A stretch of 44,239 nt of DNA, taken from positions 1-44,239 of the forward strand of contig JAUYLN010000025.1 in assembly GCA_030698885.1 (NCBI GenBank), given 5' to 3'. The notes below the pieces were generated by a model that saw only the letters and a list, made by a program, of their open reading frames with translations, did no database searches and had not been told where the DNA came from. A program made the translations under genes and the position numbers. Source of the stretch: a bacterium (GTDB lineage Bacteria > Patescibacteriota > Minisyncoccia > 2-02-FULL-40-12 > IGHO2-01-FULL-4-A). Position 1 is the stretch's first letter. Each line of letters opens with the position of its first letter. Shown one piece after another: positions 1 through 44,239 of this stretch.

Positions 1-2222
1 AATACATTACCCAGGGTTAATTGAGATATGGAGGCTGTATTTGAGACTTCAAACGGAGAAGATACCGTTACTCCTCCTGTAAATGTCCATAGACCTGAGA
101 TTGTCTGGGCAATAGACCTTGAAGCAGGGCCGTTATCATAGTCTATATATATTACTGATTCAGAAGCGTTATTAGCCACATTAAACGAGCTGGCTGCAAA
201 GGATAGAGAACCTATATGAGTAAATGCATCTGAAGTCCCTTCTCTTACCGAGGTGCCTTTTGAAGGGCTTCCGGTATTAAAATCAGTTCCGCAGGAGAAT
301 ATACCTGATGACCAAGTTAATTTACCCGTAGTTGCATTACATGTCTGGAGACCTGAACCATACAAAGCAGAAGCACTCGCATAGGATGTAGTCTCAAAGG
401 CCAGAGAGCTTGATACACCGGTAGACCTTACAACAAAGCCATCGGAACCTATCTCAAGATTACCGGAGATTGAGGCGTTAGAGCCAAAGGTAAACTGGCC
501 CGATACCGAGGCCGTACCTTCCACTTCAAGGTTTCCTGATATTGAGGCGGAGTTAGAGAATGCCCAGAATCCTGTGATTGTCTGGTCTGCGGTTCGGGAT
601 GCCGGGCCGTTAGTCCAGTCTAAAGATACTATGACTTCTGATGAGCCTGATGCTAAAACGTTAAAACTGTTTGAAGCAAAAGATATAGTCGCAACAGGAT
701 TTAAAACTGTTGTAAGCCCTTCTTTTATTTCAAGTGCTGAACCGCCTCCGCCTCCGCCTGATTCCGTGCCACAGGAGAATGTGCCCGTGCTGCCGTCCCA
801 CAGAAGCTTGTCAGATGCGGCATCGCAATCTGATAGTCCGGCGCCAAATAACGCACTAGTTGAGGCTTGTCCGCCAACGCCTATATTAACCAGTCCGCTG
901 TCGGAAGTAATAGAGATATCTCCCGAAAGCGTTGTTATGCCATTACCGTTTATTTTTATGTTGTCTACGGTCAGAAGGCTAGTGTTAATTTCTTCAGGAT
1001 TTAATATTTGGGTGATGCTTCCTCCGCCGGTTACAACCAATGGCGGGGGCAGTTGACTTAGCTTTGTCTCAAGCTGGTTTACCAGATTTATCAAACTGGT
1101 CAACGAACCCTGTATCTCCAATGAATCTCCCGGGGTTATTTGAGCCAGCAGAAGATCTCCTCTGGAAAATTTATCAGCCAGTTCTTTCAGTAGGTCTATC
1201 TCGCCGTCAGAGAACGGAGCAGAAACAAATTCTCTGATGATGATATCTCTGCCCGGACCGGCAGGGGTTATGGCTACGCCCCGATACTTAGCTAGAAGTT
1301 CGGCTAGCTTATCTTTTTCCAGTTCCAATTTTTCCTGAAGTTGTTCTATGGCTTCATCATATTCTTGAGCAAGAGGAAAATCAGCATCTGATTTAGAGGC
1401 AGTTATTTGGGCCAGTACAGAAAATAGTTTTTGGGGAACGGCCGAAACTATATTACCGAAAGAAGAATCGTTCGGACCATTAATGCCAAAAATATTTAAA
1501 GTTGCAAAAACACTGCCGAGCATAAAGAACGATAAAACCGCCAACGCTATGATGGCCCGGTTGGCGGTTTGTTTGTAGCCGGACAAGTACTTACTATAGT
1601 CCGGTTGTTTATGCTCGGCAGGCGTAATGCTTTCTTCGGGTTTTTCTTCAACCACGAAGTTTGCAATTATTTTTTCGCTTACCGGTTTTGTGGAAAGAAC
1701 TGGTGTGCTGAATACTTCAGTAACCTTGTCGTCACTGAGACTAGCTTTATCTGAAACAATATCGGAAAGAACTAAATTGGTGTCAGCCTGTTCGTGAAGC
1801 TGAACATCCGAAAGAACTATGTTTGCCACGGCGCCTTCTGAAGGCTGTTCCGAGACTGAAAGAACTGTTGAAGGCTTTTCTACTGCCTTAATATCAGGCA
1901 ACTTGCCTACGCTTTTTAATCCACCATTTCTTCTGTTTGATTCCGCAACTAATTTGTAAGCATTGAATGATTCTTTGCTTGCATACCACCTTTTATTTTC
2001 GTACAGAGCTTCTATCTTTCCTTGGCGAGCCAGTCTCGTTATGTGGTCGGTTGCGTATCCAAATTCTATTGCGATTAATAACGCAGGGACAAATGCCTTT
2101 CCATTCCTAATAATAAAACCGATGCCGGCATTGTCGGTGCTATTGTTAGGATGCAAATTATTTTTTTGTTGTTCCTGCGATTCCAAAAAATGGTAACCAC
2201 AGTAAGTACTGTTCGGCCACAA
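1..2222 (-). CDS. Large surface protein with N-terminal helix-turn-helix-like domain, 5' part only
   Basis: The minus strand is open from about 2222 to base 1, so at least 740 residues are present and the C-terminus lies outside the window. Residues about 35-90 (IEFGYATDHITRLARQGKI, then KRWYASKESF) look like the MerR/excisionase-type helix-turn-helix domain found at the start of many Parcubacteria surface proteins. A Ser/Glu-rich linker follows. A hydrophobic segment at about 222-241 ends in an AxA-like site (GSVFA) and could be a membrane anchor or an internal signal sequence. A coiled-coil-like stretch comes next, then Gly/Ser/Thr-rich beta repeats with two copies of a module holding KLLW or KLTW and FSCGT, followed by NGPASR. 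This is tail-fibre or adhesin style. There is no in-frame ATG near the start; TTG at 2222, 2184 or about 2158 are candidates, none with a clear ribosome site. A role at the cell surface is inferred. Confidence 0.75.
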   Translation of the reverse strand, partial: MWPNSTYCGYHFLESQEQQKNNLHPNNSTDNAGIGFIIRNGKAFVPALLIAIEFGYATDHITRLARQGKIEALYENKRWYASKESFNAYKLVAESNRRNGGLKSVGKLPDIKAVEKPSTVLSVSEQPSEGAVANIVLSDVQLHEQADTNLVLSDIVSDKASLSDDKVTEVFSTPVLSTKPVSEKIIANFVVEEKPEESITPAEHKQPDYSKYLSGYKQTANRAIIALAVLSFFMLGSVFATLNIFGINGPNDSSFGNIVSAVPQKLFSVLAQITASKSDADFPLAQEYDEAIEQLQEKLELEKDKLAELLAKYRGVAITPAGPGRDIIIREFVSAPFSDGEIDLLKELADKFSRGDLLLAQITPGDSLEIQGSLTSLINLVNQLETKLSQLPPPLVVTGGGSITQILNPEEINTSLLTVDNIKINGNGITTLSGDISITSDSGLVNIGVGGQASTSALFGAGLSDCDAASDKLLWDGSTGTFSCGTESGGGGGGSALEIKEGLTTVLNPVATISFASNSFNVLASGSSEVIVSLDWTNGPASRTADQTITGFWAFSNSASISGNLEVEGTASVSGQFTFGSNASISGNLEIGSDGFVVRSTGVSSSLAFETTSYASASALYGSGLQTCNATTGKLTWSSGIFSCGTDFNTGSPSKGTSVREGTSDAFTHIGSLSFAASSFNVANNASESVIYIDYDNGPASRSIAQTISGLWTFTGGVTVSSPFEVSNTASISQLTLGNV

Positions 2223-2243
2223 ACAATGCTACTCGACATAACG

Positions 2244-2270
2244 ACATATCCTCATTGAATAAGGATATGT
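2244..2270. promoter_or_regulatory. 9-bp perfect inverted repeat upstream of the surface-protein gene
   Basis: ACATATCCT at 2244-2252 is mirrored by AGGATATGT at 2262-2270 around a 9-base spacer. It lies about 22 bases upstream of the earliest possible start of the minus-strand surface protein. It has no T-tract, so an operator or a leader hairpin is more likely than a terminator. The function is inferred only from position. Confidence 0.4.
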
Positions 2271-2385
2271 TGGGCCTGAACTAATTATAGAATATGTTAA
2301 AAATACAACAAGAGTCAGTTATCAACATGCACTAAAACCACGAAGCAGGAATTATGAAGTATGAATTATGGAAGCGGAGTAGCTG

Positions 2386-2542
2386 GAATTCTGAAATTAG
2401 CCTAATTACTAATTACCCTAATTAACCTAAACAATGACCAATTACTAAACCCCAATTAAAGAATCATTGCTTCTGCTTGTCATTAGACATTGAGATTTAC
2501 CCAGAATAATTAGAGTAATTAGGTCAATTAGAAATTGTCTAG
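2386..2542. repeat. AT-rich dispersed palindromic element, copy 1
   Basis: This copy occupies most of the 411-base gap between the surface protein and the Cache gene. One edge carries CCTAATTAACCTAAACAAT and the other carries AATTAGGTCAATTAGAAAT, which are approximate reverse complements. The same arms recur at 11261, 12921, 17574, 22262, 22864, 26147, 32641, 39617 and 42068. The rest of the gap (2280-2385 and 2543-2571) holds AT-rich sequence with short GAATTATG-type repetitions and no gene that I can see. Confidence 0.65.
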
Positions 2543-2571
2543 TCGCCTTATTAAATTGAACAAGTTTTATC

Positions 2572-2597
2572 TAAACTAAAACCCGCCAGAAGCGGGC
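2572..2597 (-). terminator. Rho-independent terminator of the Cache-domain gene
   Basis: On the minus strand CCCGC-ttctg-GCGGG is followed by TTTTAGTTT. It lies about 37 bases beyond the stop codon of the Cache-domain gene. Confidence 0.75.
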
Positions 2598-2633
2598 CGT
2601 AGTTGTATAGATGATATTAATGTTTATATATTA

Positions 2634-3662
2634 TTATGCGCTTTTCTTAATTATTGATTTTATAATACCCCAGAATACGATAGCTATTATTATATTTGAT
2701 ATTAAAATTATTAGCACAAGTAGATTTGTTGGTTCGGGGAGGCCATCTTCACTAACGTCTGAGACTTCTTCTAGTGGTATTCTTGTAATTACCGCCCATT
2801 TATTTACAGTAAGCGGGACAAAAGAAGACAGGTATTTTTGGTCGGCACTCAATATTATATCAGTTCCGGTTTTTCCATTTAAGACATTTTGTACATCTTT
2901 ATCTTCAGCGTAGCTCACTAATTCTTCCTGGGGTTTTATATCCGGATGAGCCACTATCGTGCCATTTTGATCAACTATAAAAGTTTTTCCGTCTCTCCCC
3001 AGCCTTATATCACTTATCCAATTATCAAAAATATCAAGCCTTACCTGTATGCCCAGGATTCCTATGGGTTGATTATCAGTATTTTTTATAGGAAGCATAA
3101 AAGAGACAATATTATATTGCGGGTCAGCAAATCTTATATAAACCTCTGAAAGATAAGGTAGCCACTGATCAGATACACCGCGATACCAGTCTCTGAAGGC
3201 AAGATTTTGACCCACAACGGAGCTTGGCGGCATTGAAAATTTAGCATTACCTTCAGTATCCGTTAAAAAGAATAATTCTATTTCATGATTTGACTCCGGT
3301 GTTTCATCCAATATGGCAGATACAGATTTGCCGGCCTCTCCCCAGTTATTATCTTGTATAAACCTTATAAGCTCCGGCCTCTTTGAGTAGTAATCTCCTA
3401 TGGCAAATATCCCCTCTATCTGTTTTTTTAGTATTTGAGAAGATAGGATTGTGACGGTCTCATTCTTTTTTATAGCTGTCCCATTCACATTTATCCTGCT
3501 TTCCTGGTCGGAATCATTGATTACAAAATAACCTATGGCAATAGATGAAGCCAAAACTCCAATAAAAATAATAATCAAAAAGATTATGCTTTTTGGAGTC
3601 CCGGACTCTTGCGGGGGTGCCGCCGGAGTGCCGTATGAAGGTTGTGGCGAGGAATAATCCAT
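2634..3662 (-). CDS. Membrane-anchored Cache-domain sensor without an output domain
   Basis: 342 residues. A Pro/Gln/Ser-rich cytoplasmic N-terminus is followed by a transmembrane helix (about 26-48). An extracytoplasmic region (about 60-300) has double-Cache features: a long first helix (LSSQILKKQIEGIFAIGDYY), FRDWYRGV, LPIKNTDNQPIGILGIQV and GRDGKTFIVDQNGTIVAHPD. A second transmembrane helix (about 314-336) and a six-residue basic tail end the protein. Cache domains normally sense small ligands for chemoreceptors, histidine kinases or cyclases, but no HAMP, kinase, methyl-accepting or GGDEF part is present. It must act through a partner or simply as a binding protein. It has its own terminator downstream and is probably monocistronic. 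The family call is good; the ligand is unknown. Confidence 0.8.
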   Translation of the reverse strand: MDYSSPQPSYGTPAAPPQESGTPKSIIFLIIIFIGVLASSIAIGYFVINDSDQESRINVNGTAIKKNETVTILSSQILKKQIEGIFAIGDYYSKRPELIRFIQDNNWGEAGKSVSAILDETPESNHEIELFFLTDTEGNAKFSMPPSSVVGQNLAFRDWYRGVSDQWLPYLSEVYIRFADPQYNIVSFMLPIKNTDNQPIGILGIQVRLDIFDNWISDIRLGRDGKTFIVDQNGTIVAHPDIKPQEELVSYAEDKDVQNVLNGKTGTDIILSADQKYLSSFVPLTVNKWAVITRIPLEEVSDVSEDGLPEPTNLLVLIILISNIIIAIVFWGIIKSIIKKSA

Positions 3663-3675
3663 CTTTGGTTTTAGA

Positions 3676-3708
3676 CCGACAAATCCTTTTATTATAAGGG
3701 TTTGTCGG
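3676..3708. repeat. Hairpin repeat, CCGACAAATCCTT family
   Basis: CCGACAAATCCTT (3676-3688) faces AAGGGTTTGTCGG (3696-3708) across a 7-base loop, with one wobble pair. The left-arm sequence returns at 5302-5320 and 5416-5434 in the next two intergenic gaps. It lies just upstream of the Cache gene start. Confidence 0.6.
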
Positions 3709-3847
3709 AATGTCGAGCGTATTTTTTAGCTGTATAATCCGGGTTTATCCGATATCCCAGAGGTAGTAGGAAGGGCCTTGGCCTGATAATAATTTTACCT
3801 GGCATATCTTGAACCGACTTCTTCAATAATAGCAATAATTATATAAT

Positions 3848-5278
3848 TTACAATTCAAATGTGTTTCCTTCTTCGGGCACAATGGCTTCTATGGCTATGT
3901 CGTCCCTTATTATGCCGGCCAGAGTTTCTGAAGCTTCTTTCTCGCCCTGAACTATAAAAACTTTTTTAAGTTTATGATTAACTGCGCCATCCGGCTTTAT
4001 GACATGATTATCAAATTCACAGCTTGCATTATTTTCTAAATAAGATTTTGCGCCTTTTATCCATTTAAGCAGAGCCGGTTGGTCGGCATGAGCTGAATAG
4101 CCTCCGATGGCCTCTACCTTGCATTTAACTTCTATGGTCTCTCCGAATATTCTTACTTTTTTATCGCCTTCAAGTATTCTTCTGCCCAGGCTTCCGTTAA
4201 CCTGATAGCCGATAAATAGGATGGTTGATTTTGGGTCAGGCAGGTATCTGCGTTCATGATGAAGTATTCTTCCTCCCTGACTCATTCCCGAGCCGGCTAT
4301 TATTATTTTTGGGTTTGGCGTGGCATTTATTTCTTTGGATTGTGCAGTCGTTTTGGTGAGGCTAAGGCCGGGAAAATTGAAAATATCATCGCCTGAGCTT
4401 GCTAAATAAGCAGCCTCTTTATTAAATAAATCATCATGTTTTTTATATACTTCGGTTATTTTTATTGCCAGCGGGCTATCAACAAAAACCGGTATTTTAG
4501 GTATACGTTTGTTATCAATAAGCTCGTTTAGTTCAAATAGAAGCTCTTGGGTACGTTCCATTGCAAAAGAAGGTATCATTAAAACTCCCCCGTCTTTCAC
4601 GGTGTTCTCTATCACGTTTTCGAGCTTTTCTTTTCTTAGGCCCTTGTCTTCATGTATCCTGTCGCCATAAGCAGATTCAACAACTATATAATCCGCATTG
4701 CGTATGAATTCAGTTGATTTTAAAAAAGGCGTGGGAGGATTGCCAAGGTCTCCAGAAAAATAAATTCTTTTCAGCGCATCATTTTCATGCCACCTGATCT
4801 CTATTATAGAAGAACCTAAAATATGACCCGCATCGTGGAGTTGTATTGATATCCCGTTTCCTATATCAACCAGCTCATGATAAGCAAGTCCCCTGCTCAA
4901 TGCTATTGCACCGTCAACATCCTCCTGGCCGTAGAGAGGTTCGTGGCCATCCTGCTTGGCTTCGTCTTTTATAAGACTCAATGAGTTGGGTAGGGCCGCC
5001 GCCATCAGATCTACGGTAGCTTTCGTACCCAAGATTTGGCCTCTGAATCCGTCTTTATAAAGCTTAGGAACTCTTCCTACATGATCCATGTGGCTGTGTG
5101 TTAAGCAGATAACATCTATTTTCGCGGGGTCGTATTTAAAATCAGCATAATTTTGACCTTCGGCAAATTTACTGCCCTGATTTAGGCCGCATTCTACTAT
5201 AATTTTTTTATCTCCAAAATCTAAGAGATAATTTGCTCCGGTAACCTGGCCGGCACCCCCATAAAATGTTAACTTCAT
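3848..5278 (-). CDS. Metallo-beta-lactamase/beta-CASP ribonuclease (YSH1/COG1236 type)
   Basis: 476 residues, full length for the bacterial RNA-processing MBL-fold family. The zinc-binding motif HSHMDH is at 61-66, the third-motif histidine is in DAGHILGSS (H152), and the metal-bridging aspartate is in SGDLG (D177). The beta-CASP part follows with VFVDSPLA (about 265-271), the GSGMSQGGRILHH segment (about 329-341) and the C-terminal GYSAHAD (393-399). Such enzymes cut or trim RNA in the cytoplasm. It differs from the RNase J gene at 30561, so the window carries two beta-CASP enzymes. Start ATG at 5278; an AT-rich TAAAAT lies 8 bases upstream and no ribosome site is evident. The gene ends in an AT-rich gap of about 185 bases before the Cache gene. 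Confidence 0.9.
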   Translation of the reverse strand: MKLTFYGGAGQVTGANYLLDFGDKKIIVECGLNQGSKFAEGQNYADFKYDPAKIDVICLTHSHMDHVGRVPKLYKDGFRGQILGTKATVDLMAAALPNSLSLIKDEAKQDGHEPLYGQEDVDGAIALSRGLAYHELVDIGNGISIQLHDAGHILGSSIIEIRWHENDALKRIYFSGDLGNPPTPFLKSTEFIRNADYIVVESAYGDRIHEDKGLRKEKLENVIENTVKDGGVLMIPSFAMERTQELLFELNELIDNKRIPKIPVFVDSPLAIKITEVYKKHDDLFNKEAAYLASSGDDIFNFPGLSLTKTTAQSKEINATPNPKIIIAGSGMSQGGRILHHERRYLPDPKSTILFIGYQVNGSLGRRILEGDKKVRIFGETIEVKCKVEAIGGYSAHADQPALLKWIKGAKSYLENNASCEFDNHVIKPDGAVNHKLKKVFIVQGEKEASETLAGIIRDDIAIEAIVPEEGNTFEL

Positions 5279-5301
5279 AGTTTGTTATTTTACTGATTAG
5301 A

Positions 5302-5320
5302 CCCGACAAATCCTTTAAAT
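5302..5320. repeat. CCGACAAATCC-family repeat, half copy
   Basis: These 19 bases are identical to 5416-5434 and share their first 14 bases with the hairpin at 3676. A degenerate right arm (AGGGTTTTGT) follows at about 5323. Confidence 0.55.
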
Positions 5321-5415
5321 ACAGGGTTTTGTATCAGTAAGTATTTATTTTTATTTTTATAGCTTAAGCTATTTATTAAGTAAGCTATACTTATTTAGAT
5401 AAACAAGTTGAGCAT

Positions 5416-5434
5416 CCCGACAAATCCTTTAAAT
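5416..5434. repeat. CCGACAAATCC-family repeat, half copy
   Basis: This is an exact 19-base repeat of 5302-5320, located just downstream of the presenilin-like gene on the minus strand. Confidence 0.55.
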
Positions 5435-5443
5435 GCTAGCTTT

Positions 5444-6283
5444 TTATATAAAAAGATGGGAAACAAGATATCCTATTATGCTCATAACTGCGATAGGTGG
5501 TAGTGCCGCCATTGGACGTCTCACCTTTTGATTACTGAACAACAGGTGTGTGATAAACAGCCCCACAACAGAAAAGATAGCAATAAAGTAGGCCTGGATA
5601 CTGCTAAACACTAAGACCGATGAGGCCAGAATAATCGGCATTATTATATCTCCGGAGCCCAGTATCATAAAATCATCACCGGGATTAACATTCTGAACCT
5701 TCTCTTTAAACAAATGGAGGCGGGAAGGGATTACAAAGCCAAAAATAGCTTTAGACTTTATCATAGTTTCAGCAAGTTTTATCATGTGGCCGGTTTTATA
5801 GACGGCAATTATGTCATATACGGAAAATACCAATAATAAAATTACGGCTACGGTTGGCTCCAGGCTTAATCCGAATATTGCCCCAATGCCGGCAAGAGCG
5901 AAAACCATAATAAGGTTTTGAATAATTACATTGTTTTTGTATAAGAACCAAAAGACAAGGCCAATAGCGACAAAGAAAGCCGCGGTCGGATTCATAAATG
6001 ACTGTAAGGCCAATTGAGAACCGCCAAACAATGCAAATCCGAGAAATATTTTATAGAAAATAGCGCCAGCCCTGCCACCACGTTTGCTGAAAAATATGAA
6101 CATGAATATTATTACCGCCATTATAATAAAATCAATAAAAGAAAAGTTAGAAAAATTATTTGGTCTTTGGCCTCCGCTAAACTCTGCGCCGCTTATTATT
6201 TTCAAGGCAGTATAAATACCGACCAGCTGTGCTGCGGCGAACAAAATAGCTTCTTTGTAGAAAATGTTTAATTTGAAAATCAT
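5444..6283 (-). CDS. Presenilin-like intramembrane aspartyl protease (A22 family)
   Basis: 279 residues and almost entirely hydrophobic, with about eight or nine membrane segments. The two catalytic motifs of presenilin and signal-peptide-peptidase homologues are visible: YD in FSVYDIIAVY (D157) and GxGD in ILGSGDIIMP (D212). The third signature, PAL, is altered: the sequence reads RPMAALPPIA (about 256-265), so AALP stands where PALP is expected. Members of this family cut substrates within the membrane; the substrate here is unknown. A 16-bp palindrome (5440-5455) covers the last codons and the stop. The start ATG is 6 bases downstream of an extended -10 box, suggesting a leaderless transcript. 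Confidence 0.88.
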   Translation of the reverse strand: MIFKLNIFYKEAILFAAAQLVGIYTALKIISGAEFSGGQRPNNFSNFSFIDFIIMAVIIFMFIFFSKRGGRAGAIFYKIFLGFALFGGSQLALQSFMNPTAAFFVAIGLVFWFLYKNNVIIQNLIMVFALAGIGAIFGLSLEPTVAVILLLVFSVYDIIAVYKTGHMIKLAETMIKSKAIFGFVIPSRLHLFKEKVQNVNPGDDFMILGSGDIIMPIILASSVLVFSSIQAYFIAIFSVVGLFITHLLFSNQKVRRPMAALPPIAVMSIIGYLVSHLFI

Positions 6284-6289
6284 ATTATT

Positions 6290-6298
6290 ATTTTAGCA
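6290..6298 (-). promoter_or_regulatory. Extended -10 promoter for the presenilin-like gene
   Basis: On the minus strand TGC-TAAAAT is followed by six bases and then the ATG. That spacing puts the transcription start at or next to the start codon. Confidence 0.5.
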
Positions 6299-6340
6299 CA
6301 AAAATCATTAAACATATTAACACTTAACCACTTTAGCAAT

Positions 6341-6368
6341 AAAAAAAAGCAACAGATTTTTTTGTTGC
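6341..6368 (-). terminator. Rho-independent terminator of the cupredoxin-like gene
   Basis: On the minus strand GCAACA-aaaaaaatc-TGTTGC is followed by eight T residues. It is the clearest classical terminator in this part of the window. Confidence 0.85.
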
Positions 6369-6419
6369 ATGAGTATAGCAATTGATATGTTAAAAATCGG
6401 GACGCTATGTTAGGGCTGT

Positions 6420-6860
6420 TTATTCCCTTACTATCACGGTACCTCTCTCAAGCTCGTTTGCATGATTATGGTAGCTGAATATTCCGGCTTGAGTAAAGGA
6501 ATATATGAATGATTCGGCAGGCTGGAGTTCGTTTACGCTATCCAGCCCGGGGAGCATTAATTTGCCGTTCCCGCCGTCATCTGATATAACCCTCAAAGAA
6601 ATGAGACTGCTATTTTCAAACTTAACCGTATCCCCTACGCGTATGCGAAGGTTGGTTGGACTGAAGACACCTGCTCTGTAAAAAACAGAATAAGTCCTGG
6701 GTTTTCTATGGAGGGTCGTATTATTTATGTTGCCGTCTTGAGAGGTGTCAGCTTGGGGCAGATTTTTGCCGAAATAAAGCAGGGCTAATATTAAAGCCCC
6801 TAAGACCACTATTATTTCTATCCAGATAATTCCTTTTGGCTGAATTTCTTTTTCTTCCAT
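6420..6860 (-). CDS. Membrane-anchored cupredoxin-like protein
   Basis: 146 residues: a short cytoplasmic N-terminus, one transmembrane helix (about 11-30) and an exported beta-sandwich of plastocyanin type (RIRVGDTVKFEN, then FSYHNHANELERGTVIV at the C-terminus). Normal type-1 copper proteins use two His, a Cys and usually a Met. Here the terminal ligand loop reads YHNHAN (H131, H133) and the protein has no Cys at all, so blue-copper chemistry is unlikely. It may bind a metal otherwise or be purely structural. TATACT stands 6 bases before the ATG, again a leaderless arrangement. It has its own terminator downstream. Confidence 0.78.
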   Translation of the reverse strand: MEEKEIQPKGIIWIEIIVVLGALILALLYFGKNLPQADTSQDGNINNTTLHRKPRTYSVFYRAGVFSPTNLRIRVGDTVKFENSSLISLRVISDDGGNGKLMLPGLDSVNELQPAESFIYSFTQAGIFSYHNHANELERGTVIVRE

Positions 6861-6866
6861 AATAGG

Positions 6867-6872
6867 AGTATA
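6867..6872 (-). promoter_or_regulatory. -10 box 6 bases before the cupredoxin-like start
   Basis: TATACT on the minus strand is separated from the ATG by six bases. No good -35 or extended TG is visible, so support is moderate. Confidence 0.4.
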
Positions 6873-6922
6873 AGTTTTGTATACTGCTTTTATATTATCA
6901 CTATTTTAAATGACGAACAAAA

Positions 6923-7077
6923 CCCGGTAGTAGAATTTACAAAGGCCTTTGGGGTTTTTGAAATAGTTTTTATTTTTATAAAAAATTCGGAATTTGCATA
7001 TAATATCGGCCCTGTAGTTAACCGGCCATAAAACCAATTGTAAATTTCCCTGCCTGCCGGCAGGCAGGACTACCGGG
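6923..7077. repeat. Long inverted repeat with a GC palindrome inserted in one arm
   Basis: The left arm at 6923-6942 (CCCGGTAGT then ATTTACAA) is mirrored at 7038-7077. The right arm is interrupted by the perfect 20-bp palindrome at 7049-7068. The 95 bases between the arms show no gene. Confidence 0.65.
7049..7068. repeat. 20-bp perfect GC palindrome, copy 1
   Basis: CCTGCCTGCCGGCAGGCAGG. Other copies are at 13023-13041 (last base lost) and 39650-39669, both within AT-rich dispersed elements. Confidence 0.8.
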
Positions 7078-7082
7078 TAAAC

Positions 7083-7104
7083 AAAAAACCTCCCTATCGG
7101 GAGG
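7083..7104 (-). terminator. Terminator overlapping the stop codon of the 7094 gene
   Basis: On the minus strand CCTCCC-gata-GGGAGG runs into TTTTTT. The stop codon TAG at 7094-7096 lies in the loop and the first base of the right arm. Confidence 0.8.
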
Positions 7105-7627
7105 TCGTGAGCATGTTTCTTCCCCAGCGCCTATTTAGCTTTTCTATCATGCATTTCAAATTATCCCCCTTGTCATTACCATATTGCTTACATTCTATTT
7201 TTTGAATAAAAATAGTTATATCATGGTTGCTTATAAAACCATCTCCAAATTCTAAATCGTGTTTTAATGCGCTGTCTTTTTTTAGGTCAATCCAATGACC
7301 CCTTGCTGACCTGATAAATTTAGAGTCTTTGGTGACTATCACGAATACCTGATTATCAATACTAACCTCCGGCCAGCAAAGATTATTTTTAAGTATTTTT
7401 GTTAAGAATAAGTTCACTACCCCGAGATCCTCCAGTCCGGCTTCATGCAACTCCCTTCTTTCAGTTTTACTAATATAAAAAATATGGCTATTAAAATTAA
7501 GTCTGTGCCTACATAAATATTTTGGATTATTGCAGTCTTTGGGTCTACGGCAGGCCTTTATGTGGGGCATGTTTTCATCAAATAGTACGACAATATGGCG
7601 GTCGTCTTCTGTTTGCTCTTCAGGCAA
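7094..7627 (-). CDS. Hypothetical protein, possible PIN-like (DUF5615-style) nuclease
   Basis: 177 residues. The N-terminal VVLFDENMP (D17, E18) and the later FVIVTKDSKFI (T99, K100, D101) resemble the acidic motifs of PIN-like DUF5615 proteins, which pair LDEN-P with VTKD-DF. An inserted Cys/His-containing segment lies at about 26-42 (CRRPKDCNNPKYLCRH), which that family does not usually carry. The start is TTG at 7627, preceded by GAGAGGGG about 5 bases upstream, which is one reason to accept it. No antitoxin-like partner is adjacent. The 3' end overlaps its own terminator. The assignment is tentative. Confidence 0.5.
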   Translation of the reverse strand: MPEEQTEDDRHIVVLFDENMPHIKACRRPKDCNNPKYLCRHRLNFNSHIFYISKTERRELHEAGLEDLGVVNLFLTKILKNNLCWPEVSIDNQVFVIVTKDSKFIRSARGHWIDLKKDSALKHDLEFGDGFISNHDITIFIQKIECKQYGNDKGDNLKCMIEKLNRRWGRNMLTTSR

Positions 7628-7674
7628 AATCCCCTCTCTTTTTTCTTTTGATGTTAAGGTCCGTTTTTATAAAT

Positions 7675-9027
7675 CTAGCGCTTAATGAGATTTTCTTCAA
7701 CTGTTGACTTATCTGACCACAATATTTTTTTACCCCCCGCCACAGCCATGGTGGTTTCTGAACCCTTGCCGGTTATTATAACTGTGTCTCCTTCCCGGGC
7801 GTCTGCCAGGGATTTTTTGATGGCTTCTTTGCGGTCCAAAATAGTTTGTAGTGAATAGTGAGTAGTTTGTAGTCCCGACGATTCTGTCGGGACCCCGACC
7901 CAATGGCTTCGGGGTTTGGGAAATCCCGAAGCAATTTGTTTTAAGATTTCTTCAGGATTTTCCTCATAAGGGTCTTCATTTGTCAGAATTATTTCATCGC
8001 AATATTCAGAAGCTATCCGTCCGAACTCATGCCTTTTCCATTTATCCCTGCCTCCCCCGGCGGCGCCAAGGACACAAATTAGCTTAGGGTTATTAACTGT
8101 TTGTGATTTGTGATTTGCCTGCCTGTCGAAGCCTTGGCGTAGGTAGGTGATTTGTGATTTTAAAGTTTGATACACTTGTATCAGACTTTCTGGTGTATGC
8201 GCATAATCTATCACAACATTGAACGACTGGCCCTTGTTTATAAATTCCATTCTACCGGGAATCCTATCAATGTTTTGGAGCGTCCCCTTTGCCTTATCAA
8301 CATCCAAGCCGTATGCTCTTGCTGCCGATAGAGCCGCCAAGGCATTATAAACATTAAAATCACCGGCAAGTTTTAAATTAAGGTTGATATTTTTCTGATT
8401 TATATCGCCATCACTCATGCCAAAGGTTATTTTTTCTTGAGATGAAATGTTAATAAATTTTTCAAAATATTTATCATCTATATTTATGATATGAATGTTT
8501 TTTGTTGCCGTGAATAATCTTTGCTTAGCTTTAGTATAGTTTTCAAATGAGCCGTGGCTTTCTATGTGTTCGGGGTGCAGGCCGGTGAACACGGCGCAGT
8601 CTATTTTTATACCGGCAAGCCTTTGCTGGGCGATGCCTTCTGATGTCGCTTCCAAAATAACAAATTTTGCTCCTGCCAGCTTTGCTTCATGCATGAACTT
8701 ATGAAGTTTCATCCGGCCGGGCATAGTCATCTTGAGGGTATTCGGCCATTCTTTGTTAATTATTTTATATCCAAGTGAGCCTATGGCGGCGACGGGCACA
8801 CCCTGTTCCTCAAAAACCTTGCTTAACATGTATACCGTAGTTGATTTGCCCTTAGTGCCGGTTACGGCGATTACTTTCATTGAGCGGGATGGAAGTCCGT
8901 AGAGAATGGCTCCGAGCATAGAGATAGACCAGTGATAAATCGGTTGAGCTAATTTAAAAACAGACCGAGGAATTATTCTTCGGCCCCTATCCAATAATTG
9001 ATTAAGTAAGTTGTTTTCCTTAAACAT
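7675..9027 (-). CDS. murE: Mur ligase, MurE type (UDP-MurNAc-tripeptide synthetase-like)
   Basis: 450 residues. ATP-binding P-loop GTKGKST is at 57-63, LEATSEGI and GLHPEHIESHG form the central domain, and GDFNVYNALAALSAA and RIPGRMEFI lead into the C-terminal ligase domain with DYAHTPESL. The DNPR motif that recognises meso-diaminopimelate in classical MurE is replaced by EDPY in LTNEDPYEENP (about 345-355), so the third amino acid added may differ. The short N-terminal substrate domain is characteristic of reduced Mur ligases. Two stretches, about 289-312 and 364-394, look like translated repeat DNA and not conserved ligase sequence. Start ATG at 9027 has GAGGAA upstream. It works with murC at 34720 in the cytoplasm. 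Confidence 0.85.
   Translation of the reverse strand: MFKENNLLNQLLDRGRRIIPRSVFKLAQPIYHWSISMLGAILYGLPSRSMKVIAVTGTKGKSTTVYMLSKVFEEQGVPVAAIGSLGYKIINKEWPNTLKMTMPGRMKLHKFMHEAKLAGAKFVILEATSEGIAQQRLAGIKIDCAVFTGLHPEHIESHGSFENYTKAKQRLFTATKNIHIINIDDKYFEKFINISSQEKITFGMSDGDINQKNINLNLKLAGDFNVYNALAALSAARAYGLDVDKAKGTLQNIDRIPGRMEFINKGQSFNVVIDYAHTPESLIQVYQTLKSQITYLRQGFDRQANHKSQTVNNPKLICVLGAAGGGRDKWKRHEFGRIASEYCDEIILTNEDPYEENPEEILKQIASGFPKPRSHWVGVPTESSGLQTTHYSLQTILDRKEAIKKSLADAREGDTVIITGKGSETTMAVAGGKKILWSDKSTVEENLIKR
7845..7935. repeat. Palindromic repeat cluster inside the Mur ligase gene
   Basis: GTCCCGAC-N6-GTCGGGAC (7872-7893) is followed by GCTTCGGG (7906-7913) and its mirror CCCGAAGC (7925-7932). TAGTTTGTAGT is repeated at the upstream edge. 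The whole stretch is translated in frame near residues 364-394. Confidence 0.6.
8104..8160. repeat. Palindrome between 13-bp direct repeats inside the Mur ligase gene
   Basis: TGATTTGTGATTT occurs at 8104-8116 and again at 8148-8160. Between them lies a 31-bp imperfect palindrome (CCTGCCT... AGGTAGG). A related palindrome is at 18860-18892. It is translated in frame. Confidence 0.65.
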
Positions 9028-9109
9028 TTTTTATATTTCCTCACACAGCCTCTCTGCACCAGACGTGTAGAGCCCGTAATTAATTTAATTTTGTGCTCGA
9101 TATTTGTCT

Positions 9110-11260
9110 TTATGGTCGACCGAGCTGGTAGAGCCGCTGGATTTCGTCGGCAGACAACGCGCGGTTGTAGATGCGGACTTCATCGATTTGGCCGTCAGCA
9201 AAAGTCCCAAAGAAGGGTTTGTCATGTCCTATATGCAGAGGATAATCCGCGTCCGGCCGTGCAGCGCCGCTTGGCGTGGATACTTCCGTGACGGTCTGTG
9301 ATGTGCCGTTGATATAAAGCAGAGGGTCATTTGAGGTTGAGTCGGAATTATAGATAATAGTCACATGCAGCCAATTATTTAAGGTAATTGAATTTAATGG
9401 CGACCTCCACTTCCCAATTACGGTTGCCCAGGGTTTTACAAAAAATAAAGCTTTGTCGGCATCGGTTACATAAGAATCAAAACCCAGGTCTGAATCTCCT
9501 GGTTGTTCTATTTTGGTAAGAAATGAAAAGAAACCAGTTTGAGTCAAGCTCCGAATATTTATCCAGCCAGAAATAGTTCCGCCTCCGGCAAAAACATCGT
9601 CAATACTCGTGTTCGAGCCGGCATCTACATAATCATCCGTTCCATCAAAATCCAGCGCCCCGCCAATTTTGCCGTCCACCCAGTCGCTCCTCTTGTCCAT
9701 TGCGGTTAGCGTGCCATGATTACGATTGCCCGACATATCGTAGGCCGTCAGACCGCCTTTGCCGACATCAAAATTCCAGTAGCCAACGAGGCCGTTAGAA
9801 ATAGGTATAGTGGATATTTTGGGTCCAGTCAGATCATATAGTCTTTTTATCTCATCCGCTGAAAGTGCGCGGTTGTAGATGCGGATTTCATCGATTTGGC
9901 CATTCCATTCAGCATTTGTAAAACCCGTGCAGTCAATACCGTATTGGCCAATACAAACAGCCGCGGTGCCGGAAAAATTACCCGTGAAATTCTTATCCGT
10001 TTCGTTTTCCATTATGCCATCGACAAATATGGCGGTCTTATCGTTCGTGTTATCAACCCGCAATGTCAAAAGATGCCAGACTCCGTCATTTATGAGTGAG
10101 GTACCGGAGAAATTCACAGAATTTGAACCCGAATCTCGCACAAAAGCATGCATCGTATCATTGGTCTGGTTACAACCAAACCACCAAGTCGGTGTACCGA
10201 CTCGATAGCCGACAGCTACTTTGTTGTCTGTATTGGTCCCACAATCATAGCCAGCCGATGTCTTGACCCAAGCCGAGACAGTGAAACTCGTACCGGCAGC
10301 AAAATCATAAGTGGTATCTTCGGGAACTAAAACCAGATCATCACTTCCATCAAAATCCAGCGCCCCGCCAACCTTGCCATCTACCCAGTCGGTGTTCTTG
10401 TCCATATTGGTGAGCGTCCCGTGGTTGCCGGAGCTCGACATATCGTAGGCAGTCAGGCCGCCCTTGCCCACGTCAAAATTCCAGTAGCCGATGAGGCCGT
10501 CAGAAAGCGGTGGTTTGGCGATCTTCGGTCCCGTGAGCTGGTAGAGACGCTGGATTTCATCAGCCGACAGCGCGCGGTTGTAGACGCGGACTTCGTCGAT
10601 TTGGCCGTCAACGTAACAACAATTAGACGGACGCGAATGCCGCCCAATAGTGGCGTTATTCAGTGTTATTGTCCCGCTGATTGCCAAAGGCGTTCCCTCG
10701 GCTTCACCATCGACATATAGACGGAGTAGTCCTCCCGATCCAATAGCGACGAGATGATGCCACTCATTATCAGCAATATTGGTTGTCCCGTTGATAGTAC
10801 GGAGATTGTTATCATCGCTCCGCCAACCCGCGCCACCCACACCGGAAAAATTGGAAACTGAGGCAAAGGGAGTATTGTTACTCGAGTTGCCTTCTGTATA
10901 GAAATGCTGTGTACCTGCGTTGAATTCTGTCTTTACCCAAACCGAAAACGTATAGTCCGCATCTTCCGCCAGGCTAGTATCAGTCACGACGACAAAGTCA
11001 TCCGTCCCGTCAAAATCCAAAGCCCCGCCCACTTTTCCATCCACCCAGTCGGTGTTTTTGTCCATAGTGGTCAAGATACCATGGTTACCGGATCCTGACA
11101 TATCGTAAGCCGTCAGGCCGCCCTTGCCCGTGTCAAAATTCCAGAAGCCGATGAGACCGAGATTGTTTTGGGGCTTCGTAATCACACCAGCGCTAGCGGC
11201 AGTCGCAGTCAAGAAAAGTCCGGCGAGGATGAGTGAGGTTGTGAGAAAAAACTTACTCAT
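9110..11260 (-). CDS. Exported protein with three LamG/concanavalin-like domains
   Basis: 716 residues. A signal peptide (about 1-25, ending ASA|G) precedes three tandem laminin-G-like domains of about 225 residues. Each opens with GLIGFWNFD, GLIGYWNFD or GLVGYWNFD, then GKGGLTAYDMS, a DWVDGK-GGALDFDG block, and closes with GQIDE-R-YNRALSADEI-RLY. The block edges are almost identical between copies, which points to recent duplication within the gene. LamG domains bind glycans or mediate adhesion; no enzyme domain or cell-wall anchor is present, so a secreted or surface-associated binding role is inferred. The ATG at 11260 directly abuts the AT-rich repeat element and has no ribosome site. The 82 bases downstream to the Mur ligase hold nothing recognisable. 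Confidence 0.9.
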   Translation of the reverse strand: MSKFFLTTSLILAGLFLTATAASAGVITKPQNNLGLIGFWNFDTGKGGLTAYDMSGSGNHGILTTMDKNTDWVDGKVGGALDFDGTDDFVVVTDTSLAEDADYTFSVWVKTEFNAGTQHFYTEGNSSNNTPFASVSNFSGVGGAGWRSDDNNLRTINGTTNIADNEWHHLVAIGSGGLLRLYVDGEAEGTPLAISGTITLNNATIGRHSRPSNCCYVDGQIDEVRVYNRALSADEIQRLYQLTGPKIAKPPLSDGLIGYWNFDVGKGGLTAYDMSSSGNHGTLTNMDKNTDWVDGKVGGALDFDGSDDLVLVPEDTTYDFAAGTSFTVSAWVKTSAGYDCGTNTDNKVAVGYRVGTPTWWFGCNQTNDTMHAFVRDSGSNSVNFSGTSLINDGVWHLLTLRVDNTNDKTAIFVDGIMENETDKNFTGNFSGTAAVCIGQYGIDCTGFTNAEWNGQIDEIRIYNRALSADEIKRLYDLTGPKISTIPISNGLVGYWNFDVGKGGLTAYDMSGNRNHGTLTAMDKRSDWVDGKIGGALDFDGTDDYVDAGSNTSIDDVFAGGGTISGWINIRSLTQTGFFSFLTKIEQPGDSDLGFDSYVTDADKALFFVKPWATVIGKWRSPLNSITLNNWLHVTIIYNSDSTSNDPLLYINGTSQTVTEVSTPSGAARPDADYPLHIGHDKPFFGTFADGQIDEVRIYNRALSADEIQRLYQLGRP

Positions 11261-11390
11261 AAATTTCTAATTGCTCTAATTGACCTAATTACTCTAAACA
11301 ATATCCAAGCTCCAAATCCTAAACTTAAACCCGGGGATTGGACATTGGGAATTATTTAGGTCAATTAGAAATTAGGTGAATTAGGTTAAT
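11261..11390. repeat. AT-rich dispersed palindromic element, copy 2
   Basis: It fills the whole gap between the LamG gene start and the PsbP-like gene stop. TTGACCTAATTACTCTAAACAAT on one side mirrors ATTTAGGTCAATTAG on the other. Confidence 0.7.
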
Positions 11391-11988
11391 TGAATACCCA
11401 GCTCTTCAATATTTCTACCATGGCATTGTCAAATTCTGTGTAGGTGGTTATTTGGTATAGATGACTTTGGTGCACCCACCAAATTTCACGAGTCTTGCCT
11501 AAGGACTCGCTGTCGGATAAAAATACCAGCCCAATGGCTTTATCTATGGCTATTTGAATCGGCTCTTCTATGGAAAGGTCAGGGATATCCTGTTTTAGGC
11601 GTTCGGGTGTAATTACAGTATCAGCTTCATCAAAGGGTGTTATATAAAGCTGAAAACCTACATTATTATTTTGCAAAATAATAACCTTGCCCGCATCTTC
11701 ATCATAAGAGCCGACATTAAAACTATCAGGATAATCAAAAGAAAAACCCAATTCCGGATCTGAATAGGTCTTTACACGGCCCGATTCAATTGCCTCTAAT
11801 TGTTTATCGCCCTCTTCTTTTCTGATTTCATCAGCCCCAGCAATAAGTCCTGCCGGCTTATTAAATGCAGATTTAATATCTGCATTTTGATTAAACAAAT
11901 TAAAATCCTGTTTTTTATTTAACCAAAAAACGAGGCCTCCTATGGCAGTCAAGGCTAATACAAATGTTAATAGAAAACGCTTTCCCAT
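11386..11988 (-). CDS. Exported PsbP-like single-domain protein
   Basis: 200 residues. An N-terminal membrane anchor or uncleaved signal (about 4-23) is followed by a linker, then a domain starting with YSDPELGFSFDYPDSF. That opening is typical of the PsbP-like fold common in exported proteins of this group, and it matches the two domains of the 40095 gene. There is no lipobox Cys. Function is unknown; an extracytoplasmic structural or binding role is inferred. The ATG is preceded by an extended -10 (TGC-TATAAT) exactly 6 bases away, the best example of the leaderless pattern in the window. Confidence 0.7.
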   Translation of the reverse strand: MGKRFLLTFVLALTAIGGLVFWLNKKQDFNLFNQNADIKSAFNKPAGLIAGADEIRKEEGDKQLEAIESGRVKTYSDPELGFSFDYPDSFNVGSYDEDAGKVIILQNNNVGFQLYITPFDEADTVITPERLKQDIPDLSIEEPIQIAIDKAIGLVFLSDSESLGKTREIWWVHQSHLYQITTYTEFDNAMVEILKSWVFN

Positions 11989-11994
11989 AGTTAA

Positions 11995-12003
11995 ATTATA
12001 GCA
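11995..12003 (-). promoter_or_regulatory. Extended -10 promoter of the PsbP-like gene
   Basis: On the minus strand TGC-TATAAT is followed by TTAACT and then ATG. The perfect extended -10 compensates for the missing -35. Confidence 0.65.
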
Positions 12004-12008
12004 TAAAA

Positions 12009-12920
12009 TCAGACTCGGATTTTACGAATTATGCCGTATGCTTTGTACCATATTTTGCTTACAGCCATATCAAAAGCCCCCGGATACTCAATTGTTTTTC
12101 CTCCCCAGCCTAACTTAAATCGGGTAACCCCAGGCCACTTTGAAGCATCTATCCCCCACATATCATAATTTTTTAAACCTTTTGACCGGAGAAACTTAAT
12201 TATATGCCAATGAAGCATATGGGAAGACATCGTGGCCCGCATCTTATGGTCTGAGGCACCATGCAAATAATAACCGGTATCGCCGTAAACCAAAATCATT
12301 GCACCGGCCGAAGGTTTGCCGGAGTACTCAGCAATGAACAGGTGTACGGATAATTTTACGCCGTTAAGCTCAAGCAGTTTTTTATAATAATTTTCCGGGT
12401 GAGGGTGGAACTTGTCGCGTCTAGCAGTCTTTTTAAGAAGGATTAAAAATGGTTCTATATCCCCCTTCTCCTCTACTACTATGCCGTATCTCTCAGCGAC
12501 CTTTATATTATATCTGGTTTTATGATGCATCCGACCGAGTAATTCATTGTCGTCATTTTCTATTTCTATAATAACTGTTTTTTTAGGTTGGATTTCTTTA
12601 TCAGATTTTTTAAAACCCGACTCTGCCAAAAGCTGGGCGACATTATCTTGTGCCGGTTCGGCCTTAATAAAGATTGAATTATTCTGTTTGCCCAAGTCCT
12701 TTATATAGGAAACAAAATTGGCAATAGGATTTTTTATCCCGCCTGTCATTGAATTTAAATTCATTTCCGGGCCACGAGGAATATAAAGATAGTTTTTACC
12801 AAACGGCAGGTCATATTTTAAAATAGAAGTTTTTATGCCGTCTTTATTATATTCAAAAACATCACGCCCGAGTGAGCGTTGAAATTCCAGCCATTCTTTG
12901 GATTGAAGGAAAGAAAGCAA
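12009..12920 (-). CDS. FemAB-family peptidoglycan interpeptide-bridge aminoacyltransferase
   Basis: 303 residues with the double GNAT-like fold of Fem proteins. Recognisable parts are QSKEWLEFQRSLG at the N-terminus, LGRMHHKTRYNIKVAERYGI (about 129-148), the second acyltransferase half with AGAMILVYGDTGYYLHGASD, and the C-terminal YDMWGID-SKWPGVTRFKLGWGG. Fem enzymes add amino acids from aminoacyl-tRNA to the peptidoglycan precursor at the inner membrane face. In this window they fit with the MurC and MurE-like ligases. The start is TTG at 12920, directly after the AT-rich element and without a ribosome site. The 3' end is 20 bases from the next gene's start on the same strand. Confidence 0.88.
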   Translation of the reverse strand: MLSFLQSKEWLEFQRSLGRDVFEYNKDGIKTSILKYDLPFGKNYLYIPRGPEMNLNSMTGGIKNPIANFVSYIKDLGKQNNSIFIKAEPAQDNVAQLLAESGFKKSDKEIQPKKTVIIEIENDDNELLGRMHHKTRYNIKVAERYGIVVEEKGDIEPFLILLKKTARRDKFHPHPENYYKKLLELNGVKLSVHLFIAEYSGKPSAGAMILVYGDTGYYLHGASDHKMRATMSSHMLHWHIIKFLRSKGLKNYDMWGIDASKWPGVTRFKLGWGGKTIEYPGAFDMAVSKIWYKAYGIIRKIRV

Positions 12921-13064
12921 AACAATTAACCTAATTACTAATTATTCTAATTGACCTAAATAATTCCCAATGTCCAATTCCCAATTTTAAATTTAGGGCT
13001 TGGAGATTGAATATTGTTTAGACCTGCCTGCCGGCAGGCAGAAATTAGAAATTAGAAATTAGAA
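12921..13064. repeat. AT-rich dispersed element, copy 3, with a GC palindrome inserted
   Basis: It has the same arms as the other copies, ending in three tandem AAATTAG units against the ruvA stop. The GC palindrome at 13023-13041 interrupts the right arm where TTTAGGTCAATTAG is expected. Confidence 0.65.
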
Positions 13065-13066
13065 AT

Positions 13067-13657
13067 TTACTTTTTAGTGCCTAGTAGCTTCAGGGCTTCT
13101 GTTATTTTGTCTTCGGTTTTTGTTATTTTCTTATCCATGTTCTTAAGAGCTTCCCGGGCCTGATATTTTGAATAGCCTAGAGATTCAAGGGCGTCCATTG
13201 CTTCCCCTTCCGAGCTTAAATCTCCCGCAGTTTTTCCACCAAGGTCTGCAGTCATGATTTTGTTTTTTAGTTCAAGTATCAATCGTTGGGCGGTTTTTGT
13301 GCCAACACCGGAAACTTTGCTTAGATACTTGTCGTCTTTGGAAACGATGCTTAGCTGGAGGTCTTGTAGGTTTGCCGATGATAAAATTCCTTGAGCTGTT
13401 TTAGGGCCGATGCCGGATACCGTGGTCATTAGCTCAAAAAAGTTTAGCTCCTCCGGACTATCAAAGCCGAAAAGCTCGGTGGAGCCATCCCGCGGATTCA
13501 TCGTGAAGTGAGTATATAGCTTGACTTCTTGGCCTATTTCTGATAAACTATTTCTTATTTTTTCCGGAATGACTACCCTATATCCAACGCCATTAACGTT
13601 AACTATAACGTATTTATCTGCTATTGCCTGAATTGTGCCTGAGATATAGCCTATCAT
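13067..13657 (-). CDS. ruvA: Holliday junction branch migration protein RuvA
   Basis: 196 residues, usual length. The OB-fold N-terminus begins MIGYISGTI and includes NGVGYRV. Two helix-hairpin-helix motifs follow (VSGIGPKTAQGIL and VSGVGTKTAQRLILEL), and the C-terminal domain (EAMDALESLGYSKYQAREAL) is the RuvB-contacting three-helix bundle. RuvA binds four-way junctions and directs the RuvB motor. ruvB is not in the window. The gene is divergent from uvrB with only 40 bases between the starts, so the two repair genes must share a compact promoter region. Confidence 0.97.
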   Translation of the reverse strand: MIGYISGTIQAIADKYVIVNVNGVGYRVVIPEKIRNSLSEIGQEVKLYTHFTMNPRDGSTELFGFDSPEELNFFELMTTVSGIGPKTAQGILSSANLQDLQLSIVSKDDKYLSKVSGVGTKTAQRLILELKNKIMTADLGGKTAGDLSSEGEAMDALESLGYSKYQAREALKNMDKKITKTEDKITEALKLLGTKK

Positions 13658-13697
13658 GCTTTAATCCTAGCGCAGCGAAGCTGCTTTTTCAACTAAA

Positions 13698-15701
13698 ATG
13701 TTTAAATTAGTCTCAAAATTCAAGCCGAGCATTGACCAGGGAAATGCCATTAAGAAGCTCACCGAAGGGCTTGTGTCCGGTAAAAAGCACCAGACGCTTT
13801 TGGGCGTGACCGGTTCGGGCAAGACTTTCACCATGGCCAATGTTATCGCCAATATCAAAAAGCCGACCCTAATTATATCTCATAACAAAACTTTGGCTGC
13901 CCAACTTTATCAGGAGTTTAAGGAATTCTTTCCTAATAATGCCGTTCACTATTTTGTAAGTTATTATGATTATTATCAGCCCGAAGCTTATATCCCTCAT
14001 TCTGATACATATATAGAGAAGGATTCTAAGATAAATGATGAGATAGACCGTTTGCGCCATAGTGCGACCCAGGCACTTTTAACACGCAATGATGTTATAA
14101 TCGTGGCCTCTGTTTCTTGTATTTACAACCTGGGTTCGCCGGAGGATTACAGCAATTTAAGTCTTGAATTATTTGAGGGGCAGAACATAAAGCCTTCCGG
14201 GGTAGTGGGTCATTTGGTCAGGCTCCAGTATGGTCAGGAGCTTGAGTTGAAACGCGGAACATTTCGCAAATCAACCGATGAGGTGGAGATAGTTTCGGCT
14301 ACCGGCGATAAAATAACAAAAGTAAAATTTAAGGGCAATAAGATAATAAATATTTCTGTTGCTGATAATATTGAGCTGGATGAGATATTTTTCCAGGACC
14401 CTAAATTTGAAAAAATAGTGGAGACTAAAATATTTCCGGCAAAATACTGGATAGCTACGAATGACAAGATAGACCTGTCAGTTCAAAATATTAGAGCTGA
14501 ACTCCAGAAACACACCAAAAAATTAGATAAGGCCGGGCTTTATTTGCAGGCCGAAAGATTAAAATCCAGAACTGAATATGACATAGACATGATAAAGACC
14601 GCCGGCTACTGTCATGGCATAGAAAATTATTCAAGGCATATTGATTTTAGAAAACCCGGAGAACCTCCCTATACACTTTTAGATTTTTTCAGGACCAAAG
14701 GAGATTTCCTTACAATAATTGACGAGTCTCATATTTCTATTCCTCAAATCCGAGGCATGCATGCCGGAGATGAGTCGCGGAAGACAACACTGGTTGAACA
14801 TGGCTTTAGGCTTCCTTCGGCGCTGGACAATAGGCCTCTTCGCTTTGATGAGTTTGATAAGAGGATAGGCAAAAGAATTTATGTTTCGGCTACCCCTAGG
14901 CCTCATGAGCTCAAAAAGTCCGGTCAAAAAAATATTGTTGAGCAGGTGGTCCGGCCAACCGGTCTGCTTGACCCGACTATTCAGATAGAACCGACCAAAG
15001 ACCAGGTACCTCATTTACTGTCGGAAATTAAAAAAAGAATATCAAAAGGCCACCGGGTGCTGGTTACCACGTTGACTAAAAGAATGGCCGAAGATTTGTC
15101 AGAACATTTGGCCGACAACGGCATAAAAGTGAATTATATACACTCTGAAATTAAAACCTTGGACCGTTTGGAGATAATAAGAGATTTACGCCTTGGCCGT
15201 TATGATGTGATAGTCGGCGTTAATCTTCTGAGGGAGGGTCTGGACCTTCCGGAAGTTTCACTTATTGCCATATTGGATGCCGATAAAGAAGGTTTTCTAA
15301 GAAATGCTACAACGCTCATTCAGACCATGGGCCGTGCTGCCCGCCACCAGGAAGGCCATATTATAATGTATGCCGATAAGATTACCCGGTCCATGGACAA
15401 TGCTATAAAAGAAACTCAAAGAAGGAGAAAAATTCAGGAAGATTATAATAAAAAATTCGGCATTGTTCCGACATCAATTCAGAAAGAAATAAGCAAGAGT
15501 CATTTTGCTTCAGCTAAAAAAGCCAAGATAAGCCGTTGGACCAGCTATGACCCGGTAGATATTGATAAACCGGAGAGGATGACTCCCCGTCAGCGTCTTG
15601 AATTTCTTGAGCAGGACATGCAAAGAGCCGTCAAAAAGCTCCAATTTGAACGCGCCATGGTCATAAGAGAAGAGGTGCTGAAATTAAGAAAAGAAGTCTA
15701 A
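13698..15701 (+). CDS. uvrB: Excinuclease ABC subunit B
   Basis: 667 residues, standard length. Walker A GVTGSGKT is at 36-43, the beta-hairpin that clamps DNA is at YYDYYQPEAYIP (89-100), the Walker B DESH is near residue 340, and helicase motifs V and VI lie in VGVNLLREGLDLPEVSL and QTMGRAARH. The C-terminal UVR motif (about 635-665) that contacts UvrC is intact. UvrB verifies damage handed over by UvrA and loads UvrC in nucleotide excision repair. No uvrA or uvrC is in the window. Start ATG at 13698; no ribosome site is obvious, like several neighbours. A repeat-derived hairpin follows the stop. Confidence 0.98.
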   Translation: MFKLVSKFKPSIDQGNAIKKLTEGLVSGKKHQTLLGVTGSGKTFTMANVIANIKKPTLIISHNKTLAAQLYQEFKEFFPNNAVHYFVSYYDYYQPEAYIPHSDTYIEKDSKINDEIDRLRHSATQALLTRNDVIIVASVSCIYNLGSPEDYSNLSLELFEGQNIKPSGVVGHLVRLQYGQELELKRGTFRKSTDEVEIVSATGDKITKVKFKGNKIINISVADNIELDEIFFQDPKFEKIVETKIFPAKYWIATNDKIDLSVQNIRAELQKHTKKLDKAGLYLQAERLKSRTEYDIDMIKTAGYCHGIENYSRHIDFRKPGEPPYTLLDFFRTKGDFLTIIDESHISIPQIRGMHAGDESRKTTLVEHGFRLPSALDNRPLRFDEFDKRIGKRIYVSATPRPHELKKSGQKNIVEQVVRPTGLLDPTIQIEPTKDQVPHLLSEIKKRISKGHRVLVTTLTKRMAEDLSEHLADNGIKVNYIHSEIKTLDRLEIIRDLRLGRYDVIVGVNLLREGLDLPEVSLIAILDADKEGFLRNATTLIQTMGRAARHQEGHIIMYADKITRSMDNAIKETQRRRKIQEDYNKKFGIVPTSIQKEISKSHFASAKKAKISRWTSYDPVDIDKPERMTPRQRLEFLEQDMQRAVKKLQFERAMVIREEVLKLRKEV

Positions 15702-15713
15702 TAAGCAATTTAA

Positions 15714-15733
15714 CCCCGACGCCTTGGCCGGGG
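15714..15733. repeat. CCCC-GGGG palindromic repeat after uvrB
   Basis: CCCCGACGCCTTGGCCGGGG is a 20-base imperfect palindrome. A copy with three differences is translated inside cysS at 26678-26697. Confidence 0.6.
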
Positions 15734-15766
15734 CTCTGACTTCTACTAAACGTAGAACCTCGGAGC
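15734..15766. repeat. Hairpin TTCTAC-taaac-GTAGAA downstream of uvrB
   Basis: The inner stem TTCTAC/GTAGAA is extended outward by GCTC...GAGC with mismatches. With the preceding palindrome it may terminate uvrB transcription, although the following AAATAAATAAAAAG is A-rich and not T-rich on the plus strand. Confidence 0.45.
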
Positions 15767-15767
15767 A

Positions 15768-15798
15768 AATAAATAAAAAGACGGTTATTGACCGCCTT
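15768..15798 (-). terminator. Terminator with the stop codon in its loop (15785 gene)
   Basis: On the minus strand GGCGGT-caata-ACCGTC is followed by TTTTTATTTATTT. The TAA stop of the upstream gene sits at the loop and right-arm junction. Confidence 0.7.
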
Positions 15799-16078
15799 TG
15801 ATTATTTCTAGGTTAACAGTGTCTTCTATGGCATTAACTATGTCACCATAGATTGTTCCGGTAAGCTTTTTCTTTAATTCCGACAGTGAGTCAGCGAATT
15901 CATATCTGCAACGAGGGTTGCATTTCAGTCTTATTTTTTTCTGTTTAATCCAGATCGTGAGTTTCGTTTTAGCCCATAGAGCATCGACTGATTCAACTTT
16001 TGCGACGTCCAGCCTTCCTTCTAGGTGGCTTCGGTGTGAAATACCGACATAGTGTCTAGGGTCTTTTCTCAGTGGCAT
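15785..16078 (-). CDS. Hypothetical 97-residue basic protein
   Basis: Not recognised. The protein is rich in Lys and Arg, with LTIWIKQKKIRLKCNPRCRYEFADSLSELKKKL in the middle holding two Cys. No signal peptide or membrane segment is present. It lies 5 bases after the stop of the 16084 gene on the same strand, so the two are probably co-transcribed and translationally coupled. Its own terminator overlaps the stop. The ATG at 16078 has no strong ribosome site. Confidence 0.6.
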   Translation of the reverse strand: MPLRKDPRHYVGISHRSHLEGRLDVAKVESVDALWAKTKLTIWIKQKKIRLKCNPRCRYEFADSLSELKKKLTGTIYGDIVNAIEDTVNLEIIKGGQ

Positions 16079-16083
16079 GGCAT

Positions 16084-16314
16084 TTAGGTAGAGGCCTGCT
16101 TTATTCCAAAGGACAATGTCCTGTTAATTTCTTCGGCCAATCCTATCAGCATCTTTGCGTCATCTTCGTAATGAAGGGATGTTATTAGGGTTCCGTCTGC
16201 CGCCACAACATCATTGGAGCAGTCATGCTCTACTCGCCAGGGTAAAGGATGTGAGATCAATATGCTAGACAATAAACAATCCAAAATCCGAGCCTTGTCA
16301 TTGTAAGTAATCAT
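16084..16314 (-). CDS. Hypothetical 76-residue protein, phage-style PWRVE/ADG small protein
   Basis: The sequence LPWRVEHDCSNDVVAADGTLI followed by YEDDAKMLIGLAEEIN recalls a widespread class of short phage and plasmid proteins that pair a PW-V motif with a DA-G segment and a DA-IV-A-N helix; none has a known function that I can name. It is soluble. The start ATG at 16314 has a strong GGAGG ribosome site 5 bases upstream, unlike most genes here. TTGACC lies further upstream and could be a -35. It is the first gene of a two-gene unit with 15785. Confidence 0.6.
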   Translation of the reverse strand: MITYNDKARILDCLLSSILISHPLPWRVEHDCSNDVVAADGTLITSLHYEDDAKMLIGLAEEINRTLSFGIKQAST

Positions 16315-16441
16315 CGTAGCCTCCGTTTTTTAGTACTGTTATTTTTATACTACAATCAGGTCAATTTAACAATATAAAACTAAACAACTTAACAGAATAT
16401 AATCCACGTACCCATGTTAAATTGTTATTTTGGTCCAGTGC

Positions 16442-17569
16442 TTAATTGAGTTCTTCCGCTAGTTCTTCTACCAGTTTTTTGGCTTTGCCGGAAAGTTTTT
16501 TAGGTATTTGTATTTTTACTCTAACTACCTGGTCTCCTTTGCCGGGTCCCCACACTCCTGCACCTTTGATGCGGAGTTCTTCCCCGTCGTGCGTACCTGC
16601 CGGAATTTTTAATTCTGTATCTTCATCTAGCGTAGGCACAGAAACCTTTGCTCCAAGTATCGCATCAGTCAGCTTTACCGGCATATCGTAGACGATGTCA
16701 TTCCCTGCTCTTTTGAATACCGGATCTGACTCAACATCTATTTTAAGATAGAGGTCGCCCGCCGGTTCATCTCTGAAGCCGGCCTGGCCCATACCGCGAA
16801 TCATTATAGATTCCCCGTTTTTTATTCCGGCCGGTATATTTATTTCAATTACCTGCCTGTTTCTTGTCTTGCCCTCGCCTTTGCATGCCCGGCAATTTTC
16901 TTTTGGTATTTTCCCTTTACCGCGACAAACGTTGCAGGTGCTTATCCTGGTAAAATTGCCGAATATTGCGCCCATTGTTTCCCGTACCTCTCCTTTGCCG
17001 TTGCAGGTGGCGCATTCTATCATCTCGCTGCCCTCTTTCACTCCGGTTCCTTCACACTCTTTGCATGGCGAGTCTTTTGTGAGCTCAACTTTTTTTACTG
17101 CGCCTCTGGCGGCATCGCGAAAGCTTACTGACATGCCGGCATGGATATCATCTCCCTGGGCATGTCTTCTTTGCCGGCCCTGTCTGAAGCCGAAGGCGTC
17201 GCCGAAAATATCAAAAACATCTTCAACATTAAAATCAGCACGCCCGCCCTGAGCTCCGCCGAAGGGCCCGCCCTGCTGACTTCTGAAGAAGTCGCCGAAT
17301 CCACCTTGAGAAAAATCAAAGCCGTCAAATCCTTGTCCGCCCCCAGCTCCTCCGAACCCTTGGCCGAACCCGGCAGAACCGAACTGGTCATATTGGGCGC
17401 GCTTTTTTGGATCAGAAAGAACCTGGTAAGCTTCATTTACCTTTTTAAATTCTTTCTCATCCCCGCTTTTTTTATCGGGATGATGCTGGTGGGCCAGCTT
17501 TCTATATGCTTTTTTTATTTCGTCCTGGGAAGCACCCTTGCTTACGCCAAGAGTTTGATAGTAATCCAA
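16442..17569 (-). CDS. dnaJ: Chaperone DnaJ (Hsp40)
   Basis: 375 residues, type I DnaJ. J-domain 1-64 has HPD at 30-32, a long Gly/Phe-rich region spans about 64-130, four CxxCxGxG zinc motifs begin at 169, 186, 212 and 226, then come the client-binding beta domains and a helical C-terminus. It stimulates DnaK ATPase and delivers clients. It is not contiguous with dnaK: three unrelated genes on the same strand and one small plus-strand gene lie between. The start is TTG at 17569, immediately after an AT-rich repeat element and without a ribosome site. Confidence 0.97.
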
Positions 17570-17573
17570 CTGT

Positions 17574-17701
17574 TAAATTTCTAATTTCTAATTACTAATT
17601 TCTAAACAATATCTAAGCCCAAAATTCCAAACTTAAGAATGGGAATTGGACATTGGGATTTATTTAGGTCAATTAGAATAACTAGGAATTAGGTCAATTA
17701 A
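17574..17701. repeat. AT-rich dispersed palindromic element, copy 4
   Basis: It fills the gap between dnaJ and the 17698 membrane protein. TTCTAAACAATATCTAAG mirrors ATTTATTTAGGTCAATTAG; the centre reads CCAAACTTAAGAATGGG. Confidence 0.7.
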
Positions 17702-18486
17702 AATTCTAGCTGTTCTGCTTCCACCTGTACTTTTTTGATTTGTACTAATCCTGTCTTCCTAAAAATCCAAACAGTGAGCACTGATAATCCTATTGAGGCC
17801 CATACAAATATCGTGCTTAAGCCGGTCAGTATTAAAAATAAACCAAAAGCTAATATCGGAGGCATGAACCTGAAATAAGGTCCGGCAAATTCTACGAATT
17901 CATCTTTTATCTGGCCGACAAGTTGATTCTGGGCATGTTCCTGCTCTTCGGCCGGTAATCTTTTTATCTCATCTCCCAGAAAAGTACTGATGGTTTGTTC
18001 TATAACCTGATCAACCGTTGGTGGTAATCTTTTTTCAGCGGTTTGTGTTTGAACTTTCGGACTGAAGAAATAAGCAAACGATATCATTATTAAAATAGGC
18101 GTTATGACGTGAGGCAGTCCTCTTCTGAAAATAATCCGGTATTTCATTTTTGTATGTTCGGTAGCTTCTTCCTTGATGACGCGCATTGCATACAGATGTA
18201 CTAAAACTAATGCGCCAAGGCCGGCGAAGAACCAGTAATTCAATCCAAATACAATAAAAAACGGCAGGCCGGACAAAATTGAAGCCAGCAGTTTTAGGCG
18301 GAGCTCCTTTACAAGAAGGAACGATAACGCGACAGCAGTTGATAAAATGATTAAGGCGATAAGCGGTTGCAACCAATAATCAACTACAGCAAAAAGTGCA
18401 TCACCGTATAGCCATGGTTTTACCGTAGCCCAAAACCACATCGATGCTAAAAGAACTGAAATTATTAAAATTGACTTTTTGGCCAT
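17698..18486 (-). CDS. Hypothetical multi-pass membrane protein
   Basis: 262 residues, about six membrane helices in two groups. The first four lie at about 5-21, 38-60, 66-88 and 89-108, then a basic cytoplasmic-looking stretch (VIKEEATEHTKMKYRIIFRRG) leads to a fifth helix. A charged region (about 150-205, with EIKRLPAEEQEHAQNQLVGQIKDEF) follows, and a final hydrophobic pair ends in a short acidic tail. I do not recognise the family. TATAAT lies 9 bases upstream of the ATG, so the leader is very short. It is divergent from the small gene at 18533. Confidence 0.65.
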   Translation of the reverse strand: MAKKSILIISVLLASMWFWATVKPWLYGDALFAVVDYWLQPLIALIILSTAVALSFLLVKELRLKLLASILSGLPFFIVFGLNYWFFAGLGALVLVHLYAMRVIKEEATEHTKMKYRIIFRRGLPHVITPILIMISFAYFFSPKVQTQTAEKRLPPTVDQVIEQTISTFLGDEIKRLPAEEQEHAQNQLVGQIKDEFVEFAGPYFRFMPPILAFGLFLILTGLSTIFVWASIGLSVLTVWIFRKTGLVQIKKVQVEAEQLEF

Positions 18487-18532
18487 AGTATTGTTATTAT
18501 ATCATGAAATAGCTGTTTTAAAAAGGAGATAT

Positions 18533-18751
18533 ATGTCGATTTGGGCCAGGCTTTTGTGCACTTTGTTTATTGCCATTCTTGTCTCTTTGCCTACCGATCT
18601 TTTCTTATTGATACGTCACTTCGCAGAACCCCAAGGCTTTTGGCAAAATCTTGTAATTTTGGGTTTAGGCTTTTATTTTCTAGGCGTCATACAGATAGCG
18701 CTTTTTATATTTGGGGTTGCGATATTTATTGCAATCTGGGCAGAGCCATAG
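18533..18751 (+). CDS. Small two-helix membrane protein
   Basis: 72 residues. The reading frame is open from 18479, but AAAAAGGAG lies 5 bases before the ATG at 18533, which decides the start and avoids overlap with the divergent gene ending its 5' end at 18486. There are two membrane helices (about 5-25 and 36-68) joined by a short loop with RHFAEPQGFWQN. No known family. It is followed by two hairpins, the second a strong terminator, so it is a stand-alone transcript. Confidence 0.65.
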   Translation: MSIWARLLCTLFIAILVSLPTDLFLLIRHFAEPQGFWQNLVILGLGFYFLGVIQIALFIFGVAIFIAIWAEP

Positions 18752-18764
18752 AATTTTCACCCCG

Positions 18765-18780
18765 ACCGCCCCACGGCGGT
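18765..18780. repeat. Hairpin ACCGCC-ccac-GGCGGT
   Basis: A 6-bp perfect stem directly downstream of the small membrane-protein gene, followed by CTTTT. It may act together with the terminator that follows. Confidence 0.5.
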
Positions 18781-18785
18781 CTTTT

Positions 18786-18834
18786 CCAGGAAGTAGTCCC
18801 GCCCCGGCGGGGTCACTTCCTGGTTTTTATTTTT
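18786..18834 (+). terminator. Strong rho-independent terminator of the 18533 gene
   Basis: CCAGGAAGT (18786-18794) pairs with ACTTCCTGG (18815-18823) around an inner CCCGCC/GGCGGG stem, then TTTTTATTTTT. Confidence 0.88.
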
Positions 18835-18859
18835 CCCTAAAATAACATCCTTAAATTCT

Positions 18860-18892
18860 CCCGCCTACGCACAAGGCTTCGGACGGGCAGGC
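18860..18892. repeat. GCCTACGC-GGCTTCG palindromic repeat
   Basis: It shares CCTACGC, AAGGCTTCG and GGCAGG in the same order with the reverse complement of the element inside the Mur ligase gene (8118-8147). It is intergenic, next to the stop of the 18900 gene. Confidence 0.55.
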
Positions 18893-18899
18893 AAGTTTT

Positions 18900-19433
18900 T
18901 TAGGGTGCTTTGTTTATGGCAAAGTGCTTTATGTTGATATTTCGCTTTTGGTTTTCGGATGTCAGGCTTGGTAATATCGGGGCGCGGTTATCTTTTTGGG
19001 CTACGATGCTGTCCATAGTATTTTCGTCATTTATAAAATAAACCTGTACTCCACACTCAAGCATTCCGTCTATTACCGAACCGAATTCTTTTATTTCTGT
19101 CGGTGTAACTTCAACAAAGCTTTGCCATTCATAATCTTTGCCGACTTTTTCGAAAGTTTCAGTCGGCAGAACATAAATATATCCGCCCTTATCTTTTTGG
19201 GAAAACTCTTCCGGAACTCCCCAAATGCAAATATAAGCGATATCCTGTTCAAAACCGATACTAGCCAGCGCATTCATAGGAAACATAAAAAGAGCCGAGA
19301 CATCAATTCTATCCGTACCAAATACTGCCGGCGCATCATGTACATGCTCAAGCGTCGTGTGATTAAGTGCGGGCTTTAATGCTCCATTAATTTTCTCCGA
19401 ACTTCCATGATATATTTTTTCCGGTTTCTGCAT
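18900..19433 (-). CDS. Hypothetical protein, possible ADP-ribosyltransferase-fold family
   Basis: 177 residues, soluble. The N-terminal IYHGSSEKINGALKPALN followed by APAVFGTDRIDVSALF resembles small bacterial proteins of the ART-like superfamily, where YHGS and a VFATD-ALF strand recur. A catalytic Glu cannot be assigned with confidence; WQSFVEVTPTEIKEFG contains candidates. The role is unknown. It lies 43 bases downstream of the RBBP9-like gene on the same strand, with a 39-base perfect inverted repeat between them. The ATG at 19433 has no ribosome site. Confidence 0.5.
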   Translation of the reverse strand: MQKPEKIYHGSSEKINGALKPALNHTTLEHVHDAPAVFGTDRIDVSALFMFPMNALASIGFEQDIAYICIWGVPEEFSQKDKGGYIYVLPTETFEKVGKDYEWQSFVEVTPTEIKEFGSVIDGMLECGVQVYFINDENTMDSIVAQKDNRAPILPSLTSENQKRNINIKHFAINKAP

Positions 19434-19437
19434 ATTT

Positions 19438-19476
19438 ATAACATTCTCACCCCGTCAGACGGGGTGAGAATGTTAT
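19438..19476. repeat. 39-base perfect inverted repeat after the RBBP9-like gene
   Basis: Two 19-base arms meet at a single central A (19457). The outer part ATAACATTCT is shared with the palindrome at 20052-20087; the inner part CACCCCGTC is different. It ends exactly one base before the stop codon of the 19477 gene. There is no T-tract on either strand. Confidence 0.8.
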
Positions 19477-20046
19477 TTAAGTAATTTTTGTAAGACCAGT
19501 CAGCGCTAACGTCTCTTCTAATATTCTGTCATGTTTCTCATCGGTAAAATGGCCGGCGTTTTCTTCTATTATTATGTTTGCGTCTAGTTTTTTAAATTCT
19601 CTGGAATTTTCTTTAAGACAGCCGTAGTCATCATTAGTGGATAGCAAGACAGTTAAATGGCCAATCTGTTTTTTAATTTTTTCAAGGTCCATAACTTTAA
19701 GCCATGGTTCTCTAATTTTAACTTCTTCTTCATCCAAATTGTCCAGATAAAACCAACCGGCAACAAATAATGCTCCGCCGATTTTAATGTCATCAAAACT
19801 CTCAATGTATCTCATTATTGCCTGGCATCCGATGCTGTGGCCGACAAAGTAAGTGTTTTCGTCCGGATTGGGCACTTCCTTTTTAAGATATCTAACCCAC
19901 CTCTCAATTACAGGATTGTCGGTATCAGGCATATCCAAAGTACTTACTTCGACTTCGTCATATTTTTCTAATTCTTTTTTAAGCCAAGGAAGCCAGTTGG
20001 TGTCAGGCCTCCCTCCCCATCCATGAATTATGTATACCTTTTTCAT
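19477..20046 (-). CDS. RBBP9/YdeN-family serine hydrolase
   Basis: 189 residues, typical for the small alpha/beta hydrolases of the RBBP9 family. The N-terminal YIIHGWGG is the oxyanion-hole strand, GHSIG holds the nucleophile (S71), LSTNDDYG supplies the acid (D139 or D140), and AGHF supplies the catalytic His (H166). The substrate is unknown; relatives are esterase-like. It is downstream of dnaK on the same strand. It is bracketed by two related perfect palindromes, one 5 bases before the ATG and one touching the stop codon. No ribosome site is visible before the ATG; the palindrome occupies that place. Confidence 0.85.
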   Translation of the reverse strand: MKKVYIIHGWGGRPDTNWLPWLKKELEKYDEVEVSTLDMPDTDNPVIERWVRYLKKEVPNPDENTYFVGHSIGCQAIMRYIESFDDIKIGGALFVAGWFYLDNLDEEEVKIREPWLKVMDLEKIKKQIGHLTVLLSTNDDYGCLKENSREFKKLDANIIIEENAGHFTDEKHDRILEETLALTGLTKIT

Positions 20047-20051
20047 TTTTA

Positions 20052-20087
20052 TAACATTCTAACATTCTTAAGAATGTTAGAATGTTA
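20052..20087. repeat. 36-bp perfect palindrome between dnaK and the RBBP9-like gene
   Basis: A perfect palindrome made of two TAACATTCT-type units on each side (outer TAACATTCT, inner AACATTCT). It stands 10 bases after the dnaK stop and 5 bases before the next ATG. There is no following T-tract, so a role at the translation start or in mRNA stability fits better than termination. Confidence 0.8.
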
Positions 20088-20097
20088 ATTTTGACGA

Positions 20098-22023
20098 TTA
20101 GTTCTTATTTTCCTCTTTTTGTTCTTCGGCTTTCTGCTCTTCCTTCGGTTGCTCTTCGGAAGTTGGCGGTTCTTGTGTTGGGTTTGTTTGTCCTTGCTGA
20201 CCCTGATACATAGCCTGTCCTACTTTTTGAATGGCCGTTGAAAGCTCTTCGGTGGCTTTTTTGATTTCATCTAAGTTGTCGGAATCTTTAACTTTTTTGA
20301 GTGCCTCAATTTTTTCTTCAACATCTTTTCTTATATCGGCCGGGATTTTAGCTTGCCCTGAGCCTGTCGAAGGGTCTCCCGCATCTTTCAATGCTTTTTC
20401 AGAAGTATAAACCAAAGACTCTGCTATGTTTCTGGCATCAACTCCTTCTTTTTTCTTTTGGTCCTCTTCGGCATATTTTGCTGCATCTTCGGTCATTCTC
20501 TTTTTCTCTTCATCAGTTAAACCAGACGAGCCTTCAATCCTTATGGATTGCTCTTTGTTTGTAGCTTTGTCTTTGGCTTTAACATTTAAAATTCCGTTGG
20601 CATCAATGTCAAAGGAAACTTCAACCTGCGGAATACCGCGCGGAGCCGGTGGAATGCCATCCAGTATAAATCTGCCGAGAGTTTTGTTGTCGCCTGACAT
20701 TGCCCTCTCACCCTGCAGGACATGTATCTCAACTGAAGGTTGGTTGTCGGCTGCGGTTGAGAAGGTCTGGGTTTTTGAAACAGGCACGGTGGTATTCTTT
20801 TCTATCATCTTGGTCATGACACCGCCTAAAGTTTCAATACCGAGTGAAAGCGGAGTGACATCAAGCAAGAGAACATCTTTAACATCACCTTGCATAATTC
20901 CGCCCTGAATGGCCGCACCTAAAGCCACAACCTCATCCGGGTTGATGTCTTTGTGAGGCTCTTTGCCGAACAGGTCTTTAACGGCCTGAACCATTGCCGG
21001 CATTCTGGTTTGACCGCCGACAAGGATGACCTCATTTATATCCGAGATTTTAAGGTTAGCGTCTTCAACAACCTTTTTGGTGATATCTATAGATTTTTTT
21101 ATGTGTCCCTCAACAAGACTTTCAAGTTTGGCCCTTGTGAAAGTCATAGTGAAATGCTTCGGTCCCGAAGAGTCAGCGGTTAAGAATGGAATGTTAACTT
21201 CAGTTTGGGCCGTAGTTGAAAGTTCGTGTTTGGCTTTTTCGGCTCCATCTTTTAATCTTTGCAGGGCCATCTGGTCTTTTGATACATCTATGCCCTGGTC
21301 TTTTTTGAATTCCTCAACGAAATAATGAATTATATGCTGGTCAAAGTCGTCTCCACCCAGATGTGTATCGCCTCCGGTGGACTTAACTTCAATCGTGTCT
21401 TCTGAAACTTCAAGAACGGAGACGTCAAAAGTGCCTCCTCCAAAATCATAAACAACTATTTTTTCATCCTTCTTTTTGTTGAATCCGTAAGCCAAGGCGG
21501 CCGCAGTAGGTTCATTGATGACGCGCTTAACGGTCAGTCCGGCAATTTCCCCCGCATCTTTGGTGGCTTTTCTTTGCGAGTCATCAAAGTATGCAGGGAC
21601 AGTAATGATTGCTTCTGTTATTTTTTCACCCAGCTTATCTTCGGCATCGGCTTTTAGTTTTTGCAGGACCATGGCTGAAATTTCTGCCGGCTTCAACCAC
21701 TTGTCCCCCATTTTAATTTCCACGCTGCCACCCGATGCTTCTTTTATCTCATAAGACAAAGTTTTTTTATCGTGCTGGACTTCAGAATCAGAAAATCTAC
21801 GGCCGATTAGCCGTTTAGCGGAAAAAATTGTATTTAACGGATTTGTAACCGATTGTCTTTTGGCGGTTATGCCAACATAGCGCTCGCCGTTTTTTCCTAC
21901 AGCTACAATTGAAGGCGTAGTTCTCATGCCTTCTTTGTTTTCTAATATTCTCGGCTGGCCGGCCTCAACGACGGCCATGGCGGAATTAGTCGTACCCAAA
22001 TCTATACCTAGTATCTTTGACAT
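20098..22023 (-). CDS. dnaK: Chaperone DnaK (Hsp70)
   Basis: 641 residues, complete. The nucleotide-binding domain opens with [13 protein letters not shown] and contains [14 protein letters not shown] and [10 protein letters not shown]; the substrate-binding domain has [20 protein letters not shown]; a Glu/Lys/Gln-rich tail closes it. It folds client proteins with DnaJ and GrpE. An insertion reading DPSTGSGQA at about 548-557 lies in the helical lid region and corresponds exactly to a short repeat also found in trpS and ychF. The gene follows grpE after a 351-base leader containing large hairpins. Start ATG at 22023; no ribosome site is clear. Confidence 0.98.
20351..20374 (-). repeat. In-frame STGSGQA repeat within dnaK
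   Basis: On the coding strand this is CCCTTCGACAGGCTCAGGGC followed by AAGC. The same unit, in the same frame and orientation, is at 33384-33407 (trpS) and 39491-39514 (ychF). Confidence 0.8.
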
Positions 22024-22032
22024 ATTGTTTAG

Positions 22033-22085
22033 GGGGCTTTTGCGCTCGGGCCATAAATATTAATTTAATGGCCAGCGAGCCCTGA
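22033..22085. repeat. Hairpin directly upstream of dnaK
   Basis: GCTCGGGCCAT on one side and ATGGCCAGCGAGC on the other form an interrupted stem around an AT-rich loop. It occupies the expected 5' untranslated region, so it could affect dnaK translation. Confidence 0.45.
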
Positions 22086-22089
22086 AGGG

Positions 22090-22184
22090 TTTGACCAATT
22101 TCATCGTTAAAATCTTCGCTTGAGGCTCAACGTAGTGCACTACGCCTCGCCTCAATCCTCGATTTTGCCTTGAACTTGGTCAAA
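22090..22184. repeat. 95-base interrupted palindrome in the dnaK leader
   Basis: Nested matching arms are TTTGACCAA/TTGGTCAAA, AAAATC/GATTTT and TGAGGC/GCCTCA, with a perfect 14-bp centre CGTAGTGCACTACG at 22131-22144. Downstream (22185-22261) is GC-rich sequence with a second CAAACGCAG motif and no gene. With 22033-22085 and the AT-rich element at 22262 this accounts for the 351-base gap between grpE and dnaK. Confidence 0.7.
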
Positions 22185-22261
22185 CGCAGAAAGCCCGGAA
22201 TTATTTTATTTAAGAAACTACTGCGCCGCGAACTCGGCTCAAACGCAGGAAGTCTTTATAT

Positions 22262-22374
22262 AATTTTTAATTTCTAATTAACCTAATTATTCTAAACAAT
22301 ACCCAAGTCCCAATACCTAGGTTTTTTCGAGAACTCGTTAGGTTAATTAGAATAATTAGAGCAATTAGAATAAT
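22262..22374. repeat. AT-rich dispersed palindromic element, copy 5
   Basis: CCTAATTATTCTAAACAAT mirrors GTTAATTAGAATAATTAGA. The two edges are very close to copy 6 next to hrcA, but the centre (GGTTTTTTCGAGAACTCG) differs. Confidence 0.7.
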
Positions 22375-22863
22375 TTAACTTGCTATCACGACTCTCGCTG
22401 CTCTTATAATCTTTCCGCTCATGTTGTAGCCGGGTCTTATTTCTTCCAGTATTGTTCCGGATTTTTTATCAGACGGCTCCTGGCTTACGGCTTCGTGCAG
22501 AAGCGGGTCAAACTTTTCTCCTATTGTTGCTATCTTCTTAACGCCATGCCTTTCAAGAAGTTCATTGAACTTTTTCATCAGATTTTCTATACCCTCGGCC
22601 CACTTGTCGTATTTTTTTAATTCTTCCGGGGTATAGTTTAGCGCAAGACTTATCTCGTCAAATAAGGCCACGAGTCCCAGAATTACATTCTCATTTGAAA
22701 ACTTGGCAAACTCTTCCAGCCGTTTGGCCTCATCTTTTTTGTAATTTATCAGGTCGGCAGCGGCGCGTTTCCAGCTATTAAGGTATTCATCTGATTTTAG
22801 TTCGCATTCGCTAAGTTTTTTTTGTAAATTTGTTTCTGTCTCGTTTTCTTTTGTTTCGTTCAT
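22375..22863 (-). CDS. grpE: Nucleotide exchange factor GrpE
   Basis: 162 residues, on the short side. A charged N-terminal helix (KENETETNLQKKLSECELKSDEYLNSWKRAAADLINYKK) forms the dimer stalk. It is followed by a four-helix region (EEFAKFSNENVILGLVALFDEISLAL) and the C-terminal beta domain (GEKFDPLLHEAVSQEP, ILEEIRPGYNMSGKIIRAARVVIAS), which contacts the DnaK nucleotide-binding domain. It releases ADP from DnaK. It lies between hrcA and dnaK on one strand in the classical order, and its ATG abuts the repeat element at 22864. Control by the CIRCE upstream of hrcA is expected if the unit is one transcript. Confidence 0.96.
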   Translation of the reverse strand: MNETKENETETNLQKKLSECELKSDEYLNSWKRAAADLINYKKDEAKRLEEFAKFSNENVILGLVALFDEISLALNYTPEELKKYDKWAEGIENLMKKFNELLERHGVKKIATIGEKFDPLLHEAVSQEPSDKKSGTILEEIRPGYNMSGKIIRAARVVIAS

Positions 22864-22985
22864 AAATTTCTAATTTCTAATTAACCTAATTATTCTAAAT
22901 AATACCCAAGTCCCAATGCCCAAGTTTAATTTTTTGGAGCTTGATTAGGTCAATTAGAATAATTAGAGCAGTTAGAATAATTTAA
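22864..22985. repeat. AT-rich dispersed palindromic element, copy 6
   Basis: It fills the gap between hrcA and grpE. The same edges as copy 5 surround CCCAATGCCCAAGTTTAATT. Confidence 0.7.
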
Positions 22986-22995
22986 CTCGTTATCC

Positions 22996-23799
22996 TTACC
23001 TCAAGTATCTTTGCCCTTCTTCCGCCAGTTTATTCATATATCCTGTGGCAAATTTGATAAGACCGATGTTTTTAGAGTAATCCATTCTGGTCGGACCTAT
23101 TAAAGTCAGTGAGCCTACATAATTTTGGGGCAGACGATATTTACCCAGCATTATCGTTTCGTTACCCATTTCTCGGATGGGGTTTTCCTCGCCGATTATT
23201 ATCTTAATGTCATTATTGTTTCGTGAAGCTTCAAAAGGCCAGGATATGTTTCCTGCATTTGGTCCGAAAAAATCCTGGGATATAGTATTAAAAAGATCTT
23301 CAAATTCATCAAACAAGTTAGTGAGCCTAAACATTTGGTTAAATTCTCTGAACTCCGGAAGTTCCATAAGGCCGGAGATGCCGGTTTTGTAAAAGTCTTC
23401 CCGGCCGGTAATGTTGGTTATCGCCACGGCCCCGGAAAGGTCCGACAATAGTTTTGCCAAAGCTCTGTTGGCTTTGTCGGGGCTTTCCCAGGCATTATCA
23501 AGCCTATTTATTATCTTTTCTACCGCTTCGCGGGTTATTTTTATGTCCCCCTTGGCCAGGTTATCAACAAAGTGTCTGTAGGCCTTGGTTGTCGGTATCC
23601 GGCCTGCCGAGGTGTGGGGCTGGACCAAATACCCCATGTCCTCCAGGTCATGCATTTCGGAACGTATAGTAGCAGAGCTGACATTAAAATCACCTGAATT
23701 TTCAAGCATTTTTGAGCCTATTGGCTCGGCTGTTTGGATGTATTCTTTTACCAGGCAGGACAGTATAGCTGTCTGTCTGGGTGTCATTTCTATGCTCAT
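22996..23799 (-). CDS. hrcA: Heat-inducible transcription repressor HrcA, short form
   Basis: 267 residues, about 70 fewer than Bacillus HrcA. The N-terminal winged helix is complete (TPRQTAILSCLVKEYIQTAEPIGSK, then FNVSSATIRSEMHDLEDMGYLVQPHTSAGRIPTTKAYRHFVD). The GAF-like middle domain and the C-terminal IGPTRMDYSKNIGLIKFATGYM are present but the insert region is reduced. HrcA binds the CIRCE operator and represses chaperone genes until heat draws away GroEL. Here the operator sits just in front of hrcA itself and overlaps its -35, so autorepression is clear. The ATG is 6 bases from the -10. Confidence 0.96.
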   Translation of the reverse strand: MSIEMTPRQTAILSCLVKEYIQTAEPIGSKMLENSGDFNVSSATIRSEMHDLEDMGYLVQPHTSAGRIPTTKAYRHFVDNLAKGDIKITREAVEKIINRLDNAWESPDKANRALAKLLSDLSGAVAITNITGREDFYKTGISGLMELPEFREFNQMFRLTNLFDEFEDLFNTISQDFFGPNAGNISWPFEASRNNNDIKIIIGEENPIREMGNETIMLGKYRLPQNYVGSLTLIGPTRMDYSKNIGLIKFATGYMNKLAEEGQRYLR

Positions 23800-23805
23800 A
23801 AGACC

Positions 23806-23835
23806 ATTATATTACCGTTAGCACTCTCAAGTCAA
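23806..23835 (-). promoter_or_regulatory. Sigma70 promoter of the hrcA unit, leaderless
   Basis: -35 TTGACT (23830-23835), an 18-base spacer and -10 TATAAT (23806-23811), then six bases and the hrcA ATG. The -35 lies inside the CIRCE spacer, so HrcA binding would block RNA polymerase directly. Confidence 0.85.
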
Positions 23836-23844
23836 GAGTGCTAA
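23818..23844. promoter_or_regulatory. CIRCE operator (HrcA binding site)
   Basis: TTAGCACTC-N9-GAGTGCTAA, identical to the consensus, immediately upstream of hrcA. Confidence 0.97.
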
Positions 23845-24048
23845 TCCGACCGTACCTGTTATTTGCTTATGCTGTAATGCGTAGATAAATATCCTCATTA
23901 GTCTTCAATTTGATAATAAAAAATTCGGTTCCCGTCGTATGCTCCGACCAAATTTTTTATAGGTCAAATTATAGACCAATTTCGTCATTTGTTCCTACGC
24001 ATTCCAAAGCCGCAAAAACAGGCAAGGTCCTCCTTTGGGTGGGGTGAT

Positions 24049-24073
24049 AAAAAAGCAGGACATTGTGTCCTGC
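24049..24073 (-). terminator. Rho-independent terminator of the 24082 gene
   Basis: On the minus strand GCAGGACA-caa-TGTCCTGC is followed by TTTTTT. Confidence 0.85.
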
Positions 24074-24081
24074 AGATAATT

Positions 24082-24384
24082 TCATCCCCTATTTTTTATT
24101 GCATTCAGAATAATATTTTCAAGCTGTGCCATGTGGGGATGATATTTTTTTATTTTTCTGTCGTTAGCCCTGGCAGCCGGCAGGAGTCTCCTCAAGTGTT
24201 TTTTTATCTTTCTATCTTTAATATCACCTAAAAACAGGTCGAGGTATTCATCATACAAATCACAGTGTTCGTTAAATATTAAGGACTGTTTAGTTGCTTT
24301 TAGTACTTCGGATAATATACAGATAGCTACAGCCCCGAAAGTAAGCCCCATAAAGGTCAGGAGAAATATCTGTTCGTTGGTCAT
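24082..24384 (-). CDS. Hypothetical small membrane-anchored protein
   Basis: 100 residues. One N-terminal membrane helix (about 6-27) is followed by a soluble, mostly helical part with KIKKHLRRLLPAARANDRKIKKY, strongly basic, and a short terminal helix. No family recognised. It lies 23 bases downstream of the 24408 gene on the same strand and carries the terminator, so the two probably form a unit. Confidence 0.6.
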   Translation of the reverse strand: MTNEQIFLLTFMGLTFGAVAICILSEVLKATKQSLIFNEHCDLYDEYLDLFLGDIKDRKIKKHLRRLLPAARANDRKIKKYHPHMAQLENIILNAIKNRG

Positions 24385-24407
24385 TGTAGTTTTCCGATGG
24401 AGTGCTG

Positions 24408-24785
24408 TTATACAGAAACTTCTTCAAAATGGTCAAAAACTTCCTTATTTACTGGCCGTAATACCACAGATTTGCTTTGAGCGACTTCTATTTTTGTGCC
24501 GCAGAACGGGCAAAAAGATATTTTTCCGGAAATAGATACCGAAAGATATACAACATCTTCTCCGCGAAGCATGCCGAAATTTATTCCTGGTTTGTCATTT
24601 TGATGCTCGCCGGGATTATTCCAGTTTGTTCCTTTATGGTTTCCGGTATTGCCAAACCAAGTATTAAAATCTTCACAGCAAGCAATCAGCTTATCAAATG
24701 ATGTGCCATAACAATGTCCGGGCAGATTTTTATGGGTGGCTTTTTTATAAAAAACTACACATTCTTTCTTTTTTTCTTCGGTCAT
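24408..24785 (-). CDS. Hypothetical protein with a CPFCG zinc-ribbon-like motif
   Basis: 125 residues from the ATG at 24785, which is chosen over an upstream in-frame start at 24866 because CAGGAG lies 5 bases before it and the longer form would overlap the divergent transporter gene. The C-terminal half holds FCPFCGTKIE, one CxxC of a zinc-ribbon knuckle. Further Cys/His positions (CVVFY, GHCYG, ACCEDF) could complete a site. The substrate or partner is unknown; no membrane segment is seen. Confidence 0.65.
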   Translation of the reverse strand: MTEEKKKECVVFYKKATHKNLPGHCYGTSFDKLIACCEDFNTWFGNTGNHKGTNWNNPGEHQNDKPGINFGMLRGEDVVYLSVSISGKISFCPFCGTKIEVAQSKSVVLRPVNKEVFDHFEEVSV

Positions 24786-24807
24786 ATCAACTCCTGTTAT
24801 AAAAATA

Positions 24808-24836
24808 CTGACTAAACGATAGCAAAATGATACAAT
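24808..24836 (+). promoter_or_regulatory. Promoter of the NRAMP-like transporter
   Basis: -35 CTGACT (24808-24813), a 17-base spacer and an extended -10 TGA-TACAAT (24828-24836). The ATG follows 7 bases later, so the message would be leaderless or nearly so. Confidence 0.6.
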
Positions 24837-24843
24837 CAAATCA

Positions 24844-26133
24844 ATGCCAAATAATAACGATGGCAAACTGAAAAAATTCTGGAAGTCTCTGGGTCCCGGG
24901 CTTATTACGGGTGCATCGGACGACGACCCTTCGGGGGTTGCGACTTATTCTATTGCCGGAGCCAAGTTTGGGCTGGCTGTTTTATGGACTGTTATTTTTA
25001 CCTTGCCATTCATGGTGGTAATACAAAAAATGGCGGGCAGAATAGGATTGATATCCGGTAAAGGCATTGCAGGCAATATGAAAAAACACTATCCAAGATA
25101 TGTTTTAGTAATAGTGGCGCTCCTTGCCGTATCCCAGAACATAATCAATATCGGAGCAGATATTTCCGGTATGGCTGCCGCGTTCACGTCGCTCGTTCCA
25201 ATATCGCCAATTCTTTATTCTCTTATTTTAGTAGGAGGCATGGTTGCGGTCCTGATCCTCGTCCCCTACTATAAGCTGGCTTCATATTTGAAGTGGGTTG
25301 CCGTAATCATGTTTTCATATATTGTGGCGGCCTTTTTTGTGGAACACGATTGGACGGAAGTTTTTAAAAGAACGATAATACCAGAAATTCATTGGAATAA
25401 AGATTATCTTTTGATACTGGTGGCTATTTTTGGAACAACTATCTCTCCTTATCTTTTCTTTTGGCAGGCATCGGAGCAGGTTGAAGAAGAAAGGGTCCAT
25501 GTGGATAAGCTTATTCCATCAACTCACCCTCATCATCCGAAGCACCGCTCGGAAGTAATAATAGGCAGAGAGATAGGCGTTATGAATCGGGATATAATTT
25601 CGGGCATGTTTTTTTCAAACATAATAATGTATTTTATTATTATTATGGCTACTTCAACATTATTTAATAATGGTTTTCATGATGTTGAAACAATTAATGA
25701 GATAGCATCCGTGCTTAGGCCCTTGGCCGGTGACTATGCTAATCTGCTGTTTCTGATAGGTATAACCGCTGCCGGTATTTTGGCTATTCCGATTCTAGCC
25801 GGCTCCGCCGCCTATGTAATGGCCGAGACATTCGGCTGGAAAGACGGTCTTGGACAAAAATTCGGTCACGCAAAGCAGTTTTATACTATAATTTCTTTGG
25901 CAACAGCTCTCGGCTTGTTGGTTCCTTTGACAGGCTTTGACCCGGTAAAAGCATTATTTTATACGGCCATACTGCATGGAGTAACCGCACCGTTTCTTAT
26001 CTATGTTATAATCCACATGGCTAATAATCCCAAGGTTATCGGCAAATTTGGCAACAGGAGATATTCAAATGTATTAGGATATATACTTTTTGGGATAATG
26101 ACGCTGGCGGCGGTATCGCTGTTATTTTTGTGA
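24844..26133 (+). CDS. NRAMP-superfamily divalent metal transporter
   Basis: 429 residues, about 11 membrane helices. The first helix carries ASDDDPSGVATYS (about 24-36) in place of the canonical DPGN metal site, and the sixth has TTISPYLFFWQASEQVEEE (about 198-216) in place of the MPH motif. These are marks of the DPSG branch of NRAMP relatives, whose ion preference is less certain than for MntH; Mn, Fe or Mg are possible. A His-rich loop (STHPHHPKHRSE, about 226-237) follows that segment and may bind metal. A perfect hairpin (26119-26147) spans the TGA stop. Confidence 0.88.
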   Translation: MPNNNDGKLKKFWKSLGPGLITGASDDDPSGVATYSIAGAKFGLAVLWTVIFTLPFMVVIQKMAGRIGLISGKGIAGNMKKHYPRYVLVIVALLAVSQNIINIGADISGMAAAFTSLVPISPILYSLILVGGMVAVLILVPYYKLASYLKWVAVIMFSYIVAAFFVEHDWTEVFKRTIIPEIHWNKDYLLILVAIFGTTISPYLFFWQASEQVEEERVHVDKLIPSTHPHHPKHRSEVIIGREIGVMNRDIISGMFFSNIIMYFIIIMATSTLFNNGFHDVETINEIASVLRPLAGDYANLLFLIGITAAGILAIPILAGSAAYVMAETFGWKDGLGQKFGHAKQFYTIISLATALGLLVPLTGFDPVKALFYTAILHGVTAPFLIYVIIHMANNPKVIGKFGNRRYSNVLGYILFGIMTLAAVSLLFL

Positions 26134-26147
26134 AACAAAAATAACAG
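26119..26147 (+). terminator. Perfect palindrome spanning the transporter stop codon
   Basis: CTGTTATTTTTGT (26119-26131) and ACAAAAATAACAG (26135-26147) flank GAA; the stop TGA is at 26131-26133. There is no T-tract afterward, so it may protect the 3' end and not terminate. Confidence 0.6.
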
Positions 26148-26250
26148 AATTTCTAGTTGTCCTAATTGCTCTAATTATTCTAAAAAATATCTAAGTTCCA
26201 ATTTCCAAATTTAATTTCCGATGTTCTATTAGGTCAATTAGGTTAATTTT
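26147..26250. repeat. AT-rich dispersed palindromic element, copy 7
   Basis: It fills the gap between the transporter and cysS. CTAATTATTCTAAAAAATA mirrors TATTAGGTCAATTAGG. Confidence 0.65.
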
Positions 26251-26258
26251 CTATCGAT

Positions 26259-27662
26259 ATGTTAAAAATTTACAACACTCTAACTAAGCAAAAAGAAGAA
26301 TTTAATAAACCAGCCGGTGATAAGGTCCGGATGTTTGTTTGCGGTCCTACGGTTTATGATTATCCGCACATAGGACACGCAAGAACTTATATTGTTTTTG
26401 ATGTTATTGCAAAGTATTTAAGATATAAAGGATTTGAGGTGGAATATCTTCAAAATATTACAGATATTGATGATAAAATAATTGCCAGGGCTAAAGAGCA
26501 GGGCGTAAGCCCTAAGGAATTAGCTGAAAAGTTTGAAAAAATTTACACGGAAGATATGGAATCACTCGGTATTGATTCGGTAAGCAAGTATGCCAGAGCC
26601 ACCGAACATATTCCTGAAATTGTCAGTCAGGTCAAAAGATTAATAGAAAAAGGTTTTGCCTATAAGATTGATAATGACCCCAACGCTTCGGCCGGGGCAG
26701 GCGGTTATTATTTTGACATATCTAGTTTTCCTGATTACGGCAAATTATCGGGACGTAGCGTGGCCCAAGCCGAGGATTCAGTTTCGCGTATAGATGATAG
26801 CGTTGCCAAGCGAAATAAAGGAGACTTTGCTTTGTGGAAGTTTTCGAATAAGGATGAAGCAGGATGGGATACGGAGCTTGGATACGGCAGGCCTGGCTGG
26901 CATATTGAGGATACGGCTATAAGCGAAAAATACTTTGGAGATCAATATGAGATTCACTGCGGAGCTCAAGACTTGATGTTTCCTCATCATGAGTCCGAGA
27001 TCGCTCAGCAGGAGGCGGCATCCGGCAAAAAACCGTTCGTTCAGCTTTGGCTTCATTCAGGATTGCTGACGGTGGACGGCAAAAAGATGTCCAAATCTCT
27101 GGGTAATTTTGTGACCATCCGGGAGGTACTTAAAAAGTATTCTCCCGAAGCAGTCAGGATGATGTTTCTGATGTCGCATTACCGCTCCCCTGTTGATTAT
27201 AGTGAGCAAAACCTAAAACAGGCAGAAGCGGCAGTTCAAAGATTGGGCGAGTTTATAGAGCGTCTAAAATTGTCTAAAGGAACATCTTCTGGGGAGGATA
27301 TTATAGGTAGCACAAAGAGTAAGTTCAGTGAAGAGGTGGATGATGATTTTAATACAGCCAAAGCAATAGCGGGTATTTTTGATTTGGTGCGCGAGGCTAA
27401 TCAGATAATGAATGAAAGCGGATTAGGTAGGGAGTCAGCAGATAAAATTTTAACTTTACTTAATGAATTCAATGAAATTCTAGGAATTATACCTGCCAAA
27501 CCGCAAGAAATACCCGAAGAAGTTAAAAATCTAGTTGACCAAAGAGAATCCTTAAGAAAAGACAAAAAATATAATGAGTCAGATAAGTTGCGCGAGCAAA
27601 TTAAGAGCCTTGGCTATGAGGTTGAAGATACGGTATATGGGCCATTGGTAAAAAAGCTATAG
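26259..27662 (+). CDS. cysS: Cysteinyl-tRNA synthetase
   Basis: 467 residues, standard class I enzyme. The zinc Cys is in FVCGPTVYD (C28), the HIGH motif is at 37-40 (PHIGHART), the second zinc-site residues lie in IHCGAQDLMFPHHESE (about 233-248), and KMSKS is at about 276-280. The anticodon domain contains RESLRKDKKYNESDKLREQIKSLGYEVEDT. It charges tRNA-Cys. A short insertion DPNASAGAG at about 139-147 interrupts the usual sequence before YYFD and corresponds to the CCCC-GGGG palindrome also seen after uvrB. The ATG follows the repeat element with no ribosome site. Confidence 0.97.
   Translation: MLKIYNTLTKQKEEFNKPAGDKVRMFVCGPTVYDYPHIGHARTYIVFDVIAKYLRYKGFEVEYLQNITDIDDKIIARAKEQGVSPKELAEKFEKIYTEDMESLGIDSVSKYARATEHIPEIVSQVKRLIEKGFAYKIDNDPNASAGAGGYYFDISSFPDYGKLSGRSVAQAEDSVSRIDDSVAKRNKGDFALWKFSNKDEAGWDTELGYGRPGWHIEDTAISEKYFGDQYEIHCGAQDLMFPHHESEIAQQEAASGKKPFVQLWLHSGLLTVDGKKMSKSLGNFVTIREVLKKYSPEAVRMMFLMSHYRSPVDYSEQNLKQAEAAVQRLGEFIERLKLSKGTSSGEDIIGSTKSKFSEEVDDDFNTAKAIAGIFDLVREANQIMNESGLGRESADKILTLLNEFNEILGIIPAKPQEIPEEVKNLVDQRESLRKDKKYNESDKLREQIKSLGYEVEDTVYGPLVKKL
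26678..26697 (+). repeat. CCCC-GGGG palindromic repeat translated within cysS
   Basis: CCCCAACGCTTCGGCCGGGG differs at three of 20 positions from the intergenic copy at 15714-15733. Confidence 0.65.
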
Positions 27663-27728
27663 ACAGGGTCTGTATATTACGTAATAAAAAATGGCAATAT
27701 TTGCATTTGTTTTATCTTTGTGATACTA

Positions 27729-27734
27729 TATAAT
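27729..27734 (+). promoter_or_regulatory. -10 box before the YvlD-like gene
   Basis: TATAAT is 8 bases upstream of the ATG, within an AT-rich stretch (TACTATATAAT). This again leaves almost no leader. Confidence 0.5.
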
Positions 27735-27742
27735 TAATACTA

Positions 27743-28087
27743 ATGAGCTTGATTCTGCGCCTTTTGGGCAGTGCCCTGGCGCTTTACGCAGCCGATTATC
27801 TTCTTCCCGGCTTTATAGTGATAGGAGGTTTTAAGGGATATCTAGCTGCCGGGATAATCCTCGGTCTGCTTAACTTAATAGTTAAGCCGATACTGAAAGT
27901 TATAGCTTTCCCTGTTATTTTATTGACCCTGGGATTGTTTACATTAGTTATTAATGCCCTGCTAATATGGGGGGCAGGCCAGTTGACCGGATATGTATTT
28001 TTTGATAATTATTATACATTGCTTTGGGCGACTCTCGTTGTGGCGGCAGTTAACGTTATTGTTGGGGTATTTCGCAAGATATTATAG
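27743..28087 (+). CDS. YvlD/DUF360 family membrane protein
   Basis: 114 residues with four predicted helices. GLLNLIVKPILKVIAFPVILLTLGLFTLVINALLIW is the family hallmark of COG1950. Databases often call it a phage-holin-superfamily-IV protein, but it is a common chromosomal envelope protein of unknown role and nothing here suggests lysis. It is a single gene between cysS and secG with its own close -10 box. Confidence 0.88.
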   Translation: MSLILRLLGSALALYAADYLLPGFIVIGGFKGYLAAGIILGLLNLIVKPILKVIAFPVILLTLGLFTLVINALLIWGAGQLTGYVFFDNYYTLLWATLVVAAVNVIVGVFRKIL

Positions 28088-28094
28088 TTTTTTG

Positions 28095-28222
28095 TGTAAA
28101 GGTATTAATATCAAATATTAAAAATCAAAAATCAAAGTGTCATATAAAATATCAAAAAGTCAAAGAATCTAATTTTGAATTTTAAATTGTCATTTTGCAT
28201 TTTAAACTTTAATATTTAATTT
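28095..28222. repeat. AT-rich imperfect palindrome, second type
   Basis: AATATCAAATATTAAAAATC on the left is mirrored by TTTAAACTTTAATATTTAAT on the right, with ATCAAAAATCAAAG and TTTTGAATTTTAAATTG inside. It differs in sequence from the CTAATT family but has the same position, filling the gap up to the secG start. Confidence 0.5.
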
Positions 28223-28228
28223 TTTTCT

Positions 28229-28441
28229 GTGGATTACATCGCAATTATTCAAATAGTTTTATCAATTATCCTTATCGGGGCTATTTTGCTTCAGCAAAGA
28301 GGTACCGGGCTTAGCGGCGCTTTTGGAGGCGAAGGCGGCGTTTATTCTACAAGAAGGGGCTTTGATAAAATTTTGCTTGCTTCCACAGTAGTTTCTGCCG
28401 TTTTATTTTTTGGCGTGTCGGTTGCAAGACTACTTCTGTAA
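28229..28441 (+). CDS. secG: Protein translocase subunit SecG
   Basis: 70 residues, normal SecG size. Two membrane helices (about 4-20 and 48-69) flank LLQQRGTGLSGAFGGEGGVYSTRRGFDKIL, the conserved cytoplasmic loop. SecG assists the SecYE channel in exporting the many signal-peptide proteins seen in this window. The start is GTG at 28229 directly after an AT-rich palindrome; no ribosome site. Confidence 0.93.
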   Translation: MDYIAIIQIVLSIILIGAILLQQRGTGLSGAFGGEGGVYSTRRGFDKILLASTVVSAVLFFGVSVARLLL

Positions 28442-28445
28442 TTAC

Positions 28446-28536
28446 TTAATCACCCAAACACTATAACAATAAACATCTTCTGTGCCTCACATGTTTTAAA
28501 TATGCTAGGGTGCTAAGGCGTTATGGTGTTAAGGTG
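28446..28536. repeat. Imperfect inverted repeat upstream of the peptide-binding protein
   Basis: AACACTATAAC (about 28457-28467) faces GTTATGGTGTT (about 28520-28530), one mismatch. GTGCTAAGG and GTGTTAAGG are degenerate tandem units at the right edge; the last one supplies the AAGG of the probable ribosome site. Confidence 0.45.
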
Positions 28537-28544
28537 TATATAAA

Positions 28545-30368
28545 ATTAGCGACCAATTATTAGATGATTTTTTTGCTTCACCAGTTGATCCGACTCCCGA
28601 TCAGCCCAAAAATAAAAAAGGGCCTTTTTTAAAGTTTTTGCCCAGTAGGAAGCAGCTTTCAAAGCTTCCTAAGGTTCTTTCTAAAAAAGAGCGTCATATA
28701 GTTATCGTTTTGGCCTTTATTGCTCTCGGCGCCCTTATTGCAATGCCGGTTACTGCATATTTTCATTTTACTGAGCCGGTCCCTGATTTCGGTGGTACTT
28801 TCAATGAGGGCCTTGTAGGAGCTCCGAAACAGGTTAACCCTATTCTTGCCCAGGTTAATGATGTTGACCGCGATATTGCTAAGTTGGTGTATTCGGGACT
28901 AACTAAATATGATTCCGAAGGTAATCTGATAATGGATTTTGCCGAATCGTATGAAATATCTGACGACGGCCTGACCTATACTTTTAAATTAAAAGAAGGC
29001 GTATTTTGGCATGATGGCAATCCCCTGACTGCTGATGATGTCGTCTTCACTATTCTAACTGTTCAAAATCCGGAATATAACAGTTTGCAGGCAATAAACT
29101 GGCAGGGTGTTGAAGTTTCCAAGGTAGACCCCGGAACCATTTCTTTTAAGCTGAAAAACAAATATGCCCAGTTTCTAAGCAATACAACCCTAGGCATTAT
29201 CCCAAAACATATTTGGGAAGGAGTTAAGCCTGTTAATTTCAGTCTTTCCGAATTTAACACCAAGCCGATAGGTTCGGGTCCATATAAATTCCAGAAATTC
29301 AGGCGTGATGAATTTGGTAATATCCAGTCATACCACCTGGAAGCATTTAAGGATTATTATAGCGACCAGCCATTTATTAAAAATATAGTTTTCAAATTCT
29401 ATCTGTCTGAAAGGGATGTGGTGGATGCTTTGAACAACGGAGATATAGATGGTTTGGCTATGTCTAATCGGCAAGTCGGACTTATTAAGTTCAGGCAGAA
29501 AGTTTCAATCAAAGAGCTCCAGCTACCGAGATATTTCAGTATATTCTTTGACCAAAACCAGAGCGACTCTTTATCGGATGCCAACGTGAGAATGGCGCTA
29601 AATTACGCAACGGACAAGAATCAGGTAGTCGGAGATGTTTTAGGGGGCAGGGCCAGCGTGGTTTCTTCTCCACTGTTGTCCGGTGTGCTTAATATCGGAG
29701 AGCCTTCAGTTATTTATGATTTTGATATAGCTAAAGCTGAAGAGCTGCTTGATAAAAGCGGATGGATTTACGCCGAAGGTGAGGAACAAAATCAAAATTC
29801 AATAAGACATAAAGAATCCGGCACTAAAGGTTCATCTGAAGAACAGGAGCCGCTAAAATTAGAAATTGAGCTGACAACTTCTGACTGGCCGGAACTGGTC
29901 GCAGTAGCAAACGAGATAAAGAGCCAATGGCAAAAGGTTGGCGTAGGCGTAAATCTGCAGATATTGCCACTGGCTCAACTACAGCAGACCATTAAAGAAA
30001 GAAAATATGAAGCATTATTGTTTGGCGAGGTATTGAGCCTTGATCCTGACCCGTTCAGTTTTTGGCACTCTTCTCAGAAAAAAGATCCCGGCCTTAATCT
30101 CGCCCTGTATGATGATAAAAATGCCGACAAGCTTCTTGAGGAAGCAAGGCAGGCCGTTGATGCGGAACAGCGCAGGGCAAAATACGAAGAATTTCAGGAT
30201 TTGTTGCTCAAGAGTGCTCCGGCAGTATTCGTTTATAGCCCGGACTTCATTTATGTTCAATCAAATAAAATAAGAAACAACAACTCCCGGGTTATTGCCG
30301 TTCCTTCGGAGAGATTCGGATTGGTGAATGAGTGGTATATAGATACAAGGAGAGTTCGCAAGCAATAA
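28545..30368 (+). CDS. Oligopeptide ABC transporter substrate-binding protein, probable ATT start
   Basis: The annotatable TTG start (28638) gives 576 residues, but the frame upstream is coding-like: SDQLLDDFFASPVDPTPDQP precedes it. No ATG, GTG or TTG exists between the stop at 28530 and 28638. AAGGTG ends 8 bases before ATT at 28545, so an AUU start (607 residues) is proposed. The protein has a cytoplasmic basic N-terminus, one membrane helix (about 65-85) and a family-5 solute-binding domain with GLTKYDSEGNLIMDFAESYEISDDGLTYTFKLKEGVFWHDGNPLTADDV, then MALNYATDKNQV and EVLSLDPDPFSFWHS. It is anchored by a helix and not lipid-modified. It probably binds peptides; no permease or ATPase genes are adjacent. 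Confidence 0.88.
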   Translation: MSDQLLDDFFASPVDPTPDQPKNKKGPFLKFLPSRKQLSKLPKVLSKKERHIVIVLAFIALGALIAMPVTAYFHFTEPVPDFGGTFNEGLVGAPKQVNPILAQVNDVDRDIAKLVYSGLTKYDSEGNLIMDFAESYEISDDGLTYTFKLKEGVFWHDGNPLTADDVVFTILTVQNPEYNSLQAINWQGVEVSKVDPGTISFKLKNKYAQFLSNTTLGIIPKHIWEGVKPVNFSLSEFNTKPIGSGPYKFQKFRRDEFGNIQSYHLEAFKDYYSDQPFIKNIVFKFYLSERDVVDALNNGDIDGLAMSNRQVGLIKFRQKVSIKELQLPRYFSIFFDQNQSDSLSDANVRMALNYATDKNQVVGDVLGGRASVVSSPLLSGVLNIGEPSVIYDFDIAKAEELLDKSGWIYAEGEEQNQNSIRHKESGTKGSSEEQEPLKLEIELTTSDWPELVAVANEIKSQWQKVGVGVNLQILPLAQLQQTIKERKYEALLFGEVLSLDPDPFSFWHSSQKKDPGLNLALYDDKNADKLLEEARQAVDAEQRRAKYEEFQDLLLKSAPAVFVYSPDFIYVQSNKIRNNNSRVIAVPSERFGLVNEWYIDTRRVRKQ

Positions 30369-30392
30369 GCGATAAGCGGTAAGTATGAACAC

Positions 30393-30475
30393 GGGGACGT
30401 GGCGAAACGGCAGACGCGCTAGCTTCAGGAGCTAGTTCTCGCAAGAGAGTGGGAGTTCAAATCTCCCCGTCCCCA
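30393..30475 (+). tRNA. tRNA-Leu (CAG)
   Basis: Acceptor GGGGACG pairs with CGTCCCC (30468-30474) and discriminator A is at 30475. The D-arm, anticodon stem CTAGC/GCTAG with loop TTCAGGA (anticodon CAG at 30426-30428), long variable arm TTCTCGCAAGAGAG and T-arm GGGAG-TTCAAAT-CTCCC are all visible. CCA is not encoded. Confidence 0.97.
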
Positions 30476-30491
30476 CATAAATTTTAAAAAA

Positions 30492-30555
30492 ACCCGTTGA
30501 TAGAAAAATATTTTACGCAAACCCATGGTTTTAGTCAGATTATTTTCTAACGGGT
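30492..30555 (+). promoter_or_regulatory. Leader hairpin between tRNA-Leu and RNase J
   Basis: ACCCGTT (30492-30498) pairs with AACGGGT (30549-30555), and AGAAAAT (30502-30508) with ATTTTCT (30542-30548), separated by a 3-base bulge. The 3' arm ends 5 bases before the RNase J ATG, covering the place of the ribosome site. Confidence 0.6.
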
Positions 30556-30560
30556 AGGTT

Positions 30561-32636
30561 ATGGAAGAAAAAAAGAATAAAAGTTTGGAAGATTTTTTGG
30601 TAGAAAATATTCCAACCAAAGAAGCTACAAGAACTGCACCGCAGGCAGTTTTAGCCGCGGCCAAATCATCCGGACCATCCGGCTCATCGGGTTCAGGTTC
30701 GCATGGCTCGGGTCTCGTCAAGCGAGACTCGGACCCCAGGCAATCAGGTGGTCGAAATAGGTTTAGGAGAAGGCATGGCCAGCCCCTTCAGCGTTCAGAA
30801 CAGCCTACCGCTTCAGGACAGCCGGACCAAGGCACTGGCAGTTCAGGGCACGGTGCTACTCCCAGAAGGTCTGGCCGCAAGAAGGCTCGTTTTCACGACA
30901 GGCGCGATCTTTCGCGTCCTATAAAAAGCCTGCCGAGACTGGACAGGACCCGTGAGAGAGAATCTGACAGCTCAATTGACTCACTCAAGATAATTCCCCT
31001 TGGCGGCCTGGGCGAAGTCGGGCGCAATATGGGATTGTTTGAGTATAAAGACGAGATATTAGTTGTTGATGCTGGCTTAGGATTTCCGGAGGATGATATG
31101 CCGGGAATTGATTATACGATTCCGAACATATCTTATCTTGACGGCAAGTCGGACAAGATAGTCGGTTTGTTCATTACCCATGGCCACATGGACCATATCG
31201 GGGCTATTCCCTACTTGCTTAAGCGTTTAGGAAATCCGACTATTTACACGGCGGGTCTTACCAGAGGAATAATATTAAAAAGACTTGATGAGTTTCCTCA
31301 TTTGCCAAAACCAGAAATTGAAATTGTAGATCCGGGTGAAAATATTCGTTTGGGCAAATATTTTGAGGTGGAGCCATTCCTGATAAACCACACTATACCG
31401 GACGACCTGGCTCTTATAATAAAAACCCCGGCCGGTAATGTTTTCCACACTTCAGATTATAAGTTTGATGCAAGCCCTTTGAACCAAGAGCCGGTAAACT
31501 TAAAAGAACTTGAGAGAATAGGTAAAAGCGGAATAGATGTTTTGATGGCTGATTCAACGGGTGCCGAAAAAGAAGGACACTCAATGTCGGAAAGTATTAT
31601 TCAGGAGAACTTGGAAAAAATATTTAAAGAAGTAGACGGCAGGATAATTGCCAGCACTTTCTCGTCCCTTATCAACCGTATTCAGCAGTTAATATTGCTT
31701 TCTGAAAAATATGGCCGCAAAGTTGTCCTAGACGGTTTTAGCTTGAAGGCAAACATTGAAATAGCCAAAGAATTAAAACAAATTCAGATTAAAAAGGATA
31801 CTCAAATTCCAATCTCTGACATAGATAATTATCCTCCGGAAAAAATAACCGTCATCGGGACCGGCGCTCAAGGCGAAGGCCAGGCAATGCTTATGAGAAT
31901 TGCTTCAGGCGAGCATCGCTACATAAAGCTTAGAAAGGGCGATGCGATTATATTCTCGTCATCCGTGATACCGGGGAATGAGCGCGCGGTCCAGAGAATA
32001 AAAGACTTATTTTATAGAATAGGAGCTAAAGTTTATCATTATGGCATGATGGATATTCATGCTTCGGGCCATGGTCATAAAGACGACTTGCTTGAGATGA
32101 TAAGACTTATCCGTCCCAAATTCTTAATGCCTATACATGGCCAGTATTCTATGATGGTTAATCATGGCTACCTTGGCCAGCAGGAAGGCATTCCGGAAGA
32201 GAATATTATAATTGCCGATAATGGTTCTATAGTTCATATGACAAAAAATGACTGGTGGTTTGATAAAAAGATGGCACCGGCTGATAACGTCATGGTTGAC
32301 GGACTTGGTATCGGAGACATTGGCAATGTCGTTTTGCGCGACAGGCAGGTATTAGCAGAGGACGGAATGTTTGTTATAGTTGTATTAGTGGATTCAAAAA
32401 CAGGCAAGGTTATCACCAGTCCGGATATAATTTCACGCGGATTTATTTATCTGAAAGATAACAAAGATCTTCTTATGCAGGTTAGAAAGAAAGTCAGAAC
32501 TCTGGTGGAAACTAAAACTACCCGCCCAATAAACTGGACTTATCTGAAAGACATTATTAGAGATGAAATAGGGTTGTTCCTGTTCCAGAGAACTGAACGC
32601 AGGCCGATGATATTGCCAGTCGTTATTGAAATCTAG
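30561..32636 (+). CDS. rnj: Ribonuclease J with a long basic N-terminal extension
   Basis: 691 residues, about 135 more than typical RNase J. Residues about 30-130 are a Gly/Ser/Arg-rich low-complexity extension ending in GRKKARFHDRRDLSRP. The catalytic core starts with LKIIPLGGLGEVGRNMGLFEY, has HGHMDH at about 207-212, TSDYKFD, the beta-CASP part with ASTFSSLINRIQQ and the terminal HASGHGHKDDL. The C-terminal domain follows. RNase J is a 5'-3' exonuclease and endonuclease for mRNA decay and rRNA maturation. The extension probably binds RNA and may contain repeat-derived DNA (about 30700-30740). A hairpin in the leader suggests feedback control. Confidence 0.95.
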   Translation: MEEKKNKSLEDFLVENIPTKEATRTAPQAVLAAAKSSGPSGSSGSGSHGSGLVKRDSDPRQSGGRNRFRRRHGQPLQRSEQPTASGQPDQGTGSSGHGATPRRSGRKKARFHDRRDLSRPIKSLPRLDRTRERESDSSIDSLKIIPLGGLGEVGRNMGLFEYKDEILVVDAGLGFPEDDMPGIDYTIPNISYLDGKSDKIVGLFITHGHMDHIGAIPYLLKRLGNPTIYTAGLTRGIILKRLDEFPHLPKPEIEIVDPGENIRLGKYFEVEPFLINHTIPDDLALIIKTPAGNVFHTSDYKFDASPLNQEPVNLKELERIGKSGIDVLMADSTGAEKEGHSMSESIIQENLEKIFKEVDGRIIASTFSSLINRIQQLILLSEKYGRKVVLDGFSLKANIEIAKELKQIQIKKDTQIPISDIDNYPPEKITVIGTGAQGEGQAMLMRIASGEHRYIKLRKGDAIIFSSSVIPGNERAVQRIKDLFYRIGAKVYHYGMMDIHASGHGHKDDLLEMIRLIRPKFLMPIHGQYSMMVNHGYLGQQEGIPEENIIIADNGSIVHMTKNDWWFDKKMAPADNVMVDGLGIGDIGNVVLRDRQVLAEDGMFVIVVLVDSKTGKVITSPDIISRGFIYLKDNKDLLMQVRKKVRTLVETKTTRPINWTYLKDIIRDEIGLFLFQRTERRPMILPVVIEI

Positions 32637-32640
32637 CTAT

Positions 32641-32763
32641 AACTAGAAATCCTAAATCCTAATTTTTAATTACTAAACAAATCCCAAATCCCAAATTCAA
32701 ATTTTAAAATTTGGTTATTATAATTTTGAGATTATTTAGAATTTAGGGTTTAGATATTAGAGC
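32641..32763. repeat. AT-rich dispersed palindromic element, copy 8
   Basis: TCCTAATTTTTAATTACTAAAC and GTTTAGATATTAGAG edges surround CCCAAATTCAAATTTTAAAATTTG. It runs from the RNase J stop to the trpS start. Confidence 0.6.
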
Positions 32764-33807
32764 TTGAGAATTTTTAGTGGTATTCGTCCTTCGGGTAAAT
32801 TGCATCTCGGCAATTATTTGGGGGCGATAAAAAACTGGATAGAACTCCAAAACAAGCCCGACATAGAACTGGCGGTTTTTGGCGTAGTGGATTATCACGG
32901 TATTACAACTCCGTTTGACCCCAAAACATATCACCAGCAAGTTATGGATGCAGTCATAGATTATCTGGCTGCCGGAGTTGACCCTAAGAAAGCACTGCTC
33001 ATTCGCCAGTCAAAAGTGCCCCAGCATATGGAACTGGCCTGGATTTTTAGCACCATTACCCCCGTGGGGTGGCTGGATAGACTCCCAACCTATAAAGAAA
33101 AACAAAACCAAGTAGAAAGTTCTGGCAATGAAAAAGCGGATAGTTGGAAAAATAATTTAGGAATACTTTCTTATCCTGCCCTTATGGCTGCGGATATTTT
33201 AATTTACAAATCTAACCTTGTGCCCATTGGCGATGACCAGAAAGCACACCTCGATCTAACTAACGAGATAGGCAAAAAGTTCAATTATCTTTTTGGAGAA
33301 ACCTTTGAACCGGTTAAAGCGTTTAAGTCCGAAGGCGAAAGGATAAAATCGCTTCAGGATCCAACCAAAAAAATGTCCAAGACCCCTTCGACAAGCTCAG
33401 GGCAAGCCGGGGATAGTTATATTGCACTGATGGATAGCCCGGATATAATCAGAGATAAAATTAAAAAAGCTACAACTGATTCGGGCAAAGAAATTAAATT
33501 TGACGAGAAAGAGAAGCCGGGTATTTCAAATCTACTCACTATCTATTCCCTGCTGGCAGGAAGTATTAAGGGGCAAATATTAAGTATTAAGGAAGTTGAA
33601 GATAAATACGGGGGAAAGAGTTATATAGAATTTAAAAACGACCTCGCCGAAGTCGTAGTTGATTTCCTAAAACCTTTTCAGGAAAGATATAAAGAATTTG
33701 CAGGCGACATGGCTCAAGTTGATAAGATACTGACTGAATCAGAAGAGAGGGCCAGGCAAATAGCACAAGAAACACTCTCGGATGTAAAACAAAAAATGGG
33801 ATTATAA
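32764..33807 (+). CDS. trpS: Tryptophanyl-tRNA synthetase
   Basis: 347 residues. GIRPSGKLHLGNYLG (6-20) contains the HIGH-like motif. YPALMAADILIY and PIGDDQKAHLDLTNEIG form the tryptophan site. The KMSKS loop reads KKMSKT at about 202-207. Directly after it, PSTSSGQAG is inserted, encoded by the same short repeat present in dnaK and ychF; the normal sequence resumes with DSYIALMDSPD. It charges tRNA-Trp. The start is TTG at 32764 next to the repeat element. A 44-base hairpin covers the last codon, the stop and the convergent gap. Confidence 0.95.
   Translation: MRIFSGIRPSGKLHLGNYLGAIKNWIELQNKPDIELAVFGVVDYHGITTPFDPKTYHQQVMDAVIDYLAAGVDPKKALLIRQSKVPQHMELAWIFSTITPVGWLDRLPTYKEKQNQVESSGNEKADSWKNNLGILSYPALMAADILIYKSNLVPIGDDQKAHLDLTNEIGKKFNYLFGETFEPVKAFKSEGERIKSLQDPTKKMSKTPSTSSGQAGDSYIALMDSPDIIRDKIKKATTDSGKEIKFDEKEKPGISNLLTIYSLLAGSIKGQILSIKEVEDKYGGKSYIEFKNDLAEVVVDFLKPFQERYKEFAGDMAQVDKILTESEERARQIAQETLSDVKQKMGL
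33384..33407 (+). repeat. In-frame STSSGQA repeat within trpS
   Basis: CCCTTCGACAAGCTCAGGGC then AAGC. It differs from the dnaK copy by one base in the core and has the same frame and orientation. Confidence 0.8.
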
Positions 33808-33842
33808 AAACCGGTAGCCTAGGCGACCGGTTTTTATAATCC
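33799..33842. terminator. Bidirectional terminator spanning the trpS stop
   Basis: Arms GGATTATAAAAACCGGT (33799-33815) and ACCGGTTTTTATAATCC (33826-33842) are perfectly complementary around AGCCTAGGCG. The trpS stop TAA is at 33805-33807. It serves the convergent HAD gene as well. Confidence 0.85.
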
Positions 33843-33849
33843 GCCCCAA

Positions 33850-34698
33850 TTAATTCGACAAAATATGTCGGATTAATTTTTTGGTATCTTCTATATCGTT
33901 AACCTGAAAACAAGGAATATTGGTCTGGAGTACCGCATGGTCATTGCCGTGTTCAAATAAAGCGTCGCCGAAAAAGAGCATGTCGTTAAATTTTACGCCC
34001 AGATGTTCTTTTATCTGATTCATGCCGTATTCTTTATCAATGCCTTTGGCGGTTACATCAATTGAGGTGAATCCTGCCGCCCGGACCTCCATATCCGGAA
34101 GCAATCTTTGAAGCTCCTGTGTGATTTTAAGTTTTATATCCTCATTTTCTTTTTTCCATTTATCTTTCAAATCCAGGGGCGCGAACTGGCCCAAAGCCGA
34201 AAATGTAATCTGCGAGCCTCTGTCCTCTATTATCTCGCCATATATTCTTTCGGGGTCCATATAATTTAATTGTGTAAAAACTTTTTTAAATGCGTCATAT
34301 ATCATATCTTTTTGTTCCGGGGAAAATTCGTGGGCATATACCTGCTTCCAACCACCAGAGTCCGTTCTCGATTCGTTTGACGAGTTGACGGGGCCAGAGC
34401 TTCGTTTGACGAGGTCATTTTCATACCGATAGAAAGTCGTAGAAGTCAGCGGGAATAAAAACAGACTTTTTAAAAGTTCGCCGGGCGCATTAAGTTTTGA
34501 CACAAGGTTTTTTTGGAATAATTCATATTTCCCTCCGCCGATTACGGCCACCTGCTTTTTTTCAAGTAGCTTTGTAATTAATTCGGCCATTTCCCCGTCT
34601 ACCTCCGACTTGCTGTTAACCAGTGTGCCATCTAAGTCAAAAACAATGACCTTGCGATCTTTTGGTATGTCTTCAATTTTGGTTAGCAAATTATTCAT
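33850..34698 (-). CDS. HAD-superfamily hydrolase, phosphomannomutase-like (type IIB)
   Basis: 282 residues. Motif I is DLDGT (D21, D23), a Lys/Ser region follows, and motif IV is FFGDALFEHGND near the C-terminus, with FTSIDVTAKGIDK just before it, as in eukaryote-type phosphomannomutases and sucrose-phosphate-phosphatase-like HADs. It probably acts on a sugar phosphate; the exact substrate is not clear. Residues about 96-116 (LVKRSSGPVNSSNESRTDSG) look foreign to the fold and are encoded by two TCGTCAAACGAA repeats. It is divergent from murC with 21 bases between starts. The last codons form a hairpin with the stop. Confidence 0.82.
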   Translation of the reverse strand: MNNLLTKIEDIPKDRKVIVFDLDGTLVNSKSEVDGEMAELITKLLEKKQVAVIGGGKYELFQKNLVSKLNAPGELLKSLFLFPLTSTTFYRYENDLVKRSSGPVNSSNESRTDSGGWKQVYAHEFSPEQKDMIYDAFKKVFTQLNYMDPERIYGEIIEDRGSQITFSALGQFAPLDLKDKWKKENEDIKLKITQELQRLLPDMEVRAAGFTSIDVTAKGIDKEYGMNQIKEHLGVKFNDMLFFGDALFEHGNDHAVLQTNIPCFQVNDIEDTKKLIRHILSN

Positions 34699-34719
34699 AA
34701 TTTTGATAGATTTAGAAGC

Positions 34720-36021
34720 ATGAATAAACCGGTAAATTTAAATGATATAAAAAAAATCTACATGGTAGGTATCAAGGGTACCGGCATGGCTTCACTGGGG
34801 GTTAATCTCAAAAACATGGGCATAAAAGTATCCGGTTCCGATTCTCCCGAAGTCTTTTTTACTGATCAACTGCTCAGGCGACATGGCATAAAAGTCTTCT
34901 CCCCTTTTAATAAAGATAATATTCCGGCCGATGTTGATTTGGTTGTTGCGTCTACTGCTTATAATAACAAAAACTCTGAGTTTAAAGAAGTTGAGATGAG
35001 GGGTATACCGTTGATGACTTATCCTGAGGTTATCGGTTTATTGAGTAGAGAGATGAAATCGGTTGCTGTCTGCGGGAGTCATGGTAAGACTACGACTTCG
35101 GCACTTCTGGCGTATATTTTATCTAAATCAAAAATGGGTGTATTACCCAATGTCGGCTCTATTGTCCCACAGCTGGTTAATTATAAGATGAAAGGCAGAC
35201 CGGGAGTCTTTATGTATGAAGCCGATGAATACCAGAACAAGCTTAAGCTATATAGCGCCGACGTTGTTATTTTAACTAATGTGGACTATGACCACCCGGA
35301 TTTTTTTAAAACTGAGAAAGAATATAAAAAAGTTTTCAGAGATTTTATAAAAAGAATACCTGTTGGTGGGCTTCTAATATATTGCGCCGGCGATAAAGAA
35401 GCAGTCAGGATAGCAAAATACGCCAAATGCAGAAAGATAGGTTATGATACGAAAGAATCTCAAGAATACCCCGCTCAGCTAATAGGTGCGCATAATAGGC
35501 TTAATCTTTCGGCTGCTATTGTATGCGCAAGAGAGTTTGGCGTGTTACACGGTATAATTAAAAAAGCTGTGGTGGATTTTAGGGGTGTTAAGCGAAGGCT
35601 TGAAATAATAAAAAAGACCCGGCTTAACGGGAATGAATGTTTACTTATAGATGATTATGGTCATCATCCCGCAGAAATTAAGGCCACTATTTCTGCTATT
35701 AAGGAAGCATATCCCAAAAAGATGCTATGGACCGTTTTCCAGCCGCATACTTTCAGCCGCACGGAGGCCCTGTTTGACGATTTCACGAAATGTTTTTCAG
35801 GTTCTGATAAAACCGTAATTCTGGATATTTATGCTTCGGCCCGCGAAAATAGAGGAACTATACATTCTCGTGATTTGGTGAATAAAATAAATAGTTCGGG
35901 CGTAGCATATCAGCCAGGCATAAAAGAAGTGGCTAGATTTTTAAAACAAAAAATAAAAACCCCGAGCATCATTATGACCATCGGAGCAAGCAACGTCTGG
36001 CGTTTGCACGAGCTGTTGTAG
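34720..36021 (+). CDS. murC: UDP-N-acetylmuramate-alanine ligase (MurC)
   Basis: 433 residues. The N-terminal Rossmann part has YMVGIKGTGMASLGVNLKNMG, the ATP P-loop is GSHGKTTT (about 119-126), YEADEYQNKL and NVDYDHPDFF follow, and the C-terminal domain carries DDYGHHPAEIKAT and FQPHTFSRTEAL, both MurC signatures shared with Mpl. It adds L-Ala to UDP-MurNAc in the cytoplasm. The MurE-like ligase at 7675 and FemAB at 12009 would act later in the same pathway. Mpl is less likely, given the compact length. The start is ATG at 34720. Confidence 0.92.
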   Translation: MNKPVNLNDIKKIYMVGIKGTGMASLGVNLKNMGIKVSGSDSPEVFFTDQLLRRHGIKVFSPFNKDNIPADVDLVVASTAYNNKNSEFKEVEMRGIPLMTYPEVIGLLSREMKSVAVCGSHGKTTTSALLAYILSKSKMGVLPNVGSIVPQLVNYKMKGRPGVFMYEADEYQNKLKLYSADVVILTNVDYDHPDFFKTEKEYKKVFRDFIKRIPVGGLLIYCAGDKEAVRIAKYAKCRKIGYDTKESQEYPAQLIGAHNRLNLSAAIVCAREFGVLHGIIKKAVVDFRGVKRRLEIIKKTRLNGNECLLIDDYGHHPAEIKATISAIKEAYPKKMLWTVFQPHTFSRTEALFDDFTKCFSGSDKTVILDIYASARENRGTIHSRDLVNKINSSGVAYQPGIKEVARFLKQKIKTPSIIMTIGASNVWRLHELL

Positions 36022-36035
36022 TCTTTAATTAAGCT

Positions 36036-36298
36036 GGTAATAAAAAGAGAGCCCCGCGGCAAGGATTGGACCTTGCGCGGGGCGTTTCGCTTTGGCCAGG
36101 AGCCCGTTCTTCGGGCTCCCGGGGTTACGGCCGCGACGCCGGCTGCGGTGATCAGGTCGAGCTATGGCTATGCATAATCAGGCGGTGGGCCGTTGCCGGC
36201 CCGCTTCGATTCCTCGTCATGGCGCCTCCCCTCTCGATTTTTGGATTTGCGGTTTGCACCGCATTCATCGAGAGTGTGTGCAGACTCTTAGTCTACAT
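36036..36298 (-). ncRNA. Candidate structured non-coding RNA, unidentified
   Basis: About 260 bases, far more GC-rich than its surroundings, with no credible reading frame. On the minus strand a perfect promoter ends at 36304, then several stems occur in order: AGACT-aag-AGTCT; a closing helix CTCTCGAT/ATCGAGAG around TGCGGT-GCAA-ACCGCA; GGGCCG-GCAA-CGGCCC inside AGGCG/CGCCT; GGAGCCCG-aaga-ACGGGCTCC; and finally the terminator. Two stems are capped by GCAA, a GNRA tetraloop. I see no conserved core of RNase P RNA, tmRNA, 6S RNA or SRP RNA. It lies between murC and the repeat-bounded module. That it is transcribed and folded is inferred. Confidence 0.65.
36037..36083 (-). terminator. Terminator of the structured RNA
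   Basis: On the minus strand GCCCCGCG-CAAGG, a 6-base loop, then CCTTG-C-CGCGGGGC, followed by TCTCTTTTTATTA. Confidence 0.85.
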
Positions 36299-36303
36299 TA
36301 TTA

Positions 36304-36332
36304 ATTATAGCAAAATTGGTATAAAATGTCAA
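36304..36332 (-). promoter_or_regulatory. Perfect-consensus sigma70 promoter for the structured RNA
   Basis: -35 TTGACA (36327-36332), a 17-base spacer and -10 TATAAT (36304-36309), all identical to consensus. A second TTGACA is at 36334-36339. It is the only full-consensus promoter I found in the window. Confidence 0.88.
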
Positions 36333-36352
36333 GTGTCAATTGTTAAACCACC

Positions 36353-36390
36353 TAAAAGGCTTGATTTTCAAGGATTTTTAAGTGATTATT
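36353..36390. repeat. 38-bp direct repeat, left copy
   Basis: Identical over 38 bases to 38471-38508. It contains CTTGA-ttt-TCAAG, a short inverted repeat. It lies 14 bases from the -35 region of the structured RNA. Confidence 0.9.
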
Positions 36391-36426
36391 TAATGTTAGC
36401 AGCTAGTATTCTCGTTAAGCATTATA

Positions 36427-36461
36427 TATAAAAAATAAAGCCCCATACAATCGTGGGGCTT
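36427..36461 (-). terminator. Rho-independent terminator of the 36490 gene
   Basis: On the minus strand AAGCCCCA-cgattgta-TGGGGCTT is followed by TATTTTTTATAT. It is still inside the repeat-bounded module. Confidence 0.82.
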
Positions 36462-36489
36462 ATCAGCAATGTACTAAACTTTGATTTAA

Positions 36490-38331
36490 TTACTTTTTCG
36501 GAATCTTTTTTTCGATTTCCCGAAGTTCCTCTGGTGTGAGATTTTTAATTCTTTCTGTTATTGTCCGGGCATCCTCAGCCGCCTCCCGATTGCTACGAGC
36601 TTTATCGTCAATAGCACGGGCTTCGGCTTGAGTCTGACTCTCAGATAGACTTATTGTCAGGTTATTGAAGCTGTGCATTGGGATTACATCCTGATCGGAG
36701 GCGTATATCTCGATTCTGACCAAGTGGCCGTCCCTAGTCACCGGTAGTTCCGGTGAATGACCGGCCCCTGCAGTAAACAGATGGGGAATATCTTTTAGAT
36801 ATAAGTAATACACCGTGCCCTGTGTTGGAGTGACCTCACTTCCTACAAGAGACACAGTACCCTCAATAACCTGAATGTCTCGGCTGCCTTCGACTGTTGC
36901 CCGTCGTCCGGTCTCGGTCAGAAGTTTCTCATAATTTCTTACCGATTCTTGAGCGCTTCGTCCAGATGCAACAGCTTGAATGTCGTTGATAGATACCATG
37001 GCCACCCCCTGGAAAGCGTGACTTTCATTAAGAAGCGGTACTACGGCCGTAGGCAGACCGTTAACATTGTACAGCTGAACCGCAGCACCATGTAGGTGTT
37101 TAAACTGGATGTCCTGATTCTTATTTACGGCATCCAACACTGCCGATGTTGTGCCTCCTCCCGGCATCTGGTATCTGGTGGTTTTGCCGGTCCGAGAGTT
37201 AGTATAAACGAGAGCGACCAAAGAATCGTCGCTGGAATTCGTTGAAGTAATATCGATAACCCATTCCGGCTGGTCATTATTGCCATAGATGAGTAAAGCC
37301 CAATTTCCGTCTGGTGTGGTGATGCCTTTTTTGCCCCACCAGCTATTGAGCCATCCATTAGAGTATGAGCCTTGCCAATCGAGGTAGTTGACGATGAAAT
37401 CATCAGGAATGACCCTGTCAACCCATTCGGGAACTTTGCCTAGTTCGTGGAATATATGGTTGCCCGAAAATGGATTAACAATAACTACTCCCAAAACTTT
37501 TTCACCAGACCAGCCGAGAGTCGGCTTGAAGGCCGTGATAACCCACCACGGATTTCCTTCGTCATCAATCTCAAGTGACGTTTCGGTAAGGCCTGTGCCG
37601 AGATAGCCATTGTTTCGTAGATAGCGCTCCAGATTATCACCAAAGAAGGCGCCGGGTGTATAACGCATACCCTTTCCCTCCGGAAACTGGACAAGCTCGG
37701 CCTGTCTGTGGGGGTCCTCTCCTGATACTTTGACGTAGCCAGGTGCGCCACTGGTGTTCATCCAAATACTGAAACCGGCAAAGTCCAGTGGTGCCACGAA
37801 AGTCAGCTCGCCCTTAATCATCTGGACTGTCATTTTCCCAAGCTCAAACTGGCTTCCAATAGCGCCGGCAGTGCCAAGCACCTTCTGAGCCTGATATGAG
37901 GCATTCTCCTTGCTGGCCATTCTCATATGGGCCGGATCTTTTGGTTGAACGTCTTCAGTCCAGGTTCTTTCCTCAATATCGCCTAGGTGATTGATGATTG
38001 AAGCGTAAGTATTAGCTCGAAGCATTGTTGAATTGAAAAATGCGATTGCGACATAGATTACGACTGCACTGGCTGGAAATACCCAAAGTAACGGAGTGCC
38101 ATCGTCGTCAGCGACAGCAATAATCGCCGCAACCACCCACCAGATCATAGTCATGAATCCCACGAGTCCGAAGAGCGGGTAAACTGTCGTTGCTACTGCT
38201 AAGTAGAAAATCGCCCAACCAAGAAAAAATGTCAGGACGCCCTGTAAGGCAGCGGCAATCGGCTTTTTTATAAATACGAGCGGAATAGCACCAACAACTG
38301 CAGCAATCAAAGCAGAAAGTAGATAATACAT
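36490..38331 (-). CDS. Hypothetical membrane protein with a large exported domain, module cargo
   Basis: 613 residues. Four membrane helices occupy about 1-110. A long exported part follows with PLDFAGFSIWMNTSGAPGYV, NPWWVITAFKPTLGWSGEKVLGVVIVNPFSGNHIFHELGKVPEWVDRVIPDDFIVNYLDWQGSYSNGWLNSWWG and RIEIYASDQDVIPMHSFNNL, and a charged coiled tail (AEARAIDDKARSNREAAEDAR) ends it. I do not recognise the family. Its codons look richer in G and C than neighbouring genes, and it is the only gene between two 38-bp direct repeats, both of which suggest acquisition. AGAGGAA precedes the ATG, a proper ribosome site, again unlike most neighbours. No recombinase accompanies it. Confidence 0.75.
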   Translation of the reverse strand: MYYLLSALIAAVVGAIPLVFIKKPIAAALQGVLTFFLGWAIFYLAVATTVYPLFGLVGFMTMIWWVVAAIIAVADDDGTPLLWVFPASAVVIYVAIAFFNSTMLRANTYASIINHLGDIEERTWTEDVQPKDPAHMRMASKENASYQAQKVLGTAGAIGSQFELGKMTVQMIKGELTFVAPLDFAGFSIWMNTSGAPGYVKVSGEDPHRQAELVQFPEGKGMRYTPGAFFGDNLERYLRNNGYLGTGLTETSLEIDDEGNPWWVITAFKPTLGWSGEKVLGVVIVNPFSGNHIFHELGKVPEWVDRVIPDDFIVNYLDWQGSYSNGWLNSWWGKKGITTPDGNWALLIYGNNDQPEWVIDITSTNSSDDSLVALVYTNSRTGKTTRYQMPGGGTTSAVLDAVNKNQDIQFKHLHGAAVQLYNVNGLPTAVVPLLNESHAFQGVAMVSINDIQAVASGRSAQESVRNYEKLLTETGRRATVEGSRDIQVIEGTVSLVGSEVTPTQGTVYYLYLKDIPHLFTAGAGHSPELPVTRDGHLVRIEIYASDQDVIPMHSFNNLTISLSESQTQAEARAIDDKARSNREAAEDARTITERIKNLTPEELREIEKKIPKK

Positions 38332-38470
38332 TTCCTCTTCTCCTTGCTATTTTGGAGTCTTTGGCTCAGGCATAGCTACCCTTTTAATTGTCAGAGAACA
38401 TCAGCCATCTGAAGCTGTATGCATACAATAACACATATAGAGTAATTAAATCAAGAGGCAATTTACACTT

Positions 38471-38508
38471 TAAAAGGCTTGATTTTCAAGGATTTTTAAG
38501 TGATTATT
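38471..38508. repeat. 38-bp direct repeat, right copy
   Basis: It ends 5 bases before the ychF start codon, so it also forms the ychF 5' region. Confidence 0.9.
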
Positions 38509-38513
38509 ATTGA

Positions 38514-39605
38514 ATGCTAAGTATCGGTATAGTCGGATTGCCAAATGTAGGAAAGAGTACTCTTTTTAAGGCCCTGACTAAAAAACAAATAGATATTCAG
38601 AATTACCCTTTTACTACCATAGACCCTAATGTGGGGGTTGTTGGGGTGCCCGATGAGCGTCTGGAGCTATTGGCTAAGATGTCAGGCTCGGCCAAGATTG
38701 TGCCAACTGCCATTGAGTTCATAGATATTGCCGGATTAGTTCGCGGGGCAGCCCAGGGTGAAGGCCTCGGTAATAAGTTTCTGGCTAATATAAGAGAAGT
38801 TGATGCCATAGCCCAAGTGGTCAGAGTCTTTGATGATTCAAATATTACCCATGTACATAATAAAATTGACCCGGCAAATGACATTGAAGTTATAAATACG
38901 GAACTTATCATGGCTGACTTGTCTACTATTGAGAAGAGGCTTGAATCAGCAAGGGGCAATGACCCGGCCAAGGTTCTCGAAAAATCAGTTCTAACTAAAC
39001 TCAAAGAGAATCTGGATAAAGGGGTCTTGGCGATCGGTCTGTCATTTAATGAAAAAGAAACCGAAGTAGTTCGCGAGCTTCATCTTTTAACCAATAAGAA
39101 ATTTATCTATGTTCTAAATGTTTCAGAAAAACAGATAAAGGATAAATGGGAGCCTGACGAGGGTTTAAAGAAAGCTATGGGTGGAAATGATTACGTAATT
39201 CTTTGTACTACTTTTGAGCTTTTGCTTTCTGATGCCAGTCCTGATGAGCAGAAAGAGTTGCTGGATGACCTTGGATTAAAAGAAGGCGGCCTGGATTCGC
39301 TAATTAAAAAAGGTTATCACACTCTTGGGCTCCTGACATTCCTTACTACCGGAGAGGATGAAACACGGGCGTGGACTTCGCATGTCGGTGACCCTATCCC
39401 CCGCGCTTCGCGTGCTATACATACCGACTTTGAAGAAAAGTTTATTCGGGCGGATGTGATAAATTGGAAAGAGTTATTGGATATTGGGGCCCATTCGACA
39501 GGCTCAGGGCAAGCTTGGGGCAAAGCAAAAGAAGTTGGGAAAATAAGGACGGTTGGAAAGGATTATATAATTCAGGAAGGAGATGTCGTCGAAATTAAAA
39601 TCTAG
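38514..39605 (+). CDS. ychF: Ribosome-binding ATPase YchF (OLA1 family)
   Basis: 363 residues. P-loop GLPNVGKSTL (about 8-17), NYPFTTIDPNVGVV, DIAGLVRGAAQGEGLGNKFL and the YchF-specific NVSEK in place of NKXD are all present. The coiled-coil insert and the C-terminal TGS domain (ending GKDYIIQEGDVVEIKI) complete it. YchF is an obligate translation-linked ATPase that binds ribosomes. In the TGS domain HSTGSGQA is inserted between DIGA and WGKAKEVGK, encoded by the dnaK/trpS-type repeat. The final codons are part of a 38-bp perfect palindrome. The 5' region is the right direct repeat. Confidence 0.97.
   Translation: MLSIGIVGLPNVGKSTLFKALTKKQIDIQNYPFTTIDPNVGVVGVPDERLELLAKMSGSAKIVPTAIEFIDIAGLVRGAAQGEGLGNKFLANIREVDAIAQVVRVFDDSNITHVHNKIDPANDIEVINTELIMADLSTIEKRLESARGNDPAKVLEKSVLTKLKENLDKGVLAIGLSFNEKETEVVRELHLLTNKKFIYVLNVSEKQIKDKWEPDEGLKKAMGGNDYVILCTTFELLLSDASPDEQKELLDDLGLKEGGLDSLIKKGYHTLGLLTFLTTGEDETRAWTSHVGDPIPRASRAIHTDFEEKFIRADVINWKELLDIGAHSTGSGQAWGKAKEVGKIRTVGKDYIIQEGDVVEIKI
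39491..39514 (+). repeat. In-frame STGSGQA repeat within ychF
   Basis: CCATTCGACAGGCTCAGGGC then AAGC. The core is the same as in dnaK, in the same frame and orientation. Confidence 0.8.
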
Positions 39606-39628
39606 CCGTACGGCTAGATTTTAATTTC
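39591..39628 (+). terminator. 38-bp perfect palindrome spanning the ychF stop
   Basis: The 19-base arms meet at 39609/39610 and the stop TAG is at 39603-39605. The right arm supplies TTTT. It could terminate or protect the transcript. Confidence 0.75.
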
Positions 39629-39725
39629 TCCAATTTTTAAATCCTAATTCCTGCCTGCCGGCAGGCAGGTCTAATTACTAAACAAATCCCAATTATTAAA
39701 TCCCAAACCGTAATTTGCAATTCTC
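39617..39725. repeat. AT-rich dispersed element, copy 9, with a GC palindrome inserted
   Basis: AATCCTAATT and CTAATTACTAAACAAATCCC are the usual left-arm pieces; the GC palindrome at 39650-39669 splits them. The mirror arm is degraded. Confidence 0.5.
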
Positions 39726-39825
39726 TCGCCTATGGCGGGCGCCAAGCTAAAACGGCCTCAAAATCCGCAAAAATAATTGGCCATAAATCACATCTGCCCT
39801 CAGGTAGGGGGTGGAAGTAAGGAAA

Positions 39826-39943
39826 AATAAACGCCTAAATCATTGATTTAGGCGTTTATTCGCTATGTTAAATAAGTCAAAAGGTCGGCTCAATCATTGA
39901 TTGAGCCGACCTTTTGTGAATTTCAACACCAAGTGTTGAAATT
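39826..39943. repeat. Three tandem perfect hairpins between convergent genes
   Basis: Hairpin 1 is 39826-39860 (17-base arms, 1-base centre), hairpin 2 is 39879-39915 (18-base arms, 1-base centre), and hairpin 3 is 39919-39943 (11-base arms, CAA loop). Hairpins 1 and 2 share the core AATCATTGATT but have unrelated outer arms. The surrounding gap from 39726 to 40094 shows no gene. Confidence 0.85.
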
Positions 39944-40094
39944 GAAGTTGTGGTGTTGAGTTTAGTGCCTAATTCATAATTCCTATTTCTAGATTCATTT
40001 TAATTTTCGCAATAAGCTGTAAGGATTTGATCGTAGAGCTTACTGCCTATTGCTTGCGGCTGATTTATGAATTTGAAGGTGGAGAGATGCCGAT

Positions 40095-41363
40095 TTAATT
40101 AGTTAATGTAAAAGATGGAATTATTTTGTCCCAAACATCTCGAAACGGGCCATTATCTGAGGTACCTGAATTATAATCTTCAAATCCAATATATCCTATA
40201 TCCTCATGACCATTTCCATAAATATATACATACAGGTCATTAGTGGTAATAAGCTTCGGTTTATTAACTGGTATATCTTTAAGACCGGCCTCCCAGCCCT
40301 TTTGATTCTTCCATATTCCAACATTAAATACATCGCCGACACCCCCGTTTGTATATGGAAGAGAGAACATAAAATAAACAACCTCATACTCATCAAGCCC
40401 GAATTGTGGCTCATTGATAATTCTTACCTCATAATTTTTCCATCTCTCAGGCAGTTTCACCTCAAACCCAAATTCTTCGTTGCGGTAGGTTTGCCAGCCT
40501 TCAAGCTCTGAACCCTCTCCTTTCACGCAGGTTCCTTGGGCGCCAGGCAGAGGATCAATTAAAATGCACTCAAATCCGGCAGGGCAGGTTTCATTATCCA
40601 AACCACCACATGTCATTTGGCCGGTGAATTGAAATGTTTGGACTATCCGGTCAAACTCATTTGAGTAGGCGGAGTCATAGGGATAACTGAAAATTTCTAT
40701 AGATTTACTTCCTGAGACATAATAGACAGATAAAATCGGTCCGAAATCACTGTTTCGTAATATTTTTATTGCTCGCTCGCCGTTTATAAATATTTCTTCA
40801 GAACCAAGAATGCCATAAGTTTCAGCCGAAGTCCTAAATTCATCCACTGACATTATCTCATTTTCTTTGACCCATGCCTCCATTTTCAGCTCATTATTTG
40901 GAACCGGTTCGCCGGGATTATATTCATTGTCAGACGGATAGCTGTATATTTGGAAATAATTTGAACCTGTAGTTTGAGCTGTTTGGACATCGCCTTGCTG
41001 TTCTATAAATGCCTCAAGACGCCAATTTTCCGGATATCTTATCTCAAAACCGTGTTGGCTTGAATAGGTTTGCCAGCTAGCATATGGGTCGGGTTCCGGA
41101 GTTGGGGTTGCTTCCGGCGTTGGCGTATACTTAAATCCGAAGGTCAGTTTTTCAAGAAATGTAGGCGCGGCAAATTTGGCAAAAGCATAAATGCCGCCGA
41201 TTACCGCTAAAATAACTAAAACACCAAAAATTATTTCTTTTTGGTTTGGTTTTCTGGATAGGATATTTTCTTCCGCCTCTGGTTGCTGTGGGGCGGGTGG
41301 CGTGGGCGTCGGTATTTCGTTAGGAGAAACGCCTAGGGGTGGTGAATTTTGTTCATCTGCCAT
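40095..41363 (-). CDS. Membrane-anchored protein with two PsbP-like domains
   Basis: 422 residues. A Pro/Glu/Gln-rich cytoplasmic N-terminus (about 1-43) and a membrane helix (about 44-62) are followed by a Thr/Pro-rich linker (TPTPEATPTPEPDP). Two PsbP-like domains come next, opening with WQTYSSQHGFEIRYPENW (about 97) and WQTYRNEEFGFEVKLPERW (about 290). Between them is a Cys-rich spacer with CGGLDNETCPAGFECILIDPLPGAQGTC, a short motif frequent in exported proteins of this group. An extracytoplasmic role is inferred; ligand and partner are unknown. TATAAT is exactly 6 bases before the ATG, so the message is probably leaderless. Confidence 0.72.
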   Translation of the reverse strand: MADEQNSPPLGVSPNEIPTPTPPAPQQPEAEENILSRKPNQKEIIFGVLVILAVIGGIYAFAKFAAPTFLEKLTFGFKYTPTPEATPTPEPDPYASWQTYSSQHGFEIRYPENWRLEAFIEQQGDVQTAQTTGSNYFQIYSYPSDNEYNPGEPVPNNELKMEAWVKENEIMSVDEFRTSAETYGILGSEEIFINGERAIKILRNSDFGPILSVYYVSGSKSIEIFSYPYDSAYSNEFDRIVQTFQFTGQMTCGGLDNETCPAGFECILIDPLPGAQGTCVKGEGSELEGWQTYRNEEFGFEVKLPERWKNYEVRIINEPQFGLDEYEVVYFMFSLPYTNGGVGDVFNVGIWKNQKGWEAGLKDIPVNKPKLITTNDLYVYIYGNGHEDIGYIGFEDYNSGTSDNGPFRDVWDKIIPSFTLTN

Positions 41364-41369
41364 ACCCTT

Positions 41370-41375
41370 ATTATA
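41370..41375 (-). promoter_or_regulatory. -10 box 6 bases before the two-domain PsbP-like gene
   Basis: TATAAT, six bases, then ATG on the minus strand. TTGCAT occurs about 16 bases upstream as a weak -35. Confidence 0.6.
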
Positions 41376-41440
41376 GAATGCAAAGCTAAAAATGCAAAAT
41401 GCAAAACAACAGTTTAAATCTTAAATCTTAAATCTTAAAT

Positions 41441-42061
41441 CTAGTCCAGTCGTATCTGAGATGCTTTTGTAAACAGTTCATTTGCTTTTTCCCAGTTGAG
41501 GTTTTTGAAGAATGAGGCAATATAAGCTTTTCGGTCAGAGCCATGGTCTATGAAATAAGCATGCTCATATACGTCTAAGGCCAGAACCGGTATACATCCC
41601 CAGACAGCCTGATTGTGAGCGTCGCCATTGTATTGTTTTAACTCCCCCGCCTTTGGATCCCAGGCGAGTATTGCCCAGCCTCTGGCGGCCATGGCGCATT
41701 CGGTAAAGTATTTTATAAAATCTTCAACAGAGCCCCATTTTTCTGATATTGCTCCGGCGAGTTCGGGTCCTTTGCTTGTGTCACCGTCTCCGCCAAGCAC
41801 GCCGAAAAACCACTCGTGCAGGTAGATGCCGTTAACAGCGAATGTTTCGCCTTGTTTTAGCCCGCGAAGCTGACTGTATGTCTGATTGCTTGGTTGTGCT
41901 GTTCCGGATATGACCTCCTTTCTTAGCTGGCCAAGCTTTTCCCCTATCTCATTAGCTTTATCCACGTATCCTTTGTAAAGCTTTCCGTGGTGGATTTCAT
42001 TTGTTTTTTTTGAGATACCGTCAAGTTCTTTATCAAAAGGCAATGGCTTGTGGCTGTACAA
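41441..42061 (-). CDS. sod: Fe/Mn superoxide dismutase
   Basis: 206 residues. The metal ligands of the family are placed at H24 (EIHHGK), H80 (YLHEWFF), D161 and H165 (DVYEHAYFIDHG). The usual DVWEHAYY reads DVYEHAYF, a conservative change next to the ligand Asp. It converts superoxide to peroxide and oxygen in the cytoplasm. Which metal is used cannot be decided from sequence alone. The start is TTG at 42061; no signal peptide. It sits near the glutaredoxin gene, both serving redox defence, although a repeat element separates them. Confidence 0.93.
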   Translation of the reverse strand: MYSHKPLPFDKELDGISKKTNEIHHGKLYKGYVDKANEIGEKLGQLRKEVISGTAQPSNQTYSQLRGLKQGETFAVNGIYLHEWFFGVLGGDGDTSKGPELAGAISEKWGSVEDFIKYFTECAMAARGWAILAWDPKAGELKQYNGDAHNQAVWGCIPVLALDVYEHAYFIDHGSDRKAYIASFFKNLNWEKANELFTKASQIRLD

Positions 42062-42067
42062 ATCAAT

Positions 42068-42180
42068 GTCTAATTACTAATTGACCTAATTCCTAATCAA
42101 TATCCAAGCACCAATTAATAATTTTCAGTCATTGGGACTTGGGATTTATTTAGAAATTAGATATTAGAAATTAGGAATTT
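42068..42180. repeat. AT-rich dispersed palindromic element, copy 10
   Basis: CTAATTGACCTAATTCCTAATCAATATCC mirrors GGGATTTATTTAGAAATTAG, with ATTGGGACTTGG near the centre. Confidence 0.65.
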
Positions 42181-42246
42181 ATAGAACAAATTTAACAAAA
42201 TAACCGCTATACATACAACAAATCTTCACAAAGCATTACCCTCTTT

Positions 42247-42486
42247 TTAGCTTATTCCCAGAGCCGCATTTATTTTGCTCTTATTGAAGCCGATTATAAC
42301 GGTTTTGCCGTCTATCACTATAACTGGTACGCTCATGGCTCCGGTTTTCTCTATCATTTCCTGTCTGCGAACGGCATCTTCAGCGACATTATAATCGCTA
42401 TACTCTATGTTTTTGGACTTAAAGTATTCCTTTGACATTTTGCAGAAACTGCAAGTTGGGGTGCTGTATATTTCTATGCGTGGCAT
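42247..42486 (-). CDS. Glutaredoxin-like protein (NrdH/YruB type)
   Basis: 79 residues, one thioredoxin-fold domain. CSFC at 12-15 is the redox motif, TGAMSVPVIVIDG contains the cis-Pro loop, and GFNKSKINAAL is the C-terminal helix. It is a small cytoplasmic dithiol reductant; the reductase partner is not in the window. TATAAC lies 7 bases before the ATG. Confidence 0.9.
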   Translation of the reverse strand: MPRIEIYSTPTCSFCKMSKEYFKSKNIEYSDYNVAEDAVRRQEMIEKTGAMSVPVIVIDGKTVIIGFNKSKINAALGIS

Positions 42487-42657
42487 TTGATAGGTTATAA
42501 TTACGAGTTACATATTACGAATTTAAACCCAATTCGTGAATTGTAATCGCAATAGATAAATTTATGATTAAAGTATATCACACCAAATATTCACTTGCCA
42601 AAATATTAAAAATAACACATAATATATAGACAGTGCCTTAAAAACAAAAGGACGGAT

Positions 42658-43557
42658 ATGACGAAAATGCGGTTTATATTCCTGTGCTTTTTGACGGTTT
42701 TTCCATGTTTTGGCATGGAAAATACCAAAAGAGATGCCAAGATAGAGGAATTTATTACTCATTTTGGCAATCGTAATACAGAGCAGGCAGAAAGCATTGT
42801 TACGGAGCTAAAGTTTTCTTTTCCGGGAGAGCCGTTATTTTATACTTTTAGTCTCAAGGCGCTTTTTCAGGAGCTTGAGATTGTTGAAGAAAAAATAGCC
42901 TCTTTAAAACAGGGCGCTCCGGATAGAGACAGGCTGGAAAATAGAAAAAAATACTTAGTAGATTTTTTTGAACGGGAATCGGTAGCCGGGCTTAATTTAC
43001 TGGGTTTTCTTAATAGTCCGAAAGATAAATATTTGGCAGGAAGGATATATACAATGCGAAGCGCTTTTATAAAAAAATTCAAAGATGAATATTTGCGTCC
43101 GGATGAAGATGCTGCCACGGGTATCGGCCTGATAAAGTCTGCGATTCAGGAAGATCCTAAGCTTTGTTCAGCAAAATACACCCTCGCTGTTGCAAAGTAC
43201 ATGATGGCAACCAGGACAAGCGGTCTCGGCTTTAAAAGATTGATTATTTCGCATTTTTCAAAAACATTCAGCCAATTAGGCGGAAATTTTGATGTTAATG
43301 ATGCTTGGAATTGGGCCAAAGAAGCAAATAGCTGTGAGCCGGTTTATTATTATATTAAAGATGCAAAATGGGACAGCGGGTTTCTTCTAAAGCAGATGCT
43401 CTGGGAGAATCATGAGCCACAAAAAAACGGACACAGAGAAAGAGATGAGCAGATTATAGGCATCTTGGATGAATTATGCCAAAGATTTCCGGAGAATAAA
43501 AGAATTCAGAATGAACGACTATTAATACTTAGACACCTGGAGGCGGGCGTCAATTAG
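42658..43557 (+). CDS. Exported helical-repeat (TPR-like) hypothetical protein
   Basis: 299 residues. A signal peptide (about 1-19, FLCFLTVFPCFG|M) precedes an all-helical protein. Repeated helix pairs such as FITHFGNRNTEQAESIVTELKFSFPGEPLFYTFSLKALFQEL and GLIKSAIQEDPKLCSAKYTLAVAKYMMA are reminiscent of tetratricopeptide solenoids. No enzymatic motif is seen. AAAGGA is 5 bases before the ATG at 42658. Upstream, TTGCCA and TAATAT could be a promoter. A terminator begins right after the stop. Confidence 0.7.
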   Translation: MTKMRFIFLCFLTVFPCFGMENTKRDAKIEEFITHFGNRNTEQAESIVTELKFSFPGEPLFYTFSLKALFQELEIVEEKIASLKQGAPDRDRLENRKKYLVDFFERESVAGLNLLGFLNSPKDKYLAGRIYTMRSAFIKKFKDEYLRPDEDAATGIGLIKSAIQEDPKLCSAKYTLAVAKYMMATRTSGLGFKRLIISHFSKTFSQLGGNFDVNDAWNWAKEANSCEPVYYYIKDAKWDSGFLLKQMLWENHEPQKNGHRERDEQIIGILDELCQRFPENKRIQNERLLILRHLEAGVN

Positions 43558-43585
43558 CCCCGCGCTATTTAAGCGGGGTTTTGTT
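43556..43585 (+). terminator. Rho-independent terminator of the 42658 gene
   Basis: GCCCCGC-gctattta-AGCGGGGT then TTTGTTTTG. The stem begins at the third base of the stop codon. Confidence 0.85.
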
Positions 43586-43591
43586 TTGGGT

Positions 43592-43597
43592 TATACT
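43592..43597 (+). promoter_or_regulatory. -10 box 6 bases before the 43604 gene
   Basis: TATACT-GTAAGT-ATG, just downstream of the previous terminator, with no room for a ribosome site. Confidence 0.5.
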
Positions 43598-43603
43598 GTA
43601 AGT

Positions 43604-44023
43604 ATGGGTACATTATTTAGGGCGGGTGTTTTTGTGGTTATTGCCTTGCTGGCAGGCGGTTTTGCCATAAATAAGATTCCGGCGCTTAAGCAGAGGGTGG
43701 TAGAGTATATAAATCCGGCCGCCAAAGAAAGGAGGCTGATCGGAGAGTTGGACAAAAACCTATCAGATTTAGATCACGCCATAGCCGGAGTTAGCGGAGC
43801 TAAAAGTGATGAAGAGCGAAATCAACAGATTCAAAAGGCCCGTGATTTGATAAATCAGGCCAAGAATTTACAGGCTGATATAAAAGAGTCCAACGATAAA
43901 AATGACGGAATTATCAGCTCAAATCTGACCAAAATTATAGATTCTTTTATTGACGATACCCCCTACCCCGCCGATCATCTGGAGATAACGGAGGAGCTGA
44001 AAGCGAAGATATGCTCTGAATAA
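43604..44023 (+). CDS. Hypothetical membrane-anchored coiled-coil protein
   Basis: 139 residues from the ATG at 43604; a TTG at 43586 in the same frame is rejected because the -10 box overlaps it. One N-terminal membrane helix (about 4-22) is followed by KIPALKQRVVEYINPAAKERRLIGELDKNLSDLDHAI and a long helical region rich in Lys, Asp and Gln, probably coiled coil. No family recognised. It follows the TPR-like gene but has its own promoter signal. Confidence 0.65.
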   Translation: MGTLFRAGVFVVIALLAGGFAINKIPALKQRVVEYINPAAKERRLIGELDKNLSDLDHAIAGVSGAKSDEERNQQIQKARDLINQAKNLQADIKESNDKNDGIISSNLTKIIDSFIDDTPYPADHLEITEELKAKICSE

Positions 44024-44035
44024 GTATTAAGCTAT

Positions 44036-44150
44036 AAGTATAAAGTATTAAGGAATTAAATCACAAAAGCTCAAATTTTAAATTTAAAATTTTAAATCAA
44101 TTTTAAAAATTTAAACTTCAATTAAAATTTAAAACTTATAATTTAAAGTT
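44036..44150. repeat. AT-rich palindromic repeat at the right end
   Basis: AAATTTTAAATTTAAAATTTT and related runs of A and T form overlapping self-complementary stretches. It differs in sequence from the CTAATT family but again fills a gap exactly. Confidence 0.45.
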
Positions 44151-44158
44151 GTATAATT

Positions 44159-44239
44159 CTAAAAGAGTGGTGGTATCTTACTATCCACGAGAAACACAAT
44201 CAGTCCTATGATCGCTCCAATTGCTGATATCATCCAAAA
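44159..44239 (-). CDS. 3' end of a membrane protein gene, partial
   Basis: The minus strand reads FWMISAIGAIIGLIVFLVDS then KIPPLF and a TAG stop at 44159-44161. This is a C-terminal membrane helix of a gene that begins outside the window. Nothing further can be said of its identity. Confidence 0.55.
   Translation of the reverse strand, partial: FWMISAIGAIIGLIVFLVDSKIPPLF

Follow-up and report, generated by a model that had tools for sequence, protein, structure and literature searches.

The window analysed here, the whole 44,239-nt stretch of DNA, carries on its minus strand a predicted RNA of ~250 nt that would run from ~36298 to a terminator end near 36040. It lies behind a full-consensus sigma-70-type promoter, TTGACA-N17-TATAAT (36304-36332, minus strand), with the -35 box at 36332-36327, the -10 box at 36309-36304, a spacer of 17 nt and a TG ahead of the -10 box. 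At the other end is an intrinsic terminator, GCCCCGCGCAAGG-UCCAAU-CCUUGCCGCGGGGC followed by UCUCUUUUU (36040-36083, minus strand), and the two signals flank the RNA element on both sides. Both had been described in the first-pass annotation and are present at these positions. The promoter is the sole 12/12 site within the 3.9 kb of surroundings scanned, and a genome-wide scan for the exact pattern upheld the earlier statement that it is the only full-consensus promoter in the window. Nine such promoters with spacers of 16-18 nt, six with a spacer of 17 nt, were counted by the same scan in the 957-kb genome.

The ~260 nt past the promoter are 62% GC (0.60-0.635 per 200 nt), in agreement with the GC-rich stretch first described. 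The genome averages 0.41 (sd 0.057, 200-nt windows), and just 21 of its 15,519 windows of 200 nt have a GC content of at least 0.60. With 41% GC the genome is only moderately AT-rich, which tempers the earlier wording. Fold energy regressed on base composition genome-wide performed poorly at high GC, and dinucleotide shuffles were therefore used instead. The whole RNA folds at -120.2 kcal/mol, compared with -88.4 for the shuffles (z -6.9); on the same scale, the tmRNA and RNase P RNA of this genome have z -2.6 and z -6.7.

Four hairpins precede the terminator, all read on the minus strand. H1, UGUAGACU-AAG-AGUCUGCA (36279-36297; z -3.6), is near the predicted 5' end. H2 (36231-36274; z -6.5) has an outer stem of 8 bp (CUCUCGAU/AUCGAGAG), an inner stem of 6 bp (UGCGGU-GCAA-ACCGCA) and a 3' internal loop, AAUCCAAAA. 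H3, GGGCCG-GCAA-CGGCCC (36187-36202), is inside a poorly defined middle, and H4, CCGGGAGCCCG-AAGAA-CGGGCUCCUGG (36096-36122; z -4.2), is followed by the terminator hairpin (z -4.8). H1, H2, H4 and the terminator make up the excess of the whole RNA over shuffles; the central 107 nt (transcript nt 69-175) showed no folding beyond shuffles (z +0.2). The two GCAA tetraloops reported earlier are both there, one at 36257-36254 and one within H3 (36202-36187). The "at least four nested stems" are better described as a series of hairpins with an ill-defined middle, and a molecule well folded over its entire length is not supported. An opposite-strand frame of 121 codons (36066-36431) was rejected as a gene; it has no Pfam match and extends through the promoter.

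No Rfam 15 family reached its gathering threshold on the minus strand of the locus, and none was found there at E up to 10; the matches obtained were chance ones on the opposite strand, far under threshold. RNase P RNA (RF00010) has no match at the locus and was found at G000:C14:68329-68770 (91 bits, slightly below the cut-off). The tmRNA (RF00023) is likewise elsewhere, at L104:18594-18946 with the tag AKQNSNYALAFA, and ARAGORN finds none in the window. 6S RNA (RF00013) had no match genome-wide at E <= 0.001, SRP RNA (RF00169) had none at the locus or elsewhere in the genome, and RF01854, searched in the window alone, had none there. The first-pass annotation had likewise been unable to match the RNA to any of these four known RNAs.

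A single homologue was found, in G003, a genome of a different genus in the same family. It came to light not through a model but in a survey of the sequence behind each full-consensus promoter of G003: there are four such promoters in 876 kb, and the homologue is just downstream of one of them, in the same orientation. A model, R3, was then derived solely from window sequence (60 nt, H2 plus the start region), for a segment chosen after the G003 locus was seen. Searched against the entire 876 kb of G003, it gave this locus as the top match (21.4 bits, E 0.034), the next being at 13.2 bits (E 3.3). The coincidence with the promoter is independent evidence: with just four such promoters in 876 kb, the chance that a match would lie on the correct strand and no more than ~60 nt past one of them is, by our estimate, of the order of 1e-4.

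Both copies have the 8-bp outer and 6-bp inner stem, the 3' internal loop AAUCCAAA (with a following A in the window, 36239-36247) and then GGAGGC-N-CAUGACG, which in the window is GGGAGGC-GC-CAUGACG (36215-36230), a Shine-Dalgarno-like GGAGG 4 nt from an AUG. In a two-sequence alignment, hand-trimmed in the loops to fit that structure, both copies form all 14 pairs, seven of them changed on both sides and none broken; the control, with partners slid by 1-3 columns, gave 0-2. With just two known members, these compensatory changes amount to a single comparison and carry limited weight. Aligned by plain sequence, the two RNAs scored just modestly above shuffles (2-7 of 1000 shuffles reach the score), and a common 8-mer, GATCACCG, was dropped as expected by chance. 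H1 and the GCAA loops are absent from the G003 copy, which has a 10-nt loop, so GNRA loops are not supported as the mark of a class. Once its terminator is left out, the G003 copy shows no fold excess over shuffles (z -0.4).

Searches for further members covered a wide range of sequences. BLAST-type DNA searches gave no match in 58 relatives or in phages and plasmids. A 207-nt single-sequence covariance model, run over the order (45 genomes) and the class (384 genomes), gave only a 21-bit match in G356, rejected as it sits in an apparent coding region. Exact 17-mers in the genomes of 85,000 species (29 matches) and in viral contigs (7) were all chance according to the model and nhmmer, and motif patterns in viral contigs had many matches, none with the promoter-stem-loop arrangement. 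The pattern AATCC..GGAGGC..ATGACG matched, over the 384 class genomes, in G003 and also in G030, G069 and G082, at a rate similar to a reversed control, and the matches in the latter three look coding. A two-sequence model over the 384 genomes added matches at E 0.04-0.8, which were chance on inspection, and the promoter loci of the six other family genomes held no third member. These scans, which can miss diverged copies, thus yielded no further homologue, either in the other six genomes of the family or among the rest of the 384, and with one homologue in 384 class genomes a widespread RNA class is not borne out.

The genes around the RNA differ between the two genomes. In the window, a convergent Mur ligase gene lies downstream and ends at 36021, with no gene on the same strand downstream of the RNA; upstream are a gene for a 613-aa protein (36490-38331, minus strand) and then YchF (38514, plus strand). 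In G003, the RNA is between a divergent MreB-like and a convergent helicase-like gene (names read off the sequence) and has its own terminator. Since the neighbours are not the same and no gene that the RNA could regulate lies downstream in either copy, the RNA is best described as freestanding, with its own promoter and terminator in both genomes, and a cis-regulatory leader was ruled out on the same ground.

The 613-aa protein has no Pfam match. A close relative, 88% identical, occurs in another family of the order, and further relatives are patchily spread over the class. Perfect 38-bp direct repeats flank its gene (36353-36390 and 38471-38508), and the segment is therefore probably an insert, before which ychF would have lain next to the RNA, in divergent orientation. 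The 2.1 kb from 36353 to 38508 resemble a recently moved cassette without its own recombinase. Such disturbed surroundings, directly upstream of the RNA, would suit a rival reading, in which the GC-rich stretch is a decaying or accidental remnant of a gene from a mobile cassette and has retained promoter and terminator, as would the arrangement in G002 and G005, where ychF directly adjoins the Mur ligase gene and the RNA is missing from between them, and a fragment in other frames that resembles protein-coding DNA in G004. However, the promoter is perfect, every strong hairpin is intact and a homologue with compensatory changes occurs at an unrelated locus, and we regard a remnant as unlikely.

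The first-pass annotation had missed a plausible translation start after the 5' hairpin, with GGAGG 4 nt ahead of the ATG of a 22-codon frame, MTRNRSGPATAHRLIMHSHSST* (36152-36220, minus strand). The transcript might be a short mRNA that codes for a 22-aa micropeptide and has, after a structured leader at the 5' end, coding and 3' parts of unusually high GC content. The start directly follows the leader hairpin and the layout is alike in G003; GGAGGC with AUG looks like the start of the small protein genes that many full-consensus promoters drive in the family; and the middle part, without excess folding, is like coding RNA. On the other hand, the G003 frame, MTFTFAPSG*, has 9 codons and has Met-Thr alone in common with that of the window, which gives no support to a conserved peptide. 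The peptide has no Pfam match, and its frame spans just 69 of the ~250 nt. The distance from GGAGG to AUG (4 nt in the window, 3 nt in G003) is within the range of the genome but at its short end, the mode being 5-6 nt in 27 longer genes. We hold a micropeptide mRNA to be possible, though with the chances clearly against it; ribosome binding at GGAGG...AUG, as judged from the sequence, is possible in itself.

A very divergent housekeeping RNA, chiefly the missing SRP RNA or 6S RNA, was also considered, as neither RF00169 nor RF00013 is detected in the genome. The RF00169 small SRP RNA model, which was positive in 11 of 14 controls, found nothing in 46 genomes (the present one, G000, with others of its family and order, and one of the class). 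These 46 genomes, mostly of the order, thus have an SRP RNA that is either very divergent or of another type, and some gene must escape the models. The lack of a match in all 46 suggests that the model does not reach this group, and does not mark the window RNA as the SRP RNA. A bacterial SRP RNA is expected in the genome and was not located there; the window RNA has neither a match to its model nor, by eye, the SRP helix-8 loop motif, and it is not universal in the family. It has the abundant-type promoter and the freestanding gene in common with 6S RNA, but its hairpins are serial, whereas 6S RNA is a long rod with a central bubble, and the 6S model does not match it. A housekeeping RNA would be expected in all relatives, yet a homologue was found in only one of seven other family genomes, and other candidates are better placed, for example that at ~163.0 kb of G000:C6, present in at least five family genomes. 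We therefore consider a housekeeping RNA very unlikely.

Several other putative RNAs were noted. The one in G000:C6 (L092:2795-3053, minus strand) is an unassigned structured RNA of ~230 nt (z -7.5) with a full-consensus promoter; it recurs in G002, G003, G004 and G005 (L168, L225, L251 and L212) with the pattern CUGGG...CUUUGCGGUAAC...CUACUGCAAGGGAAAA, and is a better candidate than the window RNA for the missing housekeeping RNA of the family. A GC-rich, many-stemmed putative RNA of ~1.1 kb (L097:577-1720; G000:C12, ~40.6-41.7 kb, plus strand) has a full-consensus promoter and no Rfam match (z -8.5 against 20 shuffles, 989 nt folded). It holds a 14-nt segment, AAGGAGGTGATCCA, that is the exact complement of the 3' tail of the 16S rRNA of the genome (reverse-strand match at L057:747) and lies in a GGGGCCGACC/GGTCGGCCCC hairpin. 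A third, of ~480 nt (L075:2540-3055, minus strand; G000:C32), is GC-rich and structured (z -5.9), with a full-consensus promoter, a terminator-like end and no Rfam match. In G006, two short promoter-driven RNAs (L241 and L228) have a common hairpin whose arms read GGAGG...CCUCC and whose loop is CAAUCGAGC-like, and may be another small family.

Taken together, the window RNA is probably a real, lineage-limited small RNA, and the earlier view of an unassigned, freestanding RNA gene stands: it has no Rfam family, RNase P RNA and tmRNA are elsewhere, 6S RNA is undetected and there is a homologue with compensatory changes. We see about an even chance that it is a freestanding, lineage-restricted structured sRNA gene of ~250 nt, with a strong promoter and a terminator of its own, in which the 5' domain is the conserved working part and the role is likely regulatory. 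The promoter, the terminator, the hairpins, the homologue with its compensatory pairs and the freestanding position are features of the sequence, whereas we infer transcription, the binding of a partner and the engagement of ribosomes.

In such an sRNA, the two-part stem of H2 would present the single-stranded AAUCCAAA loop, which would most likely recognise a partner, either a protein or another RNA. A few bases past H2, the GGAGG...AUG would be exposed and could be bound by the 30S ribosome, so that the RNA may, as its sequence suggests, engage ribosomes: it might, for example, draw ribosomes to itself, or the partner might switch the start open or closed. In a bolder version, which we find unlikely, the two copies would be the first of an RNA family of their own, where a conserved AAUCCAAA-loop stem gates a conserved ribosome-binding start without a conserved protein, ribosome binding itself being the function. 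Such a family would evolve fast in a lineage that, judged from genome sizes and gene content, appears to be host-dependent with a reduced genome (Patescibacteria-like).

Freestanding sRNA genes of bacteria have a sigma-70 promoter, a structured RNA of 50-400 nt and an intrinsic terminator. The window RNA has the layout, size, intergenic position and terminator hairpin in common with them, and is clearly of this known kind; its family is new to Rfam, with no match among the Rfam 15 families, and is known from two genomes only. Some sRNAs have a dual function with a short reading frame, for example SgrS. With these it has in common a ribosome-binding start after a structured 5' part, a short frame and a terminator, whereas its peptide is not conserved between the window and G003 copies.

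In the open-access literature we found no paper that deals with structured non-coding RNA in this bacterial group. The locus also shows that full-consensus promoters offer a good way to such RNAs when covariance models do not find them: the G003 copy was seen via its promoter after a search by sequence and structure had missed it. The non-coding RNAs of uncultured small-genome bacteria are almost uncharted, and this locus provides a concrete member, with one relative backed by compensatory changes.
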